DNA from: Porpolomopsis calyptriformis
Taxonomy: Eukaryota; Basidiomycota; Agaricomycetes; Agaricales; Hygrophoraceae
Direction: 5' to 3'
NCBI GenBank assembly: GCA_951640195.1
Contig: OX621171.1
Location: forward strand, 1,550,001-1,614,000
Length of the DNA: 64,000 bases
This document shows positions 1 to 64,000 of the stretch, in pieces. Position 1 is the stretch's first letter. Every line of letters begins with the position of its first letter. The notes under the pieces are model-generated. The model did no database searches. It was given only the letters and a program-made list of their open reading frames with translations, and was not told the origin of the DNA. A program made the position numbers and the translations under genes.

Positions 1-1291
1 CTCAAGTTATACAGGGCTATTAGCAGCCATGATGGTGAACGGTGATACGTCTGCTTCGTGTATGAGAACCGAACACAGAACAAGGTGCGAGGATGACTAT
101 AAAGAGTCTCAACACAGCCTATGATCGATAATCGTGAAAAGGGAGTCTTCAATCATTCGCGAATGTGATCGATCGGGGAATCGGAAGGATCGGAAAGTCG
201 AAAGAGGAAGTCTTAGAAGATCTAAAGCGGATCTAGACTCGAGAGCGAGAGAGAAGCGAATATCTAACTTGTTGGATCATTAGCTACAACATACAGTATA
301 TATATCTTCTAGTACAAGGATCCCTTTAAGTGTATATAATAAAAGGGGAGCCTCTCTAATGATCTAAGGGGAAAGTAGTGAATGGGAATGAAGGAATCGA
401 ATGAAAAGGGAGAAATAGAAGAGAACAGATGCCTTTGAATACTGTCTTCCCTTTGATATACAAACTTTCATTCGTGTTCGGAAAGCTTCGATCGCATTCA
501 GAGTGTTCAATGATTCTCGAAGTTGTTCAGGATGTTCGGGAGCTATCGGGAGCATTCGGAGGGTTCGAGTTCGTGTTCAAAGGACTTGGTAGGCATCTAG
601 TATTCGTATAGTTGAATATACGGTGCTCAGGGGATGGAGGGGTCGTATCAACAGGGAACCGTTCATGTGGAGACCAATCCACAATAAATGCTTTGAAATG
701 ATAAAGCAGATATGCTGCTCGATACCTATACTAGTACCGATACATTACAAGAAAGATGAACCTATATGGGTCATCTGCAATGCCTCAATACATGGTGTTG
801 GTGCAATGTATGGACAAGGTCCTACCTGGCAAACCTGCAGACTAGCAGGATTTATGTTGCGAAAGTTTACAGATGCTCAATGAAATTATCGTACATTTGA
901 GCATGAAATGATCGCAATACTCAAAGCCCTCCTTAAATGGGAGGACAAACTGATAGGATATCGGGTTCACATTGTGACCGACCATCAAGCTCTTGAGTTT
1001 TTCAAGACACAAAGATGCCTGTATAGCCAACAAGCTCATTGGATAGAATACCTATCAAGATTTGACTTTGACATAACATATGTCAAAGGGCAACTGAATA
1101 AAGTTGCCGATGCATTATCACGTTATTATGAAAGTGATACATGGTATGACGCTCATCCTATGAATGACTACATAGATGTAGATATACGTCTAGACCCTGA
1201 AAAAGACGATCTCCCTTGGGATCATCTAAATGAAATTAGTACTAGAGCCATCGAAATGAAGGCTATCCAGGTCATTGAAGACATTCAATGA
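1..1291 (+). pseudogene. Gypsy A pol: end of reverse transcriptase and RNase H, broken
   Basis: From base 2 the frame reads the thumb of a Ty3/gypsy reverse transcriptase, is cut by an LTR at 43-650, and resumes at 651 (FMWRPIHNKCFE) into RNase H. RNase H landmarks are ICNASIHGVGAMYGQG, EMIAILKALLKWE, VTDHQALEFF and KVADALSRYY. The first catalytic Asp is Asn (D to N, a G-to-A change), so the domain should be inactive even if joined. Two stops, near 881 and 1289, are TGA where Arg is expected. The element runs off the left edge of the window, so gag, protease and most of RT are not visible. Continues into the integrase at 1300-2971. Confidence 0.88.
43..650 (-). mobile_element. Solo LTR of gypsy B family inserted in gypsy A
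   Basis: This 608-bp block is the reverse complement of the two gypsy B LTRs at 25813-26420 and 57371-57978, all three exactly 608 bp. It runs TGATACG to CGTATCA. Flanks are ACGG (39-42) and ACAG (651-654), a four-base target duplication with one transition; removing the LTR and one flank restores the gypsy A reading frame (VNG then EPFMWRP). No internal element sequence is attached, so it is a solo LTR left by LTR-LTR recombination. Confidence 0.9.
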
Positions 1292-1299
1292 CATCAAAG

Positions 1300-2971
1300 C
1301 AATCATCTCCTTGAAAGAGAAGAAGATAGAGATGCGCAAGCGGCAGCACTCACACTAGTTCTGATTCCAGAAACAGAACCGATGAAAAAATTAAGATCGT
1401 CCCTAGATAATCTAATGATATTCCAATCCCATAAATGGGGAGAGAACTTGCGCGCTCGCATAGAGCATGATGAATTGCTGACAGTAGCGATTGGCGGAGG
1501 ATACATATCCAATGCATTATTCAGCAAGGTTCTTGAAAACCCTGATTACCATAAGGCGTTCACTGTCTATAAAGGCCTGATTTAGTCCAAGAATTTGGGG
1601 GGAGAGGAAGTACTATGTATCCCATCTGCAAAGATGGGACAAGAATCAATTTTCAGCCTGATCATTGATCAAGCACACTCAATAGTTGGCCATTTTGGTC
1701 CACAATGTACTGCTGACTATGTAAGACAATGGTACTAGTGGCCTAAGATATTTAGCCATGTTAAACAATTCTGCAAGTCGTGTCAGACTTGTCAAACGTC
1801 GAAAGACGATATGCAGTACCCAACAGGACTGTTGCACTTATTACCAATACCTACAAAACTGTGGCAATCAATCGGAATAGACTTTATTGGTCCATTCCCC
1901 GAAATTGATAGGTATAATTACCTATGGGTAGTCATTTGTCGAATGACATCAATGATCCACCTGATACCAGTGAATACCAAAATGAAAGCATCAGAGCTTT
2001 TGTGGATCTACTTAAAAGAAGTAGTAAGGCTTCACGCCCTTCCTGCAAGTATAGTCTTGGACAGAGACTCGAAATTTACCTCTAAATGGTGGAGCGAACT
2101 TCATAGGCTCTTAGGAGCTAAACTATTGATGTCTACATCTTTCCATCCTCAGATAGATGGCACAACTGAACAAGCTAATCATTCAATAGGTCAAATCCTC
2201 TGAGCAACTGTAAGCTCAGATCAATGAGATTGGATCGCAAAGATCCCTATGACTGAATTTGCGATTAATGCAAGTATCAGTGAAGCTACAGGCTTCACCC
2301 TATTCGAGCTGAATGGAGCATATATGCCTGCTATGATTAAGCAAGTAGAAAATACCACTGAGACACTGCCAGGTGTCCAAGCATTTGCTCAACAAGTGCT
2401 GCAGAATCTGGCAGCTGCTCACAACACAATCATTGTGCATTGTGTATTTCAAAGATACTATGCTAATCAGCATAGAAGGGAAGAACCATCGATAAAAGTA
2501 AATGACTTCATGTATCTATCAACCAAGAACCTTAAACTACTACAAGGTAGAGCAGGGAAACTACTACCAAGGTTCATTGGGCTGTACAAAGTCATTTGGG
2601 CCTTTCCTAATGAATCCAACTATGAGTTGGGACTCCCCAACGAGCTCGCGAAGCAGTGGATTCATCTGTGCTTTTATGTAAATTTGCTGCATCCACACCA
2701 TCCAAATGATAATGCGTTATTCCCTAACTAAGTGTTAGTAAACACTTATGACTTCAGCGAACCACTTCAAACTGAATGGTTAGTCAATGAAATAGTTGGC
2801 CATAGGTGGGACGACCAAAAACTTGAGCTGGAGGTTCATTGGAACCTTGGAGACACGACATGGGAGCCTATCTCATTGTGTAAAGAGCTTAGTGCTCTAG
2901 ACAAGTATCTAACCCTAATGGGTGTAGATACCCCTTATCAACTGCCGAGATGGCCAGTTAAGAGGCACTGA
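1300..2971 (+). pseudogene. Gypsy A pol: integrase with C-terminal chromodomain
   Basis: The frame carries an HHCC zinc motif (AHSIVGHFG, then CKSCQTC near 1771-1791), the integrase core with IGIDFIGPFP, IVLDRDSKFTS and HPQIDGTTEQANHS as the D, D and E stations, and a C-terminal chromodomain at about 2780-2930 (EWLVNEIVGHRW, LEVHWNLGDTTWEP). Unlike RNase H, the catalytic acids are still present. Breaks are mainly TGA at expected Arg codons (for example 2201 and 2225) plus TAG/TAA after 1585, 1736 and 2731. Chromodomains on gypsy integrases guide insertion to histone-marked chromatin in related chromoviruses. Confidence 0.9.
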
Positions 2972-3216
2972 ATGCCGACCACACTCAGAGCCTTGAGGTG
3001 TGCCAACAAGCACACCTTGTATGTGCGCTAAACTGAGCACAACTGATAATTGCCTTAATCGGTAATCAATGGACTGGACATACCCAGTCTGGTGGTGGAC
3101 TCACCCCAATTGGGGTAATTAGAGGCACCAGAATGATGCCACAAGTCTAAGCATAACTTGTATAAAAGCACGATAAACAAAAAACAATAGTAGAAATTTT
3201 TCTACCACGTACAACA

Positions 3217-3501
3217 ATGTCAAATGAAGACAACACACCCACAAGCATAAGAACAAGCCCCTGCCCTGAACAACCGAGACTACCAGAAATGGTAGAAGAC
3301 AACGGGGATCAGCTAATGGCTGGTCCCGATGATATCATCAGATCCCCACATGTCATGAAATTGGCATTCACTCTCTTAAAATTCCTCTCTTTTCTTTGTT
3401 CTTTTCCTTTCTTTTCTATGCCTTTTCTCTTTGGAGGGGGGGCTGTCTTTGTTGGCAAGCGGAAACTACTTGTACAAAAGGAGGAGTCCATGTCCGACTA
3501 A
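3217..3501 (+). CDS. Small hypothetical ORF downstream of gypsy A pol
   Basis: An ATG at 3217 opens a 94-codon frame on the pol strand, 246 bases after the pol stop. The first half is polar and acidic (MSNEDNTPTSIRTSPCPEQP); the second half is hydrophobic, Phe-rich and then basic. It sits where families D and E have their accessory ORF but lacks the histone-like motif. Near its end lies a purine run (3432-3441) followed by TGTCTTTG, which could be a polypurine tract and the start of a 3' LTR, in which case the last third is probably not coding. Function unknown. Confidence 0.3.
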   Translation: MSNEDNTPTSIRTSPCPEQPRLPEMVEDNGDQLMAGPDDIIRSPHVMKLAFTLLKFLSFLCSFPFFSMPFLFGGGAVFVGKRKLLVQKEESMSD

Positions 3502-3510
3502 CTATTTATA

Positions 3511-4340
3511 CTAGTCTGTCTTGGCAATCTCCTGCACCATACTATCTCTCAAAAACTCTATGAAACTAGAAACTACTTGACCATCTAAAGCGGCCAATTT
3601 ATTACCCCAGTAGATTGCCCCATTAGTGTCACCACCGGAGGCCTGCAACTCGGCAGCCTTCCCCTCGATGAAACTCATTGCTATCTTCCTCGCTTCCTCA
3701 CCCAACCAATCGTTGGTGGGACTCCATAACAAACTAGGAGGAACTTCTTCCTCCTCGATCTTAACGTTGACGTTAGTCAACGACGACGACAAATCTTCCA
3801 CTAAGAATAAAGAGTCAACAATCACGAAGAGAGCGAGAGAATTGAGAGCTTACCACTAGATAAAGAACTCATTGGACCAGGGGTCCAAGGACGGAAGGGG
3901 GGACTGGCAGCCCAGTCAACTGCCTCCTTCTTGACAGAAGGGAGGGAATCAGCCCACTTGTCAGACCCCCAATTAACCTGCTCCTCTAAAGGGAGCTGGG
4001 AAGTAGGGGGAGGGGCGTCATCATCCCAAGCTAAGAAAGGGAAAGCCTATTATCAACAAACACAGACTAATAAAGACAAAACAAAATACTCACCAAGCGG
4101 ATCCTCCATCAACCCACAAGCATGCTGGATTGGCCAGCGAACGAACGGACATTTCTTGACTTTGTGCTTGCCACCGCAAGCGAAGCAGGAGAAGGAAGAC
4201 CAACAGAGGTCGGCGTCGGAGGGGATGCGCTGGAGGTAGTAGTGAAACGAATCGCAATCGAGAAAGACAGGAGCAGTGTGGTGCACCACTCCAGACTGCT
4301 TGAAGAATCGGACGTAGTGGCCTTGGTGGGAAGGAGTCAT
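3511..4340 (-). CDS. Antisense accessory gene of gypsy A, three exons, zinc-knuckle variant
   Basis: Exons 4340-4094, 4030-3854 and 3800-3511 join to 714 bases: 237 codons plus TAA, no internal stop. Donors are GTGAGT and GTAAGC; acceptors are TTCTTAG and TTCTTAG; phases match at both joins. The N-terminal part holds CFACGGKHKVKKC, a C-X2-C-X3-H-X4-C motif one residue shorter than the classic retroviral zinc knuckle, between aromatic- and Cys-rich stretches (HYYLQRIP, CPFVRWPIQHACGL). The middle is Trp- and Pro-rich and acidic; the C-terminus is helical. It lies on the strand opposite to pol. Being intact beside a decayed pol suggests recent copying or selection. I recall similar proteins from Agaricomycete transposon loci but cannot name the family; nucleic-acid binding is inferred. 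Confidence 0.72.
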
Positions 4341-4667
4341 GATGATTGACAAGGATTGAACTGAAGCGTAGGGATACAACCCCACACCTTTTATATGCTC
4401 AGAAACAAAGGGAAGACCAAAAGGAGGTTCCTCAGTCAAAGAAGAGAAACCCGATACGCTGGGCAAGAGATAGAAACAACGGCGATCTCATGACCAGAAG
4501 AACAATAGAAACCAGTCATGAGATGACACAGCCTCATTCTGCGGAAAGGCTATGCCCAATAGAATTGAGTCATCAGAAGCACACAGCCTTTTGCAGAATG
4601 ACTAGGAACAATGACAAACCTTAAACTGAAGGCTGTGAACAATAGAAAATGGGGTGACTGCGGAGGC

Positions 4668-4706
4668 TGACTCATAATGACTCCTATTTTAGAAATACTA
4701 TATAAA
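4668..4706 (+). promoter_or_regulatory. LTR-type promoter: TGACTCA and TATATAAA
   Basis: TGACTCA at 4668-4674 precedes TATATAAA at 4699-4706. The same pair occurs in the LTRs of families D and E and of the solo LTR at 38944. The surroundings (roughly 4480-4850) have no ORF on the plus strand worth keeping and look like U3/R of a gypsy A LTR whose ends I could not fix. Confidence 0.5.
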
Positions 4707-5242
4707 CCCTGAGGGCGAAGTGGATCATCACTTCATCCTCCTGTGAGATTACTTGTAGTAGCACGAACGCAATCAGAATCATCAGACTTCTTTTCCATCA
4801 GAACAAGAAAAGAGAAACATAAACCCATAACTACCGAGCCAATCGTTCATGCCCATATTCCCTAAACTCTCAGCAGAGGCATGCAACGGATTTAACTTGC
4901 AGAACAACTTCTTTGTAGAAGTAAAACTTAACTCAGAAGGAATCATCACCCTTTACGAGGACGTCCCCGTCAGAACTTTCTTCTACATTCTACTAGACTT
5001 ATTAAGCTCCAAGGCCTGCCTTGTGATTGACAAAAAGACTTGCAACTACAGTTGTGACACCACATCAGACACAGTATGGGCCCTCTTCTGAAGGGGAGAG
5101 AGAGCACCGCTCTCAACAAAACACAAGTAACTCATCAGAGTTACCCCCGAAAATATGGGTGTGTAACAGCACCATCAACATCATGATACACTCCAGTCAC
5201 TGGAGGTGTAAAGTCTGCAAAGACTACATAATGCATGTCATT
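4707..5242 (+). other. Leader-like region with one 80-codon ORF, unassigned
   Basis: Downstream of the TATA box an ATG at 4849 opens an 80-codon frame to 5091 (MPIFPKLSAEACNGFNLQNN at the start) with no motif I recognise. It could be the first codons of a retrotransposon gag, a U5 leader ORF, or chance. The region is cut at 5243 by the LTR of family E copy 1, so whatever it led into is lost. Confidence 0.3.
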
Positions 5243-5641
5243 TGTTAGATGGCAGTCTAGGGTTGATCGCAAGGTTTTACTTCAGGCTCTGGGTGTAGGG
5301 TTTTAAAGGGCTGGCAGACTACTGATTGGGGTGTTAACAAAAGAAACAGACTTATCCTAAGTCTATCTACTGCTAGCTTTATATACTAGCTAAGTATGAG
5401 TCATACTGACTATGTGTGAGTCGTAACGACTATGGATGAGTCATACTGACTATGTGTGAGTTGTAACGACTATGGATGAGTCATGTAGATAAGGAGAGTG
5501 ATGGTAGACTAAATATAGATATGGCTTGGTCACCTTCTATTACTAAGCGGAGCTTGGGTGGCTAAGCGGTTATTGATGTAAACTGTCTAATGTAAATAGG
5601 AATAGATGAGTAAAGGAAAAAGAAAAAATATATCTCTGACA
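5243..5641 (-). mobile_element. 3' LTR of gypsy E copy 1
   Basis: A 399-bp LTR; on the sense (minus) strand it starts TGTCAGAG and ends CTAACA. The purine run GGAGGTGAA at 5642-5650 (sense strand) is the polypurine tract just before it. A second copy sits at 11587-12562. This copy has two tandem units of about 40 bp (around 5397-5480) that contain TGAGTCA; copy 2 has one. Confidence 0.85.
5378..5483 (-). promoter_or_regulatory. Gypsy E LTR promoter: TATA box with three TGAGTCA sites
   Basis: On the minus strand TATATAAA lies at 5385-5378 and TGACTCA sites lie upstream at 5403-5397, 5443-5437 and 5483-5477. TGASTCA is the Gcn4/AP-1-type bZIP site. The sites recur because of a local tandem duplication. 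Confidence 0.6.
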
Positions 5642-5921
5642 TTCACCTCCACAAAAAGGTAATTCGTCCCGAATTTTAAGAAGACTCTTCGAAGTGAAGG
5701 AAGGGTGTCAAGGGGAGGTGTAAAGGGATGGTAGAGGTGGGTAGAGGGGTGATAAGATGGGTGAGCAATGAAGAGGAGGGATGAGTGGATAGTTGTTGGA
5801 TCAAAGACTATCCACTAGGTATACTTTTCCTCAACTCTCCAGTAGATATCACCTTCTCTAACCACACCTCTGGAAGGGAGTTGCAAGGAATAGCCATTCG
5901 TTCAGAAACAGCATGCGGTCC

Positions 5922-6614
5922 CTAGGTCACACCATCATAAACTGGGGGTTGAAGCAGGTGTCCATCTGGGTCAAACCAGTGGTAACGGTTGTCCAACTCC
6001 CGGGCATGTTGCAACCAAGTTTCAGCCAGCTCCCTACACATCACAGCATTCTCCTCCAGATCAAGGATCCTTTTGTACTTGGCATCCATCATTAAGCAGT
6101 AGCCATTCCGGGCAATATAGAGTCGGTCGGCAATGGAATGGATGCAGTGCGAGATGGGGTCTTTGGGGATAGTGGGGGTGGTGACGTCAGATTCGTCCTG
6201 GTCCGGTATAACCATCAAAAGTTAGCGCCCAACTTGGTACGCCTCCAGCCAATCTTCAAGTTGATTCTTCTTATCGTCAAAGTCGCTGTCCTTGTCAAAC
6301 GTGTACTAGTAACAGTCATAGTTGAGTTCGCATCGACGTGCTCCAGAAATGAAAGGGACATAGGTCTCGGGGCACCCAGATAGGTGCTCGACCTTGGCAA
6401 AGGGGAGCCCTCGGTAATTTCAGTTTCATCCCGGCTTGTCGATAGTATTGGTGTGCCGCTTTGGCTTCTTGAACTGTTGAGTAACCAAGACACTGTCGGA
6501 TGAGGAAGAGGAAGAAGAGGAATCAGGGGGGAGGTTGGAGGTAGAAGCAGGGGGGTTCCCTTGAGGTGGACGCCTCCCAGTCGACTTGCGGGCGTAACAA
6601 ACTTCGTGGGGCAT
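5922..6614 (-). pseudogene. Gypsy E accessory ORF with histone H3-tail-like N-terminus
   Basis: A single frame of 231 codons starts at ATG 6614-6612, 115 bases after the pol stop, and ends at 5922. Near its start it reads CYARKSTGRRPPQG; histone H3 residues 7-12 are ARKSTG. A Ser/Pro-rich linker with a run of Ser follows, then a helical C-terminal domain (DDKKNQLEDWLEAYQVG, RELAETWLQHARELD). Four stops break it: two TGA (one at an expected CGA), a TAG and a TAA. Copy 2 at 12563-13359 keeps the C-terminal domain, and family D has the same arrangement at 53740-54304. The H3 resemblance is seen; a role in binding or mimicking chromatin is inference. Confidence 0.7.
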
Positions 6615-6728
6615 TTTGTGCTTCTTTTGGTGATTGTCGGGAAGGGGGAGTCCTTATAATTGTCGGAGATTGAAAAAGAGAAAAAGAGATTCAATAATCG
6701 TGATATCGGTAGTATTCATGAAAGAGAG

Positions 6729-8246
6729 TTAAATCGCCGCTTGAATAGACTTTTCATAATTCATCAAGACGTCTTTTGCATGCTTGAGGTTCCATCGTGG
6801 TTCCCAGGTGGCTGCCTCTATCGGGTAGCCTTTCCACTTGATTAGGTATTGTCGGTTTCGTTTTCCTGGGGTGTGATTCAGAATACATTCCACTTCATAC
6901 TCGGGTTCTCCTTCGATCACATCTGGAGGTGGTCGGAGATTGTCATCTTCTTCGATTGGAGGGTGGAGATCAAGATTCTCCTCTAGAGCCTTGAGTAGTG
7001 AAACATGAAACATGGGGTGGATCCTCCATGACAGTGGTAGCTTTAGTCAGTAAGCCACAGGCGATACTTGTTTTAGAATTATAAAAGGTCCAAGCCAGCG
7101 GACATCCAGTTTCTTTGCTGGCTGGCCAGTTTTCAAATTCTTAGCATCAAGCCAGACCCTTTGTCCTTCGTAAAACATGGGTTCCTTTTGACGTTTTCGA
7201 TCAGCATAGAGCTTCATTGAGTTAGCGGTCTTTTGAAGAGATTCTTCAGCATTCTCTCTAGCTCTAGTAAGCTGCACATAAAACTCATTGGCATCAGGAT
7301 TTGAGGTTTGGGTTGGAACTGATAAGGGGGTGTGAGGGTGTCGACCATATTCAAGCCAGAAGGGGGATTGGTGAGTGGAGGAATGTTCTTGGTTGTTATA
7401 AGCGAACTCCGCCGGAGCTAACCAATCTTTCCAATCATCTTGCATGAAGTTAGTGTAGAGCTATACATACTGCTCTAACTCTTGATTGGTTCGTTTGGTT
7501 TGTCCATCTGTTTGGGGGTGATAGGTGGTAGAAAGCCCAGAAGTGGTTCCTAGGAGTTTATTCAATGATGTAGCGAATGTTGATGAGAATTGAGTTCCTC
7601 GATCGGTGATGATCTTCTCTGGCCATCCATGGTGCTTCCAGACATGTTCTTGAAACAGCGCAGCAGTTCCTTTGGCAGATAGGTTTCCAGTTGTTGGGAT
7701 GAAGTGAGCCCATTTGGTGAATCTATCCACCACAACTAGAATAGCATTAAATCCTTTTGAATTAGGGAGTTCCATGATTAGATCAGCAGTGATCTGTTGC
7801 CATGGTTTAGTAGGAGGGGGTAACGGTTGGAGAAGTCCAGTGGGTTTCTGTGGATAAACCTTGGTTTGTTAACAAGCAAGGCAGGACTTCATGTAATTGG
7901 TGATATCTTGTGGGGCACCTTCCCATGTGTAGTTACGGAGGAGCAGTTCCTTCGTCTTCTCAATACTGGGATGGCCACCAGTGGGTGTGTCGTGGGTCAA
8001 TCGAATAATTTCCATGCGCAAAGATATCTCCTTTGGCACAACTATACAATCTCCAGCATCGCGCACAATGCCATCTACGTGGCTGTATCCGGAAGAGGGA
8101 TCTTCAATTTTGGCCATGATCTCGAGGGGTAGGGGGGAATGAAAGCAAAGCTTGGATAAAAAGTTGGGGGATGATAAGCTGATAATCGCATTGACAAAAA
8201 GCACATTGACAAAAAGTTCTTTTGGCAGAAGGATCTTGTCCTCCAC
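6729..8246 (-). pseudogene. Gypsy E pol: integrase and chromodomain
   Basis: Read from 8246 down: HHCC motif (HDTPTGGHPS, then CLAC), integrase core (ADLIMELP, IITDRGTQFSS, HPQTDGQTKRTNQ), GPF/Y-like region (WLGPFIILKQV) and a C-terminal chromodomain at 6729-6930 with YEVECIL, YLIKWKGYP and TWEP, which supply the aromatic positions expected for methyl-lysine reading. The glutamate of the DDE triad is Lys here (GQTK instead of GQTE), so the enzyme is dead at this residue. Stops are mostly at Arg positions. Close in sequence to gypsy D pol. Confidence 0.92.
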
Positions 8247-9735
8247 CTCCTCATAAGACTCCGGGTAATGATCTGGGTGCTTGGAGAGTCCATCAGCCTT
8301 ATTCTTGATCCTAGGCTGGTAGCTAATTCTGAACCAAAAGTGAGCTAAAAACTCAGACCATCTAGCCTAGCATCTGGAGAGTTGATGGTTGGTCATGAAG
8401 TATTGGAGGGACTGGTTGTCAGTCTTGATCATAATGGGCTGTCGCGTCCCTTGTAGGAGGTATCTCCATTCATTCAAGGCAGATATAATAGCCAAAAGCT
8501 CTTAGTCATGGGTGGGGTAATTTCATTCAGCTGGGAGGAGGGTCTTGGAGTAGAAGCCAATGGGGTGCCAATCTTCTTCGTCATTCTCTTTCTGGGTTAA
8601 CACTGCACCCAGGGCAACACCAGAGGCATCCATCTCCAGAAGGTAAGGAAGGTCTGGCTTCAGGGTCCTCAAAACGGGAGCAGAGGTAAGCACATTATTG
8701 AGGGTATCAAAAGCACGTTGTTGCCTAGGGGTCTAAATCCATTCTTGATCCTTTTGTAGGAGCTCATTGAGAGGACGAGCAATCAGGGAGTAATCCTTGA
8801 TAAACCTTCACCAGAAGTTGGCAGTGCCAAGGAAGGATTGAAGGTCTCGTTTCTTCTGGGGGATAGGCCAGGTTCTGATCGCTTCAACCTTCTTGGGGTT
8901 AATAGCAATGTGGCCTTTAGAGATTATCATCCCCAGATAAATCACTTCCTTTTTCTCGAACTGGCACTTGACAGGTTTGTAGGACAGTTGATTCTTCTCC
9001 ATGATCTCCAGAGTTCATTCTGTCCAATAGGTGAGTTCAGTGAGGTCCTTTCCCATAATCAGGATATCGTCAATATAGATGTGGACCTGTTTGGAATCGA
9101 TAACCTCTTTGAAGAGAATGTCAATCATTCATTGGAAGGAGGCAGGCGAGTTTCGCATTCCAAAGAACATGACAGTGGGCTCAAACAGCCCTCGTCAAGT
9201 GTTGAAGGCTCCTTTCCATTCATCTCCTGCTTTGATACAAATATTGTTAAAGCCCTATTGGATATCCATGACTGTGAACAGTTCCGCTTCTAATAACTTG
9301 GTCTGTTGAATAATCTCAGAGATGAGAGGTAAGGGGTAGGCATCTGGGATTGTGTGAGCATTCAGATAGTGATAGTCTTGGATTGGACGTAGTCCAGCAT
9401 CTTGTCCTTGGGCATTAACTTCTTCACCTTTGGGAGCAAAGAAGAACGAGGCGGCTTGTTTAGAATTTGATCGTCGTATTTATCCACTTGCAAGTTGTTC
9501 CGCCAGGAATTCATTCAGCTTTCCTTGTTCGTACTCAGTGAGTTTGTACACCTTTCTGATCTTGGGTCTAAAGGTAGGTTCGAGATCAATCGCATGGTCA
9601 AATTCTGGTCATCGTGGGGGAGGTTCATCAAAGGTAGTCTCCATAAACACCTTCCAGTGCCTCCAGTATTTCTTCGGCACATACTTCTTCATATCTTCCT
9701 CCATGGTAGTGGGTCTTGCATGGTCTCCCAGTGAG
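8247..9735 (-). pseudogene. Gypsy E pol: reverse transcriptase and RNase H
   Basis: The RT active site YIDDILI is at 9076-9065 and intact. Downstream follow YLGMIISKGHIAINPKKVEA, SFLGTANFWW-like thumb and an RNase H with the frame broken by several stops and small indels. The fragments map colinearly onto gypsy D RT-RNase H at 50045-52110. Several plus-strand open frames across this stretch are shadows. Confidence 0.88.
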
Positions 9736-10700
9736 ACCAATCTGATAATCTTGGCGTAGGAGTCGCCATTCAATGTAGAGCCTACTTGTGACACTATCAC
9801 TCCAGCCTGAGAAGTCTTGGTTGGGGCCACAGTCTGACGTGAAGTTAGTGTTCCAGCTTTCCAGTCAACCAGGGGATTGTTACATTTGAGCCACGGGTAG
9901 CCGAGGATAACCTGTATCATATCTCCTAGATTTGTCACTTCTAAATGGGTTCATTCCCTAGGAAAATCCGGCATCTCCATCCACAGGTCTACAGCATATT
10001 CGATGGGACCTCCTTGGTTGTCTGTCCCATCTGCGTTCCGCATGGGGATTAGTCCTTCCAATCAATAAAAAGGGATATCGCGCTCCTGCATGAAGTTCCA
10101 GTTTATGAAGCATCCAGAGGTGCCAGAGTCTATCAATGCACTGGTGGCAATTTGTTTACCAGTGTTTGTAGTTTCCAACCAAAGGGGTATGGTTAAAGCT
10201 TCTTCGCTCGAATCAAGTGCACCAAGAATTTGAGAAATAGATTGCATAGGGGTAGTGGTACACATAGAAAAGGAGTCCGCAACACACAAGCTATTGTCTG
10301 GACTGTTCAAAAACCCTATTTCTCCAAAGCTCTTCTTTCCTCTTAGGCTCCCAGTTGACGATACCACACTTCTCGAAGTCTTGACGAGAATCTTCATTGG
10401 AGTTAACCTCCTCAATTGAGGCTGAGGTCTCCAGAACTCGAACGTTTCTCCCTTGACCAGGTTTCTTTCCTCCACGACCTCTTGCTGCTAGGGTGAAGGA
10501 GCGGCTTCTAGAACCAGAAGTACTCGTCCTAGGAGCATTGGGACAAGAACTGGCAAAGTGGCCAAATCATTGATGCGATGTGGAGCTGTCTGAGCTCTGG
10601 GATCTGCCCCGAGAGATGATGGGAGGCACAATAGAAAGGAGCTATCAAAGAAATCGTGAAAATCGAAGAAATAGAAGAAATCGGAAAATCGGAGCACTCT
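9736..10700 (-). pseudogene. Gypsy E gag C-terminus and aspartic protease, truncated upstream
   Basis: The protease core LIDSGTSGCFINWNF lies near 10118-10076, with a downstream VILGYPWLKCNNPLVDWKAG block at about 9890. Upstream the frame gives half of a gag zinc knuckle (FGHFASSC then PNAPRTS) near 10560, with the leading CXXC lost, and a Gly/Arg-rich tail. The rest of gag, the leader and the 5' LTR are missing; beyond 10700 there is unrelated GC/poly-A sequence and the tandem array. Confidence 0.8.
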
Positions 10701-10837
10701 CTAGAGTGCTAGAGGCGGTTGAAGAGGCTCAAACATGAAGGAATAGACGTGGGATGATGGAATCTATCTTCCTCCTATTAGTATCTTCGCGCGCGCGCGC
10801 CCCCCTGTGCAAGGGAAAAAAAAAAAAAGGAAAAGCT

Positions 10838-11586
10838 CTGTCTCACTGCCGCTTTCCATGGCACTCAAAGGCTGCTGAATCATGCGGCGGCAGTTCTGAA
10901 GCTGCCGAAGCATCCCCCCACTGAAGTTGGAGCAGACATGTCTAGTTTTGCGATGCATCAAATGGAGCAGCTAGTTGCGCCATGGAGGGAGTCCATCTGG
11001 GGACTTATCACTGCCACTTTCTATTGCATTCAGGGTTGCTGAATCTCACTGAGGTGGTCCCAAGCTGCGCAACATCCCCCACTGAGGTTGGAGCAGACAT
11101 GTCTAGTTTGCGATGCATCAAATGGAGTAGCTAGGTGCGCCATGGAAGGGGTCCATCTGGGGACTTATGGCTGCCACTTTCCATTGCATTCAGGGTTGCT
11201 GAATTGCACAGAGGTGGTCCCAAGCTGCGCAACATCACTCACTAAAGTTGGAGCAGAAATGCCTAGTTTGTAATGCATCAAATAGACCAGCTAGTTGTGC
11301 CATGGAAGGGGTCTATCTGGGGACTTATTGCTGCCACTTTCCATTGCATTCATAGTTGCTGAATCTCACAAAGGTGGTCCCAAGCTGCCAAATATCACTC
11401 ACTGAGATTGGAGCAGAAATATCTAGTTTGCAATGCATAAAATGGAGCAGCTAGTTACACTATGGAAGGGGTCTATCTGGGGACTTATGGCTGCCACTTT
11501 CCATTGCATTCAGGGTTACCAAATCACACAGAGATGGTCCCAAGCTGCCAAACATCCCCCACTGAAGTTGGAGTAGACATGTCTAG
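10838..11586. repeat. 160-bp tandem repeat array, about 4.6 copies
   Basis: The phrase GGAGCAGACATGTCTAGTTT or a variant begins at 10929, 11090, 11250, 11410 and 11570, spacing 161, 160, 160 and 160 bases, with a partial unit upstream. Units differ mostly by C/T and G/A. No frame is conserved across units. The array stops exactly at the LTR beginning at 11587, so that LTR probably landed inside it. A short GC dinucleotide run and poly-A lie just upstream (10790-10830). Confidence 0.9.
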
Positions 11587-12562
11587 TGTTAGATAGCAGT
11601 GTAGAGTTGATTACAAGGTTTTACTTCAGGCTCTCAGTACAGGGTTTTAAAGAGTTGGTGGACTACTAATTTGGGGTGTTACTGAAAGAAACAGACTTAT
11701 CCTAAGTCTATCTGCTGCTAGCTTTATATACTAGCTATGTATGATTCATACTGACTATGTGTGAGTTGTAACGACTATAGATGAGTTATGTGGATAAGGA
11801 GAGTAATGGTAGACTAAATATAGATATGGCTTGGTCACCTTCTATTACTAAGCAGAGCTTGGGTAGCTAAGTGGTTATTGATGTAAACTGTCTGATGTAA
11901 ATAGGAATAGACAAGTCAAGGAGAGGGGGCAGAGTAGCTAATCAGTAACTCTGTCCCAACTGGGGCAGGGGTCTGCCAGGAGCTCGGTGGTTCGAGCCTG
12001 GCTCAAGCCAAGTGGTGCAAACCCACTTGGATTGACTGTGAGACTATGGATGCGGTCAGCACTCTAGAGGGTCTTCTGGCTGTCTAGGGTCAAACACCCA
12101 TGAGTTAGTCCATGGAAACGTATGCAGGAGTGGTAACTGTGGGTGGTGCCACTAGGTAACTGCATGAAATGACCTCGGGACCCTGGGGGAAAAACCCACG
12201 CCTGGCTAGGATCACTAACTAGCAGTAGAATATTGGGTAGGTCTCTAAGAGACCGACTGGTAACCTGTTCCCAGTTATAAATATATTGGGTACATGTATC
12301 AGGACTCCCTCGGTGGCATTGACCCCCTTTGAAAAGGGAGGGCCTTGGCCCGACAGCCGTGAGGCAAAACCGCTTAGGGGATGTACTCACTGAGGGTTAA
12401 TGAGTTGTCGTGGATTGGTCCCTGGTGTGCAACCAGGGGCCATTTTTCCACCGCGTCTGAGCACATTTGTTTGCTTGTTGCGGTATATAAATGCTGAATA
12501 CAAAAAAAAAAAAAAAAAAAAAAAAGACAAGTCAAGGAAAAAGAAAAAATATATCTCTGACA
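11587..12562 (-). mobile_element. LTR of gypsy E copy 2, interrupted by a SINE
   Basis: Same LTR as 5243-5641, starting TGTTAGATAGC on the plus strand and ending CTCTGACA at 12562; without the SINE and one duplication it is 360 bp. It lacks one of the two 40-bp units seen in copy 1. It is followed by about 800 bases of the family E 3' internal region, so it is a 3' LTR on the minus strand. Confidence 0.85.
11923..12525 (+). mobile_element. SINE copy 1 with poly(A) tail
   Basis: About 580 bp plus a 24-base poly(A) (12502-12525), flanked by a perfect 13-bp duplication GACAAGTCAAGGA (11910-11922 and 12526-12538). The 5' end has pol III promoter features: an A-box-like TAGCTAATCAGT near 11936 and a B box GGTTCGAGCC at 11989-11998. 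A second copy is at 51091-51685 in reverse. tRNA-like head, long unrelated body and poly(A) end fit a SINE mobilised by an unseen LINE. A 108-codon frame in both copies has no sign of being a gene. Confidence 0.88.
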
Positions 12563-13359
12563 TTCACCTCCACAAAAAGGAAATCCATTCTGAATTTTAA
12601 GATGTTCCTCTGAAGGGAAAGTAGCAGTGTTAAGGGGAGGTGTACAGGGCATGGCAGGAGTGGACAGAAGGGTGATGGGAGGGAAGAGCAATCCAGAGGG
12701 GGGATGAGTGGACAGATGTCAGATCACTAGGTATACTTTTCCTAGACTCTCCAGTAGATATCACCTTCTCTAACCACACCTCTAGCAGGGATCGCAAGCA
12801 GTACCCATTCATTAGGGAACAGCATCCAGTCCCTAGCTTGCACTGTTATAAGCTAGGGGTTGAAGTAGGTGTCCATCTGGGTTAAACTAGTAGTAATAGT
12901 TGTCTAGCTTCCAGGCACACTGCAACCAGGTTTCAGCCATCTCTCTACTCATCACTGCATTCTCCTTCAGGTCAAAGATCCTTTTGTACTTGGCATCCAT
13001 GATTGAGTGATAGCTATTCTCAGTAATATAGAGTTGCTCAGCAATGCGATGGATATGGTGCAAGATGGGGTCTTCAGGGATAGTGGGGGTGGTAATGTCA
13101 GATTTGTCCTGGTCCAGTATAACTATCAAAAGTTGGTGCCCAACTTGGTATACCTCTAGCCAATCTTTGAGTTGATTCTTCTTATTGTCAAAGTCTCTGC
13201 CCTTATTAAACATATACTAGTAATAGGTATAGTTGAGTTCACATTGACATACTCTAGAAATAAAGGGATATAGGTCTCAGGGCACCTGGAAAGGTGCTCA
13301 ACCTTGGTGAAGGGGAGCCCTCTATAGTTTTAGTTTCATCCTAGCTTATCAATAGTATC
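12563..13359 (-). pseudogene. Gypsy E copy 2: remnant of the accessory ORF and 3' region
   Basis: Colinear with 5642-6440 of copy 1. It keeps the helical domain (DNKKNQLKDWLEVYQVG, MDAKYKRIFDLKENAVMS, MAETWLQCAWKLD at about 13213-12887) but not the histone-like N-terminus, being cut at 13359 by another LTR. Stops are present. Comparison with copy 1 shows the domain is a real, shared coding region. Confidence 0.75.
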
Positions 13360-13726
13360 TGTTATATCAGCAGGTATCACTCAGGTTGCTTGGATGTAAG
13401 TCACAGAGAAGCTAGCATATAAACTAGTAGTGACAATGTTGAAGATCAAGACTAAGGGAAGTACAAGCAATCTGTGCTCTACTTATACTATCTGAGTCCT
13501 AATTATGATTGTGATCTCTAAGGTAACATTCCATGGAATGGCTGACAAATGCACAGCTATGCATAGCTACTGTGGAGTGACTGTGGAGTATGTCTTTATT
13601 AACCAATGGCATAATTGCCTCTAATCTATGAGACTATAAATAGAAGATTAGATAAAGGAAAGATAAGATAAGATCAAGAAATAATGAAAGTGGGCAGAAT
13701 GACAAGAAATTGAAGTGGCCATAACA
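13360..13726 (+). mobile_element. LTR-like block, 367 bp
   Basis: Begins TGTTATATCAG and ends GGCCATAACA, with a TATA-like GACTATAAATAG near 13631. Flanks GTATC and GTTAC do not form a clear duplication. It sits exactly where gypsy E copy 2 stops and the TPR pseudogene starts, so it may have joined two loci by recombination instead of simply inserting. Family unknown. Confidence 0.5.
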
Positions 13727-14560
13727 GTTACTCTACAATCAGGCATTAGCTGGTTTTGAGGACCATCCAGGTACCACCCACCCATTCATGCTTATATTGG
13801 CCAACAACCTCACTGGCATTTATGAGTTACAAGGATAATTCAACGAGGCTGAACCACTCTACAATTGGGCATTAGCTGGTTGCAAGGACATCTTGGTGCT
13901 GATCACCCATCCATGCTTTACATTGGTGAGTAACCTCATAACTCAAGGATGATACAACAAGACTGAACCACTCTTCAAGTGGGTGTTAGCTGGCAGAGGA
14001 AACATCTTGGCATTGACCACCCATTCACACTTGCACCAGCAAACAACCTCGCAGGTGTTTACAAGTCACAAGGACAATACAAGGAGGCTGAGTCACTCTA
14101 CAAGTGGGCAGATAGGACCATCTGGGTGCTGATCACCCTTTCATACTTAAGTTGGTGAGTAACCTTGCACTTCTTTATAAGGATGATATAACAAGGCTGA
14201 GACTCTCTACAATTGGGCATTAGCTGGGTGCAAGAACATCTTGGCACTAACTGCCCATCCATACTTACATTAGTGAGTAACCTTACAGATGTTTGCTACT
14301 CACAAGGACAATACAATGTGGCTAAATCACTCTTCAAGCAGGTGTTAGTGGGTAGAGAGGATCTGGGCACTAATCACCCACTCACACTTACATTAGTGAG
14401 CAACCTCACTCTTGTTTACAAGGATGATATGATGAAGCTGAGTTACTCTTCAAGCTGGCATTGGCTGGTTGCGAGGACTATCCAGGTACTGATCACCCAT
14501 CCACACTTATGTCAGCAAACAACCTCACTCTGGATTCAGACAAGTCTCAAGGGGTGTACA
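13727..14560 (+). pseudogene. TPR-repeat (kinesin-light-chain type) pseudogene
   Basis: Seven or so degenerate repeats of about 126 bases encode versions of A-L-A-G, D-H-P, L-V-S-N-L, V-Y-K, S-Q-G-Q-Y and A-E-P-L-Y, the 42-residue TPR pattern of kinesin light chain and of the C-termini of fungal NB-ARC/NACHT proteins. The frame shifts repeatedly and has stops in most repeats. No nucleotide-binding domain is visible nearby. Related TPR pieces lie at 24988-25812 and 57979-58215 on the other strand. Confidence 0.82.
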
Positions 14561-14783
14561 ATTGCATAGTTAAACTACAATACAATGAATGGTGATATAG
14601 TGTGTAATAAAAGGAGTGGTGATGATGTAGGGTGTACAGCTAAGTGGCAAAACAAATACAATGATGGAATGACATAGCAAAGCACATACATGTAATAATG
14701 TTAATGGAACAAAGAATGGGGGTGTAGTGGTTTTGTAGGGTGAATGGTGTGACAATGAGTGTGTATATAGTAAAAGAGCATGT

Positions 14784-17700
14784 TCACACCTTATTGAAGG
14801 TCTCAGAACCATTCTCTATTGTGGAAGCTATTAGAAAGATGGCTTGGTGCAACCAGAGGTCAAATCCAGTGACAATGTTAGGATTGTCAGGGACCTCAGC
14901 CTCAAGAAGATCAATGAGACCAAGAGTGACAGCAAGTTCAGCATAATGGCCACATGAATGGAAATAGAGTGGTTGAGCAGGTGTCTGTTGTTGCATTCAA
15001 CTTGAATCTAATCTGAGATCTTGAAGTAACCTAGAACATACCTTCCAATCTGCTGCTGCTGTCACAGGTCATATATGCTCACTGGTGAGAGATTGTACAA
15101 ATTAAATCTGTGTATAGCAGTATCAAAAGTCAGGGTGCAGGATGTAATAGACACGATGACACTCACTTCCATCTTCTGAGGTGGTGAATCAAGGAAAATG
15201 GTGCCTATCATATGTGACTTGAATTGGTGAGCACAAAAAGTGATATCTATTTTCACCTCTTCTCACTTTGCAAAAGGGATCAATTCATTGAAGTGTTTGC
15301 AGTCTGGATGGCCAGCTCCATTCAAGTAATGGCCTAGGTGTTTCATGAATTGTTGGGACAGTACATCTAGCTGAGGCTTATCAGCTAGTGCACCTGGTTC
15401 AAGTCCTTAACTAGACCACTCTGTGGGAAGGATGTCATTGTGCAGAATTAGCTTAAAATGGACAAGCTCAAGAACTTGGGTAGGATTGATGATGTGACAG
15501 GTGTACAGTTCTTTTAGTAATGATAAACCAAATGGACCACGAAATGCCTACAGAGCATGGTTATTAGGAGTTATTATGTACTAAGGAAATATGCACAGAT
15601 GAAACATCAGGGACTAAATCATCAATTTTGATATGCAGTCCTTCATCAAATGCTTTGACCTCTGATGTCTCTGCTGGTCCAACTAGGGTGCTAAAAAAAA
15701 CTTCAGACCTCAGCTGCTGCAACTAGGCTAGAGTGTAGTCAGTAATGTCATAGTGCTGTATGTGTTTAGTCTTAGGATATATCTTGTGTGAGCTGCCTCA
15801 TACCTTGATGCTAAGATTACTCAACAACATTGAGTTGTTCTGAGATCAAGGTACTGGTAAATTATCCATTGGCCAGTCTGAAAATGATTTTGCTGTTTCA
15901 GGGGCAACAGGGGCAATAAAGTCTTGATCCTCAAGAATTTGATTGCTTTGCAGGACACTTGCAAGAAGGAATGGTGAGACTGGATCGGGAGTTATACCAT
16001 GAAATATTGATATCATAATAAGCATTGCATATGCTTTGATTTGTGTTTGGCATAGTAGTGATGTCTCACAATGTGGTGCCAGGGAAAAGTATATCTCATC
16101 TAGTCCACTTCACCAGTATCATTCATTCACAAGCATGTTCTTGATGGTTGCTTCTAAGACAATGTGGACAACACCTTCCCCAGTGCCTTCCCCACTGTAT
16201 GCAGATAATTAGATACCAGTAAATTCAAACTTTAAATGATACTCACACAATAAAGGTAACATTATAGTCAAAAAACATGCCAGCAATTGATGAACTGGGT
16301 TAAATCTTAACCCCCAATTCAGTGTGGTGCTTACGACTAAGATTGGCTTTCCCAGAGTGAACAGCAAGAACAAACTCGAAAAGAGCCTCTGCAGTAGCAT
16401 CCACATTTTCTGCCTTTAAAAAAATTGGCCTCCTTTATTACACTTTTCAAGGTCAGCTTGCACCTGAAGCTGCCAAGAATCTAGTGACATAAGATATGAG
16501 TGATTAGGAAAGGATAATAGAGAGGGTATGTTGGTGGCTGAAAACTGTGGTGGCAAATTGCAAGTGAGAAAAAGTGCCTTGTAGATAGGTGGTGGAGTTG
16601 GGGAATTGCGAGGTGATAGAATAAATAATGGCTGGTTCCTGCAGTGAGCATAACTAAAAGTAGCTTTAGTATCACTAGGAAGCATCAAGGGTGGGGTTGC
16701 TATCAGGATAGATGGTGATGGAGGACAATTATCAGCACATCCTAGCTCTTTACTAGGTTCCTCTGGCAAACAGGCACTTCAAAAATTAGCAAATACTCTA
16801 GCATAGAAGCAGGGGTGCAGCACTTGTGAACCTAGTGCAATAGGTCCCTTCAGCAAACTGAAGCTTGGTGCTGTGTCAAGAGTGATGAGTTTTGCAAGAG
16901 AACAATAAGAAATGACATACTAATAAATAGTAATGGATGGTCTTCAATATTTGGAAGCTTGTGCAAGTCCTTTCCAGCTGTGCTCTTCGCCCCAGAAAAC
17001 AGTTCATGCCACATCATGAGATGATATGGGATAACTGAATTTGAGATTGTGTAATATACCCCAGAGTTAGGGTATGATTTGCAATTCCCAAAGGTTACCA
17101 ATTTCCATGAGAGGCAATAAAAATCAGCCTGCTCAGATGTCTGTCCAGGGGAGGGGAATGTTGGTGGTCAGCAAGACTCAGGCATTTCGAGAAAATAAGT
17201 TGCAAGGTGTTAGTTGATTGAGTTATTTAGAAATTTGGTTGCATTATCGGAAGGAAGGGCATCAGTGTTAACAAAGATCATTAGGTTATGGGATAGTAGG
17301 TGGTTAATCATTTCAGGTAGGTGTTCTGAGTAAATTTGATTTAAAAAGTATTAATCTAGCTGAACACTAGTCACAGGTGATAGCTACAAAGGCAACAAGT
17401 CATTTATACCAGTGAGTATGCAATGAATACCTTGTCACCCACTAGATTGGCAATGATTGCAATATTAAACTTATAATTCTTTAAAAGGTCATTCATTGAT
17501 GTTGTGTTATGGTTCATGCGCCCATTGGTTCAATGTGAACCATGAGTTAAAGATGTGGTGGGAGTAACTCTGCAGTATCAGGTCATGGCATTAACACATC
17601 GCCCATTAGTGGAGGTATTAGTATCTGGTAGTTGCAGTGGTTCCCATATTGGAAATGGGGCTGGGGCTAGTATTTTTGTTGTTGGTTGTTCAGAACCTTG

Positions 17701-18155
17701 GGGAGCATTCACACTGGCAGTTTGAACACTGTTGATTATCAGAGTAACATGGTAACAACGATTTATGCACCTAGAATGAGCTAACCAAGTTTGGCCACAC
17801 ACACAAAGTGTACATGGGGAAACAGTAAGAGAATCCTAGCACATGGTTGTCTGAGTGTTTTACAAGCAATATAAACTTGCAGCCTTACAGTACGGAAGGA
17901 TGGACATCTTGTTTCGGAGCATCCTCCTTTAGGTGGTAATGGTATATCGGGTGCAGTGGGACTTGTTGAATGGGTATTTTCAGGATGTGCACAGAGGCAG
18001 AGACATTGGCCAATAGGTATACCCTGCAAGTTAATAGTTCAAGTGTTTATGTCAAGACTATGTGTGAGCATACACACCATCTGATTGGGCACTGGTATGA
18101 ACTTGGCACAGTGCTCTCCACCTTCTCTACAATGTGAACAGTTATATCTTTGCAT
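14784..18155 (-). pseudogene. Unknown multi-exon gene with Cys-rich N-terminus, decayed
   Basis: An ATG at 18155 starts MQRYNCSHCREGGEHC and runs to a GT donor near 18086. Later exons read CLCLCAHPENTHS, GGCSETRCPSFRT and SPCTLCVCGQTWLAHS, so the N-terminus has many paired Cys and His that could bind zinc. Further exons give a Pro-rich middle (near 16700) and a conserved-looking C-terminal part (IDITFCAHQFKSHMIGTIFL near 15250; YFHSCGHYAELAVTLGLIDL near 14970). In-frame TGA and other breaks show it is not intact. I do not recognise the family; it may be a transposon companion gene because of its neighbours. Exon limits are approximate. Confidence 0.45.
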
Positions 18156-18931
18156 TTTATAAGTTATAAGTGGGGTGAGAAACAGCAAATATTAAAAGTG
18201 GAGGAGGGTCACAGATGGGACAGAAGAAAGTGTACAAATATGGGGTGACAGATGCATGGTCAAAGCAATAGTAGAGACAAACCAGATATCTTTTCACATT
18301 GGTTTTATCATACAGGTTAGACATTAGCTAAGAAAACCTGTTTGCATCATTCCCTAGTACTTAACTGTCAGGACCGAGGTTCCAAGGGGGTTCTCTGGGC
18401 CTAACACAACACAATCTAGGTTTGACAAGTGTTCCAAAGGACAGTTGGATTCAAGACAGAACCACAGTATGTAGACAAGTAAGTCAAAACTAGAGTAGTC
18501 TACTATAAAATGTGTATATTATATATGTGTAGTAAATAAAGGGATTTTATGAAGGACTAAGAGGAACGAACATCTAAGGGTCATAAGGACCTTGTATGTA
18601 AGGGGAAGTCATCTTCAATATAGCCTTCAAAGGGGACTCTAACAGAATGTATAGGATGAAAAGTAGAAAGGGAAGAAAGGGACCATTATAGATGGTCCGA
18701 ATGGTGGAGTGGCTCAGAGTGCGCAGGACGAGTGCACTCGGATGGCACACGGCTTTAGGGATTCCAATGAACCAATTTTGGAATGAATCCGATCAGTAGA
18801 TCTTGAGTTATCTTTGGTTTAGTAGTTTGTTAGATAAACCGTGATAAGTGTGCAGGACAAGTACACTCAGATCACGCAAGATGATATGACATCATCCAAA
18901 GGTGCACGAAATGAGTGTGTTCAGATGATGC
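18156..18931. other. No gene seen; AT-rich spacer with short degenerate repeats
   Basis: A possible LTR start TGTCAGGACCGAGG lies at about 18366 but no partner end was found. Between about 18710 and 18930 a phrase like GTGCGCAGGACGAGTGCACT recurs three times in decayed form. The sequence continues after gypsy C1 (24988 on) with GGGTTCGAGATT, which resembles a pol III B box, so a SINE-like relic split by C1 is possible but unproved. Confidence 0.25.
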
Positions 18932-19178
18932 TGTTAGGTCCAAAGTTTTGGAGTTGAATTCGGAGATCCGAGATGGATAAACGACGGGACTTAGTCGATA
19001 TTCTGTCTACAGATACAGGGGAAAAAATGCAGTACTTATATACCTGCTAGATAATTATATCTGAGACATAGTGATGACAGAGGACAGAAACATGTGAAAA
19101 GTACAGAGTGTTCAGAGTTGTTGGAGTAATTGGAGTTCATCGGAATTCATCGGAGTTCATTGGAACTGGGATATAACA
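18932..19178 (-). repeat. Gypsy C1 3' LTR
   Basis: 247 bp, sense strand TGTTATATCCC to CCTAACA. It is 10 bp shorter than its partner through loss of TCATAAGTAG near 19078. The sense strand purine run AAGAGGGAGATAC directly precedes it. Confidence 0.92.
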
Positions 19179-19347
19179 GTATCTCCCTCTTAAGGGTGAG
19201 CCCTTGAGACCGCATATTGGACTTGACCATATTTGGTAATGACCAAAAAATCGGAGTTTCGGAATGTGGTGGATTTCGGAGAATCATCGGAGTTTGAAAT
19301 CGGAACATATATAATAAGGTCCAGTGAATCACTCTTCTTCATTAACA

Positions 19348-20125
19348 ATGCCTACTCGCAATGAGATCAAAGCCCAACTTGCACAACTGCAAGTTTTACT
19401 CAAAAATGAAGAACAATGAGAGTGCGAGGAAGCAGAGGAGGCCCGGAGGGTGGAGGAAGAGCGTTGGTTGGCAGAGGAGCGACGGGCGGCCAGAAAGGCG
19501 GCCAAGGCTGCAAAAAGGGAGGCAGCAAGGAGGGCGAAGGAGGCGGCTCAAATAGCAGAGCCAGTGGAGCAGGTGGAGATGGCGGCAGAGGAAAGATCGG
19601 GGCAAGAGGCCTTGATCACACGGCCGTAAGTATTTTCTTTTTTATCCGCTTTATTCCAGAGTTGACCGGAGTTCGTTTAGGAGAACTCCGTGCAAGCCTT
19701 GCATCAAGAAAGGGAGTGCAGAGGGGTGTGTGTGGCTGACTGGACAGGGGAAGGCCCAGAGTTGTACCACCTGCCAACAGGTAAAGGCCAAATGCTGGGT
19801 TGGGGAAGAACCAGGAAAAAGGAAACGCATCTGGAGTGCCACGGAGGAACTAGAGCACAGAGGAAAAAGGCGACGAGGAAATGCGGAGTCGTCAGAGGTG
19901 GCGAATTTGAGGGAGGAGTTGCAAGGAGTTCGGGGGGAGATGAAGAAGATGAGAATAGAGATGAGGAGAATGAGGGAGTCCATGGAAAGGACTGAGGAGT
20001 TGTTAGATGGAGATTACAAGGATGGTGGAGAAAGCGGAGAAAGTTCGGAGGTGTCGGAGGAGTCAGAGATGTTGGAGGAAGAAATGCCCATAAGGGATGT
20101 AGAGATAGTCCCTTCAATGGAATAG
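19348..20125 (+). pseudogene. Antisense accessory gene of gypsy C1: coiled coil and zinc cluster
   Basis: ATG at 19348; exon 1 to 19625, a 34-bp GT-AG intron (19626-19659), exon 2 to TAG at 20123-20125. Exon 1 encodes an Ala/Glu/Arg-rich coiled coil. Exon 2 opens with C-X2-C-X8-C-X11-C-X2-C-X6-C (TPCKPCIKKG, then SCTTCQQVKAKCW), close to the fungal Zn(II)2Cys6 pattern, then a basic stretch (GKRKR, RGKRRRG), a second Glu/Arg coiled coil and an acidic Ser-rich tail. The only break is TGA at codon 24, where CGA is expected; the same TGA is in gypsy C2. The gene runs opposite to gag-pol and ends just before it. DNA binding is inferred from the zinc pattern. Confidence 0.72.
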
Positions 20126-20171
20126 ATAATGATTTTTGAATTGAAGAAAAAATAAATAAGAGCGAAAGAAA

Positions 20172-21668
20172 TCAATAGTCAGGTCCGGGTTTCTCTGGAT
20201 AAGTGGAGTGGAACTCCGAGATGAGTTCCAAAGCATGTCCTAGCTCAGTAGCGAGGATCCATGAGGTTTCTTCGTCGGTACCTTCATAGCCTTCCCAACA
20301 AACCAAATACAATAATTTGCATAAGTGATGCCTATTATCAATTTTTGAGTCTAGGATTTTGGAGATCTCAAACTCCGGTTCTCCGTCTATGATTACCAGA
20401 GGAGGCAGAGGTTGTACTTAGTTCAGAATCATATTCGGTGAGGCTGGTTCCAACTGTGATACATGAAAGACAGGATGGATAGCTTTCATAGAACTAGGCA
20501 AATGGAGAGTATAGGAATGGGTTCCAACTCAGGCAATGACCTTGAAAGGACCTAAGTTCTTCTCTGAGAGTTTTTTGGAGGGTCTGGTAGTTCGGAAAAA
20601 CTTGGCCTTTATGAAGGCTTGAGTTCCTATTTCAAAATCAGGGGCCAGAATGCGCTTTAAGTCAGCGTAGTACTGATAATGCTTTTGAGCTTCGGAGATG
20701 GTATTTCGGAGTTCGGAGTGGAGTTTGTCCAAATCAACAGCTAGTTCTCTGGCTTGAACAGAAGTAAGATCGCGCTTAGGGTGTACTGAAATATTTGGAT
20801 AATAACCCTTGTTAGCGAAAAAAGGGGATATCCCAGTAGTAGCATTCAGAGTGTTGTTATATGCAAATTCTGCAATAGCCAGGAGATGGGGCCAGTTGTC
20901 CTGTTGATAGTTACAATACATCCATAGGTATTGCTCCAAGGTTTGATTGACTCATTCAGTTTGTCCATCACCTTCTGGATGATACCTGGAGGTAAAATGG
21001 AGATGAATGTCAAGGACTTTACCCAATGACCGGAAAAAGTGGGAGACGAATTCCAAGCCTCAGTCACAGGTGACATGTGAGGGAACTCCATGTTTGGAGA
21101 ATACATGGACAAGGAAAAGTTGAGCAAGTTGAGGAGCAGTGATAGTATCGAAGGTTGGTATGAAAATAGCTTGTTTGGAGAATCGATCAACAACAACAAG
21201 AATAGCAGAGAATCCATTGGAGTTAGGGAGTTGCTCGATGAAATCCATGGAGATGGAATTCCAAGGCTTCTCCCGAATTGGGAGTTGCTTGAGCAAACCA
21301 TAAGGTCGATGGCGAGGGACTTTGGACCTAGTGCACATAGTACAGGAGTTACAGTAATCCTTTACAAAGGTCCGGAGTTTAGGCCATGTGTATTCTCGTT
21401 GGATCAATTCAAGCATTTTGTTTTGACCAAAATGACCAGCAATTGGATGATCATGTTTCATACGCAAAATTTGAAGTCGTAAGTCATCTAAGTCAGGTAC
21501 ATAGATATGACCATCATGATGAAGGAAACTGGAAGTGTCGATAGCCCATTGGAGATCGGAGTTGGCATCGGAGTTGGCATCAGAGTTGGACTCCGCAACC
21601 CTCAGGTGCTCCATAGCCACTGGATCTAATAAGGATAAAGCTCGTAGGGACAAAGCCAGTTGCTCCAA
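20172..21668 (-). pseudogene. Gypsy C1 integrase with chromodomain
   Basis: From 21668 down: HHCC (MKHDHPIAGHFG, CNSCTMC), core with SMDFIEQLPNS, then VTCD with its Arg codon now TGA, PEGDGQTE with its Arg also TGA, then AEFAYNNTLNATTGISPFF, a GPF-type region (EKNLGPFKVIA) and a chromodomain ending at a TGA at 20172-20174. The DDE residues are present. Three of the breaks are TGA for CGA. Nearly the same as the gypsy C2 copy at 30537-32033. A 130-codon frame on the plus strand (21090-21482) is a shadow, found in both copies because the coding strand is conserved. Confidence 0.92.
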
Positions 21669-21680
21669 GGTAAAAACTGG

Positions 21681-23142
21681 TCAGAGGTTCTGAGGATTGA
21701 TACTGGCGTAGTTGCTATCCCCCTCTTTAGGATTTATGTCATATCGAGGTGTTAAGAAGTCCGGTTTTGCTCTGAGTTTTCCGGGGCAAAAACGAATGAC
21801 GAGATTAAAGCCCAACAAAAATTCAGACCAACGAGCCTGACACCGTGATAGGAGTTTGGTTGTAGAAAAGTATACCAAATTTTTGTGATCAGTGACAACA
21901 TTGACTGGGTCAGAAGAGCCTTCTAGGTAATGATGCCAGTTGTGAAAACTATCGTGAATGGCTAAAAGCTCCTTGTCATGAATATTGTAATTCAGCTCTG
22001 GCAGAGTTAAAGTCCAAGAGTAGAATGCAATGGGATGTAAAGATTCATCCTCAGCGTAAGTTGATAAGATGCCTGCTATGGCGTAGTCAGAGGCATCTGT
22101 TTCTACCACCAGACATGATCCCGAGTTTTCCGAAAAGACTGTTAAGTCAGAGTCTTGGGAGTACCTCGTGGACATGTCTCCAGTGATCCATAATGTTATC
22201 CGAGTAGATAAGGATATCGTCAAGATATACTATGACGGAGATATCAGAGAGGTCAGAGAAAATCTCATTCATGAAACGTTGAAATGTTGATGGGGCATTG
22301 CATAGACCTAAGGGCATAACCAAGAATTCGAAAGCACCATACCTGGTATGGAAAGTGGTTTTCCATTCATCCCCTTCCGCGATCCGTACATTGAAGTATC
22401 CAATTCGCAGATCGATTTTGGTGTAGATATGACCTTTGCTGGCACGGTCCAGGAGATCGGAGATGAGCGGAAGTGGGTAACAATCTTTCTTGGTGATTTT
22501 ATTGATGCCTCGATAGTCCACGCATAAACATAAAGAACCATCTTTCTTGCAGATGAAAACAATCAGAGCACCACCCAGAGATCCGGAGGAACGTATCCAA
22601 CCTTTTCTAAGGTGCTCATCCAAGAATATATGAAGGGCTTCTTGTTCCGCAACAGAAAGAGAATAGATGCATCCCAGTGGAGGTGTTGTACCTTCCTCTA
22701 GATCAATATAGTGATCGCTATAATGATGAGGAGGAAGACATTTGGATTTCCCTTCACTGAAAACATCAGCATAGTCATGATATTCCAGAGGAACTTTTGC
22801 GTAAAACGTAGGGTCCGGAGGAACATCGGAGATGTCGACAGAGCACGCCTTCACAATATCAGCAGTTTGAAGAACAAATGACTGAGATTCTTCTTGCTTG
22901 CTAGCATGTACAAATGTGGCTGCCGAAATAATGGACACAGGAGGAAGTGAAGTCGGAGTCAGAGCTGGAGGGTCAAGCAGAGTTGCCTTGGAGGGCATAG
23001 GTGTCGATGATGAAAACGAATACATCAGTTTTGGTGTCCCAAATGAAATACTGCTTGTAACCCAGTCAATCAATGGATTGTAGTGGGTAAGCCAGTTGAA
23101 TCCAAGAACAGCAGAACATGATGCATCCAATGGAGTGACCAA
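21681..23142 (-). pseudogene. Gypsy C1 reverse transcriptase and RNase H with internal deletion
   Basis: RT runs from about 22790 with YIDLEEGTTPPLG, GWIRSSGSLGGA, VDYRGINKIT, KIDLRIGYFNVRI and the active site VYLDDILIYS (YLDD at 22226-22215). About ten codons later the frame jumps to the RNase H block VVETDASDYAIAGIL near 22090; the RT thumb and connection are missing. RNase H then reads [24 protein letters not shown] and [14 protein letters not shown]. Active-site residues survive but the deletion disables the protein. Confidence 0.9.
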
Positions 23143-23175
23143 AAACTCAATATCTAGAGTTTCTCCAGATGGAAA

Positions 23176-24614
23176 TCAGACAGGGAGGATAACTCCCGCA
23201 TCAATGGTTCTCCCTTGAGATCCATCAAATAATCGGAGTTGCTTCGGAGGAAGCGGAGATGTTTTGAGCTTGTTTCGATGGACAAAGTCGAAGTCCAAGA
23301 AACAGTGTGTGGATCCTGAATCGATAAGAGTCAGAATAGATAATGAATCGATAAATAAAGTGATCAAAAAGGAATCAGGGCAAGGAACGGAAGCGTTGAG
23401 CTTTACAATAGAAGACGCAGGAACGGTTTCAATGCAGTCCACATTCCGCGTCTCATGCAGACTGCCTCCTATTTTTCTGGAGCAGCCGGAGGGGCGCTCG
23501 GAATAGGAGTAGGGGATTCCTGAGTGGGTGGTTCAGCGACAGTAGTGGCACGTCCAGAAGCCTTCTTTGAAGCAGAGGAACCAGACTTTAGACATTCCTT
23601 TGCCATATGACCTGGGGATCCACAAAACATACATAAGTTGTTATCCAAATGATGTTTTCATTCGGCTGGAGTAAGCTTTCCATCTTTTCCGAGTTTATCG
23701 GAGAGGTTAGGACGCTCCGGAGTTGAAGTAGTCGGGACAGATTTTATAGGAGTCTTTTTAAAGGTAGAAGGTGTCGCTGGAGTTGAAGGTGGTTTAGGAG
23801 TATTCGTTGGAGGTGGTGGAGCATGACCGGAGTCCCGCTTAAGCTCTCCTTTACGTTCCCAATACCTAGCATCAATTGTTTGAGCTAACTCCTTCATAGC
23901 TACCAATGTAGCTGGTTTTCCGACTTGAGACATTTGACCCTTGATTCAATCTGGAAGACCACAGTAAAAGATATGCCGCAGTGCTCCAACATCCCATTGG
24001 ACTTGAACCGCTAGCCTATTGAAGTGCACAATATATTTGGCGATCTGTTGATTATCGAACATCTTCAAAGATTCCAATTCTGCTTTGGCAGTTCCTATTG
24101 GATCCAAAGGTCCAAATTGGTCCTGTAACTCGGAGCAGAACTCCGAGAATTCCAAGAGGAACAATGGAGGGTTAGGAATAGTCTCCAAAAGGTAAGGTTC
24201 AAATAAAGATAACGCCATTCCCTTGAGAAACGACATAGCATAATTGACCTTAGCTTCATCGGAAGTAAACGCAGAAGGCCTATCCTTGAAATTCAATTGA
24301 AGTTGAACTAGGAAAGGTCGGAGTTTCATCGGATCAGAGCCGTCGAAAGGATCAGGCTCTCGGACTTTGGATTTTGCGGGTTTGGCTCCAGAAGAAGCTT
24401 GAGCAATGGTGGCAATGTTTTGAAAAGCCATAATCAATCTCTCTTCAGCTGTCTCCTGTTCCAGAGCTTCCTGAGCTGGCTGAACTTGAGGTGTTTCTTC
24501 AACTGAAGTTGATGCTTGACCTTGAGTAGTCCATGGAGTTACGGGTTGTAATGGATTTTCTTGATCATGAAAAGCAGTAGGAAGCCTTTCAGATATACGC
24601 GTAGTTGGAGACAC
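23176..24614 (-). pseudogene. Gypsy C1 gag and aspartic protease
   Basis: Gag starts at ATG 24614, with capsid-like sequence (KVREPDPFDGSDPMKLRPFL, QLQLNFKDRPSAFTSDEAKV) typical of retrotransposon gag, and a zinc knuckle C-X2-C-X4-H-X4-C (MCFC-like CMFCGSPGHMAKEC) near 23635-23594. The protease follows with LIDSGSTHCFLDFDFV near 23330. Stops are few; one, at about 23943, is a TGA at an expected Arg. Confidence 0.9.
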
Positions 24615-24730
24615 AGGACTTGTTTCGGAGTTGGTCAGAGATAATCAACTTCTAGTTGAAAATCCCGTGAAACGTTCGAGAGTGTGTTGTGTCATCGTGA
24701 ATAAAAACCCGAGCTAGAGACAGAATATAC

Positions 24731-24987
24731 TGTTAGGTCCAAAGTTTCGGAGTTGAATTCGGAGATCCGAGATGGATAAATGACGGGACTTAGTTGATAT
24801 TCTGTCTACAGATACAGGGGAAAAAATGCAGTACTTATATACCTGCTAGATAATTATATCTGAGACATAGTGATGACAGAGGACATCATAAGTAGGAAAC
24901 ATGTGAAAAGTATGGAGTGTTCGGAGTTGTTGGAGTAATCGGAGTTCATCGGAATTCATCGGAGTTCGTCGGAACTGGGATGTAACA
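24731..24987 (-). repeat. Gypsy C1 5' LTR
   Basis: 257 bp, partner of 18932-19178. On the sense strand a TATATAAGTACTGC box lies downstream of a decayed TGATGTC; in the gypsy C2 LTR the same spot is TGACGTC, a CRE-like bZIP site. Confidence 0.92.
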
Positions 24988-25812
24988 GGTGCAAGGTATT
25001 GGGTTCGAGATTTCTAACATTAACTATCCTTGGACTGTAGCCTAAATCAGGCAAGTATGGCTCCAAGTGTGTGCTGAAGTAGGTGTGGATGGGTGGTTAG
25101 TATGCACCCAGATGTTCCTCTCTGCTAATTAATGCCTGCTTGAAGATTGTTTTAGCCTTATCATATTGTCCTCATGAGTTGTAAACAGGTGCGAGGTTAC
25201 TCACTGATGTAAGCATGGATGAGTAGTCAGCACCCAGATCCTAACACTGCTTGTAGAGTGACTCAGGCTCATAAATACCAGTGAGGTTGTTCATTGACAT
25301 AGGTGTGAGTGGGTGATCAGCACCCAGATGGTCTTCCTCACCAGCCAACATGCGTTTGAAGAGAGTCTCAGTCTTATTGTATCATCCTTGTAAATGTCTA
25401 CAAGGTTACTCACTGATATAGGCTTGGATGGGTGATTAGCACCCAGATATCCCTCTACCAGCCAATGCCTACTTGAAGAGTGACTCAGCTTTGTCGTATC
25501 ATCCTCATGAGTAGAAACACAAGTGAGGTTGTTTGCCAATATAAGCATGGATGGGTGGCCAGTGCCAAGATGGTCCTCATCGCCAGCTAACACCCAATTG
25601 AACAGTGACTCAGCTTTGTTGTGTCATCCTTGTAAACAAGAGTGAGGTTACTCACTAATGTAAGCATGAATAGGCAGTCAGCACCCAGATGGTTCTCACA
25701 GCTAGCTAATGGGTGCTTGTAGAGTGTTTCAGCCTTGTTGTATTATCCTTGAGTTGTAAACATCTGCAAGGTTACTCACCAACGCAAGCGTGGATAGGTG
25801 GGTGGTACCTGG
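24988..25812 (-). pseudogene. TPR-repeat pseudogene, downstream part
   Basis: Minus-strand degenerate 126-base repeats (for example GTGHPSMLILANNLTCV and ANHPSKPISVSNLVDIYKDD) of the kinesin-light-chain TPR type, frameshifted throughout. It ends at 25812 in CTGG, where gypsy B begins; the continuation is at 57979-58215 after gypsy B, starting with the duplicated CTGG. The left end touches gypsy C1. Confidence 0.82.
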
Positions 25813-26420
25813 TAATACAACCCCTCCATCCCCTGAGCCCCATATATTCAACTATACAAATACTAGATACCTATCAAGTCCTTCAAACATGAACACGAAC
25901 CCTGCAAACACCCCTGATAGCTCCCAAATGTCCCAAACGAGTTCAAGAATCATCAAACTCTCTAAATGCAATTAAAGCTTTCCAAACGCAAATGAAAGTT
26001 TGTATATCAATGGGAAGACACTATTTAAAGGCATCATTTCTTTTCTATTTCTCCCTTTTCATTCAACTTCTTCATTCCCATTCACTACATCCCCCTTAGA
26101 TCATTAGAGAGGCTCCCTTTTATCATATACACTTAAAGGAATCCTTGTACTAGAAGATATATATACTGTATATTGTAGCTAGTGATCCAACAAGTTAGAT
26201 ATTCATTTCTCTCTCACTCTCAAGTCTAGATCTTCTCTAAGACTTCCTCTCAACTTCCTCTTTCGATTCTCTGACTCTTCTGATCCCCGATCGATCACAT
26301 TCACAAATAATCGAAGACTTTCTTTTCACAATTGTTGATTATAGACTGTATCGAGACTCTTTATAGTCATCCTTGCACCTTGTTCTGTGTTTGGTTCTCA
26401 TACACAAAGCAGACATATCA
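25813..26420 (+). repeat. Gypsy B 5' LTR
   Basis: 608 bp, TAATACAACCCC to GACATATCA; the expected TG start is TA here, a G-to-A change. Same length as 57371-57978 and the solo copy 43-650. No standard tRNA primer site was recognised just after it. Confidence 0.92.
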
Positions 26421-27849
26421 TTTTAGAGCCTACCATGAGGGCCCACTAGAAATCTTAAAGATTCCTTCAACTCAGTCCTTCGAACCACCATTCCTGATGC
26501 ACAATCAAGTCACTCGAAGCACAACCCTATGAGATAGATTAACTCAGAACATCAATCTGACCTAACTAACACTTCCTAACTTTCTAATAAATTGAAACCC
26601 AACTTCAATCAACCAACCCGATTCACCCAATGAACCATCCTCTACTATATCCCTTTCATCTTTATCTTCTATTTCTACAATGACTATAATGACCCCACCA
26701 ACACTAGTTATGCCCACTCGTGGTCACTTGACCACCCCAAAATTCAATCCCAAACAACCTTGAGAACTTCAAAGATACTTTCAAGACCTTAGAGGCCTTT
26801 TCACTAACTGTAGCATCAATGACGACAATGCTAAGAAGACTTACACCTGCAAATACATCGACATTGATACTTCTGAACTTTGGGAATACCAAACAGAGTT
26901 CCAAGCTAGACACATGTTCAACAAATTTGTCACTGCCACCTATAAGCTCTACCCAGGATTGGAAGATGATTGAAAGTGGTCCATCACTGATATGGACAAA
27001 ATAGTCAGAGAACAACTTTGACTAGGGATTATGAATATGAATGAACTCGGAGCATATTTCTGATCATTCCTTGTGATCACTAAATTCCTGCAATCAAAGA
27101 ACAGAATCTCCAAAGTGGAACAAAGTCACGCTTTCATCCAAGGATTCCAACCTGAACTCTGGTCTAGAATTATTTGATGACTGGAAATCAAGTTCCCCAA
27201 TCACTTCCCTGATGATCCTTACAGGGTAAATGATATCAATGAGGCAGCCCATTTTGTTCTCTATGGAATGTCTCTGAACACTTTCCTACCACATAAAACT
27301 ATGACTTCTATAATGGCTACCTCCCCTGCCACTAAGCAAGAAGACCTCAGCGTCTTCATGGAGTGACTTATGACAATGCTCATTAAAACCCTGGATAATA
27401 GAGGACCCCCAAAATGAAACCTGCCCCCTCAATTGCAACAGTCTTCAGAAAGACAACCCAACACTCCCAACCCATTTGAGCCAAAAACTTGCATCTTCTG
27501 TGGAAGTCCCGATCATTTCATTGGAAGCTGCCAAACCTGCTGCGAATATATTCAAAACAGTCAATGCAAGAAGAATTTCAAAGGAAGAATTGTACTCCCA
27601 AATGACAGGTTTGTCCCCCAGCAAATGCCTGGAAAAACCTTGAAAGAACAAATGGATGAATGGTACAAGCAAAACCCAACTCTGATCACTGGAATGATGT
27701 ATGGAATTTCAGCCAGTACCAATCACAATCCAGCAACTAAAACTTACCAACTATCCACTGACAAATGGATTGCTGCTCTCAAAAAAGAGATTTTCATGCT
27801 AAGGAGCAAAAAGACATTCAATGGAGTAGAGATCGTTTGGCCCCAATAA
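26421..27849 (+). pseudogene. Gypsy B gag
   Basis: After a 290-base leader an ATG at 26710 starts MPTRGHLTTPKFNPKQP, then a stop. The colinear frame continues with the capsid-like block (KLYPGLEDD, DMDKIVREQL, MNELGAYF, KVEQSHAFIQGFQPELW) broken by many stops, mostly TGA at Arg positions. A zinc knuckle CIFCGSPDHFIGSC (C-X2-C-X4-H-X4-C) lies at about 27490-27531. Typical of one abundant Agaricomycete gypsy lineage. Confidence 0.85.
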
Positions 27850-28189
27850 CAAGGACCAGGGGGAGAGGAAGCAGCCAATAAACCATCAAGTGCTCTGATC
27901 ACAACCACCCTGACTCAACCAGCTATGCCAGAATATCTGTTCTCGAAAGTAAAAAAAAAACTACATACTACCCCATGTCTGAAACTTTGGCTCTCCAATG
28001 GCAAAGAGAGACAAAGACCCCTCGTACCATACCCAAGTGCTGATTCAAGACTTGAAAATTGCCTCTGACATCTATATTCATTCAATGAAAACCCCTTGTG
28101 TCATGCTATCCCCCAAAGAGTTGCTATCTCTCTCACCTGAAGTTCGATCAAATGTTCAAGAGGCAGTAACCCCTAAATGAACTCAGCCT

Positions 28190-28756
28190 ACTGGTTGACT
28201 GATCGTGGTCAAAACTGTTAAAGTAGAAGTGATTCCAAATGATGCTCTCCCCTATTGCAATAACAACGATTATTCCATCACTGTTCCTAACCCCTACAAA
28301 TCATATCTGAACACTCTCTCATCTAATGAGACTCCTCACACTGTTACCATTGCAAAGGAATCACATACTATCCAATCAATTGTCATGCTGATCGATCATA
28401 AAGAAACAATTGAATGTATTATTGATCCCAGATCTCAGATTATTGCCATGTCCAAAGACTTTTGTCACGATTTAGGACTGATCTATGACCCGACTATCCA
28501 ACTCAACGTGCAATCGGCCAATAGCGAAATAGACCAATCCTTAGGTCTTGTGAGGAATGTCCCCTATCAGATTGGCAACATAACCCTCTACCTTCAGATC
28601 CATGTCATTCGCACTCCCACCTATGATATCTTGCTTGGAAGACCATTCAACATTTTAGCTCAAAGCCTCATCAAGAATTTCACTGATGAAAACCAAACAA
28701 TCAGTATTTGCAATCCAAATAGCAGTAAGACTGTCACAATTCCGATGGTTCCATGA
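28190..28756 (+). pseudogene. Gypsy B aspartic protease
   Basis: A 183-codon open frame contains IECIIDPRSQIIAMSKDFC at about 28408-28464 and the flap-distal block YDILLGRPFNILAQS. The active site reads D-P-R-S where D-S/P-G-S is expected, so the key Gly is Arg and the enzyme is probably dead. The second half of the domain is well kept. Confidence 0.8.
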
Positions 28757-28989
28757 GGTCTACCAAAACATCATTCAGATTTTTGCTCATTGAGGATTTG
28801 ATTCATGATCAAGGAGAGATCACAATAATTCTAGATTATGACTATGCTACATCTATACTATCTGTCAATTCCTGTGACCATTATACACATTAAATAAAGT
28901 TTCAACAGTTTCCCATGCCTATTTATCTGCTTGTGACCTTCCCGACCTAATCTATAAATCTCAATCAACTAGTAATTGACCTTCCGATT

Positions 28990-29310
28990 CTAATCATTTC
29001 AATCGATCAATGGAAATTGCAACCTTCCTCACATCGAAAAAGAAATATAAACCTGCCTCAAAGAAAGTTTGCTCCATAATAGCTGAGCTCCCCAACAAAT
29101 TCCAAATAATCAGAAAAATCCTTGGCGATCCACTTGTGGACATGCCAAAACTTGACCCAAACCCCCTGATGTTTACCCCAACTGAACAATATATGATTAA
29201 ATGAAAGGAGCTTTTCAATAAAGCTCACCCCAGAGATTTTTTTTAGCCTTAAGAAAGGGCCCTCCTTCATGATTTCATAAGAAAGCAAGATCTCACCTTC
29301 ACCTGGAATG
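28990..29310 (+). pseudogene. Gypsy B linker to reverse transcriptase, cut by gypsy C2
   Basis: Frame with KKKYKPASKKVCSIIAELP and GDPLVDMPKLDPNPLMFTPT, a segment that precedes RT in this lineage. It is interrupted at 29310 by the gypsy C2 insertion and continues at 33285, with GAATG present on both sides. Confidence 0.75.
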
Positions 29311-29565
29311 TGTTACATCCCAGTTCCGACAAACTCCGATGAATTCTGATGAACTCCGATTACTCCAACAACTCCGAACACTCTGTACTTTTCACATGTT
29401 TCCTACTTATGACGTCCTCTGTCGTCACTATGTCTCAGATATAATTATCTAGCAGGTATATAAGTACTGCGTTTTTTCCTGTATCTGTAGACAGAATATC
29501 GACTAAGTCCCATTGTTTATTCAACTCTGATCTCCAAAATCAACTCCGAAACTTCGGACCTAACA
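29311..29565 (+). repeat. Gypsy C2 5' LTR with CRE-like site and TATA box
   Basis: 255 bp, TGTTACATCCC to CCTAACA. TGACGTC at 29410-29416 lies upstream of TATATAA at 29457-29463. The partner LTR at 33030-33284 is almost the same by eye. Confidence 0.92.
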
Positions 29566-29600
29566 GTATATTCTGTCTATAGCTCGGGTTTTTATTCACG

Positions 29601-30524
29601 ATGACACAACATACTCTTGAACGTTTCACAGGATTTTCAACTAGAAGTCGATTATCTCTGACCAACTCTGAAACAAGTCCTGTGTCTCTAACTACGCATA
29701 TATCTGAAAGGCTTCCTACTGCTTTTCATGATTGAGAAAATCCATTACGACCTGTAACTCCACGGACTACTCAAGGTCAAGCATCAACTTCGGTTGAAGA
29801 AACACCTCAAGTCCAGCCAACTCAAGAAGCTCCGGAACAGGAGACAGCTGAAGAGAGATTGATCATGGCTTTTCAAAATATTGCCACTATCGCTCAAGCT
29901 TCTTCTGGAGCCAAACCTGCAAAATCCAAAGTCTGAGAGCCTGATCCTTTTGATGGCTCTGATCCGATGAAACTCCGACCTTTCCTAGTTCAACTTCAAT
30001 TGAATTTCAAGGACAGGCCTTCTGCGTTTGAATCTTTGAAGCAGGCCTTCACCTCTGCTCCGGTTCTTGTCAATTTCACTCCGGGATCACGTCTGGTGGT
30101 AGAAACAGATGCCTCCGACTAGGCCATAGCAGGCATCTTATCAACTTACGCTGAGGATGAATCTTTACATCCCATTGCATTCTACTCTCGGACTTTAACT
30201 CCGCCAGAGCTGAATTATGATATTCATGACAAGGAGCTTTTAGTCATTCACAATAGTTTTCGCAACTAGCGTTATTACCTAGAAGGCTCTTCTGACCCGG
30301 TCGATGTTGTCACTGATCACAAAAATTTGGTATACTTTTCTACAACCAAACTCCTATCACGGCGTCAGGCTCATTGGTCTGAATTTTTGTTGGGCTTTAA
30401 TCTCGTCATTCGTTTTTGCCCTGGAAAACTCAGAGCAAAACCGGACTTCTTAACACCTCGATATGACATAAATCCTAAAGAGGGGGATAACAACTACGCC
30501 AGTATCAATCCTCAGAACCTCTGA
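29601..30524 (+). pseudogene. Gypsy C2 gag N-terminus fused to RNase H
   Basis: Frame from ATG 29601 (MTQHTLERFTGFST) through the gag block QLQLNFKDRPSAF, then directly into ESLKQAFTSAPVLV and VVETDASD, then RNase H ([36 protein letters not shown]). The join keeps the frame. Stops occur as TGA, TAG and TGA. Fusion in frame is probably chance, though it would make a gag-RNase H protein. Confidence 0.85.
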
Positions 30525-30536
30525 CCAGTTTTTACC

Positions 30537-32033
30537 TTGGAGCAACTGGCTTTGTCCCTACGAGCTTTATCCTTATTAAATCCAGTGGCTATGGAGCACC
30601 TGAGGGTTGCGGAGTCCAACTCTGATGCCAACTCCGATGCCAACTCCGATCTCCAATGGGCTATCGACACTTCCAGTTTCCTTCATCATGATGGTCGTAT
30701 CTATGTGCCTGACTTAGATGACTTACGACTTCAAATTTTGCGTATGAAACATGATCATCCAATTGCTGGTCATTTTGGTCAAAACAAAATGCTTGAATTG
30801 ATCCAACGAGAATACACATGGCCTAAACTCCGGACCTTTGTAAAGGATTACTGTAACTCCTGTACTATGTGCACTAGGTCCAAAGTCCCTCGCCATCGAC
30901 CTTATGGTTTGCTCAAGCAACTCCCAATTCAGGAGAAGCCTTGGAATTCCATCTCCATGGATTTCATTGAGCAACTCCCTAACTCCAATGGATTCTCTGC
31001 TATTCTTGTTGTTGTTGATCGATTCTCCAAACAAGCTATTTTCATACCAACCTTCGACACTATCACTGCTCCTCAACTCACTCAACTTTTCCTTGTCCAT
31101 GTATTCTCCAAACATGGAGTTCCCTCACATGTCACCTGTGACTGAGGCTTGGAATTCGTCTCCCACTTTTTCCGGTCATTGGGTAAAGTCCTTGACATTC
31201 ATCTCCATTTTACCTCCAGGTATCATCCAGAAGGTGATGGACAAACTGAATGAGTCAATCAAACCTTGGAGCAATACCTATGGATGTATTGTAACTATCA
31301 ACAGGACAACTGGCCCCATCTCCTGGCTATTGCAGAATTTGCATATAACAACACTCTGAATGCTACTACTGGGATATCCCCTTTTTTCGCTAACAAGGGT
31401 TATCATCCAAATATTTCAGTACACCCTAAGCGCGATCTTACTTCTGTTCAAGCCAGAGAACTAGCTGTTGATTTGGACAAACTCCACTCCGAACTCCGAA
31501 ATACCATCTCCGAAGCTCAAAAGCATTATCAGCACTACGCTGACTTAAAGCGCATTCTGGCCCCTGATTTTGAAATAGGAACTCAAGCCTTCATAAAGGC
31601 CAAGTTTTTCCGAACTACCAGACCCTCCAAAAAACTCTCAGAGAAGAACTTAGGTCCTTTCGAGGTCATTGCCTGAGTTGGAACCCATTCCTATACTCTC
31701 CATTTGCCTAGTTCTATGAAAGCTATCCATCCTGTCTTTTATATATCACAGTTGGAACCAGCCTCACCGAATACAATTCCGAACCAAGTACAACCTCTGC
31801 CTCCTCCAGTAATCATAGACAGAGAACCGGAGTTCGAGATCTCCAAAATCCTAGACTCAAAAATTGATAATAGGCATCGCTTATGCAAATTATTGTATTT
31901 GGTTCGTTGGGAAGGCTATGAAGGTACCGATGAAGAAACCTCATGGATCCTTGCTACTGAGCTAGGACATGCTTTGGAACTCGTCTCGGAGTTCCACTCC
32001 ACTTATCTGGAGAAACCCAGACCTGACTATTGA
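30537..32033 (+). pseudogene. Gypsy C2 integrase with chromodomain
   Basis: Same protein as the gypsy C1 copy at 20172-21668: HHCC, DDE core, GPF region and chromodomain (EPEFEISKILDSK, YLVRWEGYEGTDEETSW) to the TGA at 32031-32033. Breaks at VTCD, GQTE and FEVIA are TGA for CGA, at the same codons as in gypsy C1, so the stops probably predate both insertions or recur at the same CpG. Confidence 0.92.
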
Positions 32034-32080
32034 TTTCTTTCACTCTTATTTATTCTTTTCTTCAATTCAAAAATCATTAT

Positions 32081-32875
32081 CTATTCCAAAGGGACTATTT
32101 CTACATCCCTTATGGGCATTTCCTCCTCCGACATCTCTGACTCCTCCAACTCCTCTGACCCCTCCGAACTTTCTCCGCTTTCTCCACTATCCTTGTAATC
32201 CCTGTCTAACAACTCCTCAGTCCTTTCCATGGACTCCCTCATTCTTTTTATCTCCATTCTCATCTTCTTCATCTCCCCCCGAACTCCTTGCAACTCCTCC
32301 CTCAAATTTGCCATCTCTGACGACTCCGCATTTCCTCATTGCCTTTTTCCTCCGTGCTCCAGTTCCTCCATGGCACTCCAGACGCATTTCCTTTTTGCTG
32401 GTTCTTCCCCAACCCAGCATTTGGCCTTTACCTGTTGGCAGGTGGTACAACTCTGGGCCTTCCCCTGTCCGGTCGGCCACACACACCCCTCCGTGCTCCC
32501 TTTCCTGATGCAAGGCTTGCATGGAGCCCTCCTAAACGAACTCCGGTCAACTCTGGAACAAAGCGAATAAAAGAAAAAAAATACTTACGGCCGTCTGATC
32601 AAGGCCTCTTGCCCTGATCTTTCCTCCGCCGCCATCTCCACCTGCTCCACTGGCTCCACTATTCGAGCCGCCTCCTTCGCCCTCCTTGCTGCCTCCCTTT
32701 TTGCAGCTTTAGCTGCCTTTCTGGCTGCCTGTTGCTCCTCTGCCAACCGATGCTCTTCCTCCACCCTCCGGGCCTCCTCTGCTTGCTCTGCTTGCTCGCG
32801 CTCTCATTGTTCTTTGTTTTCGAGTAAGACTTGCAGTTGTGCAAGTTGGGCTTGGATCTCATTGCAAGTGGGCAT
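32081..32875 (-). pseudogene. Antisense accessory gene of gypsy C2
   Basis: Opposite-strand partner of 19348-20125. Start at 32875 (MPTCNEIQAQLAQLQVLLEN), coiled coil rich in Ala, Glu, Gln and Arg, a short intron near 32600-32560, then Cys pairs (the first cluster partly altered by frame differences), basic stretch, second coiled coil (LREELQGVRGEMKKMRMEI) and acidic tail to 32081. TGA at codon 24 as in C1. Length and coiled-coil register are kept although C2 lost most of pol, so this gene survives in a deletion derivative. Confidence 0.7.
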
Positions 32876-33029
32876 TGTTAATGAAGAAGAGTGATTCACC
32901 GGACCTTATTATATATGTTCTGATTTCAAACTCCGACGATTCTCCGAAATCCGCCACATTCTGAAACTCCGATTTCTTGGTCATTACCAAATATGTGGTC
33001 TCAAGGGCTCACCCTTAAGAGGGAGATAC

Positions 33030-33284
33030 TGTTACATCCCAGTTCCGACGAACTCCAATGAATTCCAATGAACTCCAATTACTCCAACAACTCCGAACAC
33101 TCCGTACTTTTCACATGTTTCCTACTTATGACGTCCTCTGTCGTCACTATGTCTCAGATATAATTATCTAGCAGGTATATAAGTACTGCATTTTTTCCTG
33201 TATCTGTAGACAGAATATCGACTAAGTCCTGTCGTTTATTCAACTCCGATCTCTGAAATCAACTCCGAAACTTCGGACCTAACA
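33030..33284 (+). repeat. Gypsy C2 3' LTR
   Basis: 255 bp, preceded by the purine-rich AAGAGGGAGATAC. Followed by the GAATG target duplication and gypsy B pol. Confidence 0.93.
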
Positions 33285-34776
33285 GAATGACTCCAAATGA
33301 GGATGTTTCAGATCTGACTTTTTCCCTCCCATCGATCTTCTAGTAGTACCACATATGCCTTGGGTGCAAAAGAATATCCCAATTCCCCCAGGTATCTACC
33401 ACAAAGTCTGCAAAATCATCCAGCAAAAAATTAACACTAGTGTCTATGAACTGTCGAACTCCTCCTATTGATTGCGATAGTTCACCATTCTATAGAAAGG
33501 AGGGAAAGAACTTAGAATCATTCATAGTCTTGAACCACTGAATCAAGTTATGATTTGACACTTAGGAGTCACTCCAATTCCTGAACACTTGGCTGAACAG
33601 TTTGGCAGTCAATCCTGTAGCGCTATGTTTGATCTTTATGTTGGATATAATGAATGAGTGATTGCACCTTCATCTTGCGATCTAACCACATTCCAAACAC
33701 CCTATGGGGCTCATTGACTAGTTACCCTACCCATGGGATGGACAAATTCTGTGCCTGTTTTTCACAATGACGTCACCTATATCCTCCAACCGGAAATTCC
33801 TGAGTTTACAATCCCCTATATCAATGATATCCCTGTGAAGGGTCCCGCAACTCAATACATATTACCCAACGGATCCTATGAAATGATTCCAGAAAATGAC
33901 AGAATTTGATGATTCATGTGGGAACACTTCAGGAATCTTAATTGAATAGTCCAGTGAATGAAATATTGCGGCGGAACCATGTCAGGCTATAAATTGTTCT
34001 TCTGTGCGGAAGAAACCACCATTCTCAGATATCGATGTACTTATTTAGGATGATTACCCAACAAATCTTATGTGTCAGCAATCCAAAACTGGGGTCCCGG
34101 TAAAGACCTCTCCAAAGTTTGAGCCTTCCTTGGCACTATTGGCATTGTTTGAATATTTATTTGCAACTTCACGCATCAAGTGCACCACCTAGTCAAGCTC
34201 ACTAGGAAAGATATGCCCTTCGAATTCAGTCCAGATCAGCTCGCCGCTTAAGAAGACTTAAAACAAGCCCTTCTAGAATTGCCCGCTATACAAGTTCTTG
34301 ATTATACTTCTGATGCCCCTGTAATACTTGCCATCGACACCTCCTATATCGCTATTGGCTTTCACCTATACCAATGCGATCCTGACAACCTGAAGAAAAG
34401 GTACTATAATCAATTCGGTTTGATCACATTGAATGATCAAGAAAGAAGGTTCTTTCAGCTGAAACTTGAAATCTATAGTCTCTATTGAGCCTTACAATCA
34501 CTTGGACTCTACCTTATTGGTATTCAAAACCTTATTATAGAAGTTGACGCTCACTATATCAAAGGAATACTAGTGAACCTAGATATCGCACCCCAAGCTA
34601 GTATTAACAGATGGATCATAGTGATCCTAACATTCCATTTTACTTTGGTACATATTGCTGGATCAAACCATGGTCCCCACAGTCTCTCCCAATGCCCCCG
34701 ACAGCCTAATGACCAAAACGACGAAGAGCCAATCAATAAAGACTTCAACAATTGGATCGATCGCATCTATGGATTA
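33285..34776 (+). pseudogene. Gypsy B reverse transcriptase and RNase H
   Basis: RT blocks in order: KNIPIPPGIYHKV, NSSY, LVTLPMGWTNSVPVFHNDV, PYINDIPVKGPATQY, MKYCGGTMSGYK, then the connection and RNase H (VILAIDTSYIAIGFHLYQCD, LKLEIYSLY, IIEVDAHYIKGILVN, FHFTLVHIAGSNHGPHSLS). The active site at 33818-33829 is YIND instead of YIDD, so a catalytic Asp is Asn. Many stops, mostly TGA. Cut at 34776 by the mariner element; the sequence resumes at 38787. Confidence 0.88.
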
Positions 34777-35046
34777 TTGTCTATTTCAGGAAAGTTGACG
34801 GAGTGCGAAAATAAGCCTAAAATAGTAATTGAACAATAAAAATTCAATATCTCGCCGAATACTCGATAGATTCCCTTCGGAATAGGCTCCATGAAATCTA
34901 ATAAATTAGTACCATCGAAATATAAGGCTCCAGGGTGAAAGGGATTCGAATCTAAAATTTTGATTTTTGACAGTAGGTGGGAAAACCTCCGTGGAGCTCC
35001 GATTCGACAACAATGATACCTAGAGGGTGCAAAATCCCCCCAGCAG
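34777..35046. repeat. Left terminal inverted repeat of the mariner element
   Basis: 270 bp, matches the reverse complement of 38517-38786 with only scattered transitions by eye. Ends at CCCCCCAGCAG in both. Confidence 0.93.
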
Positions 35047-37290
35047 TGTCTTAGAGGACTCCATGCATGTCTTGCTTCAAGCAGGAAGAGAAAAAATTGT
35101 ATTCAAGATTGATCAAATTATATACTAGATATCTTTTGGGAAAATCAACTTCCCCAATGTTATCACCTCGACGTCCACTTTTGCATACTCCATAATAAGA
35201 ATTGCAGTTCCTACCTGAATGTCTAACAACTCCTGTAAGTCCTTCAAGCCAATAAAACCAGATGTGAGTTGTGTGATACGGATAAAACCCTTGCTCTTTA
35301 GCAAAGCACCAAACGGTGAGAAAACAATACCGTCGTTGTTCCGACCTTTGTGCCTGTCAAGATACCGAAACCAGGAGATGATGTCTGGATACTCACAAGT
35401 GAGCTCCTCCATTTGGGCAGGAGCCAAAGGGGTTATTGAGGAGGGGGCAGTCATAGAGGGGGGAAGGGGCATGGGTCCCATTTGATATGGGAACTGATAA
35501 TTGCTGCCAAGTTGGCTCAGAAAGGGGGGGTAGTAGAATGGCATTGGAGGGTGCGAAAGCATGAGGGGGAGCTGGTTACCCCCCTGTAACCCATAAGGAA
35601 GGCCTCCAGTGGTTTCCAGTCCAGGTTGCGCACTTGGGAGACGCGTACGTGATTGGGCTTCGTGGAGGTGCAAAGTGAGAGGTTTACTCTCAATGGTTGC
35701 ACGGTTTTCAAGCTAGGGACATGGTTATTTTGTTTCAGCATAAGGAGATCAGGGAAACTTACGATTTCAATTGCCCAATACCTAATATTACTATGTGTGA
35801 GTGCGAAACAAACACCATCAGATTGCCAACAGTAGACATCTTTGTCTTTTGAGTGAGCCTCGCATTGCTATTGCTTCTGCAGATCCGCAACAACCGCTGT
35901 TCACCTGTCCCATACTTCGCTGAACACATCGTTCATCTCAATGTCCACACTAGAGTGGGTGGTTGACAATTTACTCTGTAGACAATGTAAATAGAATCAA
36001 TGCTGAGATGAGAGGGAACATACCTTTTTACTGGTGTCTGTGGTCATCTCCTTAGCCATACCATCTTCAGATGCATTCTCAAAAAGGACAGACACAAGTT
36101 TGAGTGGACGAGCAGAGATCTTGCCATTTGCAAGCTTCTGTGGCACAAGCAGAGATCTCATGCGATCCTTGAATATTCTGAACTCATCGTTGGATTGTAT
36201 TGAAGTCACGGCAGTCTTTGGTTTGTCAGTATCAAGCTGGTATCGCAGTTCCAGGTGTCCAGGGAAGCATCCTAGCTTCTCTGCAATGAGCTGTTGAAGG
36301 TTACTGAATGAGATCATAGACAGGAGAGTGAATGGGAGGTTACTCCTACCGCGGCCTTTGACGGCTGCAGGAATAGTGAACTCTAGGGAACAAGGAAAGT
36401 CAGCATTGTTGTGAAAAATATATAGATGTGGACATACCGCATGTGCTAGGATTGTAAGAGTCAGCAGCGCTGTTTACGACTTGCTCAGAATCTGAGCACT
36501 TGGACTTGGGTGCTTGAGCTGCCTTGGAATTTCCTGGCTTACGTCCGGGCTTTTTCTTCTGCACCTGAACTTCCTCAGGCTGGCTGATGGCTGGTTGTTC
36601 CCATTGGAGGATGCTGTCATCAAGGTGAGAGTATTCCTCTTCCATCTCATCCATACCATCACTCTCATCCTCGTCGTCACCACTAGATAGCGAATTTATC
36701 GAACAAAGTTTGAAACATTGAGGGTTACGTTTTGGTCGATCAGCCAAAAACTGCACAAATGATTGGATCGGATTATCATCATCAGTCTTGTAGATCTCTT
36801 CAAGTTCATCAATAGGAGTTAGGCATGGGTCTTCATCTATATTGGGTGGAGGTGATGGAGATGGTGGGTGTGGGGGTTGCAACGTGGTATTTTTTAGTGG
36901 GCCGTGGTCTGTTGTAACAGCTATGGGCTGCTGACACAACATTTTGTGACTCTGTATGGGCTTCGCAACTGGTTTCTTTTTGGAAGGCAGAAGGGAGGTT
37001 CGCTGATGAGGGACACAGGAATCGTCAAGCCCTAGAGCTATGCATTTATCACATTTCTTGCTGTCTTGAGTATATTCACACTTCGATTTTTTGGCCCTAC
37101 AACGTGTACAGGCTTGCACTTGGGCTTTGAGTGCAGGAGATGGCCTTGAAGGCTGCACTGTTATAGAGACCTCAAGATGTCGACATTTGACCCACCAGAT
37201 AGCTTTAGGGAGGTAGCGGGTATTCCTTTCTTGCATTTCTTGCTTCTTGTAGCCATTGACATGGTGATGCTGCACTGTGTTGTTCAGCAA
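35047..37290 (-). CDS. Passenger gene of mariner element: Zn2Cys6, PB1-like and SAM-like regions
   Basis: Exon 1 (37290 to about 36437) has C-X2-C-X6-C-X8-C-X2-C-X8-C (ACTRCRAKKSKCEYTQ, KKCDKCIALGLDDSC), the standard fungal Zn(II)2Cys6 spacing, then Pro-rich and acidic stretches and KKKPGRKPGNSK, AT-hook-like. A GTATGT intron leads to exon 2 (about 36382-36025) with a PB1/ubiquitin-like segment (LQQLIAEKLGCFPGHLELRY). After another intron come an acidic stretch and further exons ending with a SAM-like helical domain (YPDIISWFRYLDRHKGRNND, LKDLQELLDIQVGTAILIM) to 35125. One TGA interrupts a late exon near 35911. Either one gene or two; I favour one. DNA binding is inferred; the role in transposition is unknown. 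Confidence 0.6.
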
Positions 37291-37372
37291 GGCAGTAGTA
37301 CGTAACTCAATGCAACATCACATATGCCGCAAATAATACAAAACTACAGTTACAATACAGATGTAGATAGCG

Positions 37373-38547
37373 CTATACATAACCACAGTACTGGTACCAA
37401 CCATAAATATCAGAAGGATGAACCATGTACAGAGCCTTGAGAAGGCAATGGTAAATCTCTTGATCCATCATGGCTGTCATAACCAGGCAGACATATTGTC
37501 CATCATGACGGAGGTGATACTTCATGGCTGAAAAGGCGAGCTCGATTGGGTTAAAATCGGGGGAGTAGGGGGGCAAGAATTCACAACGCATGCCCCTAAA
37601 GGATATTTCAGTGTTCGTTATTATAAGAATGGGTGAAAATTTACCTTGAATGGATCAGGTCCAAAATATAAGGATGCTTGTGGATGCGACAGTTGTCCAT
37701 TACAATGACAGAATTGGGGGCGGGATATGGATCCATGTTTTCAAGCAGACTCTGGATAAATTTGATGAATGTGGCTGTTTTGAAAGAGCCCTCGATGATG
37801 TTGCAATGCAGGAAGCCATTTTCTAATGATATGGCAGGAAGTACTGAGAAACTAAGAAAAGGTCAGTGTCATCAGATATTAGGATAATGCTTCATACTGC
37901 CTTCCATGCACAAAGAATGCCTTATGCTGTGCTTGAGACCCATGAATGGACCATGCACATCCACAGTATGTCATCCTTTGATCAACAGAGCTTTCGTCGA
38001 CAAAAACCAATTGCTTGGCATCGTACTTGCCAATCCTGACAAGGTAATTGAGGCGCTTTTCTGCAGAGCGCTCTGCTGCAAGTCGAGTTACCTACAAATA
38101 GAACATTATTATAGTGTACTTGTCAAAAAGTGATGGAAATCGCTTGCCTTTTTGAGGGTGTATCCTCCCCTGTGAAGTGTGCATCAAACAGTGGCTTTGG
38201 AGACATCCTGGCCACAGGAAATACTGAGCATCTCTTGAAGCTCATTGATGTACAAGTCGGGAATCTGCCTGAGAGACCGGAATAGAAACTAGATGAAATG
38301 GATAAGTAAACATGCAAGAAACAACAAAGAATACCTGGATATGTGTGTGGCACAGTTGGCGTTTCGCCCCCCTCCGTTCTTCTTCCTTAGGTTCAATTGT
38401 ATGATGGAGAGCGAAGTACCAGAGGATACGTTCAATGGAACGTTCTGAGATTCCAGTGTAGACAGCAATATCTTGTGGTTTGAACAGTGTGGATAGTTGA
38501 ATAATGATCCAATGGACTGCTGGGGGGATTTTGCGCCCTCTAGGCAT
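37373..38547 (-). pseudogene. Tc1/mariner-type DDE transposase, one stop
   Basis: Starts at ATG 38547 inside the inverted repeat (MPRGRKIPPAVHWIIIQLST), with a helix-turn-helix (FKPQDIAVYTGISERSIERI). Exons continue with VFVDESSVDQR (first Asp), VIVMDNCRIHKHP (second Asp) and YSPDFNPIELAFSAMK (Glu); 34 residues separate the second Asp from the Glu, counting across an intron at about 37633-37590. Introns are short and mostly GT-AG. One TGA replaces an Arg near 38188, otherwise the protein looks whole. It matches the DDE superfamily endonuclease type common in Agaricomycetes. Confidence 0.85.
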
Positions 38548-38786
38548 TGTTGTTGTCGAGTCGGAGCTCCATGGAGGTTTTCCCACCTACTGTCAAAAAT
38601 CGAAATTTTAGATTTGAATCCCTTTCACCCCGGAGCCTTATATTTCGATGGTACTAATTTATTAGATTTCATGGAGCCTATTCTGAAGGGAATCTATCGA
38701 GTATTCGGCCAGATATTGAATTTTTATTGTTCAATTACTATTTTAGGCTTATTTTCGCACTCTGTCAACTTTCCTGAAATAGACAA
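38517..38786. repeat. Right terminal inverted repeat of the mariner element
   Basis: Partner of 34777-35046. It includes the first ten codons of the transposase, so the left repeat holds a copy of that coding start as well. Confidence 0.93.
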
Positions 38787-38943
38787 TAATGCACAATATC
38801 AATGATTCACTCACACTCTGAACAAAAACCCTCCAATCACCCACCTCAGTTTACTCACAGAGTAAACATTTCAGTGAGGAGGAGGAGTACCCTATCTATC
38901 CACATACTAATTCCTACAACATCATTCCATGATCGGAAACAGC

Positions 38944-39341
38944 TGTTATAAACCAGTTGTTCGGAATGCATTTTACTTTGGGTGTTCTGTCCCAAGAGAT
39001 TATGGTATAGTTCCAAGTCCTTGTTATGAGTAGCTAACGAGGAATCAGACTTAAGGTCTGATATATACAAGAGGTACCCTTTATATACTGACTACTTATC
39101 ATATGAGTCAGTGTGACATAACATGAGGTAGAGATAAGAGTGAGTTATCATAATCGATGATGAATCATAAAAGGATGAAACATAAATGGAAATGAAGCAA
39201 GTCCGCATATGGGTAGAGTAATGGGGAATCCCAGAGAAAGGTAATGGGGAATCCCAATGAAAGATTGTGGGGAATCCCAAGATAAGATAAAGGTTTACAT
39301 GAGATAAGATAAAGGAAAGAAGAAAAATTGTGACCATGACA
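38944..39341 (-). mobile_element. Solo LTR related to families D and E
   Basis: 398 bp with perfect duplication ACAGC (38939-38943 and 39342-39346). On the minus strand it begins TGTCATGG like the family D LTR and has TGACTCA at 39110-39104 upstream of TATATAAA at 39087-39080. Three imperfect repeats around GGGGAATCCCA lie at about 39222-39280. Confidence 0.9.
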
Positions 39342-39344
39342 ACA

Positions 39345-40115
39345 GCTCAACAAGACGATCGACAACTCATTCTCATTTGAAAGTGGCTCTCAGATCTCAA
39401 ATGACTGAGCAACATGTCTGACAATGACTACGTGAGTTTTATACTGTGAAGAGTTCTTTATTGAGAATGACTGACTATGGCGAAAAGATAGACAAGGCAC
39501 TCACCAATTAGTCATTAATCTGGATCGCCGATTAGCAATCATAATGGAACTTCATAATTGAACAGGCCACAAGGCCATTTTCGCTACTTGATCAATTGTT
39601 TCCAAATACTTCTGGTGGCCTCATATGGCCCCCAACATAGTCTGGTTCATTCAGACATGTCATACCTGTCAGGTCCATCAAACTACGCAAGCCCTCGTCC
39701 CTCTGACCATCTCTATGCCAGCTCCCCTATTCACCAAAATCTACATCGACACTATGCACATGCCCCAATCCAGTCCATTTCAATATATAGTTCAAGGATG
39801 ATGCTCCCTCACCTACTATCCCAAATTCTGAATGCTTTGATCGGAAACAGCAAAATCAATTGGTGAATGGATCTTTAAAGATATAATCCGCCGATGGGGC
39901 TCCCCTTGAGAAATTGTCATGGACAATGGAACAGCCCCCTTGGGAGCTGTAGATTACCTCGCTAAGCACTATCAAATCAACCACATTCACATCAGCAGAT
40001 ACAACTCTCACATAAATGGAATAGTTGAATGATCTCACTTCAACATATGACAATCGCTATCCAAAGCCATTGATAGTGATTAGAAACAATAGTCAATTGG
40101 AGCTTACTCTGTATT
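39345..40115 (+). pseudogene. Gypsy B integrase, N-terminal and core part
   Basis: The frame reads WWPHMAPNIVWFIQTCHTCQ (second half of the HHCC motif near 39612), IYIDTMHMPQSSPFQYIVQG (first Asp), RRWGSP, IVMDNGTAPLGAVDYLAKHY (second Asp) and SHINGIVE (Glu), so the DDE triad is complete. Six or more TGA/TAG stops break it, mostly at Arg. The sequence is interrupted at YSVFWAEH by the KDZ element and resumes at 47428. Confidence 0.88.
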
Positions 40116-40479
40116 CACCTGACTGTCACCACTTATGTACCTAACTAGAATAGAACTCCGACCCATCACATCATTCTAGTTAGAATAACTGATAGTGATT
40201 TTGCTGCACCAGGGATTGCTCCAGCAATCAGCTGTTCCTGACTGCCTTATATGTCTGATCCCTTAGTCTATAAGTGGATACAGGCTGTAGGCCTCTTGGC
40301 AGAGTTCAACCACAGCAGGAATACCTGTTCCCACCCCCATGTGACCTCATTAGGTGTTCAACTGGGTGGGAATACCCATTCCCAACCCCTCTAAGGGTTC
40401 ATGCTTATCATTGGTGATGATGAGCACACTTATCTCAGTGAATATATCACCCAGGACACCCAGGTTTCTTCCCACTACA
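40116..40479. repeat. Left terminal inverted repeat of the KDZ element
   Basis: 364 bp matching the reverse complement of 47057-47419, with some transitions. Contains short internal repeats around GGGAATACC and GTTCCCACCC. Confidence 0.92.
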
Positions 40480-43400
40480 TTTGATTAAGGTACTAATGTT
40501 GTACACAAAGACAACTACATAATTGAAGATGAATTACCACTAGCAGTTTCACCATTAGGGCTGGCAGAGGGGGCTGAGTGGATTGCCTTCTTGTGTGGTT
40601 TGTAGACAAGTTCACCAGAAGCTGTGCATGCTTGGTTGCTACTAATTCTTGCAGCCAGTTCATTGGCATCCAGTCGAATCCATCTGCAAGTTCCCTCCTT
40701 GAGAGCCACAAGGAGATGCAAAACCTCTGTGTATCTGCCAACCTTTGCGGGATTGTGGACCTTGCCTTCTGGCTACCCAACCAAGGCAACGCCAAGCATC
40801 TCAATGATCTTCCATTCATAGTTGTTATAGTTTATAAGGGCATGAACAGCAACCTTCTCCCATTGTAAAGTCTGGTCTGCAGTGAATTAGTAATATAGAC
40901 AGAAAGATGATCTCAAACTCAACTGAGTCCATCCTGGATAAGCACGCAACAATGGCTGATGAGTTGAGTGAGGGGCCAAGAACATGAAACCTTCATGTGG
41001 GCTATAGAAGAAATAATGGATAACTTCACACAAACATAGTGGTCAACAGAATACCTTGTCCTCCAACCAGGTATGACTCCAAACATAATGCAAATTCCTC
41101 CAGTTCTATATTGAAAACCTCCTTAAGAAAGTGTTTGATCATTGCAGTGTAGTAGATTTTGGGTGTGTGGATTTGATCAAGTTTCTGATGGACAAAGACA
41201 TACATGCCTTCCCCTCTGGTTCTGTTCTCAATTCCCCACCACTGAGAACAGATATGACTGAGTAATGGTAAAATTGAACAGGAGACAAACCTCATCTTCT
41301 ATCCATTTGAAGGTATGATTCACATCGGCTAAAGTCACCTAGGGGTTGTCACAGATAATTCTGCTCTTTTCTTCCCACAAATGCTTGATATCATCTTGAT
41401 ACATCTCTTTCTCCTCATCAAGCATTGATAACCATTCTTTTTTAACCTTCTAACCTTCCTCGCTCTTCAGGAATATTGGGAGTGTCATCTGTTTATTACC
41501 AGAATAGTCTGTGATACCTGTGAGTGAGAATATAGGTTGAATATAGTTGAAATACCCACTGGAGTTGCCTTATGCCAGTAGCCCTTTAATGAACCCATTC
41601 CATGGATTAGGACCACACTTCTGTGTGGTCAAAATAATGTGAAGCTGCTTCTTTATCCACTCTTGAGATCTTTAAGTGCCATAAGCAATTGCATGGAAAT
41701 GATAATGTTCCAGATGTACCTCCCATGTTCCTTTGCTATTGTCTTGATTCTCTTGCAGATTTCATTTTGTACCCCCAGCACATTGCCTGCAAGCCACAAG
41801 GATTTTTTGGCGTGGGCGGCTTTGTAAGCTGCAGTGAGCTTAGGATGATTGGCTGCCTTGGAGGTTTTCATATGGGCAAATAGTTGATTACTAACAAACA
41901 GCAGTCAACAAGATCATGTGCCTATGCATTGAAGCAGGCATCTCACCTAGAAAGAAGTGGGAGGTGTGGGAGTGGAGGGAAGAAAGGGGGGAGGGAAGAA
42001 AGGGGGGGAAGAAAGGGGGGAGGGAAGAAAGGGGAAGAAAAAAAAATACATAGTACAAGTAACTGTTTGGGAGCAAGTAGAAGCATGTACCATTCAAAAT
42101 TCAGTCATGATGCTCTGCATCAGCCAGAGCAGCACTTGACAGTTGAGGGTATTAATTCCATGTCCCAAGAGAATGTCCACCTAATTGCCTAGCTCATAGC
42201 CAGGATAGCAACCAATGCAATAGTAGACCTCATCAACCATGTAGTGGGGGGCCTCAATGCGATTGAGGACATTGGTGAGCTGAGTGAAAAGCAGGTTGGG
42301 TGATACACTAGGAGGTAGTAATTGGGCCTGTGTGGTGTGTGCGCACTCCTTGCCTATCCCATGAGCCTCTAAACCATCATAGTTGAGTTGATCGATAGGG
42401 ATTGGTCCTAGTGAAGATGGGATAGGAGAGGATGTTGGTAGATGGTAGACTGAGTATGGGACGGGTACATGTGGGAAGGATAATTGGTTGGCTTCTGAGA
42501 AGCTCATGTTGAGCATTGATGAAGGGCTCATTGGATGAGGGAAGCGATTGTGACTGTGATTCTCTGCAGCGGCGGAACCCACATGAGGGTATTGGGGATA
42601 AAAATCTTGTTGTAGGGGGAGAACAGGGGGGGAGACTTGTGCCAAGAGCTAGTAGTGTAGTTCGCTTGGGGGAGGGGGAGGGGTTGGTCACCTCTCATCC
42701 AATTTAGAAAGAATTTAAATCACTCACTTGAGTAGAGGGAAAGCTTTGTGGAGCATCCCTTTCTGCCTGATCAAGATGCTTGATGTCACTCACTGATAGA
42801 ATGATGTCTCCAAAAAGATCCCATAATTCTTCAGATGATATGGGGCTAGGTTGCTATGAGTGGGTGTACAGAAGTCGGGATGATAGGAGCAAGGTCTGGA
42901 CAGTAGGGTTAACAGAAGGGGTCGTTGGAGCCAACAGAGGAAGTATTACACTGTAAGGGGGAGGGAAAGCACCCATTTCTAGAGACTGGGAGGTGACGTC
43001 AGGGGTCGAGGTAGGTACTGAGGGGGGGGCATTGTGAAAGCCAGGATTGATCAGATACCTGAAGACTGTGTGGCTGGCAGGGCCAAGGTTGATGGTGCTA
43101 GAAGGGGTATCGGATAGATGTGGTTGATTAGGAGTTTGCACCAGTGGTGCAGATCCTTCTGATTCTCAATACATAAGTACTCCTAGTATATTAATAATGA
43201 GATAAGCTTACCATTTCCTTCGACTCCCTTGATAGCGAATGAGTCTGCAAGTTTCATCTGGACATTCCCAATGACTTCCTACTTGAAGACATCTTCCAGC
43301 AACATCAAGGTGTCTAGATTGACATTGTTCTTAGAAAACCCCCATGCAGTAAATTGGCTACTAAATAGTAGCCTAACTGCTCCATTATTATCTATGGCCT

Positions 43401-43480
43401 TCTCAAAGGTTGCTGAGAAGGCTAGGCCAATTTTGATCTGGAAGCGAAGTGAGTATCTTATTCGAAGCTACGCTGAACAT
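40480..43480 (-). pseudogene. Passenger gene of the KDZ element, multi-exon
   Basis: Exons seen from right to left: IKIGLAFSATFEKAIDNNGA with LADSFAIKGVEGNG (43440-43210); Pro-rich low-complexity parts (43141-42854, 42645-42181); KLTAAYKAAHAKKSLWLAGN (41871-41653); NPWNGFIKGLLA, EKEMYQDDIKHLWEEKSRII (about 41620-41350); GEGMYVFVHQKLDQIHTPKI and FALCLESYLVGGQG (about 41230-41050); and EGTCRWIRLDANELAARISS (40721-40515), which runs up to the inverted repeat. Several TGA stops. From memory it resembles Agaricomycete proteins with an HMG-box-like NPWN segment that sit beside KDZ transposases; I am not certain. Exon limits are approximate. A purine-only tract fills an intron-like gap at 41958-42046. 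Confidence 0.55.
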
Positions 43481-43799
43481 TAGAATACCTTTTTCTGACC
43501 TCAAGGGCTATCATTTTCAAGATTGGTCAACATTTTGGTGCTGCTCTCTAGCAGATTCTCTGCATTGTTATAGAGCTGCATTTGGGGACAGTTGGGTGCC
43601 TCAGATGAACAATCAATAATGTGTGGTGTGGATATGTGTGGTAAACTGGGACCCCAATGGATATATACCACCTAACCCTCCTACCATCTTTCTTCTTCCA
43701 CCACACTTTCCCTTTCCACTCATTCTGTTTCATTCCTTGGCAACACCTTTAAATCTATTTTTTTTGATTACTTCCTGCCAAATAGCTGGCAAGCAACTC

Positions 43800-46700
43800 G
43801 GTCTCACAACATCTCGACATGTCCACATTTGCAAAAGTATGACATATGGAACTCAAAAGAACACACTCACCCTTGCGCAGGTCTCTAAGAAAGCTGAAAT
43901 CTCTCAAAAAAAGTGGCAGTAGCATTCACAAGGTTTGAACTATCTCTTATGATTGTAAACTCTTATTGTATTGTGTAGAACTTACTACCCATGCCCATCA
44001 ATTGCTGGCTGATGCAACTCTCGAAAATGGCTCTTCACTAGCCAATAATTTCCCCATGCTCAATAACCAGAGTGGCCAGGATAATGGCTGGCAAGACATT
44101 GAAGGGGAATAAGATGACGAGGATCTCATTGAAGATTTTCAAAAGGATGTTTTAATTGAGTATGTCCCTCTCTCTTCCCAGGGCATTGTTTAACACCTTC
44201 AAAAAACAGTCTTCATGTCATTAAACCCCACCGTGGTTGCATTGACCAGTGGACTCGCACAGATTGAAATGCTGCCACCCAACTTGCATGGTCTGAACAA
44301 ATCCCATCACTTTCAGCTGCCTATGTTAAGTTCAAACATCAATCCAACCCCTCCCTTGCCATACAGTCATCGTCAGTTGCCCCAAAGTGTTACTTCCAAG
44401 TCAAAGTTATTAGCTTGCGAGGTAAGTCAACTCCTAGCATAGTTCACCCTTTTTTTGATATATCCTACTCAAGAGTACTATGAGAGGGAGTGTATTCCAC
44501 AAGAGGATGACCAACCTGCAAATATTTTACTAATCTCTCAAGGATTTTTAGGATGTTCTCTACTTGAGCCGACAACAGCATTCACTCTCAAAATCCTTAA
44601 ATTTTACCATCAGTTACACTGCCGCCAAGCATCTTTCAGCATTCAAGCCATGATCAAAGTTATCTGCTCAATGAACACTGTAAAATCAGCTGTTGGTCTT
44701 GACATCTTCGTATTAACAGTTCAGACTTTTTTTGCCTAGATGACATATTCTCAGCATCTCTGCACTTGGTTTTCAAGCACATTTGATGCATATCTTGCTA
44801 TCAAATGCTATGTCAAACATCTTATGGATCAGGCACTGGGTTGAGACACACCAGGCTGGTGTCTTCTGAATAGTTGTCTGCCATGCAGTTACAAGGTGAA
44901 TCTATCTACTCTTTTATTATTTCCTACTTCTCCAATGCTATCTTCCACAGCTCTCCGACAAACCACTGCTTAGCCCAGCTCACCTCCATGCAATGGATAG
45001 GAATTTCTCCCTCAAATGTGTTGATGGATCAGGTGAATTGGATGCCCATAGCTTTGTAACTGACTATCTTATTATTCCAGAAGATGTTGATGCATTTAAA
45101 GATGATGTTAAGACACAGCCAAAATCTGTAAAGCAACCAATGTCCATGTCTGACCAGATTGTTTTGTGTACAGACAACTGGACTGCTGCAAGCTCTGTAT
45201 CCAAAGAGACTGTGAAGGTATTTGAGCAGACAGGAATATTTATCTGTGCCTGTCATTGTGGAATAGTTGAAACATTTGCAGAAATTCATAGAAGTGGAGA
45301 ATTGTAAGTACATTATATATTCCACCATTCAATGCCAACTCAATTGGCTTCCCAGAGCGAGGTACAGACTTGCTACCCTCAATACTATTCTCAAGACATT
45401 CAGGGATGACCAGACTGTTGGGTCTGACATTGGATGTTCATTTACAGGTACTGTGGCACATAGTTCTCTAGGAAGTGAAGCATAATGCCTCCATCTCCAC
45501 TTGGTCCTCAATGCTTTCCATGGACACACTCACAAGTGAGCTTGCCAGCTCCAATTCCATCCTTTGTACTGTGAAGGTCTCAGTCTTGAGGACCTTGAGA
45601 CCTGCAAAAGGATTTTCTCATCTTCAAATGCTGTAGCACATCTAATCCAACATGCCTCATACTTCCATTGGTGACAATTCATTGACCTCCACTTTGATCA
45701 ATGGGACATTGACAAGTATTCTGAACTTAGTGAGTCTTAGATTCAACACTATCATATGTCTTCCCATGGTTTTGTGAGTAAACAACTTTATGTACAAGAA
45801 TTACCAGCAAGCACTTAAAATAATCGCTAACTACACCCCAGAAGTGGAGAACTTGAAGAAGATGTATGGCTATAAGGATGAAGACTTTGTGAAATGGTGC
45901 GAGGAAGAAGCTGAGTACCTTTGGAACCTCTCTCATGAACTGGAACAAGATGTACTCACAACAGCATATGTGGAAGCCTTAGAAGCACTGAACCAGGCTG
46001 AGTCTGTCAATATATTGTTTCAGTTGATTCACTCACAGTTTTGTTTCAGGATCCACTATCAGATGACCACATCTATCCCACTTAGTTTTATTTTATATGC
46101 TCCCACCAATTTTTCTCTAACCAGTTCACTCAACCCACAGTCAGCTCTAATAGTAAATGCAAGAACTACTGAAGCTGAACAGAAGATAGCGTACAACAGG
46201 TTCAGCCTGTCTTTGAATGCTATTGAAGATCTTGAATGTAAACTAGGTATCACAGAGCATTAGACACCCGCCTGCAACAAATTCCAGAAGGCATTTGCAT
46301 ACCTCAATAACCATCACTTCATTTGCACTGTTGAAACTCTTGAAGGACTGATAATACAGTGGTTACTTGAATTATTGAAGTCCAATCTCTCATCAACAGG
46401 TATGTTCTGTCATTCTGTTTATAATTCTATGTACTGACTATCTTTAAGGGTACAAGTTGCAGAAGCACATCACAAAAGTGATTGCTTGTCATTCCTCCAC
46501 CCTCCATACTACACTCGACAAATATAATCGGCTCACACCTCTCCAAGAACCTCCCCAACCTATCCTTAAATATGCAGATGTCATCAGCTACATGTGGCTT
46601 GGTGATTTGATCCTCCTCAAGCACTCGTGTTATGAGATCTTGAAAAAGCCATAGTCAGTTCAGTACAACCAGGATATCGCAGCAAAATACTTCAAGATAC

Positions 46701-47008
46701 TCCACACATGCAAGGAGATTGTTAGGCTAAATGTTGAGATTCAGTACCTTACTGCGTGGATCAACGACGAAGACCTACACTACACAGTTGTATTGGCCAC
46801 TCTCTCAACAACACATCCTCATCTAGCAGAGGAGATTAAGGCTGTTTCAGCTGCCCACAAATGGGTCAATGACCAGCATCACATTCATCTCAGCACCATA
46901 TACAGCCTAAAGGGCTACTCGGGTTCTCAGCCATCAATGAAGGAGGATGAAATGGATTGCAATGTTGACTCAACCATCAATGATAGCATAGGGGATGAGC
47001 TCACATGA
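43800..47008 (+). pseudogene. KDZ transposase
   Basis: Colinear exons read as the KDZ family: N-terminal part (RTDWNAATQLAWSEQIPSLS near 44250; CxC1-type), DGSGELDAHSFVTDYLIIP (44990-45080), VLCTDNWTAASSVSKETVKV, GIFICACHCGIVETFAEI (45150-45290), VGSDIGCSFTGTVAHSSLGS (45420-45480), LVLNAFHGHTH, YFHW-QFIDLHFDQWDIDKYS, EYLWNLSHELEQDVLTTAYV (45920), and the C-terminal helices (LQKHITKVIACHSSTL, YFKILHTCKEIVRLNVEIQY, INDEDLHYTVVLATLS). About 700-900 residues in all. A few TGA/TAG stops and shifts make this copy inactive. KDZ is a DDE-class fungal transposase family described with TET/JBP partners; no TET/JBP gene is seen here. Confidence 0.87.
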
Positions 47009-47056
47009 TTGACAGATTTCCTTGACACAATCCAATAAATACTTTGTGCTTAGGTT

Positions 47057-47419
47057 TATATGGGAAGAAACACAGGTGTCCTGGGTGATATATTCACTGA
47101 GATAAGTGTGCTCATTGTTGGCAACGATGAGCACAAACCCTTAGAGGGGTCGGGAATGGGTATTCCTGCCCAGTTGTATACTCAACGAGGTCACATGGGG
47201 GTAGGAACGGGTATTCCTGCCACAGTTGAACTCTGCCAAGAGGCCCACAGCCTGTATCCACTTATAGACTAAGGGATCAGATGTATAAGGCAGTCAGGAA
47301 CAGCTAATTGCTGGAGCAATCCCTGGTGCAGCAAAATCACCATCAGTTGTTCTAACTAGAATGATGTAATGGGTTAGAGTTCTATTCTAGTTAGGTACAT
47401 AAGCGGTAACAGTCAGGTG
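47057..47419. repeat. Right terminal inverted repeat of the KDZ element
   Basis: Partner of 40116-40479, ending CAGTCAGGTG before the TCTGTATT duplication. Confidence 0.92.
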
Positions 47420-47474
47420 TCTGTATTCTGGGCTGAGCACATTACTACCTGAAAGCGATTGGGCTGCTCACTGT

Positions 47475-47844
47475 TGTCATGGATACTTTTTCCCTTTTCT
47501 TTTAGTCATACTTGATTAGTCTTTGTTCCGTTCATCCTCCCGCTTTACCGCTTTATATATATAGAGACTGATCACATGTATCTCCTTTCCAACTCTTCAC
47601 GAGTCACATTCCGTTTCCTCCATTCTTTTTGTGACTCTTCACCAGTCACATTCTGGATTCCGCTTTGTAATCGTACATATGACTGACTCATGCCGACTCA
47701 GGTAGTTAGTATATAAAGCCTAACCTTTAGTCAGTAGGTTAAGTTCGATTCCTAGTTAGTTCTCCCACTCTTTAGTCGAATTCCATTTCCCTATCAGCCC
47801 CACCAACGCGAGAAGTAAAACCCTTCGACTACCAAATCATAACA
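47475..47844 (+). repeat. Gypsy D 5' LTR
   Basis: 370 bp, TGTCATGGATAC to ATCATAACA. Partner at 54385-54754. Confidence 0.95.
47684..47717 (+). promoter_or_regulatory. Gypsy D LTR promoter: TGACTCA and TATATAAA
   Basis: TGACTCA at 47684-47690 is 19 bases before TATATAAA at 47710-47717. The same pair lies at 54594-54600 and 54620-54627 in the 3' LTR. Confidence 0.65.
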
Positions 47845-48019
47845 AGAATTGAACTTCCTTCTTGCACATCAAACCACTTCCACTCTGGATCCTGCCAAAG
47901 ACTTAACAAGGTCAATCTTCTCATCTGCAGATTCAGATACTCCCTTTCAACCTATAGTATTCCAAACCCCTGCACAATCCATCATCCCTCTTTCCCCCTC
48001 ATCATCATCATTAACATCA

Positions 48020-49450
48020 ATGTCTCAAACATCTCAACAAGAATACGAAGCCGACCAAACTGTTCCCACACCAGGACCCAGCAACATTCCCCCCACCATT
48101 CAAGAAGAAGAAGAAGATGTCGTCCCATTCAACATGGAACAAGAGCTCAAAGACTTAAGAGCACAAATCGACCAGTTCCGTGGCTGGTATTACAATGAAG
48201 TCAACGTCAATGATGAACTCCGAAAAGAGCTAAAAGCCCTCAGAGAAAGTCGACGAGAAGAATCCAAACTGGCCACCCCACCCCCCCCCACACGATGACA
48301 ATCTATACTCCGAGGACCTGGGCTTTCCCCATCGAACCCTTTCATTTATGCCCCAAGAAGAACCCAATCCATCCAACCAACCTATCCCACTCAGCCTCAA
48401 CCACAACCACCCACTCAGACAACTGCCCCCCCCACATTTCCAGCCCCCACCAAAATCAAAATTGCCAATCCAACCGAGTACGATGGAACCCCTGAGAAAC
48501 TTGATGACTTCATTCACCAATGTTGACTCAATTTTGTGGTCAAGGACTATAACGACAAACAGAAGATCATCTACATGCTCTCTTATCTTGGTGACGGCAA
48601 TCCACGGGCTTGGGGATGACTGTTCACAGAGTCGGTTGATAGAATGAGGAATTATGTGTGGAACTACACAACATTTTTGGATGATTTTCAGGAAGCTTTC
48701 AGAAGGATTAACCCAGTGGCGAAGGCGCGGATTGAGCTAGAGAAAGTAAAGATGACAGGAACGATTGAAGACTACAACCTTCGGTTCATGCAACACGCAA
48801 CAAGAACTGAGTACAACGAGGCTGCCCTACTTCAGTTTTACAAAGCCGGACTCCCCCAGCCAATCCGAACGCGGATTGACTCGATGGACAATATGCTGTT
48901 GACCTTGCTGGATTGGACGACAAAAGCGGCCCAATTCGAGGAACAGTACCAGGAACAATGAGCCGAACAAGCACTGTGGTCAAGTCGAGATCAAAAAGGA
49001 AAGAAGTCCAAAGCCAAATCGAATCCCTGAGGAAACCCTTCCCACTCCACTACCACTACTTCATCCCCGATCAAACAAGAACCGAGAGAAGCCTCCCTCA
49101 AGACAGCGAAACGAGACAACTCCTCCATCACCTGCTACAACTGTGGCAAGAAAGGACACTATGCCAATGAATGTCGAAGCCCACATGCTGACGACGTTCC
49201 GGCACGTCAAGAATCCTTAACTTCCACTCAAGGAAAAGGAGGAAATCGCGGTTGAGGCAAAGGACGAAATGTCCGAACAATCAATCGGGTCAATACAGAG
49301 GAATCGGAAGCGTGGATTGAAGAAGTACCGGAGGACGAGAAAGAGAAAAGAACGGCGAAGGACGATCTGAAGGATATGGGAATTGCGAATTGGGACAAGG
49401 AGAGACGGGCTGCGCTAGCTCGAGCGTTAAAAGAGCAAAAGGATTTTTAG
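48020..49450 (+). pseudogene. Gypsy D gag
   Basis: ATG at 48020 (MSQTSQQEYEADQTVPTPGP), an acidic N-terminus and a coiled coil (QELKDLRAQIDQFRGWYYNE) to about 48298, a frame change in a C-rich run, then the capsid-like block (VKDYNDKQKIIYMLSYLGDG, RMRNYVWNYTTFLDDFQEAF, TIEDYNLRFMQHATRTEYNE) to 48961. The zinc knuckle CYNCGKKGHYANEC is at about 49133-49174. Stops at 48534, 48618, 48961 and 49252 are TGA, mostly at expected Arg codons. An open frame with a TTG start extends upstream to 47849 but ATG 48020 fits better. Confidence 0.85.
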
Positions 49451-49599
49451 TCCAGCTAAGTGCTAAAAGCCCGAGCACTTTAGCTGTGTCCCATGTATGT
49501 GTACCACCATCTATGAAAAGTTTTCGTTTTCTTGGCACACTTGAACAGGGCAAAGGTGCTCTTGAATTTTATCTTTGGATCACAAGTGCCGACAATCTT

Positions 49600-51090
49600 C
49601 GATGAGTAGCTATCATAGCACTCATTGACTCTGGCGCCTCAGGGAATTTTATTGACGAAGCATTCATTCGTCAAATAGAGATATCGACCTATCCATTGGA
49701 TGAGGTTATACCGGTATGAAACGCTGATGGTTCCGAGAACCAAGGAGGTCCCATCACACACGATACAGACCTGTTTATTGAGGCACCAGATTTATCTTTT
49801 CAAGAACGAATCCAGTTGGAGGTCACCAACTTAGGAAGAAAACAGCAGGTCATCCTCAGCTTTCCATGGCTCTTGCGACACAACCCTACCATCAATTGGA
49901 CAAAAGGCACCTTAACCTTCGCGTCTGGTGACATGCTGTTCAGTAGTATGCGAGTCGGAGTGTTGCCCCCACAGGAAGAACTCTACGTCTTTGATTCGAG
50001 TCTGAAACATGACTCTTTTATTCGCTTGGTTGGAGTTGACCACTCTTGACCAGTTTCTATTGAGGAGGATATCAAATCCTTCATTCCCAGTCGTTATCAT
50101 AATTTCTGGCGTGTTTTCCATACCGCAGAATTTGACAAACTTCCTCCTCAACGTCCCTTTGATCATGCAATCAACCTCTACCCGAACACCAAATTTCAAG
50201 TCGGAAAACTCTATCCCCTTTCTCCCTATGAACAGGTAGAACTCAACAAGTTTATTGACGAAAATCTCCGAACAGGTCAGATACGTCCATCGAAATCTCC
50301 TCAAGCTGCTCCTTTCTTCTTTGCGAAAAAGGCTGAAGAGATCAACGCCAAAGGTCTCAGTGCTGGTCTACATCCTATCCAGGACTATCGTTACATCAAT
50401 TCAAGAACCATTCCTGATCACTACCCCCTTCCCCTTTTGTCAGAAATCCTCCAAGTACCGAAGCTTGCTACTGCTTCTCTCTTTACCGTTATCGATATTC
50501 AATGGGGATTCAACAATATACGACTTAAGGAAGGCAACGAATGGAAAGCGGCTTTTATCACCAATCGAGGACTCTTCAAACTGACCGTTATATTCTTTGG
50601 ACTATGAAATTCCCCAGCATCTTTTCAACGAATGATAGACGTTCTTTTCAAACCTGTCTTGGACTCTGGCTGTGTTCACATCTACATTGATGACATTCTC
50701 ATCATGGGCGACACCCCTAAAGAAATTTGCCACTGGACCGATGAAACCCTCAAACTTATGGAGAAGAACCAGTTATCCACCAAACCTGTCAAATGTCAAA
50801 TGGAGAAGACCTCTGTAACCTATCTTGGTACGATCATCAGCAAAGGTCAACTTGCTATCAATCCAAAGAAGGTAGACGCCATCATCAATTGGCCTACACC
50901 CCAAAAACTGCGAGATCTCCAATCTTTCCTTGGCACCACCAACTTTTGGTGCCGCTACATCAAAAGTTTCTCCTCAGTCGTTCGTCCCCTTTGTGGCCTC
51001 TTGTGGAAAGGTCAACCTTGGGATTGGTCCCCCTTGTGTCAAAAAGCCTTTGAACAACTCAAGCACCTCATCACCATGGCCCCTGTCCTC
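49600..51090 (+). pseudogene. Gypsy D protease and reverse transcriptase
   Basis: Protease active site LIDSGASGNFIDEAFIRQ at about 49621-49674 and QVILSFPWLLRHNPTINWTK at about 49848. RT follows: DYRYINSRTIPDHYPLPLLS, FTVIDIQWGFNNIRLKEGNE, NSPASFQRMIDVLFKP, active site YIDDILIMG (YIDD at 50683-50694), YLGTIISKGQLAINPKKVDA, FLGTTNFWCRYIKSF and PVLL, where a SINE enters. Breaks are TGA at Arg (49602, 49717, 50047, 50606). Active-site residues are intact. Confidence 0.92.
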
Positions 51091-51685
51091 TTTTTTTTTT
51101 TTTTTTTTGTATTCAGCATTTATATACCGCAACAAGCAAACAAATGTGCTAAGACGCGGTGAAAATGGCCCCTGGTTGCACACCAGGGACCAATCCACGA
51201 CAACTCATTAACCCTCAGTGAGTACATCCCCTAAGCGGTTTTGCCTCACGGCTGTTGGGCCAAGGCCCTCCCTTTTCAAAGGGGGTCAATGCCACCAAGG
51301 GAGTCCTGATACGTGTACCCAATATATTTATAACTGGGAACAGGTTACCAGTCGGTCTCTTAGAGACCTACCCAATATTCTACTGCTAGTTAGTGATCCT
51401 AGCCAGGCGTGGGTTTTTCCCCTAGGGTCCCAAGGTCATTTCATGCAGTTACCTAGTGGCACCACCCACAGTTACCACTCCTGCATACGTTTCCATGGAC
51501 TAACTCATGGGTGTTTGACCCTAGACAGCCAGAAGACCCTCTAGAGTACTGACCGCATCCATAGTCTCACAGTCAATCCAAGTGGGTTTGCACCACTTGG
51601 CTTGAGCCAGGCTCGAACCACTGAGCTCCTGGCAGACCCCTGCCCCAGTTGGGACAGAGTTACTGATTAGCCACTCTGCCCCCCA
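51091..51685 (-). mobile_element. SINE copy 2, inserted in gypsy D pol
   Basis: 595 bp including a poly(T) run (reverse of the poly(A) tail) at 51091-51108, flanked by a perfect 11-bp duplication CCCCTGTCCTC (51080-51090 and 51686-51696). B box GGTTCGAGCC is at 51619-51610. Near-identical to copy 1 at 11923-12525 apart from a handful of transitions and tail length. Removal restores pol (PVLL then TP). Confidence 0.93.
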
Positions 51686-51696
51686 CCCCTGTCCTC

Positions 51697-52110
51697 CTCA
51701 CTCCTTGACCTGACCTACCTTATCTCTTAGAGACCAATGCCTCTGACTTTGGTATTGGCGCGGTCTTATCTCAGAAACACGACAACAGTTGGCACCCTGT
51801 TGGCTTTTTCTCGAAGTCCTTGCTCCCTGCCGAGTACAATTATCCTACCCATGATCTAGAAATGCTTGCGATTGTCACTTCCCTCAAGTATTGGTGCTAT
51901 CTCTTAGAAGGCGCAAGGGATACTGTGTTGATAAAAACAGACAATTTAGCGCTCAAATATTTCATGCAGAACAGATCCCTTTCCAGACGACAAGCACAAT
52001 GGATGGAATTCTTAGGCAGATTCGACTTCAAAATCGAGTACTCCCCTGGAGTCAAAAACAAAGCCGATGGACTCTCCCGCCGACCCGATCATCGTCATAC
52101 AGAAAAAGAA
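51697..52110 (+). pseudogene. Gypsy D RNase H
   Basis: LLETNASDFGIGAVLSQKHD, NYPTHDLEMLAIVTSLKYW, IKTDNLALKYFMQ and VKNKADGLSRRPDH give the RNase H order. The first catalytic Asp is Asn (ETNASD), a G-to-A change also seen in gypsy A. One stop (TGA) lies at about 51707. Confidence 0.88.
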
Positions 52111-53616
52111 GAACTACAAGGTCAAGCCCTCCTTCCTCCTGAACGTTTCATCAATGCCATCATTTCCATGTCCGAACCCTCTTTCATGTCAAGACTTCGT
52201 TTTCCCAACTTTAATCAAATCCCAGAGGACATTCGCATCAAACTGTCTGATCCCTCTTCCGGCTACTCCTTCACTGATGGAATTGTGAGAGATGCAGGAG
52301 ATCGTATTGTTGTGCCAGCGGACATATCGCTATGCACAGAGATAATTTGATTGACCCACTCCCTACCCCACGGAGGCCATCCCGGAATTGAGAAGACACG
52401 TGAGCTTGTGTTGCGGAACTACACCTGGAGTAGTGCTGCCCCTGATATCTGTGTATTTGTGTCATCCTGTCTGACCTGCCAACAAGTTAAGCTTTATCCT
52501 TCGAAGCCCGCAGGTCTCCTAGAACCCATTCCCCCTTCGTCTCGACCTTGGGAAGAAATCACCGCTGATCTAATTGTGGAACTCCCCCAATCATCTGGTT
52601 ACGATGCTGTCCTAGTCGTTGTTGACCGTTTTACTAAACGCGCTCACTTCATCCTGACAACTTCAAACATTTCAGCAGAAGGAGTCGCAAAACTCTTTAG
52701 GGACAATGTATGGAAACACCATGGCTGGCCAAAGAAGATCATAACCGATCAAGGAACCCAATTCGCTTCCAAATTCACAAAAGCTCTCAACACTCACTTG
52801 GGAATCATCTCCAGTCTATCCACCACCTATCATCCCCAAACTGACGGCCAAACGGAATGAACCAATCAAGAACTTGAACAATACCTTTGTTTATACACAA
52901 ACTTTATGCAAGATGATTGGTCCAACTGGCTATCTCCAGCTGAATTCGCATATAACAACCGACAACACTCCTCGACGAAACACACTCCCTTTTACCTTGA
53001 CACTGGCTAACATCCCTTCATCCCATCTGTCCCCGCAACTTCTACTTCCAATCCCGCAGCAGACGCCTTCCATGATCATCTCACAGAAGCCCGTGAAGAA
53101 GCCACAAAAGCCCTAGAAGCCACGGCAGAAACCATGAAGCGCTTTGCAGATCGCAAACGGAAAGATACCCAACTCCAAATAGGTCAATTCATTTATCTCG
53201 ATACACGTAACTTAAAGACAGGCCGTCCAACCCTCAAACTCGATGTCCAATGCACTGGACCATTCAAAATTCTAGAAAAAATAGGAAAAGTCTCTTATTG
53301 CCTGGCCCTCCCTATCTCCTGGAAAATACACGACATTTTTCATGTTTCACTCCTGAGACCCACTAACATCAACTCCGATCTCCATCCAGAAGAAGTGGAC
53401 GATAATCTCTGCCCACCTCCGGATGTTATTCAAGAGAAAGAAGAATACGAGGTTGAACAAATCCTTCAACATCATGGGTCTACCCGACGTCGCACGTATT
53501 TAGTCAAATGGGTCGGCTATCCCATTGAAGAAGCAACTTGGGAACTGAAGAAAAATCTACTCCACACGAAAGAACGAATTCTAGAATATGAACGATTAAT
53601 TCAAACGGCGACTTAA
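52111..53616 (+). pseudogene. Gypsy D integrase with chromodomain
   Basis: HHCC (LTHSLPHGGHPG; CLTCQQ), core residues in TADLIVELPQSS, IITDQGTQFAS and HPQTDGQTE, then AEFAYNNRQHSS, a GPF-like CTGPFKILEKI and a chromodomain (YEVEQILQHHG, TYLVKWVGYPIEEATWE) ending at TAA 53614-53616. Aromatic positions for methyl-lysine binding (Tyr, Trp, Trp) are kept. Breaks: TGA at 52348 and 52858 (Arg), one TAA and one frame change near 53000-53110. Confidence 0.92.
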
Positions 53617-53739
53617 TCACTCTTTCACAGTATCAACTCCCCTCGTTTATATTTTTCACCTCCATCACCTTTTTCAAACTCCGACCAGTCCTTATAATCC
53701 TCTTCACCTCTGTCTCCCCTCTCAAAAATTGATATCACT

Positions 53740-54304
53740 ATGCCCACTGAATGTTCTTATCAAACTGCCCGCAAATCCACTGGTGGTCGTCCACCCTGTA
53801 CTCCTTGCATGTCCACTGGAGGACAACCTCCTCGTCGCGCTCTCCCTCCACTCACTTCTACCTCCTCTGCCTACAGTGAGGCAGAACTCGCTGGACAACT
53901 CTGGTAACACAATCACCGCGCATGAAACCAGGACCTTGCCATATGGCCAGAGGAAATCGTCGCACCACCCATCCCACCTGAGCAGATCATTGAGTCGTTG
54001 AAGAAGGATATCAATTATCACAAGGTTAAATGAAGAATTGTACAATCAAGGGTTGAGTTTGGATGGAAAAAGAAGAGTGAGCAAATATTGGCGAGAACAG
54101 GCCAAGTACTGGGGAGCAAAACACGAGGAAGTCACAAAGGTACTTCCCCATCTCGACTCTCCTGCTCACCCTGTTTTCCCAGGTCTGCTCATCGTTCCCC
54201 CTGGTTCGTCGTCAAACCCCATCACCATCCCCAACGACGACAATACTTCCCCGGCTGACATTATTTCCCTGTCGACCACCATCTCCGACAAGGACTTGTC
54301 TTAG
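53740..54304 (+). pseudogene. Gypsy D accessory ORF with a histone H3 tail copy
   Basis: ATG at 53740, 123 bases after the pol stop. The first residues are MPTECSYQTARKSTGGRPP: QTARKSTGG is identical to histone H3 residues 5-13, centred on Lys9. A second, weaker copy follows (CMSTGGQPPRRALP, compare H3 STGGKAPRKQLA). The frame has TAA at 53905 and TGA near 53920 (Arg), then PEEIVAPPIPPEQIIESLKK, a one-step frame change near 54030 and a helical part (LSLDGKRRVSKYWREQAKYW) with a Pro/Ser/acidic tail to TAG 54302-54304. Gypsy E has the same layout. The match is seen directly; that it is methylated or read by chromodomains is inference. Confidence 0.75.
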
Positions 54305-54384
54305 TCCTTCCCCTCCTCTGCACCCATCAACACTCTCGAAGCCGCCTCGAATTTCAGGACGAAATTCCTTTTAGTATGGGTGTA

Positions 54385-54754
54385 TGTCACGGATACTTTT
54401 TCCCTTTTCTTCTAGTCATACTTGATTAGTCTTTGTTCCGTTCATCCTCCCGCTTTACCGCTTTATATATATAGAGACTGATCACATGTATCTCCTTTCC
54501 GACTCTTCACAAGTCACATTCCGTTTCCTCCATTCTTTTTGTGACTCTTCACCAGTCACATTCCGGATTCCGCTTTGTAATCGTACATACAACTGACTCA
54601 TGCCGACTCAGGTAGTTAGTATATAAAGCCTAACCTTTAGTCAGTAGGTTAAGTTCGATTCCTAGTTAGTTCTCCCACTCTTTAGTCGAATTCCATTTCC
54701 CTATCAGCCCCACCAACGCGAGAAGTAAAACCCTTCAACTACCGAATCATAACA
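54385..54754 (+). repeat. Gypsy D 3' LTR
   Basis: 370 bp, TGTCACGGATAC to ATCATAACA, followed by the ACTGT duplication. Confidence 0.95.
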
Positions 54755-54968
54755 ACTGTAACAGATATTACTGTTACAGTGTGTACATTAGGGATGTAGT
54801 CCTTATGTATTGGTATTTGTACCAGAGAGCAGTATATAGGCAGTATTTACCCTTATTTAGGTAGTTCTTTTTATATCTTGCCACTACTCATACCAGGTTT
54901 AGATATATCCAATAGATATTGGTTGTATCCAGCTGGTTGTGAGTACTGCAAGATCAAGAACTCTTATA

Positions 54969-55550
54969 CTCACCCTACTTTGCTGTCACTGGATCTCAGC
55001 CATTGCTACCTTTAGATATTTCCGAAGCAACATATCTTCTTCCCACTCCAGATTCAGTTCTCTTAATGACTAATCTAATATTGTAATGTGCGATTGCTCT
55101 ACAGAAATGAGATACTGACTTAGAGCAACTTTGATTGAAGGTTCTCACTGCTCGCCTACAATCCACAGTATGATTCAAGAAGAGACACAAGAAAACCATT
55201 TGCGACTATGACTTCAAAACTGGCAATCTCATACTCATTCGGAACACGAAAATCGAGAAGTCTCTCAATTGAAAGATGCATCCTTGATACCTAGGACCCC
55301 TGATTGTGATATCGCAGAACTTAGGAAAAGCTTATATCATTGCAGAACTTGACAGATCAGTCTTACATCATCTGATCACTGCGTTTAGAGTCATCCCATA
55401 CTTCACTCAAAGATTGATCTCAATTCCCAAATGATTCCTCAATATATCAACTTCACGACTTAGAGACATGGAACATTTGCTAACTAGTGAACCACTCAAT
55501 AGTGTTGTGATCGAGGACTTGTAACCTGCCGTAATGCATCTCTACGCAAT
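54969..55550 (+). pseudogene. Gypsy B integrase, C-terminal part
   Basis: Resumes at PYFAVTGSQPLLPLDISEAT, then YDFKTGNLILIRNTKIEKSL, YLGPLIVIS, AYIIAELDRSVLHHLITAFR, VIPYFTQRLISIP and a short tail ending near 55530. No chromodomain, as usual for this lineage. Stops are TGA and TAA at several points. Confidence 0.85.
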
Positions 55551-55652
55551 ATTTTTTTTATTTCAAGTCCTTCTTTCATTTTTCTAGAGACAGAAATACA
55601 ATTTTTTTAAAGAAGAAAAGACTATGGCTACAGAAGTATACAAAGTATAAAT

Positions 55653-57314
55653 CTACAAATGCTCTAAGACCATTTCCTCCTCTTTTTCCTCCAAACCCCT
55701 ATATATCTCCTCAAGAATGATGATCCACACTCTTATATGCACTTTCTCCTCTGTGATTGCTGCCAACACCTCTCACAACTTCTCTTCATTGGCAGCTGTT
55801 GCCTTTGCCTTTCCTTTCCAACCTGTGATTGGCTGCATCATTCCCTTTGAACTCTTGCCTGCCATCTCCTCCTCAAAAGGTGGTGTCTCATCAATATAGA
55901 CTACTGGACCTATAGAAAGAAGAGATTAGAAAAGAAAAAAAACAAATGATAGAAAAAGAAAAACTTATGAGACACAGCCCTCACTGACTTTTGAACCCCC
56001 TTCAATGATTCCCCTGCCATTACTGACTTGTCCACACCCATTGGTACTGGCTTGGGCCACAGCTTGAACTTCTTGCCCAGCCATGTTTCCCCCTTCCAGT
56101 AGCACCTGCATTTATCTGTCACACACTTGATGCATGACAGATCGGCAGGGTCAATTTTGCATTCAGCACTGACCCTTTCACAAAAATCGCACTGCAAATA
56201 AAATAGAGATTATTAAAAAGAAAAATAGAGAAAGAAGGAGACTTACCTTGCCCTCAACTGGGTGCAAGGCCTCCTCTATGTTCTTTCTCTTGTAGTACTC
56301 CTGCATCGTCATCACTAGAATGGAACGACCCTTCTCTGCCATCCTCTCCCAATAGGCCACCTTCAACTGCTTGACCAGTTCTTCCTTAGTCAGCGGTTGC
56401 ACTGCTGCCACTGACTCTCCTTCGCTGATTGAGGGCTCATGCCCTTCCTCTGTCTGCTCCATCATCACCCCTGCCATGTCTGGCGTGTCTACTGACACCT
56501 CTGCTGCCTTTGTTCCACCTTTGCCCTCAGCCCTTTCTGTCTCCCGATGAAACTCATCCTCCCCAATTTTACTATCCAGAAACAGCTGGAGGAGCCTCTC
56601 CTGGGCTTCCTCTATCTACTTCCAAACCTCCACATCCCACACCTCCCATTCCTCTCATTCTCATTTCTCTCGCTCCTCTTGTTCCGCCCTCTCGACCTGC
56701 TCCCACTCCTCTCGCTTCTCTCATTCCTCACGTTTCACCCACTCTAGTTCTTCTCGCACCTCTCACTCAACCCATTCCACCTCCACCCTCTCCCTCACCT
56801 CGCATTCCTCTTCCTCCCTTCATTCTCGCTTGAGCCTCTCCACCTCTGCTTTCTCCTCAACCTCTCGATGCACCACCTCTGCCAGTCTTGGCATTAACAA
56901 CTCCCCTGCCCACTCCAACCACCCTCATTCTTTGAAGATGTTGAAGGTCTTACAGGCCTCCTTTTGCCATGCAATGACCTCATTGTCCATCAATGTTTCT
57001 TTCAGGGCCTTTATGACCTGATTATACATAATCTAAGAGATAGATTAGCGAGAAAGATGATTAGAAAAACAAAAACTTACCAGCAATTTACAAAATTGTT
57101 GCCCCCAGACTTTATCATCTTTGGGTTCAGCAACAGTGTCCAGAAGCAACTTCATTTGGTCACTTATCTTCTGTTTCGCAATGGTTATTACATTCTTCGA
57201 CATTTTGAGCAACTTGATGCAGTTTTCTTGATGTTGTGGTGCGCGGTTTGGAAGATGGTCATGTCTAAAGAGGAATGTAACACAGTTGTCACACTTATAA
57301 ATGCACCTTGGCAA
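55653..57314 (-). pseudogene. Antisense accessory gene of gypsy B: coiled coil and Zn2Cys6-like cluster
   Basis: From 57314: exon 1 (MSKNVITIAKQKISDQMKLL, WGQQFCKLL), GTAAGT intron, exon 2 with IMYNQVIKALKETLMDNEVI and a long Glu/Arg-rich coiled coil broken by several stops, then VKQLKVAYWERMAEKGRSIL and ALHPVEGK with a GTAAGT intron near 56246-56193. The next exon holds C-X2-C-X6-C-X8-C-X2-C-X6-C (CDFCERVSAECK, SCIKCVTDKCRCYW), matching Zn(II)2Cys6 spacing. A last exon (VVYIDETPPFEEEM) runs to TAG at 55655-55653. The gene is opposite to pol and ends about 100 bases past it; the polypurine tract GAGGAGGAGA at 57361-57370 separates its start from the LTR. Same layout as in gypsy C. Confidence 0.62.
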
Positions 57315-57370
57315 TTACCAGCAAATCATGTGATTAACTGAGGACAGTCAATATCTCAGTGAGGAGGAGA

Positions 57371-57978
57371 TAATATGACCCCTCCATCCCCTGAGCCCTG
57401 TATATTCAACTATATGAATACTAGATGCCTATCAAGTCCTTCAAACATGAACACGAACCCTGCAAACACCCCCAATAGCTCCCGAATGTCCTGAACAAGT
57501 TTGAGAATCATCAAACTCTCCGAATGCAATCAAAGCTTTCCGAATGCAAATGAAAGTTTGTATATCAAAGGGAAGACACTATTCAAAGGCATCATTTCTC
57601 TTCTATTTCTCCCTTTTCATTCAACTTCTTCATTCCCATTCACTACATCCCCCTTAGATCATTAGAGAGGCTCCCTTTTATCATATACACTTAAAGGAAT
57701 CCTTGTACTAGAAAATATATATACTGTATGTTGTAGCTAGTAATCCAACAAGTTAGATATTCATTTCTCTCTCGCTCTTGAGTCTAGATCTTCTCTAAGA
57801 CTTCCTCTCAACTTCCTCTTTCAATTCTCCAACTCTTCCAATCCCTAATCAATCACGTTTGCAAACAATCAAAGACTTTCTTTTCATGATCGTTGATCAT
57901 AGACTGTGTCAAGACTCTTTATAGTTGTCCTCACACCTTTTTCTGTGTTCAGTTCTCATACACGAAGCAGATGTATCA
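57371..57978 (+). repeat. Gypsy B 3' LTR
   Basis: 608 bp, TAATATGACCCC to GATGTATCA; start decayed from TG as in the 5' LTR. Followed by the CTGG duplication and TPR sequence. Confidence 0.92.
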
Positions 57979-58215
57979 CTGGATGGTCCTCGCAACCAGC
58001 TAATACCCAATTGTAGAGTGGTTCAGCCTCATCGAATTGTCCTTGTGACTTGTAAATACCAGTGAGGTTGTTGGCCAACATAAGTGTGAATGGGTGGTCA
58101 GTACCCAGATAGTCCTCCCTACCAGCTAACACCTGTATGAAGAGTATTTCAGCCTTATGGTATCATCCTTGTGAGTAGTAAATGCTTCCAAGGTTACTCA
58201 CCAACATAAGCACCT
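57979..58215 (-). pseudogene. TPR-repeat pseudogene, upstream part
   Basis: Just under two degenerate 126-base TPR repeats on the minus strand. Directly continuous with 24988-25812 once gypsy B is removed: the two halves of one repeat join at the CTGG duplication. Ends where unrelated repeat-rich sequence begins. Confidence 0.8.
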
Positions 58216-58622
58216 AGATGTGTCTCCTGCTTGACAGTGACAATATTACTATGTAACAGTATGCATCACACTGGTGGAAAGTTTGCAGTGCTTCCTAGAA
58301 AATTTAAACAACTTTCTGGGAAGTTTGGACTACTTTTGTGGCAAGTTCACAACCATCTCTGGGAAGTTCCTAGACAATGGTGGAAAAGTAGGCACCAGTG
58401 CCAGAAACATCAATAAAATTTCAGTTCATCTTGAGAAGTTGCCCAGGATTTTTGGAAAGTTTGGGTGAAGGTTGTCAAAAAAATGATCCATTTGTCATGT
58501 AAATTATACTTTGGGATATAAATTTACACTTCGGCAATGCAAATGTTTTTGTCCAATGTGGCCCCTCATACAGGTAGCTAATTTATTCAAGGGTAGTTTA
58601 ATCTTACTAATATTCTCTTTAG
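58216..58622. other. Non-coding stretch with recurring GGGAAGTT motif
   Basis: Between about 58277 and 58460 variants of TTTCTGGGAAGTTT occur five or six times in one orientation. Clustered short repeats near an end are common in CACTA elements, and a CACTGGTGG occurs at 58270, but no matching terminal repeat was found in the window. No coding potential seen. Confidence 0.3.
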
Positions 58623-59465
58623 TTGTATAGTGAAAAGGCTATGAAGCCAAATCATTATTACACTGTTCACCTCTCTGAACAAATTCTTGATTATAGCCCC
58701 ATCTACAACTTTTGGGTGTTTTTGGCTAAGCAGCTCAATAAAGTACTCAAGGGTACAAACTCAAATAACTGGAAAGCAGAACAACTTGAAATCTCAATGA
58801 TGCAAGAATTCCAGCATAATGTCTGTCTTGAGGCTATAGTATGTGATTCTACAGTGTGTCATACACTCTAATAACTAATCAATTGTAGAGAGACACCCTT
58901 ACATCAAGTCCTGATAACCCTGCTATTACCTCAATTCTCAACACTCTATACAGAAATGACCAAGAGGGTATTGGAACCATTCAGGACCTGATTGGTGCAT
59001 TTCATGATGGTACACTCTCCTTCTAAGCATCATTCTTATTGCTAAACTAGATGAAAGAATGTATAACTCTCCCTGCACAGGCAGGAGCTATTTCTCAACT
59101 GTCTGGGATATTGTTAGATGCTGCAAGAGGGTCACTATATTGTCAATACAACCTCTCTGAAGTTACACATGTCCATTTCCCCACTGTATGCAAAGTCTCT
59201 GCAAATTCTCAATACTTCAACCCTATTGCACAGTTCTATGAGTATGGGATTTTGAATGGCTAACAGATTACACCACTTACAAGAAACCTCCAAGCATCTG
59301 CTGGATCATCTATTATCAAGTACATTGATAACTGAGGCATATGGGCAGGTGAGGTTATGGTATTATTCTATCACATTCAACCAGGGTTCTCACAAGGTCC
59401 TCTCCTAGCTAAAGTGCGGTAGATGAAAGAACTTGATATGACCCCACTATTGGATGATTCCTGGA
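58623..59465 (+). pseudogene. Tnp2/CACTA-like transposase, C-terminal part
   Basis: Reads KPNHYYTVHLSEQILDYSPI, YNFWVFLAKQLNKVLKGTNS, NNWKAEQLEISMMQEFQ, then after short introns SILNTLYRNDQEGIGTIQDL, ITLPAQAGAISQLSGILLDA, FNPIAQFYEYGILNG and GIWAGEVMVLFYHIQPGF. This resembles the region after the catalytic core in Agaricomycete Tnp2-type proteins (DUF4218-like). The catalytic part is absent upstream. Stops at Arg and Trp positions. Family call from memory. Confidence 0.55.
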
Positions 59466-59890
59466 GTGATTTGTGAGTTCCACATTTCATGCACTACATT
59501 ACTCACAGATATTTGATAGCCCTGAACTCAAAGTGTCATATTTTGAGCTCAACAATTTTTAGCTATCAAATTCAATATATCCCCTGTCCATTGTCATTAC
59601 ATCCAGTGCCAGCTGTCTCAAGGTATTGTCCAAATGACAAAACAACATATGTGGATTATGATATCTATGGATTGTGTGTGTATTATATCTGTTATATTAT
59701 CTTGTTCTAACTTTTAGGAAGCATCTAAGCAGCTACTGAGGGGAATGATACATCTCACTGCCATTGTCACTTCACATTCACCTCAATACATTAAATTTTT
59801 GTACTCTAAAGAACATCAGTAAACAATAAGAAATGATGCAAATTCCCTTGTCTGCAATGGTTCATCTAATAAGTTACATGGAGTGTTTAA

Positions 59891-62800
59891 TCAGTCTTCT
59901 GAGTGTGAGTTGCTGTTGTTGCTTGATACTTCAGTGTCACTTTTGACATTTCTGTGAAATGTAGCAGTGAGTGCTTCTTTAGTAGGTTCTCCCTCTGTCC
60001 CCTCCTGCAGCCTAGGATCAGAGAGCATTTCCTCTGATTTGGTACCAAAACTAGGTGGATCACCCCATGCCATCCAACTGTCCTTCTGCAAATCTGGCAG
60101 ATGTTTTCCAGCTAAGTTCCACCATGCCTAATCGATCCCAAAGTCAAAGGGGGCCTAACTTAGCAGCATGCTTGACTTGTAGCTAGAATTGCAAATCCTG
60201 ATTGCAACAAACCCTTCATGGCTTTTGGCACCTAAGCTATTCCACCAGAGGTCATATAGCTTGTGAAACATGTTTGACATCTAGGTAATTCCTCAATACC
60301 AGATATTTGATATGTTTTTACACTTACCTCAACTGAGTGCTATTCAGGTTGAATCACTTTGAAGAACTTGAGATTGTTGAGTGATGCATTTGGTTCTAAC
60401 CCATTCAAACTTGCCATCTGCCACTTTCAGTCATCTTTTGACTTGTTACTGTCCTCTTTGGGGCCTGAGGCTTCATCTAATGCAAAATCAGGGTAGATAA
60501 ATGGCCTTGGATCCCTCTCCCATTTTTCAATATACATTTCAATTGCATTTGTGAGATGATTCATTTTCTATGTCCAGTTCATAGTAAGGCTTGTGCAATT
60601 GGCACAGATGTGAGGTATGTACATCCTCATGTCTTCCTTTCCAATGGTTCTTGCAATTCTGTTTAGCCCCTTTTGTGGCTTTTACAGGGTCAGTCTCTTT
60701 CTTCCATACATCCTTGAAGCTGTTGAATAATCCTTTTGCTATTATTACCAGTGTGGACTTGTCCCAAATGATGTGGGGCACTGCTAACTCAGGTATAAGA
60801 CTTTTCTGAGCCTGATGCATAGTAAGTCATCTGGTCAAACATTCCTCGTAAAGAAATTTATATCCTCTATTACCTCAGATACAATCTTCTCAATAAGCTG
60901 CATATTGGCAGAGTGAAGGACCCTATATTCAAACTGAGGGGTATAGTATTTCTCGCCTGTGTCAGGATTGACACAGTTCTCATTTGGTGTCAGCTAGCAC
61001 TAGCCTTGTACAGTGTTACACAGTACACGGAATTTAGATGTAACAAGTTTCTAGTGTGTAGTAAGTTGCATTAGCAAAAGTGCAATAGCTATTCCAAGCC
61101 TGCTAAGGCCTGACCAAACATGTGAGACTTTCCATAGCCTTGTCTTGACCTGTAATCTATGAGTCAAAATATCATACCATTTAACTAGTAATAATACAAT
61201 CTTAGTGCAAGCAGGGATCTACTTGGGAAGTCCTGAAAATGTAGATACCAAGATAGTGTGTACATAGGATCATTGTCACTATAATAGGTAACCTTGTAAA
61301 GTAAATACCAACCTGGGTGTGGCACAGTATTTCCATTCATTGTACTGTAATATCAAATAAATTTCATTGAGAATTCAGTGAAAGACAAAATGTCATATTG
61401 AGGAGTACTATGGCTACAGTGCCCTATAATACTCACCATATGCATCCTCTTCATCCTCACCATCTCCAAGACCCAAGTCTGTGTCATCGCCATCATCCTC
61501 TTGATCTGCATTTGAATCTGCATTTGAATCTAAATCCTCCACATCCTTACATATGTATCCATAGTCTAATTCCTCCCCCACATTGCTGTTACCATTGTTA
61601 ATATTGCTGCCATCATTCTTACCACCATTGTTATCACTGCGGTTGTCATTATTGGTTCTGCAGGTATTACCATTGTCTCTGTCAGAGTTACCATTATTGT
61701 TGCTCTTGCTAGTATTTGGCTGGCTGGGATTCAGGCTCCACATTGCTTTATAACTGATCCCACTACTAAAGTAATACATTACCATATCTTGATCAGAAAA
61801 CTTAGATTAGATGTAAGTTTCATAGAGAATGATAAATGTGTAACTTATATAGCAATATAATAACAACACCAGTCTTGATCATTTTTGTGTGGTTGCCAAG
61901 TAATAGATGGCCTGAGAAGATCTCCTATTTGTCTGTATGCAAATGCAGGTATGAGATGAACCCCGCAAATAATATCCTTTGGATCTAGAAACCCAAAAGC
62001 TTCTGGGTCATCCCCAGTAAGTAGGAATCCAAGGTGATGCAGTTGCTTTGCCTGCTAACCTGATTTATAAGATAAATCATGCCCAAACCATCTTACCCAT
62101 ACAAATTCAATCTTTTGTAGCCCATAGACCACCTGTGTCTTAGAATCCTTATAGCAAACTTGTGTGTGAAAGACCCCAATGATACAAGTGTACTAATAGG
62201 GGTGTTAGTCAGTCTCAATTGGATCCTCATGAGCGAGAACCATGATATCAGCATAGGTGTGAGCGTTCAGTGAATCTTGTGGCTAGAGCATATTGTATGT
62301 TGTATAATTGATGCAAATAGCTTTTTGTCAGTAGGTTTGGCCATGGACAAATGAAATTGCAGCTCTTTCTTCATCTGGGAAGGGTTCCTCATCCCCATTG
62401 TATGCTTTCCTATGCAGTTAACAAAGGATATGATCCTTCAACTTTGGCACAAAGTCCTAGAATACAAGTGAGATGCAGAGATACAAATGATAAGTAAATT
62501 ACTTACCTTGAGAGCAGCATCATTTTGATGTGTCAAAACCCACTACAAAACATCTAATAGATAGTAGGTTGACTCTGAGATATGATAGTGAGCTGAAGGG
62601 GTGGTGTATAGTAGTGGGTCTTCTTCATCAAAGTGCAGTGCAGCACTTTCTCCTATGAGGTTTTCTCTTGGTTTTGCAGCCTCATGTTAGGTTCAAATAT
62701 TTTGCAAGATTCATTCACACCACTAGTGTTTAGTAATCTGTTGTGTAAATTGGATCTTGTTCATCCTTGTGTAGAACTGCTTGACCTGGTGGTATTCAAG

Positions 62801-63840
62801 TTCTCCCTGCAAAGAAAAAACAATGCTTAAAAATAAAGAGAACACAGATTACATGTTACACACCACCTGAGTATTATAGTTGTCAGTTCTACCATACAAT
62901 TGAATGGTCTTGACATAGTCACCAAGGGCGTGAAGTTTGTACATAGCTAGATTGAATTGTTTCTTTTTCGGGTTACTTAATTTTGGCTAGTTGTTGCCAC
63001 TGGGAAGAGCCTTCTGCTTCCCCTTTGCTAAACCTTTTGCTTTGCATTGCACTCAAGCTGCAGCTTCTCAAGGTAACTCACATATTACAAATTTGGTGCA
63101 TGTGATATTCTTGAATTTTTAGAGGACCTTGCCAAGGTCAGTCATTGTTGCTTCCAGAAAAGTAATTGTTGACTCAGTGTGAAGGTGAAGCTTGGCAAAC
63201 CCATGCCAAGTTTCAAGGGTGAAGAGGAGATCCAGTACAATCTCATTGTGTTGAGTAGGGAGGAGACCCTTGAAAACAGGAATTGCATACTGCAAGAATG
63301 TGAATAAGAGGTGAATATGACCATGGAGAAACTCAGATGTACCTGGAGCAAGTCTTCAAAATCTTGTGCTGCTAACTTTTTCATTTCAGATGTGTTGTTG
63401 CTGAAGTGTCATACTGTAGATTATCCAAAAGTAGGTACTTGCTAGTATCTGTTTGTGTATTAGACATAGTCTCTGGTATAAAGAATAAAAAAAACTTACT
63501 GTCTATTCAGTTGCTGGATTGCGGTCCCCTTAACAGGGTCAAGTATGTGAATCAGATGTGTGAATGTCACCTTCCAGATGCCCAATTCAAACTTGTGCAA
63601 TAGATCTGGTATGAATATCAAATAAAAGTTGAAGTCAAATTTTAACAAGACATTTGAGAAAGCATTCTGAGAGGGATTAGCTAGTTTAGATATATAATAC
63701 GAAGCCTTTACTTACCTGAATGGGGGCAAAGATGTTCCACCAAGTACATTGTCAATAGGTGTGCTAGTAAGTGAATAGCCTTTCTCAAATATCCACCTCC
63801 AAACCATTGAGATGGTGCTTCGTAGTTAGTGGTTATCTTC
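59891..63840 (-). pseudogene. Tnp2/CACTA-like transposase, C-terminal half, multi-exon and decayed
   Basis: From about 63840: KVSGKITTNYEAPSQWFGGG, MKKLAAQDFEDLLQ (63384), LLFTLETWHGFAKL-like and KVLRKFKNITCTKF segments, HFDEEDPLLYTTPSAHYHIS (62620), HKVICINYTTYD-like block with QDSLNAHTYADIMVLAHEDP (62260), VVYGLQKIEFVWVRWFG (62110), EAFGFLDPKDII and HLIPAFAY (61960), an Asn/Asp-rich acidic tail (61785-61414), then weaker C-terminal exons to 59891 (KDVWKKETDPVKATKGAKQN at 60700). The NYTTYD/FVWVRWFG/AFGFLDP blocks recur in the C-termini of Agaricomycete CACTA/Tnp2-type proteins. Many stops. It converges on the gene at 58623-59465. Confidence 0.5.
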
Positions 63841-63937
63841 CCAGATACCTTCATGTTATCACATACCTACTTTAGTGCTGAGACTTGAGATTTCACCTTT
63901 CATGATGAAACATCACAGGCAGGGACATCTGCCTAGC

Positions 63938-64000
63938 TGTTACAGATGTATTTTTTCTTTTTCTTTTAGTCATACTTGATTAGTCTCTTAGCTGTTCATC
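63938..64000 (+). mobile_element. Start of a gypsy D-like LTR, cut by window end
   Basis: TGTTACAGATGTATTTTTTC and TAGTCATACTTGATTAGTCT match the first 60 bases of the gypsy D LTR (47475 and 54385). The rest lies outside the window. Confidence 0.75.

Follow-up and report, generated by a model that had tools for sequence, protein, structure and literature searches.

A chromovirus with a third open reading frame

The window, by which we mean the whole stretch of 64,000 nucleotides analysed here (1550001-1614000 of contig C9), carries on its forward strand a gypsy retrotransposon that we refer to as family D. Two 300-nt LTR blocks (47475..47774 and 54385..54684), 98% identical to each other and 6910 nt apart, bracket its coding part. 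The C-terminal part of its pol (52285..53613) comprises an integrase zinc-binding domain, the integrase core, an SH3-like domain and a chromodomain, named after the Pfam matches (Integrase_H2C2, rve, SH3_Tf2-1 and Chromo) in the open pol of another copy, L002. The window pol is 91% identical to that of L002 and is interrupted by internal stops, its last open frame ending at 53616. Flanking LTRs and an integrase with a C-terminal chromodomain, the two features examined for this class, are both present and make D a chromovirus (chromodomain Ty3/gypsy element). Further copies were sought in the element's own genome, 33.5 Mb in 17 contigs, which its intron-bearing H3 genes mark as eukaryotic and its elements as probably fungal.

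The chromodomain that the earlier note had placed at the end of the D integrase is indeed there (53425..53613, forward strand; sequence and fold matches), and the Y/W/Y residues of a methyl-lysine cage are present. By sequence, it matches the chromodomains of HP1, CDYL, MPP8 and SUV39H1. A predicted model of this stretch of the window (mean pLDDT 74, pTM 0.44), in which a first block at pLDDT 60 is followed by chromodomain blocks at 79-90, matched the Ty3 integrase and chromodomain-H3K9me3 complexes, with three matches at E <= 0.001. Sequence and predicted fold thus support a chromodomain of the HP1 type, with a cage for methyl-lysine, at the end of the D integrase. With a search pattern that allowed Y, F, H, C or a stop at the first place, the Y/W/Y cage was found in 29 of 30 D copies, the remaining one having a stop at W, as well as in 23/30 copies of a related family E (seven were not read) and 20/20 copies of a family F. 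Gao and others reportedly observed in 2008 that retrotransposon chromodomains bind H3K9me. Two other gypsy pol copies in the window (20202-21506, reverse strand; 30696-32003, forward strand) share no more than about 36% identity with D pol and have F in place of the first cage Tyr; a six-frame motif scan of the window found no ARKS beside them.

Directly downstream of the D pol, an open reading frame at 53740..53907 on the forward strand translates to MPTECSYQTARKSTGGRPPCTPCMSTGGQPPRRALPPLTSTSSAYSEAELAGQLW followed by a stop. Residues 8-16, QTARKSTGG (53761..53787), are identical to residues 5-13 of histone H3, so that translation bears out the exact H3 copy that the earlier note had reported for this frame. 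The expected number of exact 9-mers of H3 1-40 in the six frames of the window is 1.3e-5. The 55-residue product is the broken N-terminal stump of a third open reading frame (ORF3), which runs to 192 residues in D copies such as L002 and is stop-free in 22 of the 30 D copies fetched; leftovers of the end of its helix region and of its C-terminus lie in another frame at 54038..54304 (forward strand).

In intact D ORF3s, a linker joins the H3-like tail to a helix region with a heptad pattern, which is followed by a mildly acidic end. The heptad pattern was equalled by 1 and 2 of 300 shuffles in two D copies, and the helix region is likely to form a coiled coil, as judged from sequence; the signal is weaker in a D variant, D2 (12/300 shuffles), and in E (24/300), and absent in F (160 and 162/300). 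No Pfam family scored above cut-off for the tail plus helix region of D. Neither a histone family, and with it a histone fold of the H3/CENP-A kind, nor an envelope protein was among the Pfam matches of D and E ORF3, and we rejected a histone gene fragment as the identity of ORF3 because the histone family was not found. The lysine equivalent to H3 K9 is present in all 22 intact D ORF3s and is the sole lysine within the first 85 residues in 20 of them. Arginine is frequent (mean 7.0 within the first 60 residues), and inspection by eye shows other residues where H3 has K4, K14 and K18.

Distribution of the motif and of a shared spacer box

Searching the genome with the 55-residue stump returned 100 D places, the last few being fragments. 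The DNA pattern for ARKSTG has 125 matches genome-wide versus 14 for the reversed pattern. On contigs C1-C10, those with a complete pattern list, the exact pattern is retained at 53/76 D places and 36/77 E places, counts drawn from all 100 D matches and 100 of the 122 E matches; three more pattern matches (on C1, C7 and C9) fall in E matches outside the 100 counted. Exact QTARKSTGG occurs in 26 of the 30 D copies fetched and in 19/22 intact ones, and three of the 22 read QTAHKSTGG, with H for R. The earlier note had allowed that no other D or E copy might keep the motif, or that the frame might be a host H3 gene fragment captured by this one copy. Neither proved to be the case: the pattern counts show its retention in both families, and capture by a single copy was rejected because many copies of the two families keep the motif.

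The family-E element lies on the reverse strand. The C-terminal part of its pol (6735..8066), which includes a chromodomain and has internal stops, is followed by an ORF3 stump, MPHEVCYARKSTGRRPP, at 6429..6614, which carries the motif too; a genome search with this stump gave the 122 matches mentioned above. E ORF3 measures 230 residues in intact copies (6 of the 30 fetched). ARKSTG is present in 21/30 E copies and in five of the six intact ones, the sixth reading ARKLTG, and further lysines occur from residue 49 onward. An initiator Met is usually removed before Pro. Counted without it, the E motif falls at A7-R8-K9-S10-T11-G12 in H3 numbering, and the D motif is shifted by two. Around the E element, a second fragment (12515-13093) matches 5594-6182 of the element at about 80% or more, and the stretches 10947-11566 and 13760-14417 hold tandem 160-nt repeats and a series of related repeats at a spacing of 116-123 nt.

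In D2, QTARKSTGG was found in two of three fetched copies and QTAHKSTGG in the third; one D2 copy was examined for tail lysines and has a single one. Family F was recovered in a chromodomain-region search at 56-59% identity to D (best 150 of 821 candidates). An ORF starting MPATRS lies downstream of pol in 17 of 20 F loci; it has 245-248 residues where intact, several copies have long open frames, and a search with it gave at least 150 matches (best 150 of 304 candidates, all of which matched). Its tail reads MPATRS...QVAIRR(S/A)GRIP, with arginine where H3 has K9, and no lysine was seen within the first 54 residues in the three copies examined. In a tree built from 23 pol rows, D, E and F each form a clade of their own, without a firm deep order, so that either F has lost an ancestral motif or D and E have gained it.

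The spacers between pol and ORF3 share a TTATAA box. In the window, it lies at 53692..53697 (forward strand), 48 nt upstream of the D ORF3 ATG, and at 6654..6659 (reverse strand), 45 nt upstream of that of E. Across copies, the box was found in 30/30 D spacers (46-50 nt before the ATG), 26/30 E spacers (45 nt) and 20/20 F spacers (67-109 nt), and in that of the one D2 copy examined. Among one D, one E and two F spacers that were compared and are otherwise unlike, TTATAA is the only common hexamer; the chance of its arising in a shuffled spacer is 0.05 for D, 0.05 for E and 0.09 for F. Its sharing among the three families suggests that ORF3 has a promoter of its own.

Beyond this genome, the motif pattern matched 20 loci in viral contigs, four of them in an ATG frame, one of which is broken by a stop before the motif. 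All 20 are without a D pol match and were therefore attributed to chance and rejected as viral relatives; among 69 stretches from viral contigs, none was a relative of D pol. Of 81 stretches from genome contigs, 23 were distant pol relatives, at no more than 44% identity besides 47% over 45 residues, and ARK[ST][TGA]G is absent from all 23. Protein-level searches returned no match at E <= 1 for D ORF3 (138 candidates) or E ORF3 (1537 candidates); the same protein database holds pol relatives at 58-67% identity.

Selection on the H3-like tail

Selection was assessed in the 30 D and 30 E copies closest to the window stumps over the first 55-62 residues, a choice that disfavours changes in that part. 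Parsimony counts of changes, from which CpG transitions were excluded, were made on in-frame sets that left out 2/30 D and 12/30 E copies and kept some copies with internal stops. In D (28/30 copies), the nine H3-identical codons showed 16 synonymous and no nonsynonymous changes (neutral binomial p 1.5e-8), compared with 214 synonymous and 149 nonsynonymous changes in the remainder of ORF3 (Fisher p 2.7e-4), the body of which has an omega of about 0.24. Restricting the set to the 22 stop-free copies left 13 synonymous and no nonsynonymous changes in the motif (Fisher p 0.0026). When all 183 nine-codon windows were ranked by the most synonymous changes without an amino-acid change, the one starting at codon 8 (QTARKSTGG) tied for first with that starting at codon 9, and the K9-equivalent lysine is kept in 30/30 copies. 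These counts support the motif as the most constrained part of D ORF3.

E ORF3 is likewise under purifying selection (omega about 0.21; 18/30 copies). Its six motif codons, with three synonymous changes and one nonsynonymous change, are not more constrained than the rest (Fisher p 0.58). Aligning the ARKS motif by family for a dN/dS comparison, as the earlier note had advised, therefore gave a divided answer, strong constraint in D and no significant signal in E alone. For E, the argument comes from conservation between families, because the D and E pols are 63% and their ORF3s 27% identical in alignment, yet both keep ARKSTG-x-RPPR.

When CpG transitions were counted, three extra nonsynonymous motif changes appeared in the 30 D copies, all at arginine, and seven in the E motif. 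Inferred motif losses were of the CpG type in 3/3 D and 7/8 E events, as expected of methylated, dying copies. CpG decay is strong in D and E copies generally, and the host has DNA methylase domains, a combination that speaks of methylation-linked repeat decay.

A second, weaker H3-like unit, MSTGGQPPRR (53809..53838, forward strand), exists as the earlier note had described, but it has methionine at the K9 place, in 30/30 D copies, and lacks comparable constraint: codons 24-33 showed six synonymous and seven nonsynonymous changes outside CpG. It is degraded in D2 and absent in E and F, so that no K9M unit kept by selection was found.

Function and origin of the tail

Histone mimicry has been described for viruses. 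The passages cited from one source list H3 tail mimics in influenza NS1 (ARSK), SARS-CoV-2 ORF8 (ARKS) and adenovirus protein VII (AKKRS) (PMC10208167), and the function of the ORF8 mimic is disputed in the part cited of another (PMC10833455). Like the viral proteins as outlined there, ORF3 is a foreign protein with a short H3 tail copy that includes a modifiable lysine; unlike them, it has nine identical residues in D, placed near the N-terminus as in H3, and belongs to a genomic LTR retrotransposon that is present in dozens of copies and pairs it with a chromodomain of its own (compare PMC10208167). What marks a viral-type mimic, an exact H3 tail motif with a modifiable lysine that is kept by selection, was found in D; E carries the motif, but the selection test on E alone was non-significant. 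Among the papers listed in a literature search, at the level of titles and abstract openings and with few subscription journals covered, there was no retrotransposon-encoded H3 mimic, which is what ORF3 would be.

Other systems share single features with ORF3. A figure legend of PMC2864245 notes fungal chromoviruses that have one more ORF, without known function; as described there they have, like D and E, a gypsy pol with a C-terminal chromodomain and, in some, an extra ORF, a comparison by description that involves neither role nor sequence. The candidate H3K9 mimics among H3K9me2 readers and writers in the excerpt of PMC10611923 are, like ORF3, non-histone proteins with an H3K9-like sequence; as described there they are host proteins, unlike ORF3, and the comparison is by description only. 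A third, non-envelope ORF beside gag and pol occurs also in LTR retrotransposons of bdelloid rotifers, where, in the portion cited, it encodes enzymes (esterase, exonuclease) rather than the tail plus helix region of D (PMC5408684). Fungal transposon-encoded TET/JBP dioxygenases are thought, in the section cited of PMC12730594, to help escape silencing; these are DNA methylation enzymes in DNA transposons, whereas ORF3 would be a histone-tail mimic in an LTR element.

Lysine 9 of H3 is the switch by which cells silence jumping genes. We consider it somewhat probable (about 0.55), on the sequence-level evidence of one genome, that ORF3 functions as a mimic of the H3K9 type and engages writers or readers of K9. 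D and E ORF3 would be an accessory protein, probably with a transcript of its own, and would display an H3-like K9 tail near its free N-terminus, with the D coiled coil multimerising the tail. A SUV39/Clr4-type enzyme of the host might accept the tail as a substrate or be held by it; the host has a Pre-SET/SET methyltransferase gene of this type, recognised by one Pre-SET match above cut-off that shares its locus with a SET match. (A search for host HP1 by its chromoshadow domain was uninformative, the control itself having no match.) The methylated, multimerised tail could then occupy K9-methyl readers (HP1 or Clr4 chromodomains), and this occupation would weaken silencing of the element, the tail acting as a decoy. 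Methylation and reader binding are suggested by the single retained lysine and by a tail identical to the segment that chromodomains hold in their complexes with H3K9me. A decoy is favoured on two grounds: ORF3 seems to have a promoter of its own, and the tail would become multivalent through a coiled coil. Nuclear H3 is abundant, and a decoy would therefore need a high local concentration. Taken alone, the decoy step is put forward tentatively. A still fuller scenario, in which a transmissible H3K9 decoy, evolved or exon-captured and in D pared down to K9 as the one lysine of its tail, has its own promoter, is methylated by the SUV39/Clr4-type enzyme of the host, titrates K9-methyl readers and also talks to its own integrase chromodomain, so that one mobile element would contain a complete write-read mimic, we hold to be rather doubtful.

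The main rival to the decoy, which could co-occur with it, is binding of the methylated tail to the element's own integrase, where it would tune target choice rather than silencing, either by keeping the chromodomain occupied until integration or by bridging it to other proteins. Tail and chromodomain are encoded by the same element, the cage is present in D, E and F, and the chromodomain model matches chromodomain-H3K9me3 complexes. D places are moreover clustered, with a median nearest neighbour at 77 kb versus 121 kb for random places (0/300 sets as low), and the E median is 92 kb versus 119 kb (23/300 sets); such clustering, however, is to be expected if the chromodomain acts by itself or if the places lie in gene-poor regions. 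In F, the same cage goes together with an ORF3 that lacks K9, and the chromodomain as such therefore needs no mimic, which leaves integrase binding unlikely in our estimate. We give still less credit to a use of the H3-like tail that does not involve K9 methylation, be it import into the nucleus, phosphorylation of the residue equivalent to S10 or the recruitment of another reader of the H3 tail. R-K-S is also a kinase-type context, the ORF3 tail is basic, and F retains a basic tail, RR-(S/A)-G-R-x-P, in the corresponding position; a generic basic tail, though, would tolerate exchange of K and R, which is at odds with the invariant lysine of D, and would not rank QTARKSTGG at the top of 183 windows.

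That the likeness to H3 is a chance product of a basic tail rich in R, S, T and P, with its constraint unrelated, might draw on the persistence of a non-H3 version in sister family F. We judge it very improbable, given how few exact H3 9-mers are expected in the window, the keeping of the motif by two families with 63% pol identity and the coincidence of the constraint with the H3-identical stretch. Least credible of all is that the second unit, RMSTGGQPPRR, holds the methyltransferase. The H3K9M histone traps Clr4 in fission yeast according to the part cited of PMC5030085, and the D unit shares its invariant M at the K9 place; that protein is a mutant histone in chromatin, whereas the D unit has no special constraint, is degraded in D2 and is missing from E and F. 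A K9M trap was rejected as the main mechanism for want of such constraint.

If the tail of the preferred H3K9-type mimic is methylated and read, a mobile element would carry both a mimic of its own silencing mark and a chromodomain that reads this mark. The resulting arms race over H3K9 methylation would then be testable with short peptides and reporter yeast, for which F, with arginine at the K9 place, offers a natural control.

As to where the tail came from, the host has three H3 genes, with introns, and in all three an interruption follows ARKSTG(G). A short exon of the gene at C2:3412.9k (L062), with splice sites placed by eye, encodes just QTARKSTG and one further base, the first of G13; these bounds are the bounds of identity in D ORF3, and the other two genes have the end of their first exon at this point too. 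Such bounds in the C2 gene raise the odds that the tail arose when a host H3 exon was captured, an origin that would be compatible with any functional reading. Seven D copies share 7/9 codons with the H3 gene at C5:682.8k (L061/L070), and four share 8/9 with that at C5:691.3k. Yet a codon-usage null reaches 7/9 in 4% of draws, D copies differ among themselves in codons, and the C2 gene, the one with the matching exon, shares just 3-5 codons with the commonest D patterns; chromodomains also read about the same stretch, which would give its bounds a functional reason. We therefore regard exon capture as conceivable but somewhat unlikely. The acceptor before the next exon of the gene at C5:682.8k looks unusual, and this gene may be a diverged or decaying copy. 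A CENP-A-like gene of the host (L067, C1:1282k) has the tail GTARKSSGGRAPRR, and its N-tail GTARKSSGGRAPRRSSRGG also resembles the D tail, with R at the K14 place.
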